Source: Spirochaetota bacterium (GTDB lineage: Bacteria > Spirochaetota > Spirochaetia > Treponematales > UBA12059). From it: a DNA stretch of 45,677 bases. How positions within the stretch are numbered: position 1 is the first letter of the stretch; every line of letters begins with the position of its first letter. This document shows positions 1 through 45,677 of the stretch, piece after piece. The notes under the pieces were generated by a model, which saw only the letters and a program-made list of their open reading frames with translations, had not been told where the DNA came from and did no database searches. The stretch covers positions 1-45,677 of the forward strand of contig JAHIWF010000158.1 of the NCBI GenBank assembly GCA_018815555.1, given 5' to 3'. Made by a program: the position numbers and the translations under genes.

Positions 1-788
1 AACACTGCGGCAAACACGGCTGCAGCCGAAGTAAACATGCCGAGATTAAACTCGGTCTTAAGCACCCCCACATTCATGATGGCCGATACGAACAGCGACA
101 GGGTCATGTTCAGGCTGCCGAAAATCATGTAGGCACGCCAGGTACGGCTGGAGGGAGCGGTAATGAAAGCGCGGAACTTGCGCAGATCTGGCCGGACCAG
201 ATTCGCCGAAGGCAGCCGGATGGAAGGACCAGCACTCAGGGCAAAAAGCGCTGCAACGGCACCGGCCAGATAGATCCCGGTATAACCGGCCCGCACCGAA
301 GTAAAACGCATAAACAGCCCGGCCAGGAAGGGCATGGTTACGGCAATCACGATGGTACCTACCTGAATGGACAGCAATAGACTGTCACGGTTGTCATTTT
401 CGGTCAGGCAGCTGAATGCGGCATGCCGGGTAGACCAGAAGAAACCTTCGGCCGCTCCCTTAAGCATAAAATAGACCAGAATCATCCAGGGCATTTCGCT
501 TGTCGGCATGAAAAAAAACATCAAAGCGCCGATGAGCACCTGAAAAAGCAGGGCCAGGCGGAAGCCGCGCGAATAGCGGCCGGAAGCCACCCGCATTGTA
601 GAAAAAATGAAAACTGCCGCCAGACAACTGTAATAGAAGAGATACAGAAAAGACAGCAATACGAAAGAACCGGTAAGCCGCAAAGTAAAGGCAATATCAA
701 AACTGCCGGCTACAGCGGTATATAACGAATAGGTAACCACATACCAGGCGATGCTTCTGGTGGTACTTTGCTGTATCTTTTTGAACAT
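1..788 (-). CDS. MFS transporter, partial (C-terminus runs off the left edge)
   Basis: Open frame on the minus strand from ATG at 788 (MFKKIQQSTTRSIAWYVVTYSLYTAVAG...) to the window edge; hydrophobic MFS-like segments. Not in the ORF track because it is incomplete. Confidence 0.75.
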   Translation of the reverse strand, partial: MFKKIQQSTTRSIAWYVVTYSLYTAVAGSFDIAFTLRLTGSFVLLSFLYLFYYSCLAAVFIFSTMRVASGRYSRGFRLALLFQVLIGALMFFFMPTSEMPWMILVYFMLKGAAEGFFWSTRHAAFSCLTENDNRDSLLLSIQVGTIVIAVTMPFLAGLFMRFTSVRAGYTGIYLAGAVAALFALSAGPSIRLPSANLVRPDLRKFRAFITAPSSRTWRAYMIFGSLNMTLSLFVSAIMNVGVLKTEFNLGMFTSAAAVFAAV

Positions 789-885
789 GATAGGAGACTA
801 TAGACAGCCGTTCAGGCAATGGCAAGGGGGGATAAACAGCTCCGTCGGCAAGATGCGCTACAAGGCCAACAGTCAGAAAATCCAG

Positions 886-914
886 TTGAAGAACTGTCTG
901 TCTGATGCTACACT
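886..914 (+). promoter_or_regulatory. sigma70-like promoter of kdd
   Basis: TTGAAG - 17 nt - TACACT, preceded by TG (extended -10). Confidence 0.55.
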
Positions 915-973
915 TGAAGCGGCAGCCAGCAGCGCTCTGCTCCTGCGGCTGCCGGCAAAAAGGAGAAGGTATC

Positions 974-2014
974 ATGACCAACAATAAAGCCTGCCGCTAT
1001 GGCAGCCATCGCGTACTCGACGGAAAACGCATCCTGCCCCAGCCTGCTCAAAAGCTGGACAATACCATGACCATTTACGAAAACGAGGTGCTCATAGATG
1101 TAAGCACACTGAACATTGATTCTGCCAGCTATACCCAGATAAAAAAAGCCTGTGACGGCGACGCCGAAAGAATGAAAGCCATGATCATGGATATTGTTGC
1201 CGAGCGCGGCAAAATGCAGAACCCGGTTACCGGATCCGGAGGCATGCTCATCGGTACCGTCCGCGAAATCGGCCCGGAGTACCCCAACAAGAAACTGAAA
1301 GTCGGCGACCGCATCGCCACGCTGGTGTCGCTGTCACTTACACCGCTGAAGATCAGCAAAATTGTCAACCTCGACCCAGCTTCCGACCAGGTAGATGTCG
1401 AGGCGCAGGCCATACTTTTTGAGAGCGGCATCTTCGCGATTGTTCCCTCCGACATCCCCGAGAAACTGGCACTGGCCGTTCTGGATGTGGCCGGCGCTCC
1501 GGCCCAGGTAGACCGCCTGGTGCGCGAGGGTGATACCGTCTGCATCATCGGCGGCGGCGGAAAATCCGGCATCCTGTGCTGCTACCAGGCTATGAAGAAT
1601 GTCGGACCCTACGGCAAGGTCATCGTGGTGGAATACTCCAAGGATAACGCCCAGCGCATCATCGACATGAAATTGGCCACTGATGTTATCATCGCTGATG
1701 CCACTGACGCTATCGATGTGTACCACAAGGTAATCGCCATAACCGGCGAACGGGCCTGCGATGTAACCATCAACAATGTAAATGTCCCCAACACCGAAAT
1801 GACCTCCATCCTGATAACCAAAGGTCAGGGCCTTATCTACTTCTTCTCGATGGCTACCTCGTTTACCAAGGCCGCTCTTGGAGCAGAAGGTGTCGGCAAG
1901 GATATAGAGCTTATCGTAGGCAACGGCTATGCCAAAGGCCACTCGGACCTCTCGCTGAACATCCTGCGCGAGTCAGCCGAGATCCGGGCCATGTTCGAAA
2001 AACTATACGTCTGA
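974..2014 (+). CDS. kdd: L-erythro-3,5-diaminohexanoate dehydrogenase
   Basis: MTNNKACRYGSHRVLDGKRILPQPAQKLDN... with a GGGGKSG nucleotide-binding stretch; start reset to ATG 974 behind the SD aaaggagaagg. Confidence 0.85.
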   Translation: MTNNKACRYGSHRVLDGKRILPQPAQKLDNTMTIYENEVLIDVSTLNIDSASYTQIKKACDGDAERMKAMIMDIVAERGKMQNPVTGSGGMLIGTVREIGPEYPNKKLKVGDRIATLVSLSLTPLKISKIVNLDPASDQVDVEAQAILFESGIFAIVPSDIPEKLALAVLDVAGAPAQVDRLVREGDTVCIIGGGGKSGILCCYQAMKNVGPYGKVIVVEYSKDNAQRIIDMKLATDVIIADATDAIDVYHKVIAITGERACDVTINNVNVPNTEMTSILITKGQGLIYFFSMATSFTKAALGAEGVGKDIELIVGNGYAKGHSDLSLNILRESAEIRAMFEKLYV

Positions 2015-2025
2015 ACCAAACCGGC

Positions 2026-2052
2026 GACAGCCCGCCTGCTAAGCGGGCTGTC
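2026..2052 (+). terminator. Hairpin after kdd, candidate terminator lacking a U-tract
   Basis: GACAGCCCGC - CTGCTAA - GCGGGCTGTC, perfect 10-bp stem 12 nt after the kdd stop; not followed by a T run. Confidence 0.5.
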
Positions 2053-2122
2053 TGGCGGCTGATAAGATTGCCGGCCGGCAGAAATATTGACAGTGGCAAG
2101 CCCTTGCCGCTACACTGTCGGC

Positions 2123-3337
2123 ATGACCGAAAACAGTAACGCAGCAGCCAAAACCCGCAGCATAGTTATATTTACCTTACTAAGTTCGGTTTCATGGATG
2201 ATCTACAAAGTAGCCTTCAATCTTTTCCTGCGCGAACGCGGCTTCGACAACCAGTTTATAGGCACCATCGCCTCGTACGAAATGATCGGTTCGGCAATAT
2301 TGGGACTGGTTATTGCGGTACTGGGAGACCGCTTCGGCAAAAAGCGGGTTCTGGTCGGAATATCATTCGGATTCGGGCTGGTGCTCATACTTAAAGTATC
2401 ATTCCCGATTCCGGCATTTCTGCTGTCCATAGCCTTTCTCAGCGGCGGACTGCAGATGTCGCGGATGATGCTGTTAAATTCGCTATTGATAGATCTAACC
2501 GACCACGGCAGCCGCGGCAAAGCCTTCGGACTTAATTTCGGAGTACAGATGGGCAGCGGCCTGTTCGGAAATTTTATCGGCGGTGTACTCGGCGAGCAGA
2601 TCGGCATGACCAGTACACTGATTATCGCTGCACTACTTTATATACTGTCCAACGTATTCCTGGCAAAAATACCGAATATAAAACCAGGCAAGCTGTTGCC
2701 GCTGCGTGTTTTTTTCGACATCCGCGGCCTCTTGCCAGCCGAACGTAGCACCGTGACAAACCATCTCTTGGAAACATTTTTTGTTTCCTTCGGTGCCGGC
2801 TTGTTTGTAAACTTTGGCAATATAATTTTCAAAGACCTTTTCGATCTGTCGCCAACCATGATCGGCACGGCGCTTTCGATTGCCCAACTGGGAGCCGGTA
2901 TCGGATCGGTACTATCGTGGCGGCTGGCTCGGCGCTATGGCGCGGTTTCCTATGTCGGCCTGTTAACTTTTCTGGTGGTTCCGCTTATTATCGCGTTAGG
3001 CTTTATCCGCGACCCCTATATTTTTACAGTTTTTTACGCTGTACGCTTTTCTTTCATGAATATGACCAATCCGGTCGTTACTACCTGTGTGCTCAGTAAT
3101 GTGCCGGCCGACCGGGTTACAGCAATAAACAGTATCAAGAATACGCTCAACCATATCTCGCGCGCCATAGCGGCGGCGGTGTTCGGCCTGATCGTAGCGC
3201 TTCCTTCAGGTTATACTATCTTATTCCTGCTAAGCTCGGTGTTCTACGCACTCGGGTTTTTCTTTCTGATGCGGGTGCTGCTGCCGCTGAAACGTGCCGG
3301 CAAACTACAGAGCCTATATGGCGGAGAAAAATCATAA
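2123..3337 (+). CDS. MFS transporter
   Basis: MTENSNAAAKTRSIVIFTLLSSVSWMIYKVAFNLFLRERGFDNQFIG... GDRFGKKR motif, about 12 hydrophobic segments. The ORF-track TTG start at 2087 coincides with the -35 box. Confidence 0.85.
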   Translation: MTENSNAAAKTRSIVIFTLLSSVSWMIYKVAFNLFLRERGFDNQFIGTIASYEMIGSAILGLVIAVLGDRFGKKRVLVGISFGFGLVLILKVSFPIPAFLLSIAFLSGGLQMSRMMLLNSLLIDLTDHGSRGKAFGLNFGVQMGSGLFGNFIGGVLGEQIGMTSTLIIAALLYILSNVFLAKIPNIKPGKLLPLRVFFDIRGLLPAERSTVTNHLLETFFVSFGAGLFVNFGNIIFKDLFDLSPTMIGTALSIAQLGAGIGSVLSWRLARRYGAVSYVGLLTFLVVPLIIALGFIRDPYIFTVFYAVRFSFMNMTNPVVTTCVLSNVPADRVTAINSIKNTLNHISRAIAAAVFGLIVALPSGYTILFLLSSVFYALGFFFLMRVLLPLKRAGKLQSLYGGEKS

Positions 3338-3425
3338 GGCATTTTAGAATAGCCAGAGCGAGCATATTTATTCTCCAACCCGGACACTTGCCGGCCGCCG
3401 GAACTGCGGCCATACTGTCAGTGTA

Positions 3426-5921
3426 ATGTTTTCATTTCAACAAACCGGATTGCCGATAGAAGCCTACCTGGATACCATAGCTTCGCGGCTTGCGGCGACC
3501 GGCACCCTGGTGTTGCAGGCAGAACCGGGGGCAGGCAAAACCAGTCTGGTGCCGCTCGTCCTGGCTAAACACTTTCATGGCCATATTCTGGTTATGGAAC
3601 CGCGCCGGGTGGCCGCGTTGCGTGCCGCCGAATACATGGCGGAGCTGACTGGAACACAGATCGGCAAAGAAATCGGCTATGCAGTCCGCGGCGACAGCCG
3701 GCAAAGTACCGCCACCAGGATACTCTGTGTTACCCCGGGCGTACTGCTTGCCCTGCTGCGTGAAGATCCGTTGCTGGAGCGAGTCGGGGCCGTCATACTG
3801 GACGAGTTTCATGAACGCTCAGCACAGGCCGATCTGGCTTTTGCCTTCCTGCGCGAAGCGCGCCGCGCCGGCGCGGAATGTGCGCTCCTGGTAATGTCGG
3901 CGACTATAGACGGCAAAGCTGCGGCGCAAGCGCTGGCTGATACGGATTCTGAGCCTGCCCTGCTTTCGGTTCCCGGCCGCAGTTATCCGGTAGAAACCCG
4001 CTATCAGCCACTGCCAACCGGTCGGGGCTTCGAGCAGGCTTTGGCTGAGCTGGCGGTTAATCTGGCCCGCCAGATACAAGGCGATGTACTGGCTTTTCTG
4101 CCGGGAGCCGCCGAAATTGCCCGAGCCCGAGAGGCGGCCCTGCAGCTCGGCATGGATGCAATTGCCCTGCACGGGTCAGCCCCGCTGGCCGAACAGCACA
4201 GGGCAGTGGCTCCGGCTGCCAATGCCGCTCAGCGGGTGGTTTTTGCCACCAGCATTGCTGAATCCAGCCTTACTGTAGCCAGGGTGCGCGGCGTTGTCGA
4301 CTCGGGCCTTGCCCGCCTCACCCGCTATCATCCTGGCAGTGGCCTAAACCGTCTGGTAACCGAGCGGCTTACCCGGGACCGGGCCGATCAGCGGCGGGGA
4401 CGTGCCGGACGCCTGGGACCTGGGGTCTGTATCCGCACCTGGGCCGAGCATGATCCACTGGTCGAACGGGCTATCCCGGAAATACTGCGCTCGGACTTGT
4501 CAGCCCTGGTACTGGATGCCGCTGCCTGGGGTGCCAGATCGCGTCTGGATCTTGCCTGGCTGGAAGCCCCTCCGGAGGCTGCCTGGCAGTCTGGGGTAGA
4601 ACTTCTGCAGCTGCTTGGCGCGCTGGACGATACGGCAGGCATAACAACGGCCGGCCGGGACCTGCTTAAGCTTGGCACTGAGCCTCGCTTGGCGGCCATG
4701 ATCATACAAGCACTGGACCATAACCGTGGCCAGGCTGCCTGCCGCCTGGCGGCCCTGCTCAGCGAAGATAGTCAGAGCAGCGACTGCGATCTGGCAGAGC
4801 ACCTGAACGACTTTCCCAGGCTGGCCACCAGCCGCGCGCGGAACGAAGCAAACCGGCTAAGCCGCGCAGCCGGACTGGAAGCAAACGCTGCAGCCGCTTC
4901 CCGGCTCGATTCTGGCTCCGCCGCGCGTACAGACACCGGCCGCCTGCTTGCAGCGGCATGGCCGGACCGCATTGCCCGCAAAGAACGCGGAGAGGGGATG
5001 GAAGCGCTATTCCGCATGGCTACCGGACGGGTACTGCGTGTACGCGGTAGACTTGCCAGCGCGGCCTGGATCGTCATAGCTGATGCCGATGCCGGCCAGA
5101 CTGAGGGCCGGGTGTATGCCGCGGCGGCTATAAGCGAGGCCGATGCCCTGAAGACGCTGGCCAGGCTGAGCACGGAAAGCGTAGAACTGGAATGGCAGGG
5201 TCTGCAGGCCAGAGCCAGAAAGCGTCGAAAAGCCGGGGTCCTTGTTCTGGAAGAAGTTATTTTACCCTCGCCGTCTGCTGAAGATGTCCGTACCAGCCTA
5301 ATGGAGCGGCTGCACAGCGAGAGGCTTGGCATTCTGCCCTGGGGGCACGGCTCCGGCAGCCCGCAGGCTTTGCTGGAGCGGCTGCGCTGGTATACTCAGC
5401 GCAAGCAGGAAGTCTCAGTTGAAAAAAACTTCACAGATAGGTTTGATGAACATAGCCTCATAAATAATGCCGAAGCATGGCTTGCCCCCTGGATTAACGG
5501 TGGCCCGGGTGATTGCCTTGATGAAAAAATGTTGGCACAAGCTTTGCTTGGACTTCTGGATACTGCGGAAAGACGGGCCTTCGAAAAGGAAGCTCCCGCC
5601 AGTCTGCTTTTGCCTTCCGGCGCTCGCCGGCCGCTGGAATATCCGGCCGGGCAGGCCCCGCTGCTGGAAGCCCGTATCCAGGAATTCTACGGCCTGGACA
5701 CCCACCCCCGCATCATGGGCCTGCCGGTACTGCTGCGGCTGCTGTCTCCGGCCGGCCGGCCGGTGCAGACAAGCGCGGATCTGCCCGGTTTCTGGCGCGG
5801 CTCCTGGAAAGAAGCACGCAAAGAACTGCGCGGCCGTTATCCGAAACACGACTGGCCGGAAGATCCTGCCAGCGCTAAACCCGGTCTGTCCAGTCTTAAA
5901 AGCCGACGCTTGCCGACTTAA
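3426..5921 (+). CDS. hrpB: ATP-dependent helicase HrpB
   Basis: DEAH helicase motifs: QAEPGAGKTSLVPL, DEFHERS, MSATIDG, QRRGRAGRLGPG; HrpB-type C-terminus. Confidence 0.9.
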   Translation: MFSFQQTGLPIEAYLDTIASRLAATGTLVLQAEPGAGKTSLVPLVLAKHFHGHILVMEPRRVAALRAAEYMAELTGTQIGKEIGYAVRGDSRQSTATRILCVTPGVLLALLREDPLLERVGAVILDEFHERSAQADLAFAFLREARRAGAECALLVMSATIDGKAAAQALADTDSEPALLSVPGRSYPVETRYQPLPTGRGFEQALAELAVNLARQIQGDVLAFLPGAAEIARAREAALQLGMDAIALHGSAPLAEQHRAVAPAANAAQRVVFATSIAESSLTVARVRGVVDSGLARLTRYHPGSGLNRLVTERLTRDRADQRRGRAGRLGPGVCIRTWAEHDPLVERAIPEILRSDLSALVLDAAAWGARSRLDLAWLEAPPEAAWQSGVELLQLLGALDDTAGITTAGRDLLKLGTEPRLAAMIIQALDHNRGQAACRLAALLSEDSQSSDCDLAEHLNDFPRLATSRARNEANRLSRAAGLEANAAAASRLDSGSAARTDTGRLLAAAWPDRIARKERGEGMEALFRMATGRVLRVRGRLASAAWIVIADADAGQTEGRVYAAAAISEADALKTLARLSTESVELEWQGLQARARKRRKAGVLVLEEVILPSPSAEDVRTSLMERLHSERLGILPWGHGSGSPQALLERLRWYTQRKQEVSVEKNFTDRFDEHSLINNAEAWLAPWINGGPGDCLDEKMLAQALLGLLDTAERRAFEKEAPASLLLPSGARRPLEYPAGQAPLLEARIQEFYGLDTHPRIMGLPVLLRLLSPAGRPVQTSADLPGFWRGSWKEARKELRGRYPKHDWPEDPASAKPGLSSLKSRRLPT

Positions 5922-5939
5922 ATCAAATATCGGGCAGGC

Positions 5940-7100
5940 TTACTCGTTGTACATGCCCTGCCGGATATCATTTCGTTCCAGCCGGATCGTAAGGCTGGTA
6001 CGGTTATAACGGCGGTCGATCCGGATGTATAAACGAACCAGGCCGACTTCGCCGGAAAATTCAATATCGCTGCCGTTTTTACTGGCAACGGTAAAGCTGC
6101 CAAGTTCTGAGCCGACCTGTAATTCCGGATGCAGGATCAAGCCATCGGCAGCATCAAGCGGATTTAGCTTCAGCACAGCCTGGACCGGTTCTCCGCTGCG
6201 GTCCAGAAAATCGAAACTGCGTTCGTCTGTCGCCCGCGCTTTGGTCGCTGCGTCATAATAATACGTCTCGTTCAGTAATTGCTGCAAATCATACAATATT
6301 GAATTAAGGTCCCTGGTTCCGTCGCGCAGCACTTTGCGCTCGCCGGGAGCAAGTTCAAAATCGACCTGCCAGTCGGCAAAACGTATTTCAGGCTGAATCA
6401 CGACACCAAAACCCCGCCCCAGATGTATGCGCACGCTGTGCCGGCCGGGTCGTACTTTTTCCAGCACATAGGGCTCGGTAATTGATCCGGTGGTATAGCC
6501 GACAAATTCACCGTCGAAAAATATTTCGCCACGGATCAGATAGGAATGTATGGCTATGCTGCCGGGTTCTTCATTACGCAATGACACTATTCCGCGCTCG
6601 CCGCCGCTGCCGGCGAATTCGGGGCGGCTGCCGGTAAGGTATTCGACCAGGCTCTCGGCCGCCATATGCACGGTATTCTCGGTGCCGCCGCGCTCCACAA
6701 AGGCTCCGGAACGGCCACTGGCAACATTTACCACCTTTACTGTAACCAGCACCTCGGTTGACAAGGCGACATAATCGGCCGAGACAAGGAAATCGGCACC
6801 CAGTAGTTGGCCTACCCGCTGGCTGCTGTCGGTGTTGTCCAGTAAACCGCTCAGCTGCAGTTCCTGCTCGCGCAGTACCCGGTCCAGGCTATTGCGGTCC
6901 ACCAGTGTTATGCCGGGTGCACGGGTAAGATCGAAAAGCAATAAGCCCTGAATGATGCCGCCGACGTAATCACTGCGTGGATCGATATCCAGATTGCGGA
7001 CCGAAAGAAAAGCCACCTTTGGGCCGGTGGCAACAGGCTGTGCGGTAAGGGAGCTGGTCACTATAGCCAATACAAGCAAAAAAAAGCCAAGCTGTTTCAT
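5940..7100 (-). CDS. Exported CsgG-like protein with PEGA-like domain
   Basis: ATG at 7100 gives signal peptide MKQLGFFLLVLAIVTSSLTAQ; CsgG-type PKVAFLSVRNL...LVDRNSLDRVLREQELQLSG..GQLLGADFLVSA; PEGA-like IFFDGEFVGYTTG...LEKVRPGRHSVRI. Confidence 0.65.
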   Translation of the reverse strand: MKQLGFFLLVLAIVTSSLTAQPVATGPKVAFLSVRNLDIDPRSDYVGGIIQGLLLFDLTRAPGITLVDRNSLDRVLREQELQLSGLLDNTDSSQRVGQLLGADFLVSADYVALSTEVLVTVKVVNVASGRSGAFVERGGTENTVHMAAESLVEYLTGSRPEFAGSGGERGIVSLRNEEPGSIAIHSYLIRGEIFFDGEFVGYTTGSITEPYVLEKVRPGRHSVRIHLGRGFGVVIQPEIRFADWQVDFELAPGERKVLRDGTRDLNSILYDLQQLLNETYYYDAATKARATDERSFDFLDRSGEPVQAVLKLNPLDAADGLILHPELQVGSELGSFTVASKNGSDIEFSGEVGLVRLYIRIDRRYNRTSLTIRLERNDIRQGMYNE

Positions 7101-7137
7101 GCCGGAAAGTATACGATGCAGCAGCTGATAAGACAAG

Positions 7138-9645
7138 TCAGTGCCTGTGCTGCGGTTTTAGCGGCAAGCGCAGCGTAAAGCAGCTGCCCTTGCCGGGGGC
7201 AGTCTGTACATCAATGCTGCCGCCATGCAGCTCGGCAAAACGGCGGGCAATAGGCAAACCCAAACCGGTACCCGGTCGCTGCTCAGCCGGCGAACCAACC
7301 TGCTCGAACTCGGCAAAGGCCTGTGACACTCTCAGTGGATCCATACCCACACCGCTGTCTTCTACTGAAATCAGCACTGCCAGTGGTACTGCACCTGGGG
7401 CAGCCTCGGGCATCGTCTCCGGTACGGCCTCAGCCCGAATCCGGATAAAACCTTCATCGGTGTATTTTGCGGCATTGGAAATCAGGTTAAGCAATATTTG
7501 CCGGATTCGGGTGCGGTCGGCCTGTAGCAGAGGCAGCTCGGAAGCCGTCTCGATCAGAATCCGCACCGGCCGGCCTTGCACCAAAGACTGTGCGGTTTCT
7601 GCCAGTTCAACCAGCAGCGGACGCAGATCAAGCGCTTCTAATTGCAGCTCTAGTTTACCGGATTCTATTTTGGCCAGATCAAGAATGTCATTGATCAGTC
7701 CCAACAGATATTCACCGGATTTTTCTATGCGGGCCAGCAGGTCCTGTTGTCCTTCTTCCAGCGGACCATCGCTGCCGGAGCGCAGCAGATAGGCAAAGTT
7801 GATTATTGAATTGAGCGGAGTACGCAGCTCGTGCGACATGCCGGCCAGAAATCGGGACTTCTGGCGATTTGCCTCTTCGGCTGTCGCCCGGGCAACTGAT
7901 ACTTGCTGTCTGGCCTTCTCACGTTCCTCCAGCAGCAAAGAAGCCTTTATAGCCCTGGATAACTGGCTGCGCAGAATCTCGCAAATTCGCGAATTTGCCG
8001 GCTCGGTTCCCACCAGTGCAATACCTAGTGCTTCTTCGCGGAAATACAGCGGCACTACCATTAAATCATAGCGGCACATGGGGAAAAAATCGGCTGGTGC
8101 CAGCAGGCTCGAGTCATACTCAAAGTTTTCCAGCGGTAACGGCTTGTCGTGATTCCAAGCTACCAGCAGCCGGCAGCGACTGCGCAAGGCCGCCGCAGGC
8201 CCGCAATACAATGAAAGGGCAAAATCATGGATTCCCAGGCCCGGCAAACCCTGAACCAATGCTTCGCGCAATTCATCCAGCCCCAGGGTTACTCCGGTTT
8301 GCTCCATGGTGTCAGACAACAACTCGTTCGATGTTTCAATTTCCAGAATGCTTCGCTCAAAGTGACGAGTTGCCATATCTGCCGCCGTAAGCCGGGCCGC
8401 TACGGCAGTGCGCCGGAAGTGAGCATTATTCAATATTGTGTTGGGAAATTCCTCTAATATTCCGTCCAGGGCCCGGCCGGTGGCGATATTCTGAATCAGC
8501 AAGGATATAAAATCCTGACGCAGCTCGTTTGAACTGCGGGGGCCGGCCTTCGCCTCATTCTGATACGGCTCTTCAAAGGCCTGCAGAAAATCGTCCAGCC
8601 CGGATACGGCTTGCTTATCGTCATCGGGCAGCACGGACTGCCTTAAAAAGGTTTTGGTGGCTCTCGCTTTCCAGGTGGCATCCGCCGGCCCAAGACTGCG
8701 CTGCAGGCAGAAATCAGGCTCCAGGGCAATGCGGATACGTTCTGGCAGGCAGGAGCAGGATCGCCGGATGACCAGCTCGGTATCCAGCAAGCTCACTTCG
8801 TTCACCATCCTGCCTTCCAGCAAATCGGCGACTTTATCAATGCAGAGCTCAGCCATTCTGGCGAACGAGTAGCGTACCGTCGACAGAGGTGGATCGGAGC
8901 AGGGGGCATCGGCCCGATCGTCAAAACCGGCTACAAGGATGTCGGCCGGAACCCTTATTCCCCGCTTGCGCAATTCTTTGATTACACCGAGCGCAATTGG
9001 ATCATTTGCACACAGTATCGCATCAAACTGAATATTGCGGTGATCCAGCAGCGAGGTAATCGCCCTTGCACCGGTGGCCTCGTCAAAATATCCGGCACAT
9101 ATCAAAGCCGGATCTGACTCCAGCCCGCATTCTGCCAGAGTGGTCAAATAGGCGCTGTATCTGGCATCGGCTTCAGGATGACCAGCTGGCCCACGGACAA
9201 AAGCTACCCGCTGAGCTCCGTGGTCCAGTATCAGGTGCCGTAGCATCTTGCGGATACCGCCGGCATTGTCCCCAATTACACAGGGGATCCCGGGGAAATG
9301 ATAGGCTGCACTGACCAGTGGAATATTCGTGAAGCGCCCCAGAAAACTTTGCAGCAGCGGACCACCAGTAAACACTGCCATCTCGCCGGCCCAGGCGACA
9401 ATAGCATCAAAGGGTTGGCTGTCAATTATCTCAAACAGGGCATTGCCGGTTGCCGCAAATCCGCGGGTATCGCCAAGCATGCCGCCGCCTATGGCTATAG
9501 TATTTAGCCCGCGGCGGCTGGCGCCTTCTACGGCTCCGGCCCAGAATTGCCGGTCGATCAGAAAACGCGGCCCGGCGAACAATACGCCTACGGTCGGGTG
9601 CGAGTTCTGTGGCGACCTTTCTTTACTATTCAACGGCGCGGACAT
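7138..9645 (-). CDS. Soluble sensor histidine kinase with N-terminal LacI-type ligand-binding domain
   Basis: Peripla_BP_3-like N-terminus (TVGVLFAGPRFLIDRQFWAGAVEGA...ILCANDPIALGVIKELRKRGIRVPADILVAGFDD) without HTH or TM; HisKA SRFLAGMSHELRTPLNSI; HATPase motifs LISNAAKYTD, GTGLGLPIARRFAELHGG. Confidence 0.85.
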   Translation of the reverse strand: MSAPLNSKERSPQNSHPTVGVLFAGPRFLIDRQFWAGAVEGASRRGLNTIAIGGGMLGDTRGFAATGNALFEIIDSQPFDAIVAWAGEMAVFTGGPLLQSFLGRFTNIPLVSAAYHFPGIPCVIGDNAGGIRKMLRHLILDHGAQRVAFVRGPAGHPEADARYSAYLTTLAECGLESDPALICAGYFDEATGARAITSLLDHRNIQFDAILCANDPIALGVIKELRKRGIRVPADILVAGFDDRADAPCSDPPLSTVRYSFARMAELCIDKVADLLEGRMVNEVSLLDTELVIRRSCSCLPERIRIALEPDFCLQRSLGPADATWKARATKTFLRQSVLPDDDKQAVSGLDDFLQAFEEPYQNEAKAGPRSSNELRQDFISLLIQNIATGRALDGILEEFPNTILNNAHFRRTAVAARLTAADMATRHFERSILEIETSNELLSDTMEQTGVTLGLDELREALVQGLPGLGIHDFALSLYCGPAAALRSRCRLLVAWNHDKPLPLENFEYDSSLLAPADFFPMCRYDLMVVPLYFREEALGIALVGTEPANSRICEILRSQLSRAIKASLLLEEREKARQQVSVARATAEEANRQKSRFLAGMSHELRTPLNSIINFAYLLRSGSDGPLEEGQQDLLARIEKSGEYLLGLINDILDLAKIESGKLELQLEALDLRPLLVELAETAQSLVQGRPVRILIETASELPLLQADRTRIRQILLNLISNAAKYTDEGFIRIRAEAVPETMPEAAPGAVPLAVLISVEDSGVGMDPLRVSQAFAEFEQVGSPAEQRPGTGLGLPIARRFAELHGGSIDVQTAPGKGSCFTLRLPLKPQHRH

Positions 9646-9712
9646 ACAATGCTCCTGTATACAATCAATAAGCTATCAGGACATTTCTGTCAAATATCAT
9701 GCGCACAAATAA

Positions 9713-9745
9713 AAAGCCCGACTGTATCGCATACAGCCGGGCTTT
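9713..9745 (-). terminator. Rho-independent terminator downstream of the fabF/NMO operon
   Basis: AAAGCCCG a CTGTAT CGC ATACAG c CGGGCTTT, with T-rich flank on the minus strand. Confidence 0.85.
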
Positions 9746-9788
9746 AAACTAACAATAAAATCAAGAATTTAGCATAAATGCTTAGGGC

Positions 9789-10868
9789 TCAACATTCGGA
9801 CAGAAATTCCTGCTCCAACCCGTCCACCAATTCCTGCACCGGCACAATTTTATCTACCCGCGAGGCATTCAGGCCGGCGAAGGCAAAGCCTTTGTCCATC
9901 CGTCCCTTTTGGGCATTAAGCAATGCCAGCGAAATGCAATAGGGTGCTTTTGCCGGGTCGCAAGTGGCAATACAATGATACGGACAATTGCAGGGAACGT
10001 GGCGGCCCCGTTCTACTGCTGCAAGAAAATCATTTTGCAATGCCCGCCCCGGTAAACCTACCGGACTGGCTATTATTGACAAATCCCCGGCCTTAGCATC
10101 CAGAAAACTCTTCTTAAATGATGGCGCCGCGTCACATTCGTCGGTAGCCACGAAACGGGTAGCCATTTGCACACCGCTTGCTCCCAAGGACAGCAGATGA
10201 TGAATATCGGCCCCGCTGTAAACCCCGCCTGCGGCGATCACCGGTATCGGATTGTTACCGTCGGAAAAGGGAGCCAGGGCGGCTATCACTTCCGGCAGCA
10301 GTTTTTCCAGACAAAAATCCACATCTTCCAGTTGTTCTTTTTTGAAGCCAAGATGCCCTCCGGCTTTTGGACCCTCCACCACAAAAGCATCCGGCCGGTA
10401 ACTGAATTTTTCCAGCCAGCGTTTAGCAATAAGCGCCGCCGCCCGGCCGGATGATACTATTGGCACCAATTTTGTCCGGATTCCAGCCTTTAAAAATTCC
10501 GGTAAATTTACCGGCAAACCGGCACCGCAAAAAATCACATCAATTTCTTCTTCGATAGCCGTTCGGACCATGTCGGCAAAATTGGTCAAGGCTACCATGA
10601 TATTGACTCCCAGTATTCCTTTAGTCAGGCTCCGGGCCCGCCGGATTTCGCGACGCAGGGCGCGGATGCTTGCCCCCACAAAATCCCGGAAACCGTCCGG
10701 TTCCAGTAGACCAATGCCGGCAGCGGCAATTACGCCGATGCCGCCGCTGTTAGCCGTTGCCGAAGCCAGGCCGGACAGCGAGATGCCAACGCCCATGCCC
10801 CCTTGAACAATGGGAATCCGCGCAATCAGGTCGCCAATGTGCAAACCCCGCCAATTCTGTGCAGCCAT
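9789..10868 (-). CDS. Nitronate monooxygenase / FabK-like NAD(P)H-dependent flavin oxidoreductase
   Basis: IPIVQGGMGVGISLSGLASATANSGGIGVI..., EGPKAGGHLGF, VIAAGGVYSGADI; Cys-rich CNCPYHCIATCDPAKAPYC segment; SD aaggagg. Confidence 0.8.
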   Translation of the reverse strand: MAAQNWRGLHIGDLIARIPIVQGGMGVGISLSGLASATANSGGIGVIAAAGIGLLEPDGFRDFVGASIRALRREIRRARSLTKGILGVNIMVALTNFADMVRTAIEEEIDVIFCGAGLPVNLPEFLKAGIRTKLVPIVSSGRAAALIAKRWLEKFSYRPDAFVVEGPKAGGHLGFKKEQLEDVDFCLEKLLPEVIAALAPFSDGNNPIPVIAAGGVYSGADIHHLLSLGASGVQMATRFVATDECDAAPSFKKSFLDAKAGDLSIIASPVGLPGRALQNDFLAAVERGRHVPCNCPYHCIATCDPAKAPYCISLALLNAQKGRMDKGFAFAGLNASRVDKIVPVQELVDGLEQEFLSEC

Positions 10869-10933
10869 AATCTGGCCTCCTTACTGTCTACATGATGGAC
10901 AGCTAATAGTGATAAATACTTAGTTTAATAAAA

Positions 10934-12166
10934 TCAGACGCGTCCGAAGCAAAGCACGGCATTATGCCCGCCAAAGCCGAAAGAATTGGACAAAGCGGCC
11001 TTGATGGGCTGCTGTCTGGCCTGATGCGGAATATAATCCAGATCACAAGCCGGATCCGGTGTTTCAAGATTGATGGTAGGCGGCAGAATACCATGATGCA
11101 AAGCCAGAATGGTAGCAGCCGCCTCAATCGCACCGGCAGCTCCCAAGGTATGGCCAATCATAGATTTATTGGAACTGAGCGGCGGATTGGCGTATCCTTT
11201 GGCGCTGAATACGCTTTTTACCGCCAGAGTCTCAGTGCGGTCATTGGCTTCGGTACTGGTTCCATGAGCATTAATATAACCGATGTCGGAAGGGTTTAAC
11301 CCGGATCTTTCGATCGCCAACTCCATTGCCCGGGCTGCCCATCGGCCTTCCGGTTCGGGGATGGCTATGCTGTAGGCATCGCAGGTTGATCCATATCCCA
11401 GCAGCTCGGCATATATACGTGCACCGCGCCGGCTTGCGTCTTCATAACGCTCCAGAACCAATACGCCGGAACCTTCACCGATCACAAAACCGTCGCGGTC
11501 GCGGTCGAAAGGACGCGAAGCTTTTTGCGGCTGGTCATTGCGGGTAGAAAGAACGCGCATACAGCCGTACGCATCAACTACCGACGGTGTAATCGTCGCT
11601 TCGGTGCCGCCGGCGATCATCACATCAGCCTGGCCCAGACTAAGCATGTCCATGGCGTTGCCGATGGAATGTGCGCCACTGGCACAGGCCGACAGCACGG
11701 CGATAACAGGACCATGAGCTCCTATATCGATGGCCACATTGCTGGCTGCCATGTTAGGAATAATTTTTGGAACAGCCAGCGGATTCCCGTGGCCCGGCCC
11801 TTTTATGCGCAAATTGCCTAATTGGGTTTCCAGCAGGTCATAATCACCGGCTGCAGCCCCGATAACGCAGCCCACCCTGCACGGATCATATCCAGACAGA
11901 TCGATACCGGCATCTTTAACTGCCTGCAGGGCTGCCGCCGAGGCAAATTGAGAAAAACGCGCCATACTGCGGCTGCGCTTCCGGTCAAGATAATCCTGAG
12001 CCATAAAATCCGGTACCTCGCAGGCTATACGACTGGCGAAACCGCTGGCATCGAAAGCGCTGATTGTTCGGGCTCCTGACTTGCCGTCGACCAGATTCTG
12101 CCAAAACTCCGCCTGGTTACAGCCGATGGACGAAATAATACCGATGCCGGTTACCACAATTCTCAT
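10934..12166 (-). CDS. fabF: Beta-ketoacyl-ACP synthase II
   Basis: VVTGIGIISSIG, active-site ACASGAHSIGNA, NAHGTSTEANDRTE, KSMIGHTLGAAGAIE; SD aaggag. Confidence 0.92.
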   Translation of the reverse strand: MRIVVTGIGIISSIGCNQAEFWQNLVDGKSGARTISAFDASGFASRIACEVPDFMAQDYLDRKRSRSMARFSQFASAAALQAVKDAGIDLSGYDPCRVGCVIGAAAGDYDLLETQLGNLRIKGPGHGNPLAVPKIIPNMAASNVAIDIGAHGPVIAVLSACASGAHSIGNAMDMLSLGQADVMIAGGTEATITPSVVDAYGCMRVLSTRNDQPQKASRPFDRDRDGFVIGEGSGVLVLERYEDASRRGARIYAELLGYGSTCDAYSIAIPEPEGRWAARAMELAIERSGLNPSDIGYINAHGTSTEANDRTETLAVKSVFSAKGYANPPLSSNKSMIGHTLGAAGAIEAAATILALHHGILPPTINLETPDPACDLDYIPHQARQQPIKAALSNSFGFGGHNAVLCFGRV

Positions 12167-12255
12167 AAGGACTCCTTGGCTCAGCTATATGCCCAGTCCA
12201 GCCGGCCAGGAGGAGTCTAACACGGTCACTTGAATGCCACAAGCTTACAAGATGA

Positions 12256-12272
12256 CAAATTGTGACAATTTG
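12256..12272. promoter_or_regulatory. Perfect 17-bp palindrome upstream of fabF, candidate operator
   Basis: CAAATTGT G ACAATTTG. Confidence 0.5.
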
Positions 12273-12302
12273 AGTATTTCGTAATCGTGTACAGGAATAC
12301 AA

Positions 12303-12331
12303 AGCCCGGCTATAGGTGCTACAGCCGGGCT
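12303..12331 (-). terminator. Terminator-like hairpin downstream of potD
   Basis: AGCCCGGCTATAG gtg CTACAGCCGGGCT, 13-bp stem with one mismatch or G-U. Confidence 0.65.
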
Positions 12332-12380
12332 GGTCATACCTAGGTAAGATACGGCAGAGAGGTGGCAGCTTCCTTAGATG

Positions 12381-13412
12381 CTAATTGCCAACCCTGATAC
12401 GCCGCCAAACTTCATTATACAGCAGCAGGGTTTGTGCGCCTAAATCTTCTTTAAACTCGCCCTTAGCCAAATCTTCGAACTGGTAATTAGGAGTTACGGT
12501 CATAAGGGCGCGGGCCGGAACATTCGGAGAAGGCAGCATCAGATAATCCGACACTCGCGCGGCGATATCCGGGCGCAGCATAAAATTGATGAATTTGTAG
12601 GCAGCTTCGACATTTTCGGCATCTTTGAGGATACAAAAACTGTCCATATACATGGGCATGCCTTCTTTGGGGAAAAAGAAGTCAATCTCGCTGTATCGGG
12701 AAGGCTCATACTCGATGTACACATTTTCGGCATAGCCCTGCACTACCCAGAACTCGCCGCCGGCAAACCCGCGGGCGAAGGATTCTGCGTCGAACTTGAC
12801 CAGATTCGGCTTCCATTCTTCCACAACCAGCCGGGCCTCCTCCAGATGCGCCGGGTCGGAATCATTCACCGAATAGCCGAGATATTTTAGGGCGGCACCC
12901 AAAATTTCGCGCATGTCGTCCAGCATGGTCATGCGACCATTCAGATCATTGCGTTCAAAGATATTCCAGCTGTGCTCATAGCCGGACACCTTGGTCTTGT
13001 TTACCGAAACGCCGGCAGCACCCATCATGAAGGGTATGCTGAAGCGGTTTCCGGTATCAAAGCGTATGCGGTTAAGCGCGCTTGCGTCCAGATTGGCATA
13101 ATTGGGAATCTTGCCCATATCCAGGCGCTGCAGCATACCGCCGGCTATCATGATGGACACATAATCTCCCGATGGAACTACGATGTCGTAACCTTTTCCT
13201 CCGGCCAGCAGCTTGTTGTACATTTCTTCATTGGAAGCATAGGAATCAACTACAACCCTGATTCCGCTTTCTTTCTGGAAATCTTCTATAACATCTTCCG
13301 GAATATAATATATCCAGTTATACAGATACAAACGGTCTTTGCTTCCGCTGCACGAACCGAGCAGCACTAGCACACAAGCCGCTGCAATCGCCGTAAAATA
13401 CTTTCTCTTCAT
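12381..13412 (-). CDS. potD: Spermidine/putrescine ABC transporter substrate-binding lipoprotein
   Basis: MKRKYFTAIAAACVLVLLGSCSGSKDRLYLYNWIYYIPEDVIEDFQKESGIRVVVDSYASNEEMY; lipobox LGSC; start reset to 13412 behind gaggaggt. Confidence 0.9.
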   Translation of the reverse strand: MKRKYFTAIAAACVLVLLGSCSGSKDRLYLYNWIYYIPEDVIEDFQKESGIRVVVDSYASNEEMYNKLLAGGKGYDIVVPSGDYVSIMIAGGMLQRLDMGKIPNYANLDASALNRIRFDTGNRFSIPFMMGAAGVSVNKTKVSGYEHSWNIFERNDLNGRMTMLDDMREILGAALKYLGYSVNDSDPAHLEEARLVVEEWKPNLVKFDAESFARGFAGGEFWVVQGYAENVYIEYEPSRYSEIDFFFPKEGMPMYMDSFCILKDAENVEAAYKFINFMLRPDIAARVSDYLMLPSPNVPARALMTVTPNYQFEDLAKGEFKEDLGAQTLLLYNEVWRRIRVGN

Positions 13413-13423
13413 GTTCGACCTCC

Positions 13424-14218
13424 TCATTTGGCCGCGATGTTTTTAAGAAACCGGCGCATTGACCATGCGAGCACCACGGTTCCCAGTATCATAACTACAG
13501 AAAGGGCATTGATAACCGGCGACACGCCAAAGCGAATGGCCGAATACACGTACAGCGGCAGGGTGGTGGCTCCCGGCCCGGTTACAAAAAAGGTTATAAC
13601 AAAATCTTCCAGCGAAAGCGTAACCGCGGTAAGGAAACCGGACATGATGCCCGGCATGGTCAGCGGCAGAATAACCCGCCAGAGGGTCTGTAATTCGGTA
13701 GCGCCAAGATCGCGCGAGGCCTCAATAATCGAAAAGTCAAATTCTTCCAGCCGGGCCAGTACCAGCAGAAATACAAAGGGCAGGTTGAACGATACATGGG
13801 CCACAAACACCGTAAACAGGCCCAGCCGTATACCCAGCCCGGAGAAAAACACCAGCAATGAAACACCGATGATAATTTCCGGCAATATCATGGGCAGGAA
13901 CGTAATAGTACGCAAGTAGCCACGCAGCCGGAAACGGTACCAGTTGACGCCAACCGCCCCTAGGGTACCGATAACCGTAGCCACCAGAGCCGAACTGAGC
14001 GCCACGATGGCACTGTTGCCGAAGGCCCGCCACAGATCAGATGAATCAGTAAACAGCTTCACGTACCAGCGCAAAGAGAACCCGGTCCAGGAACCGGAAC
14101 GCGATTCGTTGAACGAATACAGCACCAACACCAGCAAGGGCATAAAAAGAAACATGATGGTTACGGCATATACGGTCCGCGAAAACGAAAAAGCTTTTAT
14201 AAAGTCAGGCTTTTTCAT
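13424..14218 (-). CDS. potC: Spermidine/putrescine ABC transporter permease PotC
   Basis: Permease with EAA-type loop EASRDLGATELQTLWRVILPLTMPGI; operon context. Confidence 0.9.
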   Translation of the reverse strand: MKKPDFIKAFSFSRTVYAVTIMFLFMPLLVLVLYSFNESRSGSWTGFSLRWYVKLFTDSSDLWRAFGNSAIVALSSALVATVIGTLGAVGVNWYRFRLRGYLRTITFLPMILPEIIIGVSLLVFFSGLGIRLGLFTVFVAHVSFNLPFVFLLVLARLEEFDFSIIEASRDLGATELQTLWRVILPLTMPGIMSGFLTAVTLSLEDFVITFFVTGPGATTLPLYVYSAIRFGVSPVINALSVVMILGTVVLAWSMRRFLKNIAAK

Positions 14219-15056
14219 GCTTTTTCTCCAGTATGTGCGTACCGTTGAAGCGCAGCAAAAGCATGACTCCTATTGTAGTTACCAGGGTTATAACCAGCGA
14301 AATGGCCGAAGCCAGGGGCCAGTTACGGCTTTTGGTAAGCTCGTCGGCTATCAGGTTGCCCAGCATGTAGGAATTGGTACCGCCCACCAGCAAGGGCACG
14401 GCATAGGCTCCGAAGATAGGAATAAAAGTAAACAGAAAGGCGGTAAAGATGCCGGCACGGATATTCGGCAGCAGCACCTTGCGGATAGCCATAAATTTGG
14501 TGGCACCAAGGTCGCGGGCCGCTTCCAGCAAGGAGAAGTCGAACTTGTCTATGGTCGAAAACAGCGGCAGTATGGCATAGGGCAGATAGGTATATACCAG
14601 CACCAGGGTAACGGCAGCACGGTTATATAAAAATCGCACGGATTCCTCGGCCAGTCCCAACCAGCGCAGCAGGTCGTTCAGGAAGCCTTCGTTGCCGAGA
14701 ATGGCGATCCAGGCATAGATACGTATCAGAAAATTGGTCCAGAAAGGAATTATTACCAGCAGCAGCAGCAGAGTCTGTTTGCTGCTGCGCGCCATATAAT
14801 AACCGCAGGGCAGGGCTATGAGCAGCGTAAAAAAGGTTGCCGCTAAAGCAACGGCTATGGTGCCGACCACAACCTTGCCGAAGCTCGGATTGGCAATGGC
14901 CCGGTATGCGTTCAGGGTAAAAGGCAGGTCTACCCCGCCCCGCTGTCCGGGAGTAAGAAAACTGTACAGCACTATGATCAACAGCGGTGCGATGAAGAAA
15001 AAAGTGAGCCAGAGCAGCGAAGGTGATGCATAGGCCAGTCCCGGCCCGCGCCTCAT
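14205..15056 (-). CDS. potB: Spermidine/putrescine ABC transporter permease PotB
   Basis: EAARDLGATKFMAIRKVLLPNIRAGI; overlaps potC by 14 bp. Confidence 0.9.
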   Translation of the reverse strand: MRRGPGLAYASPSLLWLTFFFIAPLLIIVLYSFLTPGQRGGVDLPFTLNAYRAIANPSFGKVVVGTIAVALAATFFTLLIALPCGYYMARSSKQTLLLLLVIIPFWTNFLIRIYAWIAILGNEGFLNDLLRWLGLAEESVRFLYNRAAVTLVLVYTYLPYAILPLFSTIDKFDFSLLEAARDLGATKFMAIRKVLLPNIRAGIFTAFLFTFIPIFGAYAVPLLVGGTNSYMLGNLIADELTKSRNWPLASAISLVITLVTTIGVMLLLRFNGTHILEKKHEKA

Positions 15057-16159
15057 TGTTTGCGCTCCACCAGGAACACATCCTTGGCACTGAAAGACAG
15101 GTACACTTCATCTTTCCAGGCTATCTCCGGGCCTTCGTCCGACCAGTCGGCATGCTGCTTAATAACTTTCATTGTAGCGCCGCCGGCAGTCTTTATGTAA
15201 AATTTGGTCTGGAAACCGGAATAAATAGGCTCATCGACGCGGCCCTGCAGCGTGTTAAGCCCGCTGCGGCCATTGGCGGCCGAATCGTGAGAAATGCGCA
15301 GCTTCTCAGGCCGTACCGTCCAACTGACACGGGTGCCAATCGCTGGCGGGGTACTGTCGGTGAGGCAGATCGTACCGAACTCCGCGGTTTCCAGCTCCAG
15401 CAGCTCGCCGTCGATCTTGCGCACGATACCCTCGAAAAGGTTGGTTTCGCCGATAAACTTGGCCACAAAATCGGTGGCCGGAGCCTCATAGATTTCCTGG
15501 GGCGTACCGATCTGCAGTACCATGCCTTTGTTCATCACGGCGATGCGGTCGGAAACGGACAAGGCCTCTTGCTGGTCATGCGTAACATAGATAAAGGTAA
15601 TGCCGATCTTGTCATGGATTGAATCCAGCTCTATCAGCATGTGCTGGCGCAGCTTGGCATCCAGTGCTGAGAGCGGCTCATCCAGCAATAAAACGGAGGG
15701 TTCGTTGATCAGCGCCCGGGCTATAGCTACTCGTTGTTTCTGCCCGCCGGAAAGCTGCGACGGCTTCTTGTTGGCGTGGTCCTGCAATTCTACCAGCTGC
15801 AGATAATCGCTAACCCGTGCACGTATCAGCGGCTCTTTCTGCTTGTGCAGGCGCAACGGAAAAGCTACATTCTCGAACACCGAGAGGTGCGGGAACAAGG
15901 CATAATTCTGAAAGACGGTATTGACGCTGCGCTGATTCGGCAGCAGCGGCAGAACATCCCGGTCATCCAGCAAAACAGCCCCGGAGGCCGGTTCTTCAAA
16001 GCCGGCGATGATGCGCAGCAAGGTGGTCTTGCCGCAGCCCGAAGGCCCGAGAAGAGAGAAAAACTCTCCCTTCTGAATCTGGATGCTTACATCATCCAGG
16101 GCGACAAAGTCGCCGAACGTCTTGCTGACGTTACCGATATGTACGTTGCTTCCTATCAC
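15053..16159 (-). CDS. potA: Spermidine/putrescine ABC transporter ATPase PotA
   Basis: Walker A GPSGCGKTT, LSGGQKQRVAIARAL, Walker B LLLDEPLSALD, TOBE-type C-terminus; GTG start. Confidence 0.92.
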   Translation of the reverse strand: MIGSNVHIGNVSKTFGDFVALDDVSIQIQKGEFFSLLGPSGCGKTTLLRIIAGFEEPASGAVLLDDRDVLPLLPNQRSVNTVFQNYALFPHLSVFENVAFPLRLHKQKEPLIRARVSDYLQLVELQDHANKKPSQLSGGQKQRVAIARALINEPSVLLLDEPLSALDAKLRQHMLIELDSIHDKIGITFIYVTHDQQEALSVSDRIAVMNKGMVLQIGTPQEIYEAPATDFVAKFIGETNLFEGIVRKIDGELLELETAEFGTICLTDSTPPAIGTRVSWTVRPEKLRISHDSAANGRSGLNTLQGRVDEPIYSGFQTKFYIKTAGGATMKVIKQHADWSDEGPEIAWKDEVYLSFSAKDVFLVERKQ

Positions 16160-16191
16160 CTGTTGTGCCTTATCCCCTCCTGGTCAGGCGC

Positions 16192-16221
16192 ATAATGCGG
16201 CATGGTGGCTGGCAGTGTCAA
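16192..16221 (-). promoter_or_regulatory. sigma70-like promoter of the pot operon
   Basis: Minus strand: TTGACA (16221-16216) - 18 nt - CATTAT (16197-16192). Confidence 0.65.
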
Positions 16222-16235
16222 TATATTCGGGCTTG

Positions 16236-16286
16236 ATTTATGCACCATTTATGCAGAATCTGCTGAAATTTCTGTATATTTATGCA
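16236..16286 (-). repeat. Three direct repeats TGCATAAAT upstream of the pot promoter
   Basis: Minus-strand TGCATAAAT at 16236-16244, 16247-16255 and 16278-16286; spacings 11 and 31 bp. Confidence 0.8.
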
Positions 16287-16322
16287 TGCGCAGAGACCAC
16301 GGCAGCCCGACGTATCGCCCAC

Positions 16323-17411
16323 TTATACCCGGGCGGAATAGCCGTTGTCGCGGAAACTGAAACAGGCCGAGGTACCAGGCTGCGCGGCGCTGAAATCCAG
16401 CGAGCCTTCCAGCTGATGCTCCACCAGCATTCTGGCCAGCTGCAGCCCCAATCCAGCCGCCGGTCCCGAGTCGGCTGCAGCAGTATAGCCCTTTCCGTCA
16501 TCCAGCACGAACAGCTTCTGCAAACCATCCGCCTGAGGCTGCAGCCTGACGCGGACCGTCCCGGAGCGGCCATCAGGAAAGGCATGGCGCAGACAATTGG
16601 AAACAAGCTCGCGGACCACCATATTAACCGGAATTGCGATATCCACCGGCAGCTTAAGCGGTGGAAGGTCGAAATCGAAGCGGACTCGTTCCTGGATATG
16701 CGGATAGCGCGGCAGCATGGCATCACAGAGCTGGGGCACCAACTGCTCGAGCTGAACATAGGTAAGCTCAATTTGATGCAGGTTTTGCTGCACCAGCGCC
16801 ATTGTGTGAATACGTTCCTGCAGGGTGCGCAAATCCTCCATCGTGGCCGGATCGCGGGTTTTCTGCAGCTGCATTTCTATCAGATTCATCATCACCGTCA
16901 TGTTGTTGCGTGTCCGGTGATGGATTTCACGCAGCAGCACTTCCTGCCGCTGCACGGCCGCCTCCAGCTCGGTGGTACGGCAGCGCACCACGGATTCCAT
17001 ATGCAGCTGCAGCCGGCGCAGCGTCAGGTGTGTGCGCACCCGTGCCAAAACTTCTTCGGTTCTGAAGGGCTTGGCAATATAATCGACGCCACCCAGCTCA
17101 AAGCCCCGGACGATGTCCGCCGTTTCGTTCAGTGCACTGATAAAAAGTACTGGTATTTCCCTTGTGCGTTCCTCAGCCTTCAGTTGCCGGCACACCTCGT
17201 AACCGTCCATTACCGGCATACGCAGATCCAACAAAATCAGGTCTGGATGGGCGGTGCGGGCAAAATAGAGCGCCCGTTCACCACTGGGGGCTGCCCGCAC
17301 CAGGTACCCCTCCGCTGAAAGAATTTGCTGCAGGAGATGCAGATTCTCCGGGATATCATCTACAGCCAGAATGGTATAAGGCTCGCGGTTTCCACAATCC
17401 GGTTCATTCAT
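16323..17411 (-). CDS. Response regulator receiver fused to HisKA_2-type histidine kinase
   Basis: REC: ILAVDDIPENLHLLQ, LILLDLRMPVMDG, FISALNE, AKPF; HisKA_2-like LLREIHHRTRNNMTVMMNLIEMQ; HATPase. Confidence 0.85.
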   Translation of the reverse strand: MNEPDCGNREPYTILAVDDIPENLHLLQQILSAEGYLVRAAPSGERALYFARTAHPDLILLDLRMPVMDGYEVCRQLKAEERTREIPVLFISALNETADIVRGFELGGVDYIAKPFRTEEVLARVRTHLTLRRLQLHMESVVRCRTTELEAAVQRQEVLLREIHHRTRNNMTVMMNLIEMQLQKTRDPATMEDLRTLQERIHTMALVQQNLHQIELTYVQLEQLVPQLCDAMLPRYPHIQERVRFDFDLPPLKLPVDIAIPVNMVVRELVSNCLRHAFPDGRSGTVRVRLQPQADGLQKLFVLDDGKGYTAAADSGPAAGLGLQLARMLVEHQLEGSLDFSAAQPGTSACFSFRDNGYSARV

Positions 17412-19980
17412 CTCGCATACCCCCGATTCCGTTTTGCAGCCAGGTTACAATTGCATCATACTCAAATTGACTAGTAAGCCGCAACAGTTCATCGGCCAGG
17501 GGCTCGCTTGTCTTACGGATTTCTGCAATCAGTTCCCGTATAAGCTGATCATCAAGCATCGCAATTGATTGATATAAGCGCATTGCCAAAACCGGATCGA
17601 GCCCGGCCAGATTTTCCGGGACAAGACAACTGACTTCGGCTTCATATTTATGGTGCGCATGGCCTGATTCATCCTGGTCCGCATATATAAAACGCGCATC
17701 AAGCAGGCCGGCCATCACCCGGAATATCTCTTCATTCTTAAATGGTTTTATTACAATACCATCACATCCGCTTTCAAGCACCCTGGTCCTGGTGTCATAA
17801 AAAGAATCGGCGGTAATCGCCGCAATCGGCACCCGGTACCACTGTCCCATTGGATTAGCCAGCAATTCATAACGGCGTATAGCCTTGATAGTTTCATAAC
17901 CGTCCATTTCCGGCATATGTATATCCATCCAGACAAAATCCGGCTTCCACTTTTTAAAAGCATCGAGTGCAATTTTACCGTTTTCAGCGGTTTTTACCGA
18001 GAAACCTACCGAAAGCAGTAAATCTTCCAGCAACCTGCGGTTGTCACCATCGTCTTCGGCTATCAGCACCCTGTACTCGCGCTGGCCGGGCTGAAGCTTA
18101 CGTACCATTCTGGCCGGCCTGGTTAATATTCCTGAGCTAAAGCCCTGAACGGCCTCGCCTGCAGGCAGGCAGAATGAAAAAACCGAACCCTTTCCCGAAT
18201 GACTTTGCAGGTTTAATTCGCCGCCCAGCAAGGCCACATATTCGCGGGTAATCGCCAGGCCCAGCCCGGAACCCTGCCCCATCGAAGTGCTGAAAATCTG
18301 CTCAAAAGGCTGAAAAATCCGTTCCTGATCTTCTACTGCAATACCAACCCCGGTATCACGCACTTCGAAACAAATGGCCGGATTGCGCTCAGCTCCTAGC
18401 GCTACTGCCGCGAGATCGGCCGGTCGAACCAGGCTTACACTCATTGTTACTGTACCACTTTGGGTAAATTTGATGGCGTTTCCCAACAGATTTACCAAAA
18501 TCTGATTTAGCTTTGCCGAATCGGTGCTAATCCTGACAGGCAGTCCGGTCTCCAGTGCCAGCCTTAGTTCCAATCCCTTCTGTACAGCTCGATGGCTATA
18601 CAAATCCATCAAACCCTGTAAAAAATCATCCAGGGCTATAGTCTGTAGGTGCAGCTCCACCCGACCAGCCTCAATTTTGGAGATTTCCAGAATATCATTG
18701 ATAAGCGCAAGCAAATGTCCTCCACTGCGGTTTATCACAGCCAGACGTTCCCGGTGTTCTGCCGGCAGCTTCAGGTCATGCCCCATCAACTGCGTAAATC
18801 CCAAAATAGCGTTTAGTGGTGTTCGCAATTCATGGGTCATATTGGCCAGGAAATTACTTTTTGCCCGGTTGGCCAAACGGGCTTCGTCCCGGGCTTGTGT
18901 CAGCTCGGCTGTCCGTTCCATGATGGAATCCTCCAGATCGATCTGATACTTGGCCAGATTCTCTTTCTCGTCACGCACCAAGCCTATAAGATGCAGCAAT
19001 TCCAGCGCAAAACTGCGAATCAAGGCATGGTACTGGATGTTTTCATCAAATTGCAGCGGCTTTTCCGAAGCATTGTGCAGCACTTCTGCCAAGGCCGGTA
19101 TCATTGAATCCAGCATAAGGACAGGATCACTCCCGGCTGCAGCAATAGATTTTGACAAACGCTGGGTAAACATCAAAAGCTCGTCATGTTCCCGGCGAAG
19201 CATTTCGAAATCAGAATGAATCCGGCTGGTGCGCCGGTTGACTATTGCGATGACTATCAGCAGAAGAATGGCAACACTGCCGAACAAAAGCATATCACTA
19301 CTGATATCCTGGAACACCAGCAGCTGTCCGCCGGCTATAGCCGTGATACTTTTCCCGACCACCAGATAGAGTTTCCCGTCATCGATGCGCAATAACCCAG
19401 TTTGTGGTTCCCTACCTAGCCAATCAGGATTATCAGAGTACCGGATATGTTCGTCGGACACAATGGCCAGTCGGGTTCCACTGGCCAGGGTAGAGGGGAA
19501 AAAATTATCCAGCCGGAAAGAATGCACCTGATAGTAACCCGGATAGCTCTTGACCAGGTGTACCCGCTGCTGGCCATCCAGCAGATCCTGGTAAAAAATA
19601 ATCAAAAGTTCACCAGATTCAAGTTTGCTAATTCTGGTAAAAAACCCGCTTTCACGCAGATCCAGCCCATTCATCAGCGGATCGGGCGACCGGAGCAGCG
19701 TTCCGCCGGCACTGATCCGCAGCTCATGTTCGGGCAGCGGCAGGTCGCCAAACCGGCGGGTTCCGTCATCCATGGTCATTTCAAGCCGGTCGAGCCGTGC
19801 AAGAAAATAGTCACGCCACAGTGTAATGACGCCATTTAGGTGAAGACTGTTTATAATAAGGAAAAAAACCAGGAACAGCAGAGCCATACCTATCAGCACC
19901 GCCCGGCTTATATTGAGTGTCTGAAGAATCTTGCGGTAAAGTGTGCTGATGTTTCGGGTAGTACCCTGTATGTTTGTCAT
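17404..19980 (-). CDS. Membrane hybrid sensor histidine kinase with C-terminal receiver
   Basis: N-terminal TM segments; SNFLANMTHELRTPLNAILGFTQLM; LGNAIKFTQ; GSGLGLAITREYVALLGG; REC VLIAEDDGDNRRLLEDLL...DFVWMDIHMPEMDGYE...KPFKNEEIFR. Overlaps the downstream REC-HK gene. Confidence 0.88.
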   Translation of the reverse strand: MTNIQGTTRNISTLYRKILQTLNISRAVLIGMALLFLVFFLIINSLHLNGVITLWRDYFLARLDRLEMTMDDGTRRFGDLPLPEHELRISAGGTLLRSPDPLMNGLDLRESGFFTRISKLESGELLIIFYQDLLDGQQRVHLVKSYPGYYQVHSFRLDNFFPSTLASGTRLAIVSDEHIRYSDNPDWLGREPQTGLLRIDDGKLYLVVGKSITAIAGGQLLVFQDISSDMLLFGSVAILLLIVIAIVNRRTSRIHSDFEMLRREHDELLMFTQRLSKSIAAAGSDPVLMLDSMIPALAEVLHNASEKPLQFDENIQYHALIRSFALELLHLIGLVRDEKENLAKYQIDLEDSIMERTAELTQARDEARLANRAKSNFLANMTHELRTPLNAILGFTQLMGHDLKLPAEHRERLAVINRSGGHLLALINDILEISKIEAGRVELHLQTIALDDFLQGLMDLYSHRAVQKGLELRLALETGLPVRISTDSAKLNQILVNLLGNAIKFTQSGTVTMSVSLVRPADLAAVALGAERNPAICFEVRDTGVGIAVEDQERIFQPFEQIFSTSMGQGSGLGLAITREYVALLGGELNLQSHSGKGSVFSFCLPAGEAVQGFSSGILTRPARMVRKLQPGQREYRVLIAEDDGDNRRLLEDLLLSVGFSVKTAENGKIALDAFKKWKPDFVWMDIHMPEMDGYETIKAIRRYELLANPMGQWYRVPIAAITADSFYDTRTRVLESGCDGIVIKPFKNEEIFRVMAGLLDARFIYADQDESGHAHHKYEAEVSCLVPENLAGLDPVLAMRLYQSIAMLDDQLIRELIAEIRKTSEPLADELLRLTSQFEYDAIVTWLQNGIGGMRDE

Positions 19981-20152
19981 GCTTATCTTTCGACCGACTG
20001 CAGCGCGAACTGTCGCAGCAGTCCAGCCCGGGCTACAGGCATGCAGAGTAAAAAATGCTGACAGTTCTGGCGTATCATCCCGGCCACCTCGTTCCAGTTC
20101 TGAGTTTGATGCAGGAGCAGCCTGAAATCAAGTGACCGGGGCAAAAATCATG

Positions 20153-20905
20153 CTACAGCTGTACGCCGGCTTCATCCAATGCCAGAACCTCGTATACCTC
20201 TGTTGTTTCTCCGGCGCCAAGCACCGAAAGGGTTTCTCTAAACCCCAGCCGCAAGGCGGCCCGCACCGGCTCTATCGCCGAAGCGCTGGCGGCAACCAGG
20301 CTGGTGGTTTTGGTTTTTGCCCACTTCTGCAGCACCGAAGCCATGTTTACCGTATCGCCAAGAATATCCAGTCTGGCATACAGAGGGTGACCGATACTGC
20401 CCATCCACACCTGCCCGCTGGCAAGCGTATAGCGCGCCGTAAACGGCTGCGACCGCCGGGCGGCGAATACCGCGCGGAAAGCCCGCAACTGATGCTGCGC
20501 GCCAATAAACACCGCCAAGAGCTCGTCACCTATATATTTGACAGGCAGACCGTCCTGGGCCATCACTTGCTCGGTGAGTGGATAGAAAAACGTATTCAGG
20601 GAGATAGCCAGATCGGCGGCTGATTGTTTGCAGGCCAGACTGCTGAAATCCTGCAGGTCGGCAAAAAGCACCGTAGCCGCAACCGTACGCTGGTCGCGCC
20701 AGTTGGAACATAACAGTGTATCGATGGATACACCGAGAATTTCCGACAGCTGCGGCAACATGGCAATGTCCGGCGCATTTTCGCCGCGCTCCCACTTGGA
20801 AACAGCCTGCGCGCTTATCTGCAGTGCGGCGGCCAGATCATTCTGGGTAAAGCCCAGCCTGGACCTATAAGTTTTAATAACAGAACCGATATCCTCGAGC
20901 AGCAT
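20153..20905 (-). CDS. XRE-family HTH fused to a class III adenylate/guanylate cyclase-like domain
   Basis: HTH: IGSVIKTYRSRLGFTQNDLAAALQISAQAVSKWERGENAPDIAMLPQLSEILGVSIDTLL; cyclase: VAATVLFADLQDFSSLA, PVKYIGDELLAVF, LDILGDTVNMASVL; SD aggagg. Confidence 0.85.
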   Translation of the reverse strand: MLLEDIGSVIKTYRSRLGFTQNDLAAALQISAQAVSKWERGENAPDIAMLPQLSEILGVSIDTLLCSNWRDQRTVAATVLFADLQDFSSLACKQSAADLAISLNTFFYPLTEQVMAQDGLPVKYIGDELLAVFIGAQHQLRAFRAVFAARRSQPFTARYTLASGQVWMGSIGHPLYARLDILGDTVNMASVLQKWAKTKTTSLVAASASAIEPVRAALRLGFRETLSVLGAGETTEVYEVLALDEAGVQL

Positions 20906-20921
20906 GTATGCCTCCTGTGCT

Positions 20922-20942
20922 GTGTTGGCTTAAGCATAACAC
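20922..20942. promoter_or_regulatory. Imperfect palindrome over the -10 of the XRE-cyclase gene
   Basis: GTGTTgGCTTAAGCatAACAC; overlaps minus-strand -10 candidate TTATGC. Confidence 0.45.
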
Positions 20943-21012
20943 GGCGGACGGCACAAATAAATGACGCAATCAGACAGTCGGATCAACCAGCGCGCCATTT
21001 CCGGTGCGGCGA

Positions 21013-21744
21013 TTACTTCAAGCTGCGGATGCGCTGCAGCTCGGCGTCCATAACCTCGCGGCTGCGCAGGGCCAAATCGGCCGGCTTGTCTTCGGTGCTT
21101 ACCAGAATTGGTGGCAAAATGTGAATGTAAATCGGATGGCGGCAGAGTGCGTTAAAACCCTTCCTGGGCAGCACCTGATACGGCCCGTCGATAACCACCG
21201 GCAGCAAGGAAGTTCCGGTGCTGCTGGCCGAGCGGAAAGCGCCTTTTTTAAATTCACCCAGTTCGCCGTCTCTGGTGCGCGTACCTTCGGGGAACACAAG
21301 CAGCGAGTCGCCTTTCTGCAGCAGCGTTTCCAGGCGGCGTATCGCGTCAAACTGGCTTTTCTGATTTTTACGGTCCACCAGCAAATGGCCGCTCAGAAAC
21401 AGATTCCAGCCGATTATCGGTACAAAACCCAGAATTTTCTTGCCTATCATCTTAACCGGATAGAACAGACGGAAGGCGATAAGCACATCGATGAGTGATT
21501 GATGGTTCATGATGACCACATGCGGCTTGCTGCGGTCCAGATGCTCGCGCCCCTGGATTTTTACCTTCCACAGCGGGCTCAGCCACAGGGCAAAGGCACA
21601 CCAGAGTCCGGAATGGTAATGCATAACCACCCGGCGGCGGTCAAAAAGCGCGGTAAGCACGAACAACACCAGCTGAATCGGTATGAACAGCAGAAAACAC
21701 AGGGCAATTTCAAACCAGGTAAACAGCGACATCAGTGCCAGCAT
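21013..21744 (-). CDS. plsC: 1-acyl-sn-glycerol-3-phosphate acyltransferase
   Basis: Motifs NHQSLIDV and VFPEGTRTRDG; SD gaggaa. Confidence 0.88.
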   Translation of the reverse strand: MLALMSLFTWFEIALCFLLFIPIQLVLFVLTALFDRRRVVMHYHSGLWCAFALWLSPLWKVKIQGREHLDRSKPHVVIMNHQSLIDVLIAFRLFYPVKMIGKKILGFVPIIGWNLFLSGHLLVDRKNQKSQFDAIRRLETLLQKGDSLLVFPEGTRTRDGELGEFKKGAFRSASSTGTSLLPVVIDGPYQVLPRKGFNALCRHPIYIHILPPILVSTEDKPADLALRSREVMDAELQRIRSLK

Positions 21745-21874
21745 GGAACTTCCTCGTCAGACGGGCTAGTTCTGACAGTAGCGGCTGGCCGGCCAAAAGT
21801 CAAGTCGCCCGGCATGCCGCCGCCGTGCCGGTGTTGCCGTGCCGATGCCGCGCCCCGGGGGCAGGCCCTACTTG

Positions 21875-21903
21875 TTGAATATATTCATTTTTTAATATAT
21901 ATT
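21875..21903 (+). promoter_or_regulatory. Leaderless-type promoter with palindrome at the -35
   Basis: TTGAAT - 17 nt - TATATT, 6 nt before ATG 21910; TGAATATATTCA (21876-21887) perfect palindrome. Confidence 0.6.
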
Positions 21904-21909
21904 GATGCA

Positions 21910-22410
21910 ATGACCAGACCAGCCCGCATCCAAGCCCTTATTTCGCTCATTTTTGTAGTATCAGTTGCTGTTGGCGGCTTTTTTATTCCCTATATCGGCT
22001 TTGCCGTAGCCCTGGTAATGCTTGTCGCGCTTATTATGACCCTGATAAAACCCCGCTCGTTCTGCACCTACGCCTGCCCGCGCGGCAAAGCGTTGGGCCT
22101 GGCCCTTAAGCCATTCAGCCGCGGCAAGCCCCTGCCAAAAGGTTTTGCAACAGCCGGTACCCGCCGCGCCTTATGCGGCTTTATGATGGTCTGCGTAATC
22201 AGCAGCATTGTGCGCCTGTTTCAGATACCGGCGGCGCTTGGTACATTTTTCTGGTCCGTGTGCGTTATTTCGCTGCTTGGCGGCGTAGCTCTGGGTCTGC
22301 TGTACCGGCCGCGGGCCTGGTGCGCTGTCTGCCCGATGGCCACGCTGCAGGAAACCATCGGGGGTTTTCGCCGGCCGGCAGCAACGCAAGCCGCAGGCGA
22401 AAAATCCTGA
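21910..22410 (+). CDS. Short NapH/NosR-like membrane protein with polyferredoxin-type Cys motifs
   Basis: MTRPARIQALISLIFVVSVAVGGFFIPYIGF...FCTYACPRGKALGLAL...WCAVCPMATLQETIG; start reset to ATG 21910. Confidence 0.7.
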   Translation: MTRPARIQALISLIFVVSVAVGGFFIPYIGFAVALVMLVALIMTLIKPRSFCTYACPRGKALGLALKPFSRGKPLPKGFATAGTRRALCGFMMVCVISSIVRLFQIPAALGTFFWSVCVISLLGGVALGLLYRPRAWCAVCPMATLQETIGGFRRPAATQAAGEKS

Positions 22411-22472
22411 AGCAAGCTGATTCACGCTGCCGGGCAGCCCTGCCCCAGGCAGAGCCGCCCAGACTGAAGCAA

Positions 22473-23345
22473 TCAGGGTTTCAGTGTATCCAGCAGCGCC
22501 TGCAAGGCTGTTTTTGCTACTGAAAATTCAACACCAGCGGCTGTTGCCGCATCGCGTACACTCGTAGTATTGGCACCGGGCTCGAAGCCGATAGCTGCCT
22601 GAACCTGTTCTTTAGTCAGGCCCCACTGATACAAATCGTAGAAAGTAGTCTTGCCTACTACTGTCATGGCAGTGCCGGTACCCGTGCCCGTTCCGATACC
22701 GCTGCCTTCGCCGGCTGGTGTCGGAGTGTGTTCTTCCTCTGCAGCTGTTTCGGCGCTGCCGGTTTCCGCAGCCTCGGCAGCTGTGTCTACCTTCCCCCCA
22801 GCCTCCTCAGGCGTTTCGGCAGCCTCCTCAGACAGGTTCGCACCAGCCAAAGCAGTCTTGAATTCCGCAGGCACCTCAAATGCCGCCAGGTCAGCACGAT
22901 TCAAGCCTTTTTCGCTTACCAGATACTGAATGGCCCCAGGGGGCAGCAGGGTGCCCACCTCGGCCTCAAAAGGCAAGCCGGTATACAAGGCCGTAAACAA
23001 ACGTACCGACCCGGTACCTATTTCAATATCTTCCGGCAGCACGGGTACATATAATTCCTCAAGCAAATTTACCCGGTCGGCAGGCGCGAAGCTATGCTTC
23101 GCTGAAGAAAACGCTGCGGCTGCGTCCGCTGCCGGCAGGGCAAAGACCCGCTCGATATCCAGCCAGGTATATGAACCGCGGATATCCGCCGGGTTTGGCA
23201 TTCCGGCAAACTCTCCGGTCTTGAATTTAACCGGTTCTTTGGTGGATTCAGTGGCCCAATAGCCTACAGCCTTGGCGATCATGATGCCGCCGAAAATACC
23301 GGCCACAACCAGCACAGCAAGTAAAGATGTTTTAACCCGGATCAT
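22473..23345 (-). CDS. Membrane-anchored extracytoplasmic protein, partner of the adjacent NapH-like ferredoxin
   Basis: N-terminal TM; IRGSYTWLDIERVF- and VVGKTTFYDLYQWGLTKEQVQAAIGF-type modules separated by an Ala/Glu/Gly-Thr low-complexity linker; overlaps 23342 by 4 bp. Confidence 0.5.
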   Translation of the reverse strand: MIRVKTSLLAVLVVAGIFGGIMIAKAVGYWATESTKEPVKFKTGEFAGMPNPADIRGSYTWLDIERVFALPAADAAAAFSSAKHSFAPADRVNLLEELYVPVLPEDIEIGTGSVRLFTALYTGLPFEAEVGTLLPPGAIQYLVSEKGLNRADLAAFEVPAEFKTALAGANLSEEAAETPEEAGGKVDTAAEAAETGSAETAAEEEHTPTPAGEGSGIGTGTGTGTAMTVVGKTTFYDLYQWGLTKEQVQAAIGFEPGANTTSVRDAATAAGVEFSVAKTALQALLDTLKP

Positions 23346-24238
23346 TCTGCGGCCTCCTCGTTAGCGCCGATGGCGGCAACTTTCATGCGGGGAAGAGCGC
23401 CGGCAGCCAGTACCACGGTATCAGCTACCGGGCAAGCTTCCTCACTGCTGCACTTCATGCAGGTGATGCACTGATGGTCACGCACTGTACCGGCAGTCGA
23501 CACCTTGATATTCATGGGACATTCCCGGTCGCAGGCTTTGCAGTCGATGCAGGTTTTGGCTACTCGCTTGATGCCGAAAATGCGGAACAGGTTAAAAATG
23601 CCCTGAAATGCGCCGTAGGGGCAGGCGTATTTGCAGAACGGCCGCTCTACAAAAAGTGACAATACCAGAGTGACCACCAGAATGACCACGCCGGTGAGGG
23701 CGACCTCGTGTGTCCAGAAATTGAACAGTGCAAAGTAGGGATCATACTCCTGGAAAAACAACTTGCCGCTTACAATGGTCATCCAGGTAACCCAGATCAG
23801 TGTCGCATAGCGGAGATAACGCAGGACTTTATCCAGGCGCCTGGGCACGAAATTGTTGTAACGTTTTTTAAACAACTTGCGGCCGATCGCTCCAAACCAT
23901 TCCTGTATGCTGCCCATCGGGCATACCCAGCCGCAGATTACCGGCCCGAACAGTACGCTCAGAACCAGCGCAATCACCGCAAGAGCTACCGAGGCTTCAT
24001 GGATCTTGCTTACAAAGCGGCCGGCTGTTACCAGCTGCCAGAAACTGACAACTCCGCCAAAGGGGCAGATTGCGTGCAATGAAGCGCCCTGCAACAAGAA
24101 TGGCTGCTCGACTCCAAGCTCCTTGATAGCGCCGGTAGTCGCGATCAGCGCCACCAGCACAAAGAAAAAAATCTGCACTCCCCGCCGCAGCCAGGAGACT
24201 GTTTTACGCCTTTTCGGGGCAGCTGCCTTGTCTTTCAT
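23342..24238 (-). CDS. NapH-like 4Fe-4S membrane protein
   Basis: CGWVCPMGSIQEWFG, CKYACPYGAFQG, CIDCKACDRECP, CITCMKCSSEEACP; several TM segments. Confidence 0.85.
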   Translation of the reverse strand: MKDKAAAPKRRKTVSWLRRGVQIFFFVLVALIATTGAIKELGVEQPFLLQGASLHAICPFGGVVSFWQLVTAGRFVSKIHEASVALAVIALVLSVLFGPVICGWVCPMGSIQEWFGAIGRKLFKKRYNNFVPRRLDKVLRYLRYATLIWVTWMTIVSGKLFFQEYDPYFALFNFWTHEVALTGVVILVVTLVLSLFVERPFCKYACPYGAFQGIFNLFRIFGIKRVAKTCIDCKACDRECPMNIKVSTAGTVRDHQCITCMKCSSEEACPVADTVVLAAGALPRMKVAAIGANEEAAE

Positions 24239-24315
24239 GGTTCCTCCGCGTTGTTATTCATTCACGGAGCAGTATAGTTTGACAGAACCCCTATCTCAAG
24301 CGAAACGGGCCATCT

Positions 24316-25521
24316 TCACACAATCTTCATGGATGCTTCAAGCTTTTCATAATAATTGATAACCTGACGCACATAACGCCGTTTTTCGGCATAGCTGCGC
24401 GGAAAGAACGAGCGCTTAAAGCCATTTATAATCAGGTCTTTCAGCTGGTGCGCGTTGATGTCGAAGTTTTCAGTAGCCAGGCACAATTCATTGGTTACGG
24501 TAGTATTGGAAACCAGGCGGTTGTCGGTGCAAAGGGTAATGGACAGCTGATTGTCCAGCATGCGCTGCAGGGGATGTTTGGCAACATGATCAATTTCCGG
24601 CACCGTCTGCAGGTTGCTGGTAAGGCATACTTCCAGGGTAATTCGCTTTTCAGCGATATAATTGATCAGATTATCAACATAGCGGTCTTTGTCCCTGATA
24701 TCGGAGGACAGGATTTTCGATGTATCAAAAAGAAAAAGGCCATGACCGATACGGTCGGCATGCAGCTTGGTTATGGCCTGGAATATCGATTCAGGCCCGT
24801 AGGCTTCGCCGGCGTGTACGGTCTTCATCATAAAGTGTTTGTGCACATGATCGTAGGACTCGCGGTGATTGTCGGCCGGATAGCCGTATTCGCTGCCGGC
24901 CAGATCAAAGCCAACCAGCTGGATGTCGGTATCGCGGCGGATGGCTACGGCACTGCGGGCCAGCTCCAGCGACACATCGCGGATTACTTCGCGCGAGCCG
25001 GAATATTTATGCAGCCCGAAGAACTGCTTGTAATATGGCGAGAATTTTTCATTGCAAAAGCGCATGGCACAGGCGATGATGCCGTATTCGAAACCCGGCT
25101 CGTCCTCCGGTACCTGCCGACGTATTTCCGCTCTGGCGCGCTTGAGCCCCCGGTCGGCGGCACCAAGCACCTCCTCGATCGACAGCTGCCCGTTCATAAG
25201 CAACTGCGGCGCAAAACGCGGCTCGATGTACCAGACTCCTTCAGCAAAATTGTCCATGGCCAGTTCGTAGGAAATCCGCTCGATGGCTTCAGCACTGCGC
25301 ATCACGGCACAGGTATAGGCAAAACCTTTCAGGTACTCGTTCAGATCGGCATAGCGGTCCTTGAACACGGTTTCGCGCAGACCGGCTTCGGTATAGCTGG
25401 GCAGCTCCACTCCAGCTTCTCGGGCTAATTCGATAAGCGTAGACAGCCGCATCGAACCGTCCAGATGCAAGTGTAAATCGGTTTTGGGCAGTTTGGCCAG
25501 AAATTCTACAGGGTAACGCAT
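24316..25521 (-). CDS. add: Adenosine deaminase family protein
   Basis: LPKTDLHLHLDGSMR, HAGEAYGPESI, HADRIGHG, EVCLTSN. Confidence 0.85.
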   Translation of the reverse strand: MRYPVEFLAKLPKTDLHLHLDGSMRLSTLIELAREAGVELPSYTEAGLRETVFKDRYADLNEYLKGFAYTCAVMRSAEAIERISYELAMDNFAEGVWYIEPRFAPQLLMNGQLSIEEVLGAADRGLKRARAEIRRQVPEDEPGFEYGIIACAMRFCNEKFSPYYKQFFGLHKYSGSREVIRDVSLELARSAVAIRRDTDIQLVGFDLAGSEYGYPADNHRESYDHVHKHFMMKTVHAGEAYGPESIFQAITKLHADRIGHGLFLFDTSKILSSDIRDKDRYVDNLINYIAEKRITLEVCLTSNLQTVPEIDHVAKHPLQRMLDNQLSITLCTDNRLVSNTTVTNELCLATENFDINAHQLKDLIINGFKRSFFPRSYAEKRRYVRQVINYYEKLEASMKIV

Positions 25522-25526
25522 CGATC

Positions 25527-27755
25527 CTACTCCTCCATGAGCTCCATCACACCGGCAGCCTTAACAAACAATACCGGAGGCAATTCTTTAAAATGATCGA
25601 GTTCGCGTTCGAATAATAATTTATCCAGCTTAAACATACGCGCCAGTTGTCCGGCCTTTTTTCCGGGCATACCCACCAGAATCAGAGAGGCATCACTACT
25701 GACCGTATGCAGCACGTCGACGAAGGAGTTTTCATCCTCTTCAAGCAAAAGCAGTTCGGCACTGATATTATTGTGATCCAGTAGTTCGTGCATTTCGGCT
25801 TCAACATCGGACTTCGACTGCCCAGCCTCCAGCCGGCGGACCAGACGTACCGACGGTGGAATTATTCCAGTTTCTTCATCACTCTTTACTATTATATAAG
25901 CCAGCAACGCCATCAGATTTCCGTTATCTTCACCCTTCCACCACAGATCGAGCCGCGGGGCCTTGTCCACAGGTATCGGTCCGTGCTGATAGACCATGAC
26001 GTTTTTCCCCTGCTCTATCAGCTTTTCGATAATTGCCGAAAGATGCAAACGGGTATCGGCACTCAGCAGCACCGAGTTAAAGCTTAGCCCACTGGGCAAA
26101 GCCAGCTGGGCAGCCGCCGGAATAAATTCCGAAGCCTCTTTTTGGTCAACATCCACAATTCTGGCATCATCGGGCAGCTGGCTTACATCCACTCCATTCT
26201 TGCCAGGTATCACATTAATGGAAACCATACCCTTAAAGTCAGCAATCCTGCGCGCCAGCCGCAGCGCTGGCAGGCCATCGTCCAACTGGTCACCGAACAC
26301 AAATACCGAAAGCAGCGGCCGCCAGTTCTTGGTTCCCTGAATGATTTTCTTCAGCCGGTGCATACCCCAGTTGATAATCGAGAACATCAGCCCCCACCAT
26401 ACGCCTTCCAGCTGCCCCTTGGCTTTATAGCGCAGGATCAGGTTAAAGATTAGCAGCTGGCTGCCAAGAACTATCAGTCCAAGCCACCAGCTGTCCATGG
26501 CAATAATGGTCATAGAACCGATAAAACCGGCCAGGCCGACAAAAGTCGGTACCTTGCGGGTCGGCCGGAAGCTGGGATTTCCGGAAACCCTTTCAAAGAA
26601 AGCTACTAGATTTATCCAGCCGTACACAACCAGGAAGGCAATACCCACAACACGAGAGGAAACATTAACATCACCACTCCAGACCACAACCATGGCGATG
26701 ATAAAGGTCAGAAGGGTGGCAAAGCGCGGCTCGCTTCCGCCTTTTTTAAAATCTTTTTTTAATATGTCCATCCAGCGCGGCAGGATAGAATCCTCCACCA
26801 GAGCCTGAGCAGTTCGCGGCGCGGTTACAAAGTAGGACAGCGCTGACGAGCCTGTAGCCACCATAACGCCGGCCATCAGAATTACATACAGGATAATATT
26901 GCCGGAGAACAGCCTGGTCATCGAAGGAATATTTCCGGCAGAATCAACAACCAGCATACTCGGGTTAATAAAACTGAACACTATGGCCAGTCCGGCATAT
27001 ACGGCAAAAGTAATGGCGATAGCAATAAAAGTACCGCGGAACAGGCTTCTTTTGGGTGTCTTCAGCAGACCGCTCATGCCCACGCCGGCATCAATTCCGG
27101 TAACTGCCGGGAAAAAAGTAGTCAGTGCCACAAAAAAACCATAGGCAGTGCCTGCTCCGCGCAGGTTGGCCATGGACTGGAAGATCGGCTGCCCGCCGGC
27201 TTGCAGACCCATCATCGGGCTGAAAAAGAAACCGCCTATAGCCACCGAAAGCATCAGAAAGATGATAAACTGAATCTTGACCACAAAGTCGGCACCTATC
27301 AGCGAAGAAACCAGCCCGAGTAGGGCCAGCAAGCTGCCCAGAAGCTGCTTTTGCACCAATATCGACCAGCCCATACTCTCGGCCAGGGCTGCTATTGCCG
27401 GGATGCCCTGCAACAATTCCTGTAACGGAGTGGCAAAACCTATGGCATAAAAACCGATACTGGCTGCCTGGGCCAGAAACAGTTGTATGCCGATGGAGCC
27501 ACCGAAGGCTTTTCCCAGGCTGCGTTTTGATACCGCGTACATGCCGCCAGAGCCGATATTGTGCACAGAACTGGTACAATCACCGATGGAAAATGCCGTT
27601 GCTGTGGTTATGAGATTAGCCACCACTACAATTAACAGCATGTTGACCAGGCCCATCTCGCCCACCAGATGCGGCAAGAGCAGAAAGAGCACCGCGCCGA
27701 GGATGGCCTCGAAGCTGGGGATAAATACCCCGTTGAATGTACCAAGCTTTTTCAT
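25527..27755 (-). CDS. APC-superfamily permease (CCC/amino-acid permease-like) with soluble C-terminal domain
   Basis: 12 TM-like segments beginning LGTFNGVFIPSFEAILGAVLFLLLP, IGSGGMYAVSKRSLG; about 250-aa C-terminal soluble region. Confidence 0.75.
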   Translation of the reverse strand: MKKLGTFNGVFIPSFEAILGAVLFLLLPHLVGEMGLVNMLLIVVVANLITTATAFSIGDCTSSVHNIGSGGMYAVSKRSLGKAFGGSIGIQLFLAQAASIGFYAIGFATPLQELLQGIPAIAALAESMGWSILVQKQLLGSLLALLGLVSSLIGADFVVKIQFIIFLMLSVAIGGFFFSPMMGLQAGGQPIFQSMANLRGAGTAYGFFVALTTFFPAVTGIDAGVGMSGLLKTPKRSLFRGTFIAIAITFAVYAGLAIVFSFINPSMLVVDSAGNIPSMTRLFSGNIILYVILMAGVMVATGSSALSYFVTAPRTAQALVEDSILPRWMDILKKDFKKGGSEPRFATLLTFIIAMVVVWSGDVNVSSRVVGIAFLVVYGWINLVAFFERVSGNPSFRPTRKVPTFVGLAGFIGSMTIIAMDSWWLGLIVLGSQLLIFNLILRYKAKGQLEGVWWGLMFSIINWGMHRLKKIIQGTKNWRPLLSVFVFGDQLDDGLPALRLARRIADFKGMVSINVIPGKNGVDVSQLPDDARIVDVDQKEASEFIPAAAQLALPSGLSFNSVLLSADTRLHLSAIIEKLIEQGKNVMVYQHGPIPVDKAPRLDLWWKGEDNGNLMALLAYIIVKSDEETGIIPPSVRLVRRLEAGQSKSDVEAEMHELLDHNNISAELLLLEEDENSFVDVLHTVSSDASLILVGMPGKKAGQLARMFKLDKLLFERELDHFKELPPVLFVKAAGVMELMEE

Positions 27756-27809
27756 AGTACAGATGAGTATAAGAAGCCGCAGGATGCTTGTCCAGCTGAA
27801 ACGGAGTTT

Positions 27810-28475
27810 TTATAAATCCTGCAGGAACTGCAGTGTCTTGTCCACCTTTGGGGCTACTACCAGACGACAGTAGGCGGCATCTGGATTCTTGGCAAAATAG
27901 TCCTGATGGTACTCTTCGGCCAGCCAGAAACGCTCCAACGGCTGCAGTTCCGTTACCACGGCGTTTTCATACACATTGCCGGCCCGGCCAAGTGCCGACT
28001 GCGCGGCCTTCAGCTGCAGCTCGTCGCGATACAAAATAATGGACCGATACTGCGGACCGATATCCGCGCCTTGCCGGTTGGGCGTCGTAGGATCATGTAT
28101 AGTAAAGAATAGATCGAACAGCAGCTCCAGGTTGGTATAGGCCGGATCGTAAACAATGCGCACTACCTCGGCATGGCCGCTTGTACCCAGTGAAACCACC
28201 CGGTAATCCGGATTGGGGCGCTCTCCGCCGGAGTAACCGGACTCAACTGACAGAACCCCCGGAACCAGTTCATAGGCTGCTTCAAGACACCAGAAGCAGC
28301 CGCCGCCCAGCACCAGCTCATCCATCCCGGCCGGGAGTTCTGCCAATCGGCTGTTCGTACTGGTCGATACTGCCGCTGAACCAGAAACGGAGTCAACACT
28401 CGCTGAATCAATCATATCCGGAGCAACACAGGCGGCGAGGCCGATGGTCAATAGTATAATTATTGTATATTTCAT
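27810..28475 (-). CDS. msrA: Peptide methionine sulfoxide reductase MsrA, predicted lipoprotein
   Basis: GGGCFWCLEAAYELVPGV, SGYSGG, GTSGHAEVV, QYRSII; N-terminal lipobox LAAC. Confidence 0.92.
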   Translation of the reverse strand: MKYTIIILLTIGLAACVAPDMIDSASVDSVSGSAAVSTSTNSRLAELPAGMDELVLGGGCFWCLEAAYELVPGVLSVESGYSGGERPNPDYRVVSLGTSGHAEVVRIVYDPAYTNLELLFDLFFTIHDPTTPNRQGADIGPQYRSIILYRDELQLKAAQSALGRAGNVYENAVVTELQPLERFWLAEEYHQDYFAKNPDAAYCRLVVAPKVDKTLQFLQDL

Positions 28476-28538
28476 AAAACTAATATAATAAAAAGGCGAC
28501 AGGTTTTGTGAAAAAACGTAATTATCGCTGGTTCCGGA

Positions 28539-28567
28539 TTGACAGGTTTATAAGCGGCACGTATTCT
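28539..28567 (+). promoter_or_regulatory. sigma70-like promoter upstream of the membrane GGDEF gene
   Basis: TTGACA - 17 nt - TATTCT, about 80 nt upstream of GTG 28655. Confidence 0.6.
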
Positions 28568-28654
28568 ATGCTGGACAGAGCCAAGCTACATCGAGTAATC
28601 AGCTTGTTGAGTCTGTAAATAATACAATATAAAACAAAAAGACGGAGATACAGC

Positions 28655-29701
28655 GTGAAACTGCTTTCCCACGCAGCTGCAGTACTTACAGGAATCTTCC
28701 TTACCGCACTACTCCTCACGCTCAGAGCAACTTTGCCGTTTTTGGGAATGCCGGTGTCGGCAGTAAGTCTGATCCGTATGCTGTTGCCGGCTATTATCCT
28801 ACTTGGGGCCATAATCCTCAGCGTCGACACACTGATTCGTAAAGACAAAGCCTGGATTCAGTTTTCCGGCCGCAGTAAAACCGTGCTGGCAATCATCAGC
28901 TTCATTCTTACTATGGCCATATGTACAGTAGATCTGCTGACCGGTTTTGTACCTTTCCTGATTCTGCCAGGGCTGCTGGCTATCAGTGTGATGCTATGGA
29001 ACCATCCGCGCATACTGGGCTCGCTCAGCGTACTGGCAGTAATTCTGCTGGCAGCCGGACAGCTGCTACTGCACAAAGCGCTGACTATGGATTTTATAAG
29101 CTTGCTCGGCTTCGGCCTGCTCTTGTCGTTTTTCGGTTCGGAGCTGGTTCGGCGCAATCTGGCTCCCACCGAAGCCAGGCTAAAATCGCTGGAAGCCGAA
29201 AACCAGGAACTCTGGAACCTTTCCTACCGCGACTCGCTTACCGGCCTGTTCAACCGGCGCTACATGCAGCAAACCACCTCGCATATTTTTGCGCGCGCCG
29301 TGCGCTATCGCGAACAGCTGCATGTGCTGATGCTGGATATTGACCATTTCAAGAAGGTTAACGACAAACTGGGACACGCAGTCGGCGACGAGGTACTAAA
29401 AGCGGTTTCGGCCACCATCCAGTCCTGCATCCGGTCCAGCGACGTGGCGGCCCGCTACGGCGGTGAAGAATTTATCATTTTTATTGTGCAGGCCAATTCC
29501 GAGCTTACCCAGTTTATCGCCAACCGCATCCGCGATGGTGTGGCTGCGCTTAATATTTCCGGGGTTCCCTGGCCGGTAACCATAAGCATAGGCGTAGCCG
29601 GGCTGCAAGACGGCGACAACCAGGAAGGCCTCATCGAACGGGCCGACAAGTTTCTGTATACCTCAAAACACCAGGGGCGCAACCGCGTTTCAGGATTCTG
29701 A
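28655..29701 (+). CDS. Membrane diguanylate cyclase (GGEEF, I-site present)
   Basis: About six TM segments, then DSLTGLFNRRYM, MLDIDHFKKVNDKLGHAVGD, I-site RSSD before RYGGEEF. Confidence 0.9.
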   Translation: MKLLSHAAAVLTGIFLTALLLTLRATLPFLGMPVSAVSLIRMLLPAIILLGAIILSVDTLIRKDKAWIQFSGRSKTVLAIISFILTMAICTVDLLTGFVPFLILPGLLAISVMLWNHPRILGSLSVLAVILLAAGQLLLHKALTMDFISLLGFGLLLSFFGSELVRRNLAPTEARLKSLEAENQELWNLSYRDSLTGLFNRRYMQQTTSHIFARAVRYREQLHVLMLDIDHFKKVNDKLGHAVGDEVLKAVSATIQSCIRSSDVAARYGGEEFIIFIVQANSELTQFIANRIRDGVAALNISGVPWPVTISIGVAGLQDGDNQEGLIERADKFLYTSKHQGRNRVSGF

Positions 29702-30892
29702 AAGCGGTACCTCCAGTCTGCAAACCAACCCGGGTCCGCGCGACCAGCTGACAGAGCCATCTACCTGACCCACCAGCGAACGTATTATAGACAGACCAAG
29801 ATTACCGCCGATTTCCGGGTCCAGACTATCCGGCAGCCCCGGACCGTTATCGCCAATGTGCAGCGAGACATGCTTTGTGTCTGACTCCAGGGTAATGGCT
29901 ATGCATAAGTCCGCAGTACCGCGCAGTCCGTATTTCAGCGAATTGGTTACCAGTTCATTGATAATCAGTCCGAGCGGGATGCTAGTCTCCAGGGGGATTC
30001 TGGTCGGGGCCAGCGAATACTGTATCCGCGGTGCCCGTGGTGCGGCCGAGGCGATGGTATGCACCAGGTTGGGAATATAAGAAGCCAGATCGATACTGGA
30101 AAAATCCTCGGACTGGTACAGCTCGGCATGCACCAGGGCCATGGCGCTGATGCGATTGCGTGCTTCGTTCAGGGTATTCTGCACACTGGCATCCTGGGAT
30201 TCGCTACTCTGCAGGTGCAGCAGGCTGTCCACAATCTGCAGATTATTCTTGACCCGATGATGAACTTCCTTAAAGAGCACCGTATTTTGATCTAAAGCCT
30301 TCTGCAGCCGCACTTTTTCGTGCTCCAGTTCACGGGTGCGCTCCTGCACCCGGGCTTCCAGCGTTTCGTACAGAATGCCGTTGCGCAGTACCAGGGCCAG
30401 CACTCCGGCCAGTTTGTCCAGGCTGGAAACCAGATTGCCCAAATGCTGTTCATCCATCAGCCCGAAGAGGAACATGACTCCGCTACGATTATTTTCGTAT
30501 AACAGTGGAATTATGATGGTCAAACCAGCGTCCAGTCCGATTAGGCATTCTTCGATGCGGCGCAGCAGTTCATCCTCCGGGGCAGCCTCCTCCGGCCGGC
30601 AGAAATACTGGATATGCGGCAACTCATGCGCCAGCTCCACCAGCTTCTGCATGTCGGCACTGTCGGCCAGACTGCGCCGGCGTTCTGGAACTGCCGAAAT
30701 CAGGCGGTGCAGGTGCTCGGAGCCGTTACCGAGACACTGAAATACCAAGACAGTTTTTACCCCCACAAAATGCCGCAGCCGTTCGGCCAGCAGCCCGGCG
30801 CTACCCGAAGGGCTGTCGGCCGCCGACAACACGCTTTGCAGAAGATCGGATAAAAGTATGCCGAAGGCGGCTTCGTCGCTATGCGCCGTCAT
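29690..30892 (-). CDS. GAF-like sensor plus HisKA_2/HATPase histidine kinase
   Basis: LFKEVHHRVKNNLQIVDSLLHLQ, LIINELVTNSLKYG, IGDNGPGLP; N-terminal GAF-like region. Start overlaps the DUF1638 gene. Confidence 0.85.
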   Translation of the reverse strand: MTAHSDEAAFGILLSDLLQSVLSAADSPSGSAGLLAERLRHFVGVKTVLVFQCLGNGSEHLHRLISAVPERRRSLADSADMQKLVELAHELPHIQYFCRPEEAAPEDELLRRIEECLIGLDAGLTIIIPLLYENNRSGVMFLFGLMDEQHLGNLVSSLDKLAGVLALVLRNGILYETLEARVQERTRELEHEKVRLQKALDQNTVLFKEVHHRVKNNLQIVDSLLHLQSSESQDASVQNTLNEARNRISAMALVHAELYQSEDFSSIDLASYIPNLVHTIASAAPRAPRIQYSLAPTRIPLETSIPLGLIINELVTNSLKYGLRGTADLCIAITLESDTKHVSLHIGDNGPGLPDSLDPEIGGNLGLSIIRSLVGQVDGSVSWSRGPGLVCRLEVPLSES

Positions 30893-31466
30893 AAGCCCCC
30901 AGATCTTTCAGGGCAGCGCGGATGGACAGTTCCAACTGCTGCAGGCCGGTGTGTTCGATCCGCACTGGCATGCCCATAAACGCTTCTATTTCCTTGATGG
31001 TACCGGAGGGGATAGTACTGACGCCGGTATCCAGATACACCAAGCCGCTCATAGAATCGGCCATAAAACGCCTGGCAAGGTCCGGGTCGGCAAAGCCCAG
31101 CTCGGTTTTAAAAACCTCAGCCCAGCGTTCGGTCCATTCCGGCATAAAGAAAAAAGAACCCTTGCTCCGCAACTCACAATAACGCGGCGAGCCAAGCATT
31201 ATCTCGCAGCAATTTACCCCAGCAGTACGCCGACAAACTGAAGGTCGTATAAACTCATCCATATTATGGCAGCAGTCGCCATACACCAACAGGGTTGGCT
31301 CCGGGTTGAGCAAGGCAGTGTGCAGAATCTGGTCCAGCTTTTCCGGCTGCATGTGCAGCATGGAGTCAAGAAAACTTAAGCGCAGCCCGGACAGCAGTTC
31401 CGGAGGCAGTCTGGCAAGTTCTTGTCGGAAAATGCCACAGGCCAGGGTGCGGACTTTGCTACTCAT
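30879..31466 (-). CDS. DUF1638-like protein
   Basis: LACGIFRQEL, YGDCCHN, NCCEIMLGS, FFFMPEWTERW, VYLDTG, the pattern recalled for DUF1638; start reset to 31466. Confidence 0.7.
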   Translation of the reverse strand: MSSKVRTLACGIFRQELARLPPELLSGLRLSFLDSMLHMQPEKLDQILHTALLNPEPTLLVYGDCCHNMDEFIRPSVCRRTAGVNCCEIMLGSPRYCELRSKGSFFFMPEWTERWAEVFKTELGFADPDLARRFMADSMSGLVYLDTGVSTIPSGTIKEIEAFMGMPVRIEHTGLQQLELSIRAALKDLGAYDGA

Positions 31467-32484
31467 AAGCCGACCGGGCAATGACCTGTTTCACTGCCTC
31501 AAGTACAGCCGGATCGGTTCGCCAGGGCAGCTCGGCCCCGGAACTGCAGAGCATCCAGCGCTGGTCGCCCCGCATCGAATGCAGCAGAGCTTCCACCTGG
31601 CGTTGTACTCCGTCTACCCCGTAAGCGTCAAAGTGCGGTCCGGAGATATTACCCAAAAGCAGGCAGTCCGGCCCGGCTTCCTTCCTGGCCGCGTCCAGTG
31701 AGTCCTGCGGGCTGAGCAAAAAGCCGGCCAGATTAGGAAGGTTTGTATACAAAGACAAGCTGCCGGACAGCCGGTTGCCGCCATGATGGAAAACCAGTGG
31801 TACAGGCGAGAAGGCAAAGGCCTGGTGCAAAATCGGCAGAGCAAGCTTGCGCAGATTGTCCATATCCAATAACTCTGGATTGGCCATCATTACCGGGCAG
31901 GAAAGCATGTTTACTCCTGCAGCCGCATAGGCCTCCGCCATGCCACGGAAGTGCTCAAGGCATTTTTCGGCCAGGGCAGCAGCAGCAGCTTTGTCGAACA
32001 ACAAGGCATCCAGCCAGTTTTCCATGCCGATCAGCAGTATCGGCAGGTCTACCGGCGCAATAAGCGGTGCTACCAACAGCCGCTGGCCACCATACTCCGC
32101 GGCCATAGCCCTGGCTGCCCCGAGCAGATACCCCAGCCCAGCATCCTTGTACGGATCGGGCAGCGGAACCTCCAACGCGGCCGCCACTGTCGAATAAGGC
32201 GGCTTGCCGACATTCGGCGCAGCCTGCGGCTGCGCTCCCACCGGAGCACCAAAAGCCGCAGCATGATAGGCAAACAAAAAGGGCGTAAAAACCACATCCG
32301 GGTCCAGCAAGGCCACTGCCGCCCGCTGGCCGCGTACATACAGCTCCGGCTGGCTGAAATAATCGGCCAGAGGCAGGTCGGCCAGCCTGGCACCGAACAC
32401 ACTGGTTACCAGGCCATACGGTACCCGGTCGCGCTCCTGCCCGGCCAGCGTTGCCCCTATCCGCTCCATGTGGGTCATACTCAA
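31459..32484 (-). CDS. Uroporphyrinogen decarboxylase-family (MtbA/UroD-like) methyltransferase
   Basis: MERIGATLAGQERDRVPYG..., VFHHGGNRLSGSL, GNISGPHF; next to a corrinoid protein. Confidence 0.8.
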   Translation of the reverse strand: MSMTHMERIGATLAGQERDRVPYGLVTSVFGARLADLPLADYFSQPELYVRGQRAAVALLDPDVVFTPFLFAYHAAAFGAPVGAQPQAAPNVGKPPYSTVAAALEVPLPDPYKDAGLGYLLGAARAMAAEYGGQRLLVAPLIAPVDLPILLIGMENWLDALLFDKAAAAALAEKCLEHFRGMAEAYAAAGVNMLSCPVMMANPELLDMDNLRKLALPILHQAFAFSPVPLVFHHGGNRLSGSLSLYTNLPNLAGFLLSPQDSLDAARKEAGPDCLLLGNISGPHFDAYGVDGVQRQVEALLHSMRGDQRWMLCSSGAELPWRTDPAVLEAVKQVIARSAYE

Positions 32485-32489
32485 CTCCT

Positions 32490-33170
32490 TCAGCCGGCCG
32501 GGGCTGCCGCCGGTTTTTTGGAAAGGCCCTCTGCCAGGCGTTCCATTAATTGCGGTGCTTCCATGGCCGAATCCGCCGTTCCGTCCGCTCCAAGCTCCTG
32601 CACCAGGTCAGGCCGCAGTCGGAAAATGGCACCGCCCACCGCCAGTTTTATGCTGTCGCCCAGATTTCGCCGGTCCAGTTCGACCCGTACCGCCTTGATA
32701 TTCAGTGCGGTTGTAAGCATCATGGCAGAAACGCCGATAATGCAGGCCCCATGCCGCACCGCAGCATCGACAAAATCGGCAGCCGGAACATCATTGCCCA
32801 GATCCACTACCTGCCAGCCGTGTAGGCGCAAAAATGCTATTACCATGCGGCGTCCAAGCACATGAAAGTCATCCTCAATATTCCCCATGATAATGACACC
32901 GCGGCTGCCATCGCCTACCGGTGCGCTGCCGCTCTTTAAATACTCATCCAATAGCAATTCAGTTACCTTGCCCGCAACATAGCTTTGGGCCAATGAAATT
33001 TTACTTTCACCCCACATCTCCCCGGCTCTGCGCAATACCGGCTCGACCAGACCATGTATCAGCTCAGGATAGCCGCTGCGCTCGGCCTCTTTCCGTAATT
33101 TTGCTACTGCCCCATCCAGATTCCCGGCCAGAATATCATCGAGCAGTTCTATTTCCTGATACTCAAACAT
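32490..33170 (-). CDS. Corrinoid (cobalamin-binding) methyltransferase protein
   Basis: Methionine synthase B12-type fold: helical cap, GNIEDDFHVLGRRMVIAFLRLHGWQVVDLGNDVP (DxHxxG), SAMMLTTA, VGGA. Confidence 0.88.
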   Translation of the reverse strand: MFEYQEIELLDDILAGNLDGAVAKLRKEAERSGYPELIHGLVEPVLRRAGEMWGESKISLAQSYVAGKVTELLLDEYLKSGSAPVGDGSRGVIIMGNIEDDFHVLGRRMVIAFLRLHGWQVVDLGNDVPAADFVDAAVRHGACIIGVSAMMLTTALNIKAVRVELDRRNLGDSIKLAVGGAIFRLRPDLVQELGADGTADSAMEAPQLMERLAEGLSKKPAAAPAG

Positions 33171-33190
33171 GCCCGTCCTCCATAACCATA

Positions 33191-33219
33191 ACTATAAGGC
33201 TAAGCTCTGGCTGTGTCAA
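33191..33219 (-). promoter_or_regulatory. sigma70-like promoter of the corrinoid operon
   Basis: Minus strand TTGACA - 17 nt - TATAGT, followed by SD ggagg. Confidence 0.7.
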
Positions 33220-33312
33220 AAAAGCGGGGCAAGCGAGCGAACTATCAAGGCAGGCTGCCAGGTCTTTGATACAGCTTTACCAGACGGCCATCGGGCACGT
33301 ATACTTGGCACT

Positions 33313-34320
33313 ATGAACACACTCAAACATCTGGCCGTGCGCGGCAGCGACATCCTGGTCGCAACTGATTCCATAAATCCTGACCAAACTGTGCCAGTCG
33401 ACTGCTGGCTGCATCCTGTCCTGCCGGCGGAGTTTTTGGCTCTGGCAGAGGACCATTGCCCCTTGTCACTGGCCGTCACGCCAAGCCGCTATGTTGTTCA
33501 TTCCTTTTCTGTTGACCAGCTGTCGCCGGCAAACTGCAGCTGGCTGCCGCTACGCGACCTGGTATACCGACTGCCCGAAGAAAGCTGGCTGCCGGCGGCC
33601 CGGGCCATGGCCTATGCCAACTGGCATCGCGGAAACCGCTTCTGCGCACGCTGCGGCGCGGCCATGGCGGATGCCGCACAGACAGCAGCGGCAGGTACAG
33701 CTGCGGCCGCTACAGTTTGGCTGTCCGGCAGCCCAGGCGCCGCAGCGGAGGCCCCAACAGCGCTGCCTACTCCGCCTTCTGCCGTCAGCCCAGGTTCCGG
33801 GTCTGGCTCGAGTGTCGAAGCGGCGGCCGTACCAAAGGCAGCACCTTTTGCCTCTGCCGCGCTCGCCGCCGCCGAGCCGGGAGAGCTGGCACTGCGCTGC
33901 ACCGGTTGCGGCCAGCTGCTTTTTCCGCGGATTTCGCCGGCTATCCTGGCGGTGGTGGTAAAGGACGGCAAGCTGCTCTTGGCCAGAAACGCCGCCAACA
34001 AGCAGGGCTTCTGGAGCCTGGTAGCCGGTTTTATGGAACCAGGCGAGCGCTTCGAAGACTGCGTCCGGCGCGAAGTGCGCGAGGAGGTTGGCATCGAGGT
34101 GCAGGTAGACGGCTATCTTGGTTCGCAGCCCTGGCCCTTCCCCGACCAGCTAATGGTAGGATTTTCGGCCAGCTGGGTGTCCGGCGAGCTAAAACCCGAC
34201 GGCATCGAGATTGCCGAGGCGCTCTGGTTTGCTCCCGATCAGCTGCCGCCGGTGCCGCGCAGCGGCAGTCTTTCGCGCCGCCTGATCGATCAAGCCTGCA
34301 AAAAGCTGTCAGCTAGCTGA
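33313..34320 (+). CDS. nudC: NAD+ diphosphatase NudC (Nudix) with extended zinc ribbon
   Basis: FCARCG ... CTGCGQLLFPRISPAILAVV, Nudix box GFMEPGERFEDCVRREVREEVGI, SQPWPFPDQLM; start reset to ATG 33313. Confidence 0.9.
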   Translation: MNTLKHLAVRGSDILVATDSINPDQTVPVDCWLHPVLPAEFLALAEDHCPLSLAVTPSRYVVHSFSVDQLSPANCSWLPLRDLVYRLPEESWLPAARAMAYANWHRGNRFCARCGAAMADAAQTAAAGTAAAATVWLSGSPGAAAEAPTALPTPPSAVSPGSGSGSSVEAAAVPKAAPFASAALAAAEPGELALRCTGCGQLLFPRISPAILAVVVKDGKLLLARNAANKQGFWSLVAGFMEPGERFEDCVRREVREEVGIEVQVDGYLGSQPWPFPDQLMVGFSASWVSGELKPDGIEIAEALWFAPDQLPPVPRSGSLSRRLIDQACKKLSAS

Positions 34321-34341
34321 ATTTTCAACTGGTCACATGGA

Positions 34342-34364
34342 AAAATACATTTATAATGTATTTT
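34342..34364. promoter_or_regulatory. Perfect 10-bp inverted repeat (3-nt spacer), candidate distal operator
   Basis: AAAATACATT TAT AATGTATTTT. Confidence 0.6.
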
Positions 34365-34367
34365 AAT

Positions 34368-34393
34368 CAAATAATATGTTGACATATTATTTG
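34368..34393. promoter_or_regulatory. Perfect 11-bp inverted repeat (4-nt spacer) centred on the -35 box
   Basis: CAAATAATATG TTGA CATATTATTTG; -35 TTGACA at 34379-34384. Confidence 0.7.
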
Positions 34394-34407
34394 TCAGGTA
34401 CTATTAT
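34379..34407 (+). promoter_or_regulatory. Strong sigma70-like promoter of the GGDEF-RHH gene
   Basis: TTGACA - 17 nt - TATTAT, then SD aggagg. Confidence 0.75.
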
Positions 34408-34424
34408 AATTCCAGGAGGACACT

Positions 34425-35096
34425 ATGACCACTACAAACCTGGATACACTTACAGGCCTGCCCAAGCGCGAGGCCCTGGAAAAAGCGCTGGATCAGTTGA
34501 TGGAGAACGGCGATACCGGTTGTCTGACTCTGGTACTCTGCGATGTGGACAAATTCCTGGAGATAAACCAGGCGCATGGGCATGCCGGCGGCGACGCGGT
34601 ACTAAAACTGGTGGCAAAGGCACTGCAGACTGCCGGCGACAGTCTGGCTATCCGCTACGGCGGTGACGAGTTCGCTGTCATTTTTAAGGGTGTGGAACGC
34701 GAGCAGGCCTTCCTACGCATGGAAAAAATCCGGGCCGAGCTGGCTGAAATCAAACAGATAGAAGCCGACGGCAAGCAGCAGGCTTTGCGCTTCAGCATCA
34801 GTGCCGGTATTTCGGCCTGGCCGATCGACGGCAGCAATCAGGCCGAACTGATGCGCAAGGCCGACGCCGCGCTCTACCGGGCCAAACTTGGCGGCCGCAA
34901 CAAGATCATGCTGGCCTACGAGGAAAAAATGGTGCCCAAGACCGCCCATTTTACCGCCACCCAGCTGGAGCGCTTAAGCGATCTGGCCAAAGACCAAGGT
35001 GTTGGCGAAGCGGTGCTGCTGCGTGAAGCCCTCGATGAACTGCTAACCAAGTACGTGCATGGCTTCCAGCGCACTGGCATGCCCACGGCTGGCTGA
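34425..35096 (+). CDS. Soluble diguanylate cyclase (GGDEF) with C-terminal ribbon-helix-helix-like domain
   Basis: GGDEF: DTLTGLPKREALE, CDVDKFLEINQAHGHAGGDAVL, RYGGDEFAVIF; C-terminus KTAHFTATQLERLSDLAKDQGVGEAVLLREALDELLTKY fits a CopG/Arc RHH pattern. Confidence 0.8.
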   Translation: MTTTNLDTLTGLPKREALEKALDQLMENGDTGCLTLVLCDVDKFLEINQAHGHAGGDAVLKLVAKALQTAGDSLAIRYGGDEFAVIFKGVEREQAFLRMEKIRAELAEIKQIEADGKQQALRFSISAGISAWPIDGSNQAELMRKADAALYRAKLGGRNKIMLAYEEKMVPKTAHFTATQLERLSDLAKDQGVGEAVLLREALDELLTKYVHGFQRTGMPTAG

Positions 35097-35110
35097 ACCG
35101 GTGAGGCAGG

Positions 35111-35141
35111 GCTGCCGCTGTGGGGCTCGCCTTGCGGCAGC
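35111..35141. terminator. Hairpin between convergent genes, candidate bidirectional terminator
   Basis: GCTGCCGC - 15 nt - GCGGCAGC, extendable with a G-U pair. Confidence 0.4.
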
Positions 35142-35150
35142 TCTGGCCCG

Positions 35151-37850
35151 CTAGAGGTTCTTTGCCTTGATGCGGGCCATAGCCCACTCGGTGTAGGTTC
35201 GCACCCGCTTGTCCGGATCGGCCTGCAGCTGCTCCAGAATGGTCTGGCCGTCCTCGGTATTCAGCCGCTCCAACGCCTTGGTTACCTGCACCCGCACCTC
35301 CTGGTCCGGATCGCGTGCGGCCAGCACGATGCCGCGGAAGGCAGAAGCGCTGCCGATGGTCGAAAGCATCACTGCGGCCGCCCGTCGTACCTTCGGGTCA
35401 CGGACTGCCAGTTTGCGTATCCAGCTTTCCACATAGCCGGTACTTTCCAGTATTTCCACTATATACGGCTTCAAGGACGGGATGCCTTCTTCCAGAAGTT
35501 CCACCATGGCCTGTTCGCCGCTTCCCCCCATCAGCTTAAAAGCCATACTGAGCTTGTCTTTAAACACACCCTTGGCATCCTTAAAAATATCGATCAGCTG
35601 CCGGATAAATTTGCGCTGCTTCTTGCGGGCAATACATTGCTGCAGTTCTGCTGCCTCAAAATAGTCCTCGGCCAGACTGTCCGTCAGGATCTGTAGAGAC
35701 TTTTCTTCGTCGCTTAAGGCCAGACCTTCGAGGGCCGCCGCCTTAACCGAATCCACTTCGTTTTTGTCCGCCAGCACCTCGGCCAGCTTCAGCAGTGCAG
35801 CTTCCGAGCCATAAGCACCAAGGGCCCGGCCAACTTCGCAGCGCACCCGTTCGACCGGGTCACGCAACATTTCCGCCGCCCGGCTGATGGTTTTAGCCTC
35901 GTCATACTCCACCAAAGCCCATACCGCGGCTACCCTGACTTCAGGATCGGCATCTTCCAGGCTCTCGCGTATTTCTTTCAGGAAAGTTTTGCGTCCGGTG
36001 GCCGGCAGGCCGGCTATCAGAGCGGCCCGGACACTGGCGTCATCGGACTGCAGCAGGGCGGCTGCACGTTGTTCCAGCACTTCGATATCGGTTTCGGCCA
36101 GAAGCTTCATGAAATTTTTAAGTTCATCAAGCGGCAGGGTCGGCAGATGCTCCAGCAGGAACTGTATGCTGTAATCCAGCTTCATGCTGCCGATCAGCCG
36201 GAAGGCGTCCATACGCACTGCATGCGGATAAGCCTCGCGCCCCTGACGGACAATCTTTAGCACAAAGGGCAGTACAAAGCTCGGGGGCATCTTGGCCAGC
36301 ACCGTGCGCAACCTGTCCCGCAGCGGGAAGGCCGGATCCACCAAAAATTCGAACAACATCGGACAGAAAATAAAATCACCGTGCACCGGCAGAGACTCGA
36401 GCACCAGGTCCAGTAACTGGAAGCGCGCCGCCTCGCTCTGCGGCTCAGCTTCTGTCGCATCAGATACAGTGGCATTTCCGCTGGTGCCGGCGGCCGCTGC
36501 CGCCGCGGTCGCTGAAGCCGCTGCAAGCAATGCTGCTGCGTCAGCGCGCAGTCGGCGCAATTCTTCGCCCAGGCTGAGCAGTGCCTGGTCGGTGCCGCGC
36601 AGCTGAACGGCCTTCAGGCCGGCACTGTACAATAGCAGATTAGCCTGCGACAGCGGCCTGCTGCGCACCAAGGTACTGATACGGGTCCAGAGCGGCAGAA
36701 TATGCGCGCGGTCGCCGGTCTCGGCTAACAGCTCCGCCCCGAGCAGCAGCGTACCATAGGCAGCATCCTCGGGTAGCTGTTCCAGAAAGGAATTGATGCG
36801 CACGCTGGATGCGTTGGTCAGCAGACGGCGGATGTGCTCCAGATCCTCACTGTCATCCGGCGAGGCCCGCAAGAACAGCTTATACAGGGTTCCTGAACGT
36901 TCCAGGAACAAGGCTGCCGAAAAACGCAATTCCATATCCGCTCCAGCCAGATAGGAGATGGCCAGATTTACATCGTCGTCGCGAGCAGGATCCAGCAGTT
37001 CCAGGATATGGCCAGCCTGCACGGTAGACAGCTCTGTATAGTCCACAACAAACAAGTCATTAAAGTCTTTCTCCAGCCTCAGGCGGGCAGCCTGGCGCAC
37101 TTCGAACACCGGGTCATCCAGATATAAAGCTTTTATACGTGAATAAAAGATTTCTCGATCCTGTACAGGGGCTTCCTGCACTACAGTCTTGCGGATAAGC
37201 GCGTGCGAATCATCCAATGATTCCCAGACACTGCGGACAGAGCGCGGCTCGCTATCATGAATCAGGATTTTGACAGCAAAAAAGCGCGAGGCCCATTCCG
37301 GATCACCGGTCATCTCCCGAATCTGGTCGATAGCGTCGGCCAGGAAAGCGGCGGCGGCTTTTCCGTCGAACGGCTCGCCTTTACCGGCCAAAGCGATCTG
37401 CTGATAGGGCAAAAAATCATGCCTGGAGGCCAGCCACTCGCGGATCGCGGCCTGCAGCGACCGGTTTTGCAGGGCAGCCTTAAAGCAGATAAAAATTGAA
37501 GCTGCCGGAGAGAATTCCAGCAGCAGGCGGCACAGACCTTCCTTCGGATGAGCCTGGAATTTTTGCAGCCAGAGCGAATCCAGGCCGGTCAGGACCGGTA
37601 GATTAAGCTCGTGCTTACGGGCAAGCTGTACCAGCAGGCGCACATTAGCCTGGGCACGACGCAGCGGCAGCTTTTTCTTTATCAGAGAGGCTGTATCCTC
37701 AGTCTGGCTTAATTGCCTAACCAGCCGCCGCAGACTCAGCTGTGAAAGTCGTACAAATAAAAGCAGAAGCAATGCACCGGCCAGCACCAATGCCACGGCT
37801 AAAACCAGCCACAAAGGCAAACGGGTAAAAAATTCCATGATACTCTTCAT
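35151..37850 (-). CDS. Membrane-anchored HEAT-repeat protein
   Basis: N-terminal TM; repeated helical units such as LEDADPEVRVAAVWALVEYDEAKTISRAAEMLRDPVERVRCEVGRALGAYG; SD gtggag. Confidence 0.8.
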   Translation of the reverse strand: MKSIMEFFTRLPLWLVLAVALVLAGALLLLLFVRLSQLSLRRLVRQLSQTEDTASLIKKKLPLRRAQANVRLLVQLARKHELNLPVLTGLDSLWLQKFQAHPKEGLCRLLLEFSPAASIFICFKAALQNRSLQAAIREWLASRHDFLPYQQIALAGKGEPFDGKAAAAFLADAIDQIREMTGDPEWASRFFAVKILIHDSEPRSVRSVWESLDDSHALIRKTVVQEAPVQDREIFYSRIKALYLDDPVFEVRQAARLRLEKDFNDLFVVDYTELSTVQAGHILELLDPARDDDVNLAISYLAGADMELRFSAALFLERSGTLYKLFLRASPDDSEDLEHIRRLLTNASSVRINSFLEQLPEDAAYGTLLLGAELLAETGDRAHILPLWTRISTLVRSRPLSQANLLLYSAGLKAVQLRGTDQALLSLGEELRRLRADAAALLAAASATAAAAAAGTSGNATVSDATEAEPQSEAARFQLLDLVLESLPVHGDFIFCPMLFEFLVDPAFPLRDRLRTVLAKMPPSFVLPFVLKIVRQGREAYPHAVRMDAFRLIGSMKLDYSIQFLLEHLPTLPLDELKNFMKLLAETDIEVLEQRAAALLQSDDASVRAALIAGLPATGRKTFLKEIRESLEDADPEVRVAAVWALVEYDEAKTISRAAEMLRDPVERVRCEVGRALGAYGSEAALLKLAEVLADKNEVDSVKAAALEGLALSDEEKSLQILTDSLAEDYFEAAELQQCIARKKQRKFIRQLIDIFKDAKGVFKDKLSMAFKLMGGSGEQAMVELLEEGIPSLKPYIVEILESTGYVESWIRKLAVRDPKVRRAAAVMLSTIGSASAFRGIVLAARDPDQEVRVQVTKALERLNTEDGQTILEQLQADPDKRVRTYTEWAMARIKAKNL

Positions 37851-37976
37851 ATCTACTCCACATACTCTGGCCGGGAACGCAAGCGTACTAACATACTTGC
37901 ATACCCGACCTATAATCGGACTTCCCCGGCCTGCTCAAATATGCCGGGAACAGACTCTATAAGGGTTTTGGCACAG

Positions 37977-39548
37977 CTAACGCCGCCCCAAAACTTTGTA
38001 TATCTGTATTGGCTGTTCTTTGCCTTTTACCTTTACCGGCTCCCTGGTCTCCAGCTTAAAAGCGCCGTCCAGCAGCTGCTTGGTATTTTCCGTTATTATT
38101 ACTTCATCCGCCTTGGCCACGCCTTCCAGGCGGGCGGCGATATTTACGGTATCACCTATAATCGAATAGTCCATGCGCCGGCTGGAGCCCAGATTGCCGG
38201 CAACCAGCGGGCCGGTATGCATGCCTATGCCTATGCGCAGATGGCTGGCTTTGCCGGTAAAGAACGTGCGTTTCGGATTGTCCACCAGCTGCTGGATATC
38301 CCAGGCACAGGAGACAGCCAGAAAAGCATCCTCAGCCTCGCTTGTCATGGGAACCCCCCAGGCCGCCATGATACAGTCTCCGATAAACTTGTCTATATAA
38401 CCGCGGTGCTTTACAACGATTTCCACCGCCTCTGAGAAATATTCATTTAGGACACCGATAATGTATTCCGGCTCTTTGCCTTCAGAAAAGGAAGTATAAC
38501 CGCGGATGTCGGCAAAAAAAACCGTGGCCTGTTTCTTGTCGCCGCCCAATTTTATCGAATTCGGTGAATCCATCAGGGATTGCACTACTTCCTGACTCAG
38601 GTAGCGCGAGAACATATCTTTGATCAGGCGCCGTTCTTCCACCGCCACATGCATCTGCTGCTTAAGTTCCTGCTCGCGGCTCTGGTCAGTAAACAAAAGG
38701 GTCAAGCCCTCATGCCGGCCGCGCTTGCCGCGCAAAGGACTGACGTTCAGTGAAAAATCCATAGGCCGGCTGCTGTCATTCCAGATGCCTTCTACCCCCA
38801 GTAGCTCCTGGCCATTAGTCTGGACGCCCAAAATGGCTTTCTGCAAACCTTCGTCGACCCTGCCGCCGAAAAAATCCTGCAGCTTCTGCCCGAGCCTGGT
38901 GTCATCAAGATTGAAAGCCTCCGCCGCCTTCTCGTTAAAATACTCGAGCTGCCCTTTTTCGTCGGTTGTAATCAGCAGATTGGTCATTGAAGAAAAAACA
39001 CTGGCCTGATAACGCTCCAGTTCTTCTATTTGTGCCAGGTAATCTTTCATTTCCTGAAAAAGCCTGGCATTGTCCATCATCCCGGCAGCCAGCTGGCTGA
39101 TGCTGTTCAGAAAATGAAAGCGGGCGCGGTTATAGAAATCCGGGGCAAAGGCATTCAGCACCAGAAAACCGAGGTTCATTTTCGGGGTTATCAGTGGCAA
39201 GGCTATGGCGGATTGCATGGCTGGATGCAGCAGAAAACCGGCCAGCGGGCTTATATGCCGCTCATGTACGATTATCGCCTCCCGGCAGTCATCCAGAAAC
39301 TGCAGAGATTCCTCCTGCCCGCTAAAGGCAGCGGGAATCTCGAAGCGGCCGCGGTGATATAAAAGACGCATACCCTTGGCCGGATTCTTGAAATCGCTCC
39401 AGGCATAAAAACCGGCTATATCTGAGCTGCTTACATCTATTGATTGCTCTACCAGCGAGGCTGCGAGCGAGCGAAAATCTGGTTCGTTGGCAACCAAGGC
39501 ACTGGCGCGCACCAACTCATCGAGCATGTCTACTTTTTCTGCCTTCAT
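37977..39548 (-). CDS. GAF/PAS-class III adenylate/guanylate cyclase
   Basis: ATVFFADIRGYTSFSE, KFIGDCIMAAWG, DYSIIGDTVNIAARLE; upstream PAS (LITTDEKGQLEYFNEKAAEAF) and GAF-like region; start reset to 39548 behind caggagg. Confidence 0.9.
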   Translation of the reverse strand: MKAEKVDMLDELVRASALVANEPDFRSLAASLVEQSIDVSSSDIAGFYAWSDFKNPAKGMRLLYHRGRFEIPAAFSGQEESLQFLDDCREAIIVHERHISPLAGFLLHPAMQSAIALPLITPKMNLGFLVLNAFAPDFYNRARFHFLNSISQLAAGMMDNARLFQEMKDYLAQIEELERYQASVFSSMTNLLITTDEKGQLEYFNEKAAEAFNLDDTRLGQKLQDFFGGRVDEGLQKAILGVQTNGQELLGVEGIWNDSSRPMDFSLNVSPLRGKRGRHEGLTLLFTDQSREQELKQQMHVAVEERRLIKDMFSRYLSQEVVQSLMDSPNSIKLGGDKKQATVFFADIRGYTSFSEGKEPEYIIGVLNEYFSEAVEIVVKHRGYIDKFIGDCIMAAWGVPMTSEAEDAFLAVSCAWDIQQLVDNPKRTFFTGKASHLRIGIGMHTGPLVAGNLGSSRRMDYSIIGDTVNIAARLEGVAKADEVIITENTKQLLDGAFKLETREPVKVKGKEQPIQIYKVLGRR

Positions 39549-39751
39549 GAAAGGCCTCCTGCAGGGGCAAGCGCGGCAGCGAGCTCTTGCTGCGTAAAGT
39601 TTGCTGCATGAGCACGCAAAATACAAGACTCAGCGTTAAAAATAGCGCTATATTCGATGAATTTAGTATTAATTAGCCCATAGGGACAGTTTAATCTTGT
39701 GGAAACACGGCGCCTGATATGCTACACTGCGGGTAATTACGGAGACAGGTT

Positions 39752-40228
39752 ATGAGCGCCAGCAAAATGCCGAAAAGCCAGCAGCCAGCAATACAACTGC
39801 ACCAGGTGCTGTTCGGAAAAACCGAAAATCATCTGCAGCAGCTGCTAAGGTCTTTTGTGGCCAGTTTTGTCAGTTTTTCACTGGACTTCCTTACCCTTCT
39901 GCTGCTTAAGCGCTACATTTACCTAACAGCCGCGGCGGCTATCGGCTTTATCACCGGCACAGTATTGGTATTTATTCTAAACAAATACTGGGTATTTCCC
40001 CGACAACGCTACAGCAGCCTGGCAACCCAATTTTCGGTTTTTTTTAGTTTCGCCCTAAGTGGATCGCTCATGTACACCCTGCTGTTTGCCGCCTTCAGCG
40101 GGCCGCTGCGGCTACACTTTGCCCTCGCAAAAACCACCGCCAGCCTGCTGGTCTTTATCTTCAATTTTCTAACCCGTAAATTTTTCCTGTTTGCGGCCAA
40201 AAGAAAAAGCCGCCCTAATTCGGCGTAG
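39752..40228 (+). CDS. GtrA-family membrane protein
   Basis: Four TM segments, FVLNKYWVF-type motif (LVFILNKYWVFPRQR); SD ggagacagg. Confidence 0.8.
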   Translation: MSASKMPKSQQPAIQLHQVLFGKTENHLQQLLRSFVASFVSFSLDFLTLLLLKRYIYLTAAAAIGFITGTVLVFILNKYWVFPRQRYSSLATQFSVFFSFALSGSLMYTLLFAAFSGPLRLHFALAKTTASLLVFIFNFLTRKFFLFAAKRKSRPNSA

Positions 40229-42296
40229 TACCGCGGCCGGCCGTCTCTCCTGCCTGGTTAAGCAGATCCTGTATGCTTGCCTGATGCCGCAGAGGATTGG
40301 CGGTAATGCGCCGGATTTTCTTGCGGGCATACATACGGGCATCCGCCGCCGAAATCAGCGTATCCACATCCGTACCATCAGATGGATAGCCGGCCCTGCC
40401 GATACTGAGTTCGATACTTACCTGATGGCCTTCGATGTCGGCCGAAGTGTCAAACAGCCGCTCTATATCATTAACAAGCACCGGAGCTGAAGCTGCCACC
40501 ACCCCGGAATGCGCACCGGACCGACTGATGCAGAGAAACTCGTCGCCGCCAACCCGGCAAATATCCAGCTTGGCCCCAAAGCTGTCCTTCATGCGTTGGG
40601 CAAAAACCCGCAGCACTTCATCACCGGCCTGGTGTCCGTAATCGTCATTAATTTCTTTAAATCGGTCAAAATCGATATAAATAATATATAACTCATCGCG
40701 TTCACCAAAACGGCGTCCGGCCTCGATGCGGCGGCCCAGTTCCATATAAGCAAAGGCCCGGTTGTACAGACCAGTAAGGGTATCACGATACAGCAAACGC
40801 TCTATCTCGTGCTCTTTACGTTTTCGTTCGCTTATATCCATGTAGATTACATAGGCACCAAGATGGCTCTGATCAAGCAAAATAGGAAATGCAATAATCG
40901 CCACATCGATATCGGTTCCGTCCCGTCGCGTTCGGATGGCCTCAATCTCCAAAGATTTTCCGTCCAAGGCAACCATGTTCGAATAGCTTACCGCCTCCTG
41001 CATACGCTCCGGAGCGACAATCAAGTCATTCAGATTGCGGCCAAGCGTCTCCTCCTGGGTATAGCCGAACAAGCGCTCAAACGGTTTGTTAACCTTCCGT
41101 ACCAAAGCCTGCTGATCGGTGAGCACGACCGCGCTGGGAGTGTTGTCGAACAATTGCTGAAAATAAACATTCTCGCGCCGCATTGACTGAATCGCGAATT
41201 CTTCGCTACTGATGTCCCGGTACATTGCGAACATGCCGACCACCACTCCGTGCTTTACAACTGGGCTGCCGACTGCTTCCACCTGCAGCAGCGCACCGCT
41301 CTTATTGCGGCGTACAGTACGCGAGTTCATAGTGTGCTGAGTGAAGATAGTATCATGAAATGACAAGGATTCCTGTTCGTAACCAGGTGGCAAAATAAGT
41401 ATATTGATGAAGCTTCCTATAGCCTCATCGCGGGTGTACCCAAAGAAGGCACTGAACTGATCATTAACATCCAACACTGTTTCGTGCATATCCAGAATGG
41501 CAATAGGATACAGTGAACGGTTGAACAACTGTTCCAGGAAGTCTTCCTGCTCGCGCAAGCGCCGTTCGGCCTCGCGCTGGGCACTAAGATCTTTATAGAT
41601 GACATAATTGCCCACCAGCTTGCGGTCAATGGTAACCGGATAGCCGACTGCCTGCACCTCCACCAGGCTGCCCGCACTGGTTTTGCGCCATAGAGTAACC
41701 TGAACCTTTTCCTGACTGATAACCTTGCGAAATAGCTCTTTGGCAGCCGGTAGATCAGCCTCTGGGACGATCAGACTGTCTAGATCCATACCAATACTCT
41801 CGGCACGCTTGTAGCCGAAGAGCTGCTCAAAACCCGGATTCAGATCCATTATTCGGGAGTCGTTATCAATTAGTACAACCGCATCGGGGAAGCGGCCGAA
41901 AAGCTCCCGGGTATACGGGGCCAGCATCGACATCTCGCGGTAGGTTTCGATAACCCGGGGATTGATCTCCAGCAGCAATACCCGTTCAGCCTGGTTGACC
42001 GTACTTACCGATATCTCCAGGTCAAGCTGCCGCCCATGCTGGTCCGGCAGACTGCACTGCACTGTTCCAGCCCCGGAGGCCGGCAATAAGGATAGCAGTG
42101 ATCCGGCCAGCACTGAAGGAGCAGCATCCGGGGCCAGGCCAAAGAGCTGGCGGAAGGCACTGTTACAGTCCAGCAGTGTATCCGGACCGGCTATGGCCAC
42201 TGCCGATTTTATATGATTAAAAATCGCCTTGTACAGCAATTCCTGCATCTGATCCCCTTCACTATCAAGCATCGTACAGAATGCATTATTTAGCAA
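40215..42296 (-). CDS. Multi-PAS diguanylate cyclase (four PAS, GGDEF)
   Basis: Four PAS-like units each with LFG/FFGY; DTLTGLYNRAFAYMELG, YIDFDRFKEINDDYGHQAGDEVL, RVGGDEF. Start ambiguous: 42296, 42272, or 42248 with SD gaagggga. Confidence 0.88.
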   Translation of the reverse strand: MLNNAFCTMLDSEGDQMQELLYKAIFNHIKSAVAIAGPDTLLDCNSAFRQLFGLAPDAAPSVLAGSLLSLLPASGAGTVQCSLPDQHGRQLDLEISVSTVNQAERVLLLEINPRVIETYREMSMLAPYTRELFGRFPDAVVLIDNDSRIMDLNPGFEQLFGYKRAESIGMDLDSLIVPEADLPAAKELFRKVISQEKVQVTLWRKTSAGSLVEVQAVGYPVTIDRKLVGNYVIYKDLSAQREAERRLREQEDFLEQLFNRSLYPIAILDMHETVLDVNDQFSAFFGYTRDEAIGSFINILILPPGYEQESLSFHDTIFTQHTMNSRTVRRNKSGALLQVEAVGSPVVKHGVVVGMFAMYRDISSEEFAIQSMRRENVYFQQLFDNTPSAVVLTDQQALVRKVNKPFERLFGYTQEETLGRNLNDLIVAPERMQEAVSYSNMVALDGKSLEIEAIRTRRDGTDIDVAIIAFPILLDQSHLGAYVIYMDISERKRKEHEIERLLYRDTLTGLYNRAFAYMELGRRIEAGRRFGERDELYIIYIDFDRFKEINDDYGHQAGDEVLRVFAQRMKDSFGAKLDICRVGGDEFLCISRSGAHSGVVAASAPVLVNDIERLFDTSADIEGHQVSIELSIGRAGYPSDGTDVDTLISAADARMYARKKIRRITANPLRHQASIQDLLNQAGETAGRGTTPN

Positions 42297-42340
42297 GAGG
42301 AAATAATTCCGATGGCACTCGGGGATCAGTGTGCCGGAAT

Positions 42341-43270
42341 TTAAATAGAAAGCTGTTTAGTCCACTGCCGGCTGATGTAATTGCGGCGGAAACCAATTGC
42401 TGAATAAAAATCCTGCCCGCTGCCGACATACGCTTTGCGCGCGCCCAGACGATACAAACGGTTCAGCCCTTCTTGAATCACCGCGCGCCCCAGCCCCATG
42501 CGACGGAAGTCCGGCGGAGTACACACCGGCTCATACACGCCAAAACGGTTTTTGTCGTCATACCACACAATGCATACACTGGCATATTGACCATCTGGGG
42601 CCAACACATACAGATCCTGCTCGGCATGGTAATCCGGAGCAGTCTGCACCAGGGCGTATTCTTCAGGAGTAGACCACTCCGCCGGATCAGGATGGTTGAA
42701 GCCCAGGCCCTGGGCTTTGCAGCGCAGATCCAGCCGGCTTTCGGCTTCCGCCATACTGTGGATGCTGAAACCAGGCGGCAGCAGCGGAATCTGCTCGGCC
42801 TCTATGTCAATTTCCGACCAATAGCCGCAATCCTCCGGCCGCTGGTAACCACGTTTTTCGGCAGCGGCAAGCAGCTGCGTGTCATGGTCATAGATATCCA
42901 GCAGCAGCTTGCCATCCGCCGGATTGGCCATATAGCGCTCAGCTTCGGCCAGAATCTCATCCAGCAGAACAGCGGCAGACGGCACCCGCTGTACCCAGAA
43001 CTCGCCATTTGCCTCCCGCCATTCGGTATTCAGCAGGGCTACTATCTGCCCCGCCTGCTCCCAGATGCGCACCGCGTTTTCGAAGTGGTCAATATGGGAC
43101 TTCCGGGCGGTACTGTCGCCTTCAAACATACAGGGATGAAAGCGCCCCCAGTTCCAGCGTTCCAGCCCCCAGTTAAGCGGTTTGCCAAAAGAATAATAGG
43201 CGTCTTTTAAGAAATCGCGTATTTTAATGAAGTCTTCCGGACCTTGATAATTTCGTAGTATTGTTTTCAT
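42341..43270 (-). CDS. GNAT-family N-acetyltransferase
   Basis: C-terminal CTPPDFRRMGLGRAVIQEGLNRLYRLGARKAYVGS; SD taggaga. Confidence 0.8.
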   Translation of the reverse strand: MKTILRNYQGPEDFIKIRDFLKDAYYSFGKPLNWGLERWNWGRFHPCMFEGDSTARKSHIDHFENAVRIWEQAGQIVALLNTEWREANGEFWVQRVPSAAVLLDEILAEAERYMANPADGKLLLDIYDHDTQLLAAAEKRGYQRPEDCGYWSEIDIEAEQIPLLPPGFSIHSMAEAESRLDLRCKAQGLGFNHPDPAEWSTPEEYALVQTAPDYHAEQDLYVLAPDGQYASVCIVWYDDKNRFGVYEPVCTPPDFRRMGLGRAVIQEGLNRLYRLGARKAYVGSGQDFYSAIGFRRNYISRQWTKQLSI

Positions 43271-43367
43271 GATTTTCTCCTAAGCGATTCGAGTATAGAA
43301 TATATGGCCTGCCGGCTGAGCTCAAGGCTACAAATCAGGTTGACTAAAGGTCTACAGCTTTTTCCGC

Positions 43368-43397
43368 TTGACGTTCAACAATTTTGAACGATACAAT
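43368..43397 (+). promoter_or_regulatory. Promoter of prolyl oligopeptidase gene with operator-like inverted repeat in the spacer
   Basis: TTGACG (43368-43373) - 18 nt - TACAAT (43392-43397); CGTTCAA CAATT TTGAACG at 43372-43390. Confidence 0.6.
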
Positions 43398-43452
43398 CAA
43401 GGCTCAACAGCACGCTTACGGCCGAAGCCGGCAAGCGGCTAAAGGAGCAGAC

Positions 43453-45531
43453 ATGTACGACTTTCCCGAAACCCGAAAAGACCAGACAGTGGATGTGTAC
43501 CACGGCAAGAGCATTGCCGACCCGTATCGCTGGCTGGAAGACGATAACTCCGCCGAGACCAAAGCCTGGGTAAGCGCGCAAAATTGTGTGACAGAAGAGT
43601 ATCTGGCCATGGTACCGGAGCGCGGCAGATGGCGTAAGCGCCTGGCCGAACTGTGGAATTTCGAAAAATTCGGTCTGCCCCAAAAGCACGGTCCGTACTA
43701 CTTTTCTTTTTACAACAGCGGCCTGTGGAATCAACCGGCTCTGTATATCTCTCCATCCTATGCCGACCGCGGTCGGCTTTTGCTGGATCCGAACAATCTG
43801 AGCAGCGACGGCACTGTCTCGCTGAGCGCAATCGCACCGTCGCCGGACGGAAAGCTGCTGGCCTATGCACAGGCCGAAGCCGGATCCGACTGGGTGGTGT
43901 GGAAAATTCTGGATACGGCCAGCGGCAAGCAGCTTCCGGACCAGATACGCTGGTGCAAAAACGGCTCGGTAGCCTGGCTGGGTGATGGTAGCGGCTTCTT
44001 TTACTCGCGCTTTGCCGAACCGGCAGCGGATGCCGAACTGACTGCTTTGAACAAGGGGCAATCAGTATGGCTGCACCGCATGGGCAGCAACCAGGCCGCC
44101 GATACTCTGGTATACGAACGGCCGGATCAGAGCGAATGGTATCTGTATCCGACTACCTCCGACGACCACAAATGGCTCATCATTTATGCCTCACCCGGCT
44201 GCAATCCGGAAACCGGAATATTCATCAAGGACCTACGCATAGACGACTCACCGGTAGAACCCTTTCTGGCGGATTTTGATGCCGCCTGGCAGGTAATTGA
44301 TTCCACAGAAGAACGCTGGATCCTGCTTACCAACCAGGCCGCCGGACGGCAGCGGCTGCTTTCCATCACGCCGGGAAACAGCGACCGCAGCCAGTGGCAG
44401 GAGCTGGTGGCCGAAGATCCGGAAGGCCGTGTTCTGGATGCAGCGCATTGCTGCGGCCAAAGCATACTGGCCCTGTACATGACCGATGCCCGGGCCGAAC
44501 TGCGGGTTTTTGACCGCAGCGGCGCAAACATGCGCAAGGTAGAATTGCCCGGCATAGGCACCATCAGCGAGAGCTGTGGTCAGCGCGAAAGCAACGAAGC
44601 CTTTATCCTGTTCAGTAGTTTCGCCCGGCCATCCAGCCTATACCGCTTTGACGGCAGCAGCTCTGCGCTGAGCCTGGCAAGTGCTCCGAGCCTGGCCTTC
44701 AAGCCGGATGATTTTGTTACCTCGCAAGTATTTTATCCCTCAAAAGACGGCACCCGCATTCCGCTGTTCATCGCCCACCGGCGCGGATTGCAGATACATA
44801 AGGATACACCGGCTCTGCTCTACGGCTATGGGGGCTTTAACATTCCGGTGCGGCCGCGCTTCGAACCGACCGAAATGGCTTGGATGGACCAGGGCGGCCT
44901 GGTGGCATTGGCCTGCCTGCGCGGCGGCGGCGAATATGGGCTGGACTGGTACAATGCCGGCCGCTTGGCCAACAAGCAGAATGTTTTTGACGATTTTATC
45001 GCCGCAGCCGAATGGCTGATCGCCGAAGGCTATACCAGCCGGAGCAAGCTGGCCATAAACGGACGGTCCAACGGCGGACTGTTGGTAGGTGCCTGTCTGA
45101 CCCAGCGCCCCGACCTGTTCGGCGCGGCCGTACCGGAAGTAGGCGTCATGGATATGCTCCGCTATCATAAATTCACACTTGGCTGGGGCTGGACCAGCGA
45201 CTACGGCTGCAGCGACACGCCGGAAGGTTATACTATTGTGATTCAGTATTCTCCACTGCACAATATCAAAACCGACCGGCACTATCCGCCAACCATGGTA
45301 ATGACCTGCGACCACGACGACAGGGTAATTCCTGCACACAGCCACAAATTTACCGCCACCCTGCAAGCCGCCCAGAAGGCAGCAGGCGGTTCAGCTCCCA
45401 TCCTTACACGCATAACCACTTCGGCAGGACATGGGGCCGGCATGCCCACTGAAAAACGCATCGAAGAGCGGGCCGATCTGCTCAGCTTCCTGACTGCGGC
45501 GCTGAACTTGAAGCTGGCGGAGCAACCATGA
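43453..45531 (+). CDS. Prolyl oligopeptidase (S9A)
   Basis: YDFPETRKDQTVDVYHGKSIADPYRWLEDD, catalytic GRSNGGLLVGACLTQRPDLF, CDHDDRVIPAHSHKF, AGHGAG; start reset to ATG 43453 behind aaaggag. Confidence 0.92.
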   Translation: MYDFPETRKDQTVDVYHGKSIADPYRWLEDDNSAETKAWVSAQNCVTEEYLAMVPERGRWRKRLAELWNFEKFGLPQKHGPYYFSFYNSGLWNQPALYISPSYADRGRLLLDPNNLSSDGTVSLSAIAPSPDGKLLAYAQAEAGSDWVVWKILDTASGKQLPDQIRWCKNGSVAWLGDGSGFFYSRFAEPAADAELTALNKGQSVWLHRMGSNQAADTLVYERPDQSEWYLYPTTSDDHKWLIIYASPGCNPETGIFIKDLRIDDSPVEPFLADFDAAWQVIDSTEERWILLTNQAAGRQRLLSITPGNSDRSQWQELVAEDPEGRVLDAAHCCGQSILALYMTDARAELRVFDRSGANMRKVELPGIGTISESCGQRESNEAFILFSSFARPSSLYRFDGSSSALSLASAPSLAFKPDDFVTSQVFYPSKDGTRIPLFIAHRRGLQIHKDTPALLYGYGGFNIPVRPRFEPTEMAWMDQGGLVALACLRGGGEYGLDWYNAGRLANKQNVFDDFIAAAEWLIAEGYTSRSKLAINGRSNGGLLVGACLTQRPDLFGAAVPEVGVMDMLRYHKFTLGWGWTSDYGCSDTPEGYTIVIQYSPLHNIKTDRHYPPTMVMTCDHDDRVIPAHSHKFTATLQAAQKAAGGSAPILTRITTSAGHGAGMPTEKRIEERADLLSFLTAALNLKLAEQP

Positions 45532-45677
45532 CAACGGCAGAATTACTGGCGCTTTACGACCGCTACGAACGGAGAGGCGCGGCCTATCCGGATTACGAGC
45601 GCAATGAAAGCGCCCGCACAATCCGCATGACCAGCCTGGATGGCGGTCATAATTTTGTCATCTGGTCCGCGCTCAAC
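45528..45677 (+). CDS. N-terminus of a possible GNAT-family protein, partial
   Basis: MTTAELLALYDRYERRGAAYPDYERNESARTIRMTSLDGGHNFVIWSALN; ATG overlaps the TGA of the preceding gene (ATGA). Confidence 0.45.
   Translation, partial: MTTAELLALYDRYERRGAAYPDYERNESARTIRMTSLDGGHNFVIWSALN

Follow-up and report, generated by a model that had tools for sequence, protein, structure and literature searches.

Predicted one-component regulators combining an XRE helix-turn-helix with a probably non-catalytic class III cyclase domain: a cross-phylum family with a likely role in the SAM cycle in its main branch

Introduction

What is the role of a nucleotide cyclase domain that is attached directly to a DNA-binding domain and lacks the transition-state arginine? 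The question is raised by a spirochaete gene located in the stretch of DNA analysed here (45,677 bp; its whole length is referred to as the window), for which a preliminary description made from the sequence alone had proposed a transcription factor sensing ATP or cAMP through a weak or inactive cyclase. We have computed the architecture and fold of the protein and, across its relatives, the residue pattern, the gene context and a common promoter motif. The reading that we favour, with a probability of roughly 60%, is that the protein belongs to a cross-phylum group of one-component regulators composed of an XRE helix-turn-helix (HTH) and a non-catalytic cyclase sensor, the main branch of which controls the cycle of the cell's methyl donor, S-adenosylmethionine (SAM), with S-adenosylhomocysteine (SAH) as the likely signal.

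An XRE helix-turn-helix joined to a class III cyclase fold

The gene and the two domains of its product are the following.

20153..20905, minus strand: gene for an XRE HTH joined to a putative class III pseudocyclase (250 amino acids; ATG start, AGGAGG ribosome site, open frame)
20717..20881, minus strand: XRE helix-turn-helix, residues 9-63 (Pfam HTH_3, E 1e-14)
20219..20695, minus strand: class III cyclase homology domain, residues 71-229 (Pfam Guanylate_cyc, E 2e-11)

The original observation that a canonical XRE HTH is joined to a cyclase domain is borne out by the open frame, the Pfam domains and the AlphaFold2 fold. Both HTH_3 (54.6 bits, the cut-off being 23) and Guanylate_cyc exceed their Pfam gathering scores, and the signal-input domain and the HTH lie on one chain, as they do in the relatives described below. 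The AlphaFold2 model has a mean pLDDT of 92.8; its residues 68-248 align by VIA with the guanylyl cyclase Cya2 (2w01_B; Z 22.8, rmsd 2.2 Å over 176 residues), which indicates that the cyclase fold is complete, and the match to CyaB (3r5g_A) is similarly close (Z 22.6). Pfam reveals neither an ArsR-type HTH (E up to 1) nor a shikimate kinase-like C-terminal domain, the C-terminal half of the protein being Guanylate_cyc, and the NCBIfam BzdR-type model covers the HTH alone (residues 1-69) with a score below its cut-off.

Family and distribution

Relatives were first recognised in a scan of species genomes by having the same length and the same domain order. In all, 23 relatives have the XRE plus cyclase architecture, one of them being incomplete; they come from Spirochaetota, Planctomycetota, Nitrospinota and Zixibacteria, and one lies on an IMG/VR contig. 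Profile searches recovered the family in 8 of 24 genomes of Nitrospinota, 9 of 392 of Planctomycetota and 2 of 16 of Zixibacteria (three copies), and the architecture in 3 of 23 genomes of the window's own spirochaete family; in a phylum sample of 392 spirochaete genomes the window gene was the only full-length match. The distribution of the gene is thus patchy everywhere except in Nitrospinota. In a phylogenetic tree the two full-length spirochaete sequences form a long branch separate from the other 21.

An origin from a phage or plasmid was considered and rejected, as no full-length relative was found in either, one IMG/VR contig being the carrier of a family member. This contig (L141, IMG/VR 3300031576_001285), classed as viral, has the family member next to metE. 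It also bears nrdA/nrdB and a cobalamin riboswitch (1062-1261), and farther away it encodes a recombinase as well as DNA methylases. One spirochaete copy (L090:1-580, genome G016) is broken at a contig end, between the HTH and the conserved NAPDI segment, which may reflect a pseudogene, an insertion or an assembly fault. A Chloroflexi gene (L017:158-1168) encodes a closely similar XRE HTH followed by a longer linker and a cyclase domain whose motifs are intact (NTASR); judging from these features, it may represent a stage between enzyme and regulator.

Catalytic residues drift while the adenine pocket is kept

In class III cyclases, the equivalents of K938 and D1018 serve adenine selection, that of N1025 binds the ribose, that of R1029 stabilises the gamma-phosphate, and two Asp residues bind the metals (PMC3591389). 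The corresponding positions of the window protein are listed here with their occurrence in the family, the counts being made over 24 sequences (the window protein and its 23 relatives), or over 23 at some positions.

20657..20659, minus strand: first metal Asp, D83 (FAD); Asp in the window protein and in 5 of 24 members overall
20537..20539, minus strand: adenine-specifying Lys, K123 (PVKYIGD); 24 of 24 members
20525..20527, minus strand: second metal Asp, D127 (IGDELL); 23 of 24 members
20366..20368, minus strand: adenine-specifying Asp, D180 (LDILGDTVN); 23 of 23 members
20345..20347, minus strand: ribose-contacting Asn, N187; 22 of 23 members
20333..20335, minus strand: transition-state Arg position, V191 (N-M-A-S-V); Arg in 3 of 23 members

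The two metal Asp, the Lys and the Asp at the adenine-specifying position had all been noticed in the preliminary description, and D83, D127, K123 and D180 are indeed present. The reported replacement of the transition-state Arg by Val likewise holds: V191 is aligned with the cyclase Arg in the photoactivated cyclase OaPAC (GDAVNVAAR against GDTVNMASV in the window protein) and faces an Arg kept by all of the about 20 class III domains aligned. We considered an Arg supplied from elsewhere and rejected it, since none is visible at the aligned position and the three relatives that do have the Arg are without Asp83. The window's other cyclase (37977-39548) retains NIAARLE, as had been pointed out, and looks catalytically complete. 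In the window's own genome (G000), 19 regions match the query; nearly all of these are class III cyclase domains that form part of longer proteins, and the organism is thus rich in cyclases.

Among the 24 sequences compared, Asp at position 83 occurs in the window protein, L009, L090, L218 and L220, and among the 23 scored at position 191, Arg occurs in L213, L214 and L215, all three of which carry Ser at 83. No family member among the 24 combines Asp83 with Arg191, so none would be complete by the usual criteria for cyclases. The Arg is missing from both full-length spirochaete members, being Val in the window protein and Ala in L009. As judged from these alignments, the loss of the Arg is a tendency of the whole family and not peculiar to the window gene, and the family appears to retain adenine and ribose recognition while the parts handling metal and triphosphate (D83, R191) drift. 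A full cyclase fold is still predicted for L010, an ahcY-linked member in which D83 and R191 are both missing (pLDDT 94.6, VIA Z 23.4).

In the HTH, Q33-A-V-S-K-W-E39 and N43-A-P-D46 are invariant in the family. The second Zixibacteria copy (L225:5369-6091), which adjoins purA, has Pro instead of Asp127 and Ser instead of Asn187 and keeps Lys123 and Asp180; going by these substitutions, its ligand may be another adenine compound.

Many relatives of the gene adjoin SAM-cycle genes

A SAM-cycle gene lies directly downstream in 14 of 22 family loci (11 with ahcY, two with metH, one with metE), these loci not being all independent, as the Nitrospinota represent one clade. Specifically, ahcY, encoding S-adenosylhomocysteine hydrolase, is the next same-strand gene in all eight Nitrospinota loci and in the planctomycete loci L010, L217 and L221; metH follows the family gene in L220 and L218 (identified in the latter from its C-terminal domains and by tblastn), metE follows it in L141, and purA follows one Zixibacteria copy (L225). 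A homologue of ahcY, metE, metH or purA is found nearby in 15 of the 22 family loci and in none of 102 other XRE loci, a rough control drawn from the same searches and consisting mostly of Firmicutes and phage contigs. Counting against a SAM-cycle reading, one family member adjoins purA (L225) and others adjoin unrelated genes.

The neighbours of the spirochaete members are not SAM-cycle genes. In the window, histidine kinase/response regulator genes (16323-19980, minus strand) lie directly downstream of the XRE-cyclase gene, and no context common to them and the relatives' loci was seen. About 3.4 kb upstream, on the same strand, there is a gene for an adenosine deaminase (24316-25521, minus strand; Pfam A_deaminase, E 4e-66); hydrolysis of SAH yields adenosine.

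A common operator-like motif

The exact motif CAAC-N9-ATTG is present in 11 of 24 family-gene promoters, whereas dinucleotide shuffles average 0.22 and do not exceed 3; this asymmetric form was tested after inverted repeats alone had proved uninformative and a scan for gapped palindromes marginal. When the matrix is derived solely from four sites of Nitrospinota, the top match falls at the promoter of a family gene or a SAM-cycle gene in 12 of 12 non-window test loci. The best match is found at the family-gene promoter in L217, L218, L220, L221, L225 and the Chloroflexi locus L017; upstream of an ahcY unlinked to the regulator in L227, L228 (ahcY by tblastn) and L294; upstream of an unlinked metH in L264 and L265; and upstream of a homocysteine methyltransferase-MTHFR (metF-like) gene in L263. 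Four of these loci (L263-L265 and L294) came from a motif pattern search and were therefore selected for the motif and independently of what the genes do. In 16 genomes the pattern search yielded 54 sites, many of them intragenic, compared with about 13 when the reversed control was used.

In several promoters the motif, as read from the sequence, overlaps or abuts the -35 region of a TATAAT-like element, as would be expected for a repressor site. In L017 the candidate operator motif lies at 106-128, upstream of the XRE-cyclase gene. We rejected the idea that the upstream motif stems from an SAH or SAM riboswitch, as Rfam detected none in 18 loci.

The promoter of the window gene

A candidate site is present also upstream of the window gene.

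20981..21003, plus strand: candidate operator GATCAACCAGCGCGCCATTTCCG, within the 107 bp of intergenic DNA that precede the window gene

With a nine-site matrix built without spirochaete sequences, 20981-21003 is the best match in the whole 45,677-bp window (15.7 bits, the next reaching 12.3), and 4 of 1000 dinucleotide shuffles of the 107-bp region attain 15.7 bits. The site differs from that of L215 at two bases over the 17-bp core. It ranks second with a Planctomycetota-only matrix and is not the top match with the Nitrospinota-only matrix. Taken together, the matrices lend moderate support to a candidate operator of the window gene. A recognisable site was not found at the other two spirochaete members, L009 and L090.

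A SAM-cycle regulon in the window's own genome was considered and rejected: its ahcY gene is present and has no site, the relaxed motif is not enriched (42 matches against 39 for the reversed control), and matches to the tight pattern (6 against 2 for the reversed control) are mostly intragenic. Regulation by the window gene of its own promoter from the candidate site at 20981-21003 is a plausible proposition on the evidence of the matrices.

Proposed mechanism

From the evidence above we infer the loss of catalysis, repression and the identity of the ligand, as well as the retention of the same ligand by the spirochaete protein. The protein would consist of an N-terminal XRE HTH and a class III cyclase domain that is no longer catalytic and serves ligand sensing. 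In the main branch the regulator would act through the pseudo-palindromic CAAC-N9-ATTG operator on ahcY, metH, metE and the metF-like gene, and also on its own gene; the overlap of this operator with the -35 region in several promoters would fit repression. The pocket, with its putative adenine (K123, D180) and ribose (N187) contacts kept and D83 and R191 relaxed, makes an adenosyl compound that lacks a triphosphate the most likely signal. The leading candidate is SAH, the substrate of AhcY, which would be the most likely ligand because ahcY is the commonest partner of the family and the core regulon of SahR comprises ahcY, metH, metF and metK (PMC4239095).

As to how the signal might reach the DNA, it is relevant that XRE repressors bind as dimers. 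Since class III cyclases hold their nucleotide at the dimer interface (PMC3591389), an adenosyl ligand bound between the pseudocyclase halves would set the spacing of the HTH domains, and altered spacing would cause the operator to be released (or loaded). The window protein would be a divergent spirochaete member, probably acting on its own promoter. A SAM-cycle repressor is a well supported reading for the branch comprising Planctomycetota, Nitrospinota and Zixibacteria; for the divergent spirochaete member we infer it only. Several points count against parts of this model. Among them are the findings on the spirochaete members given above: their long branch, their neighbours outside the SAM cycle, the ahcY without a site and the relaxed motif without enrichment in the window's genome, and L009 and L090 with no recognisable site. 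In addition, the conservation of D127 is unexplained, as a phosphate-free ligand would not obviously require it, which speaks against SAH sensing; and since both metal Asp, the Lys, the Asp and the Asn are all present in the window protein, it may have weak catalytic activity, which speaks against a pseudocyclase.

Alternative explanations

The first alternative is that the pseudocyclase lets the transcription factor sense ATP, AMP or cAMP, and hence the cell's energy or cyclic nucleotide status. The conservation of K123, D180 and Asn187, the two metal Asp retained by the window protein and the abundance of class III cyclases in its genome would all fit, as would the purA gene adjoining L225 and the position of L219 divergent from carA-pyrG-purF. 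However, the main gene context and the common motif indicate the SAM cycle, and it is precisely the metal- and triphosphate-handling residues that drift, so we regard this explanation as unlikely. The initial proposal is thus upheld in part: a transcription factor with a pseudocyclase sensor agrees with the family-wide loss of catalytic residues and the preserved adenine pair, and ATP or cAMP as its ligand has become less likely, with the ahcY, metH and metE neighbours and the common motif favouring SAH or another adenosyl metabolite.

Alternatively, the protein might be a genuine adenylyl cyclase of low activity that is tethered to DNA and produces cAMP locally or couples catalysis to DNA binding. 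The Arg is the only one of the named catalytic residues that the window protein lacks, and in the Chloroflexi protein of L017 an HTH of this kind is attached to a complete cyclase that has the Arg (NTASR); however, the Arg is missing from both full-length spirochaete members (V, A) and the wider family has lost Asp83, Arg191 or both, which makes this possibility rather improbable. Equally improbable, in our opinion, is a cyclase domain acting solely as a dimerisation scaffold in an ordinary constitutive or protein-regulated XRE repressor: the HTH is indeed better conserved than the cyclase domain (mean column identity across the family 0.74 versus 0.54), but in all the phyla K123 and D180 are unchanged, unlike other residues of the pocket, and a pure scaffold would not require such constancy.

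Comparison with known systems

In its predicted targets and probable effector, the family proposed here resembles SahR and SamR, the ArsR-family SAH/SAM-cycle regulators of Proteobacteria (PMC4239095). These have an ArsR HTH, whereas the window family combines an XRE HTH with a class III cyclase-fold sensor and occurs in Planctomycetota, Nitrospinota, Zixibacteria and Spirochaetota; SahR-like SAM-cycle targets are strongly indicated by context and motif in the relatives, and none was found for the window's genome. BzdR offers a direct precedent for the conversion of an enzyme into an effector domain: in it an XRE HTH is followed by a non-catalytic shikimate-kinase-like domain binding benzoyl-CoA (PMC3602430), although the enzyme fold, the ligand and the targets differ from those of the window family.

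A cyclase homology domain accompanied by a DNA-binding HTH is also found in the Mycobacterium proteins Rv0386, Rv1358 and Rv2488c, known as CHD+LuxR proteins, but their HTH is of the LuxR and not the XRE type, they are confined to Mycobacterium, and Rv0386 has been reported to be an active cyclase (PMC3466318). CyaB, Cya2 and OaPAC have the fold (VIA Z about 22) and the pocket K, D and N in common with the window protein; they are active enzymes with the transition-state Arg, where the window protein has Val. A survey published in 2016 counts helix-turn-helix among the fusion partners of cyclase domains and mentions PF01381 for partner proteins (PMC4886424); HTH_3/Guanylate_cyc is thus on record as a Pfam architecture, without function, regulon, operator or residue analysis. 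In the open-access literature searched we found no description of the XRE-pseudocyclase family, its residue pattern or its link to the SAM cycle, and none of XRE regulators of ahcY, only of other regulators.

Implications

The broadest version of our interpretation, in which a class III cyclase fold has become a non-catalytic sensor of SAH (or SAM or adenosine), new XRE repressors of the SAM cycle use one operator from Planctomycetota to Spirochaetota, and proteins of the L017 type are possible intermediates that are still catalytic, is tentative, and we place it somewhat short of even odds. If true, it would provide a family of SAM-cycle regulators for Planctomycetota, Nitrospinota and Zixibacteria, where no methionine-cycle regulator is described in the literature searched, and a case of a signalling enzyme converted to a metabolite sensor. 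Natural intermediates with or without Asp83, with or without Arg191, and in the intact Chloroflexi form, would then be at hand for tracing the path from enzyme to receptor. For genome annotation it would serve as a warning that proteins labelled as adenylate/guanylate cyclases can be transcription factors.

Follow-up and report, generated by a model that had tools for sequence, protein, structure and literature searches.

A block of DNA at positions 34342-34410, in front of a forward-strand gene whose 223-aa product joins a GGDEF domain to a ribbon-helix-helix (RHH) domain (34425-35096), would be the promoter-operator of that gene. Its promoter and those of related genes have in common a palindromic box of 7 bp, RTANTAY, that recurs about every 13 bp; such an array is present in six of the seven members of the family, including the window (the whole stretch of 45,677 bp that was analysed), and thus in five of the six relatives. 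RHH dimers of the GGDEF-RHH protein probably stack on this array and thereby repress transcription of their own gene. If this is true, the fusion of a diguanylate cyclase to a DNA-binding domain with an identified target forms a very small circuit that is open to experiment: an enzyme of c-di-GMP metabolism regulates the gene that encodes it, and no additional transcription factor is needed. Direct measurement of binding, repression and nucleotide effects is helped by the shortness of the box, its constant pitch and a target that is almost unique in the genomes searched; for this subfamily of RHH domains, the array also predicts a binding code. Enzymes with an RHH domain that act as autorepressors are already known; here, the enzyme is of the second-messenger type. 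No earlier report of a GGDEF-RHH fusion was found in the literature searched, which consisted mostly of open-access papers.

The GGDEF-RHH protein and its family

The window protein consists of a GGDEF domain (residues 5-160, positions 34437-34904; PF00990, 2.9e-37) and a C-terminal RHH domain (residues 174-210, positions 34944-35054; RHH_3, PF12651, 1.3e-5, over its cut-off of 21.6 bits), separated by a linker of only about ten residues. The two profile matches agree with the earlier note, which had read this gene as a GGDEF-RHH fusion, and are the only family matches of the protein; none of the enzyme domains of PutA is found in it. The GGDEF motif is intact (RYGGDEF) and the metal/GTP-binding motif, DVDKFLEIN, is present, so that the protein has the sequence characteristics of a diguanylate cyclase and is predicted to synthesize c-di-GMP. 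The RxxD I-site, which is responsible for product inhibition and is expected just before the GGDEF motif, is missing in all seven aligned members.

In the predicted structural model, the GGDEF domain is confident and the RHH part, with helices at residues 178-191 and 197-214, has a pLDDT below 50. Such a result is expected for a single chain of an intertwined dimer modelled from three aligned sequences, and the RHH assignment therefore rests on sequence. All seven proteins share the strand PKTxH[FY]T, and the last segment (EExxxPKTxHxT, EAxLLREALDxLLxK) is more conserved than the cyclase part. When the strand is aligned by eye with those of known RHH proteins, P171, T173 and H175 would be the residues that face outwards; they are invariant in the alignment of the seven members. 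RHH_3 scores above the 21.6-bit cut-off in four of the six relatives and falls just under it in the other two (P0001, 20.6; P0002, 20.1).

The family is rare. A search that covered relatives, the order, the phylum, two families, GTDB contigs, viral contigs, phages and plasmids yielded six further members, namely those of G001, G010, G011, G093, G326 and one contig of the viral collection, a small sample of seven with the window. The G001 protein, from the same genus (GTDB record Spirochaetes bacterium GWB1_60_80), is 68% identical to the window protein overall and about 90% identical in the RHH part. Of the phage-record matches to the whole protein, the top three that seemed to be full-length were looked at individually and rejected, the RHH part being missing from them; searching the plasmids with the RHH part gave no match.

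Palindromes and the box array

The promoter scan places a -35 hexamer TTGACA at 34379-34384 and a -10 hexamer TATTAT at 34402-34407 (both on the + strand, 17-nt spacer), which together agree with the consensus at 11 of 12 positions and are followed by a Shine-Dalgarno sequence, AGGAGG, at 34414-34419 (+). The upstream neighbour on the same strand is nudC, the gene for NAD+ diphosphatase (33313-34320), and the 104-bp intergenic region is 74% AT, in a window with about 50-65% GC per kb. Two perfect palindromes, neither of them assigned to a strand, occupy this region: AAAATACATT-TAT-AATGTATTTT at 34342-34364 and CAAATAATATG-TTGA-CATATTATTTG at 34368-34393, the latter with 12-bp arms around a central TG and centred on the -35 hexamer. 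Among perfect inverted repeats with a loop of 0-8 nt in the whole window, the second palindrome (26 bp) is the longest, and the first is joint second with one other repeat with 10-bp arms. In dinucleotide shuffles of the intergenic region, 12-bp arms appear in none of 4000 and 10-bp arms in 0.35%. The observations of the earlier note thus hold in full as far as the two palindromes, the enclosure of the -35 hexamer by the 26-bp palindrome, the 17-nt spacer with TATTAT and the AT-rich character of the block are concerned. The search that it had proposed for the 26-bp palindrome elsewhere in the genome returned no further copy with up to 3 mismatches, and no match was found in the viral collection; a family of repeats or mobile elements was rejected on these grounds.

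As a conserved unit, the large palindromes did not stand up. In the relatives the sequences differ and the palindromes as such are not kept, whereas the RTANTAY boxes at their pitch of about 13 bp are; the expected conservation in orthologous promoters accordingly applies to the box array alone. In the window, motif matches predict three operator boxes (strandless): box 1, ATAATAT, at 34371-34377; box 2, ATATTAT, at 34384-34390, which lies 13 bp from box 1 and overlaps the -35 hexamer by one base, the last; and box 3, GTACTAT, at 34398-34404, which lies 14 bp from box 2 and overlaps the -10 hexamer. Boxes 1 and 2, opposed across the -35 hexamer, make up the 26-bp palindrome. Palindrome 1 contains no exact box; a box with one mismatch, GTATTTT (34358-34364), forms its right end, in the 13-bp register upstream of box 1.

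The six promoters hold 23 boxes, against a mean of 4.5 (maximum 9) in dinucleotide shuffles, and in seven box pairs the distance is exactly 13 bp (0.03 expected), in addition to pairs at 12, 14 and 26-27 bp; the box motif was picked after inspection of the sequences, which makes these counts optimistic. The pitch was noticed afterwards and played no part in the choice of the motif: 11 of the 17 spacings between neighbouring boxes are 12-14 bp, compared with 1.5 under random placement, and 11 was reached in none of 100,000 trials. The matrix test and the genome searches given below are less sensitive to how the motif was picked. A matrix built from the other five promoters, combined with the spacing rule, ranks the window promoter first in the whole window (47.1 vs 27.1 bits), with a smaller lead against an AT-rich background (25.2 vs 18.9). 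In G326, the array is weak compared with the AT-rich background of that genome itself (P 0.18 for RTAATAY, a closely related form of the box).

The statements on whole genomes that follow rest on pattern searches. In the 45.7 kb of the window, boxes 12-14 bp apart occur only at the GGDEF-RHH promoter, and in the regions from G093, G010 and G011 they likewise occur only at the GGDEF-RHH genes. Genome-wide, two boxes at 13 bp are found twice in G010, both times in the GGDEF-RHH promoter, and four times in G011, three of them in that promoter, with no match to the reversed-pattern control in either genome. In the window's own genome, the same pattern gives five matches vs four in the control, so that two boxes alone are insufficient there, and in the AT-rich G326 it is uninformative (11 vs 26 in the control). 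Three boxes, with one mismatch allowed, occur at four places in 23 family genomes, namely the GGDEF-RHH promoters of G000, G010 and G011 and an intergenic site in G011; the reversed control gives a single match across all 23, and the three-box array is absent from all 19 family genomes without a detected GGDEF-RHH gene.

The additional G011 site (contig 7, L058, about 1501-1533) reads ATATTAC-N6-GTAATAC-N6-GTAATTC, is flanked by an ORF that ends at 1380 and, at 1798, a gene of unknown function, and is on its sequence a candidate for a second target of the regulator. Another sequence, ATACTATTTTAGCATARTAT, considered as a second target common to the window's genome and G001, was rejected as coding: it lies inside a 448-aa ORF, which by eye we take to be a replicative helicase. 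On contig 6 of G001 (L070, about 1501), a two-box match is flanked by copies of the repeat GTCGCCTCCTTCGCGGGGGCGTGGATTGAAAC, in an arrangement resembling a CRISPR array.

Proposed self-repression and the competing readings

The RHH dimer has two-fold symmetry and inserts a two-stranded sheet into the major groove (PMC7156744), so that a 7-bp symmetric box fits one dimer. In the proposed mechanism, each C-terminal RHH dimer would occupy one box, and boxes about 13 bp apart would be filled side by side over the -35 and -10 hexamers; dimers stacked in this way would shut out RNA polymerase, and the diguanylate cyclase would thereby repress its own synthesis. We infer that the RHH domain is the binder, that binding is cooperative and that its effect is repression. 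At a guess, the 13-bp pitch gives room for the attached GGDEF domains, and GTP or c-di-GMP, on the GGDEF domain or bound by the RHH domain itself, might set the affinity. Autoregulation by the RHH domain, the simplest hypothesis of the earlier note, thus gains strong comparative support from an array that covers the promoters of relatives with other neighbouring genes and is found almost nowhere else, with the change that the operator unit is the 7-bp box rather than the palindrome.

Several characterized systems provide parallels. Trifunctional proline utilization A (PutA) is an enzyme with an RHH domain that serves as the autogenous repressor of its own regulon (PMC5293562). The window protein, an enzyme that likewise carries an RHH domain and for which autorepression is predicted, has what a PutA-like autorepressor should have, conserved and nearly exclusive operator-like sites over its own promoter. 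It differs from PutA, a metabolic enzyme with an N-terminal RHH domain, in the C-terminal position of this domain, the second-messenger type of the enzyme and the operator formed by an array of 7-bp boxes with a pitch of about 13 bp; a similar mode of action is possible, although the protein itself is no PutA. The Omega protein (ParB of pSM19035) binds as RHH dimers to iterated 7-bp repeats, in either orientation, that overlap promoters including its own (PMC9499535). Its WATCACW heptads are non-palindromic and contiguous; no such unspaced heptads are found here, the boxes being palindromic RTANTAY at a pitch of 12-14 bp. AmrZ of Pseudomonas, an RHH repressor of its own gene, binds two half-sites as a dimer of dimers (PMC3325190), and differs in the lack of an enzyme domain, half-sites five base pairs apart and further targets. 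In CdbA of Myxococcus xanthus, an RHH DNA-binding domain is linked with c-di-GMP, which alters binding (PMC7156744); unlike the window protein, CdbA is a stand-alone nucleoid protein with a GC-rich consensus, many genomic sites and no cyclase domain, and it was not returned by the profile search of solved structures.

The palindromes could be nothing but AT-rich promoter sequence or a terminator of nudC, without a bound regulator: promoter regions are expected to be AT-rich, and the RNA of the region could fold into two weak hairpins of -6 and -9 kcal/mol. The stems are nearly all A-U, no U-run follows 3' of them and the consensus scan finds no terminator-like site in the region, which led to the rejection of the nudC terminator, the alternative that the earlier note itself had set against its reading. 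Moreover, shuffles of the same composition fail to give the repeats, the boxes or the 13-bp pitch in the six promoters, and a block free of any regulator appears very improbable. The boxes might also be the operator of another transcription factor that controls the GGDEF-RHH gene in several species. Such an arrangement is consistent with the status of the RHH domain as a putative binder, with the retention of this domain in G001 without boxes and with the further triple-box site in G011. It seems unlikely, given that none of the 19 genomes without a detected gene has the array and that the two-box pattern of G010 is confined to this promoter, so that the regulon of the other factor would be a single gene; in addition, PF12651 detects no second RHH_3 protein in the window's genome.

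A third reading extends self-repression by the GGDEF-RHH protein, is compatible with it, and makes repression one of several outputs. The array would anchor the cyclase to DNA, such that binding switches activity or the product switches binding; this is a tentative possibility, ahead of the preceding two. GGDEF enzymes act as dimers, and the linker to the RHH domain is short, both of which fit such a coupling. Equally tentatively, GGDEF-RHH dimers on the 13-bp array might couple occupancy and cyclase activity, with c-di-GMP synthesis and repression switching each other in place of the feedback through the missing I-site. On the other side, the G326 protein has SRDEF instead of GGDEF, so that catalysis is not always kept, and for AmrZ, likewise an RHH protein, c-di-GMP is not a ligand (PMC7156744).

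The G001 exception and gene neighbourhoods

The earlier note had counted palindromes missing upstream of orthologues against its reading, and this situation, with the boxes absent as well, is encountered once, at the GGDEF-RHH gene of the closest orthologue (G001). There, the gene starts only 37 bp after nudC, compared with 104 bp in the window, and is therefore probably part of the nudC transcript. Because more distant relatives have the array, its loss in G001 would be the simpler reading of the sequences. As the RHH domain is kept in G001 without boxes, it must have another role there, and autoregulation is not the sole reason for its retention. The NudC proteins of the two genomes differ as well, in that a long Ala/Pro/Ser-rich insert inside the zinc ribbon of the window NudC (33313-34320) is absent from that of G001 (335 vs 265 residues).

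The genes that flank the GGDEF-RHH gene vary among the members and include a livF-type ABC gene, a nitroreductase gene, phage genes and nudC; the array therefore travels with the GGDEF-RHH gene and not with a neighbour. In the G326 member (L044, 1039-1674), the GGDEF motif is degenerate (SRDEF) and the RHH part is kept, a sequence pattern which suggests that DNA binding can outlast cyclase activity. The viral-collection member (L045, IMG/VR 3300032167_005931) has both the GGDEF-RHH gene (2524-3171) and a box array, on a contig assigned to viruses, and the gene adjoins genes that match phage protein families of unknown function. Similar HD-like genes lie downstream of the GGDEF-RHH gene in G010 (L078, 7322-8239) and G011 (L005, 973-1884); they match PF01966 weakly, under its cut-off, and could encode a phosphohydrolase partner.

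Follow-up and report, generated by a model that had tools for sequence, protein, structure and literature searches.

A rare family of GGDEF proteins with a ribbon-helix-helix tail in Spirochaetota and a putative operator at the promoter of one member

Features of the locus

The window, the whole 45,677-nucleotide stretch of DNA that was analysed, belongs to the genome of a Spirochaetota bacterium (G000; 3.66 Mb, 415 contigs). It carries a gene for a soluble protein of 223 residues in which a GGDEF domain is joined by a conserved linker to a C-terminal ribbon-helix-helix (RHH) domain. The gene lies downstream of a nudC-like gene, and two perfect palindromes, P1 and P2, are located between the two genes. 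A summary of the features is shown in Table 1.

Table 1. Features of the GGDEF-RHH gene and its upstream region, in positions of the window
Feature	Position	Strand	Basis and remarks
Palindrome P1, AAAATACATT-TAT-AATGTATTTT; possible second operator or site of another regulator	34342..34364		Perfect, 10-3-10
Palindrome P2, CAAATAATATGT-TG-ACATATTATTTG; proposed operator	34368..34393		Perfect, 12-2-12; overlaps the -35 box
Sigma-70-like promoter, TTGACA-17-TATTAT	34379..34407	+	11/12 matches
Ribosome-binding site, AGGAGG	34415..34420	+	Sequence, just 5' of the ORF
Gene for the 223-aa GGDEF-RHH protein	34425..35096	+	ATG start; ORF list, Pfam GGDEF and RHH_3, relatives in four other genomes and on one viral-collection contig
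GGDEF domain, aa 5-160	34437..34904	+	RYGGDEF (aa 77-83) intact; AGDS at the I-site position; FK lysine replaced by Leu (aa 45); AF2 pLDDT mostly >90
Conserved linker, IMLAYEEKMVPK, aa 161-172	34905..34940	+	L163, A164, E166, E167, P171 and K172 shared without change by all five genome members; modelled at low confidence in the monomer
RHH domain	34941..35054	+	Ribbon TAHFT 173-177, helix A 178-190, turn, helix B 193-212; RHH_3 match; two low-confidence AF2 helices

Domain organization

The 223-aa protein was searched against Pfam with hmmscan. GGDEF was matched on residues 5-160 (E 2.9e-37, 128 bits) and RHH_3 (PF12651) on residues 174-210, with 25.5 bits against a cut-off of 21.6, and no further domain was found. 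These matches bear out a preliminary description of the gene, which had recognized an intact RYGGDEF domain, an RHH-like C-terminal tail, and the lack of both a sensory domain and an RxxD I-site; RxxD is present at that position in none of the six members of the family described below. GGDEF_2 (PF17853) remained under its cut-off (13 vs 24.5 bits) and a Pfam HTH was absent. With GGDEF_2 below the cut-off and the PucR HTH missing, the protein does not fall among the PucR-type regulators.

The AF2 model of the full monomer consists of a confident GGDEF fold, an extended stretch and the two helices given in Table 1. RHH domains dimerise, and the ribbon forms only in the dimer. In the models, which are of monomers and of low confidence in this part (pLDDT 64 for the fragment by itself and about 50 for this part of the full model), the stretch before the helices is extended and unpaired. 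Foldseek with the RHH fragment model (single-sequence, pLDDT 64) matched no RHH structure, and the PDB sequence search with the RHH part returned one sub-significant CopG-family match (7by2). Because the model is of low confidence, the ribbon forms in dimers and Foldseek came back empty, the RHH assignment is based on the profile match and on conservation rather than on structure.

Family members and distribution

The analysis uncovered a family of six members, five of them in spirochaete genomes (three families, one order) and one on a contig from a virus collection. Since the fusion recurs with the same C-terminus in four genomes besides G000 and on the viral-collection contig, it is not a product of chance, and GGDEF-RHH is a real, rare protein family. 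The protein of G001, from the same genus as G000, is identical to that of Spirochaetes bacterium GWB1_60_80 (L021), the nearest named relative, and shares 68% identity with the window protein; that of G010, from the same family as G000, shares 60%. G242 and G557 contribute members from other families of the order. The fusion is carried by 5 of 390 genomes of the order, and no further fusion was found in a 392-genome draw of the phylum Spirochaetota. The profile search covered Spirochaetota, and members outside the phylum may exist. A weak profile match in G031 sits in a histidine-kinase-like protein (judged by eye) and was rejected. Within G000, the protein gave 30 matches, nearly all through GGDEF.

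The five genome members were tested by tree, and their GGDEF domains group in a single clade (SH-aLRT 97). The fusion therefore probably arose once, and its present scatter is probably due to loss or transfer. The sixth copy (L077) is found on contig IMGVR_UViG_3300032167_005931 and may be prophage-borne or part of a host flank. In the region L077:1-5028, the gene lies at the contig end, opposite ORFs of 1205 aa and 137 aa, both of which match PHROGs families of unknown function. PHROGs matches to the GGDEF-RHH protein are likewise mainly to families of unknown function and run via the GGDEF part; nothing close to the RHH tail turned up in the plasmids and phages searched.

Conservation of the RHH tail

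Residues 161-210 are 88% identical between the window protein and G001 (dN 0.069, dS 1.8), as compared with 61% for the GGDEF domain (dN 0.32, dS 1.3), and the dN of the RHH part is below that of the GGDEF part in all ten pairs of the five genome members. Over 54 aa, the RHH stretch of G001 is 91% identical to that of the window. With synonymous sites close to saturation, the linker and RHH still show 60-88% identity to those of the window protein. The ribbon PKT[AS]H[FY]T is kept by every member, including those with an eroded GGDEF domain; K172, T173, H175 and T177 are invariant in all six, in which the helix B motif GEA[VI]LLREALD is also conserved. In the CopG register, R4, T6 and T8 face the DNA, with T8 two residues before the helix cap; by this register T173 and H175 would presumably face DNA as well. 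RHH_3 scores above its cut-off also in G242 and G557, and just below it in G001 and G010. Other RHH_3 matches in Spirochaetota are mostly to short open frames of about 55-150 aa.

Promoter and upstream sequences

P1 and P2 are two of the three perfect palindromes in the whole window (arms of at least 10, spacers of at most 8). An arm of at least 12 was reached in 0.025% of shuffles of the stretch holding P2, and the P2 core is unique in the 3.66 Mb of G000 when up to three mismatches are allowed. The relaxed pair AATAATAT-N0-14-ATATTATT has a single occurrence in G000, at the GGDEF-RHH gene; a wider regulon is unsupported, the palindrome being absent elsewhere in this genome. P2 is likely to be the operator of an autoregulator, and repression would be the likelier sign because P2 covers the -35 box (TTGACA) of the gene's own promoter. 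Outside the genus the gene neighbours differ, which makes the gene's own promoter the natural target. P1 is AT-rich and lies 3 bp upstream of P2. It was rejected as a conserved operator, since similar matches elsewhere were at about the control level and there were none at the homologues.

Five of the six members carry the half-site heptamer ATATTAT upstream of the gene, with three copies in G010 and two in L077. In shuffle tests that were run after the motif had been noticed, the observed nine copies (a capped count over five upstream regions) were reached in 0 of 3000 shuffles, as was the occurrence of AAATAATAT twice in each of three upstream regions (0/3000); some shared heptamer in all five upstream regions, a weaker result, arose in 2%. 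G242 has the half-site pair in the opposite arrangement, once in the genome, at contig positions 10-30 and about 70 bp before the homologue. The earlier suggestion that the protein may act at a promoter has thus gained independent support in the sequence, from the unique perfect palindrome on its own -35 box and the related half-sites before homologues. Other observations count against an autoregulator. In G001, the motif is missing upstream and the gene starts 37 bp after nudC; G557 has one half-site and the palindrome is absent; the arrangement of half-sites varies between genomes; some heptamer copies fall on -10 boxes, elements that resemble TATTAT in any case; and A+T makes up 70-85% of the upstream regions. 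The presence of PilZ receptors in all five member genomes, and the 30 matches to the protein in G000, count in favour of the function proposed below.

State of the GGDEF domain

The window protein keeps D40, D42, N48, D57, E82, K154 and R158, most of the active-site residues, and cyclase activity is therefore likely, perhaps at a reduced level. To judge from these residues the domain is probably still catalytic in the window copy, perhaps weakly so, and synthesis of c-di-GMP by it is plausible. D40, D42, N48, D57, R77, D81, E82, F83 and K154 are invariant in all six members, the GGDEF motif is complete in five, and the active-site residues are largely intact in G000, G001 and G010. Erosion is seen in the other members: G557 reads RDSRDEF for RYGGDEF with its RHH intact, G242 is without the His of GH, and L077 is without the phosphate-binding Arg of GRN. 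The FK lysine is missing in all six, the window protein reading DVDKFLEINQ where the aligned WspR and DgcZ read D.D.FK..ND; the PleD equivalent of this lysine contacts a GTP phosphate. The promoter palindromes, the loss of the FK lysine throughout the family and the degenerate GGDEF of one member are additions to the preliminary description. Since residues are eroding in parts of the family (the GGDEF motif in G557, the Arg in L077), the function common to the members appears to be DNA binding and not cyclase activity, and in members with decayed cyclase residues the pattern suggests a GGDEF domain that is at most a sensor.

These losses, the missing FK lysine and the much faster evolution of GGDEF than of RHH would also suit a plain autorepressor whose GGDEF domain plays no nucleotide role and persists as a relic or dimer scaffold. 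A scaffold is not expected to retain the invariant GGDEF residues listed above, with the motif itself complete in five members. A pure scaffold is disfavoured for this reason, and we consider this explanation unlikely.

Proposed function

The explanation to which we incline, with rather more confidence than doubt, is that of a DNA-binding autoregulator, probably a repressor, with a nucleotide-responsive GGDEF domain that is probably still catalytic in the window copy. The RHH tail would dimerise and, at the palindrome that overlaps the gene's own -35 box, bind the AAATAATATGT half-sites; the likeliest outcome would be repression of the gene. The same dimerisation would pair the two GGDEF domains and put them on the promoter, where they would be either a working cyclase or a nucleotide sensor with GTP or c-di-GMP in the A-site. 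The state of the GGDEF domain (cyclase or A-site nucleotide) would then tune DNA binding and, without an I-site, feedback would run via transcription in place of product inhibition. A stronger version is that the protein is a working c-di-GMP synthase placed on its own promoter by the RHH domain, with catalysis or A-site occupancy acting as the direct switch for DNA binding and expression. We put this forward tentatively, as a possibility held with some reservation; the architecture is what suggests that the state of the enzyme may control transcription, as in PdeL-type trigger enzymes.

The ribbon residues belong to the best-conserved positions, the RHH stays intact where some members lose cyclase residues, a unique palindrome lies on the gene's own promoter, and there is no conserved neighbour as a possible partner. 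All this argues against an ordinary diguanylate cyclase with an RHH tail whose main role is dimerisation or protein binding and that does not bind DNA, a reading that appears quite improbable even with the largely intact active sites of G000, G001 and G010 and the missing upstream motif of G001 in its favour, and with the fact that RHH-type proteins, e.g. antitoxins, can also bind proteins. That the protein is the antitoxin-like half of a toxin-antitoxin pair, as weak sub-cut-off matches to Antitox_RHH and a RelB-like antitoxin might hint, is extremely unlikely, because a conserved small partner gene was found in none of the genomes, the neighbours seen across them being nudC, an ABC transporter, a protease, a nitroreductase and an ATPase (by eye except nudC).

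Relation to known systems

No described GGDEF-RHH protein was found in the open-access literature, in agreement with the preliminary description, whose author knew of no characterised example. What is new is how the known parts are combined, together with the proposed operator. The closest parallel in proposed behaviour is PdeL (YahA), a trigger phosphodiesterase of E. coli with EAL-HTH architecture, which binds a palindromic region located at the promoter of its own gene (PMC5052742). In both proteins a c-di-GMP enzyme domain is joined to a DNA-binding domain, and a palindromic region lies at the own promoter; PdeL has an EAL domain, an N-terminal LuxR-type HTH and positive autoregulation, whereas here a GGDEF domain is followed by a C-terminal RHH and the predicted site is placed for repression. 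By this analogy, the GGDEF-RHH protein would act as a mirror image of PdeL. CdbA of Myxococcus xanthus is also an RHH DNA-binding protein tied to c-di-GMP, which binds CdbA itself and excludes DNA (PMC7156744), but it is a small stand-alone protein with a role in chromosome organisation, without the fusion to GGDEF seen here. A GGDEF-fold domain adjoins a DNA-binding domain in PucR/CdaR-type regulators such as MabR, in which a GGDEF-like domain that lacks both catalytic and inhibitory motifs stands beside an HTH (PMC11617747); that domain is PF17853, the partner is HTH and not RHH, and MabR has an extra globin domain. The C-terminal domain matches RHH_3 as do regulators of the RHH_3/CopG family, which stand alone.

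Whether diguanylate cyclases (DGCs) can be trigger enzymes is a question posed by the review of trigger phosphodiesterases (PMC5052742). If the proposed function is true, the protein is a candidate for the so-far-missing c-di-GMP-making enzyme that doubles as a gene switch. The family offers a compact, soluble trigger-DGC candidate of 223 residues with a named predicted operator, so that the question can be tested with one purified protein and DNA of about 95 bp. It also offers a GGDEF domain that is apparently drifting from enzyme to regulator, with its DNA-binding partner held fixed.

Adjacent genes

The nudC-like NUDIX gene upstream (window 33169-34320, + strand) contains an Ala-rich insertion of about 70 aa that separates the two CxxC knuckles of its zinc ribbon, and its Zn_ribbon_NUD match stops at 16 of 32 positions. 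The zinc ribbon is intact in the nudC homologue of the same genus (L021:1363-2160, 265 aa). Downstream of the GGDEF-RHH gene, a convergent gene (window 35151-37850, - strand) encodes an 899-aa protein with HEAT-like repeats, recognized by eye. The protein encoded at window 32490-33170 (- strand) resembles, by eye only, the corrinoid (B12-binding) proteins of methyltransferase systems.
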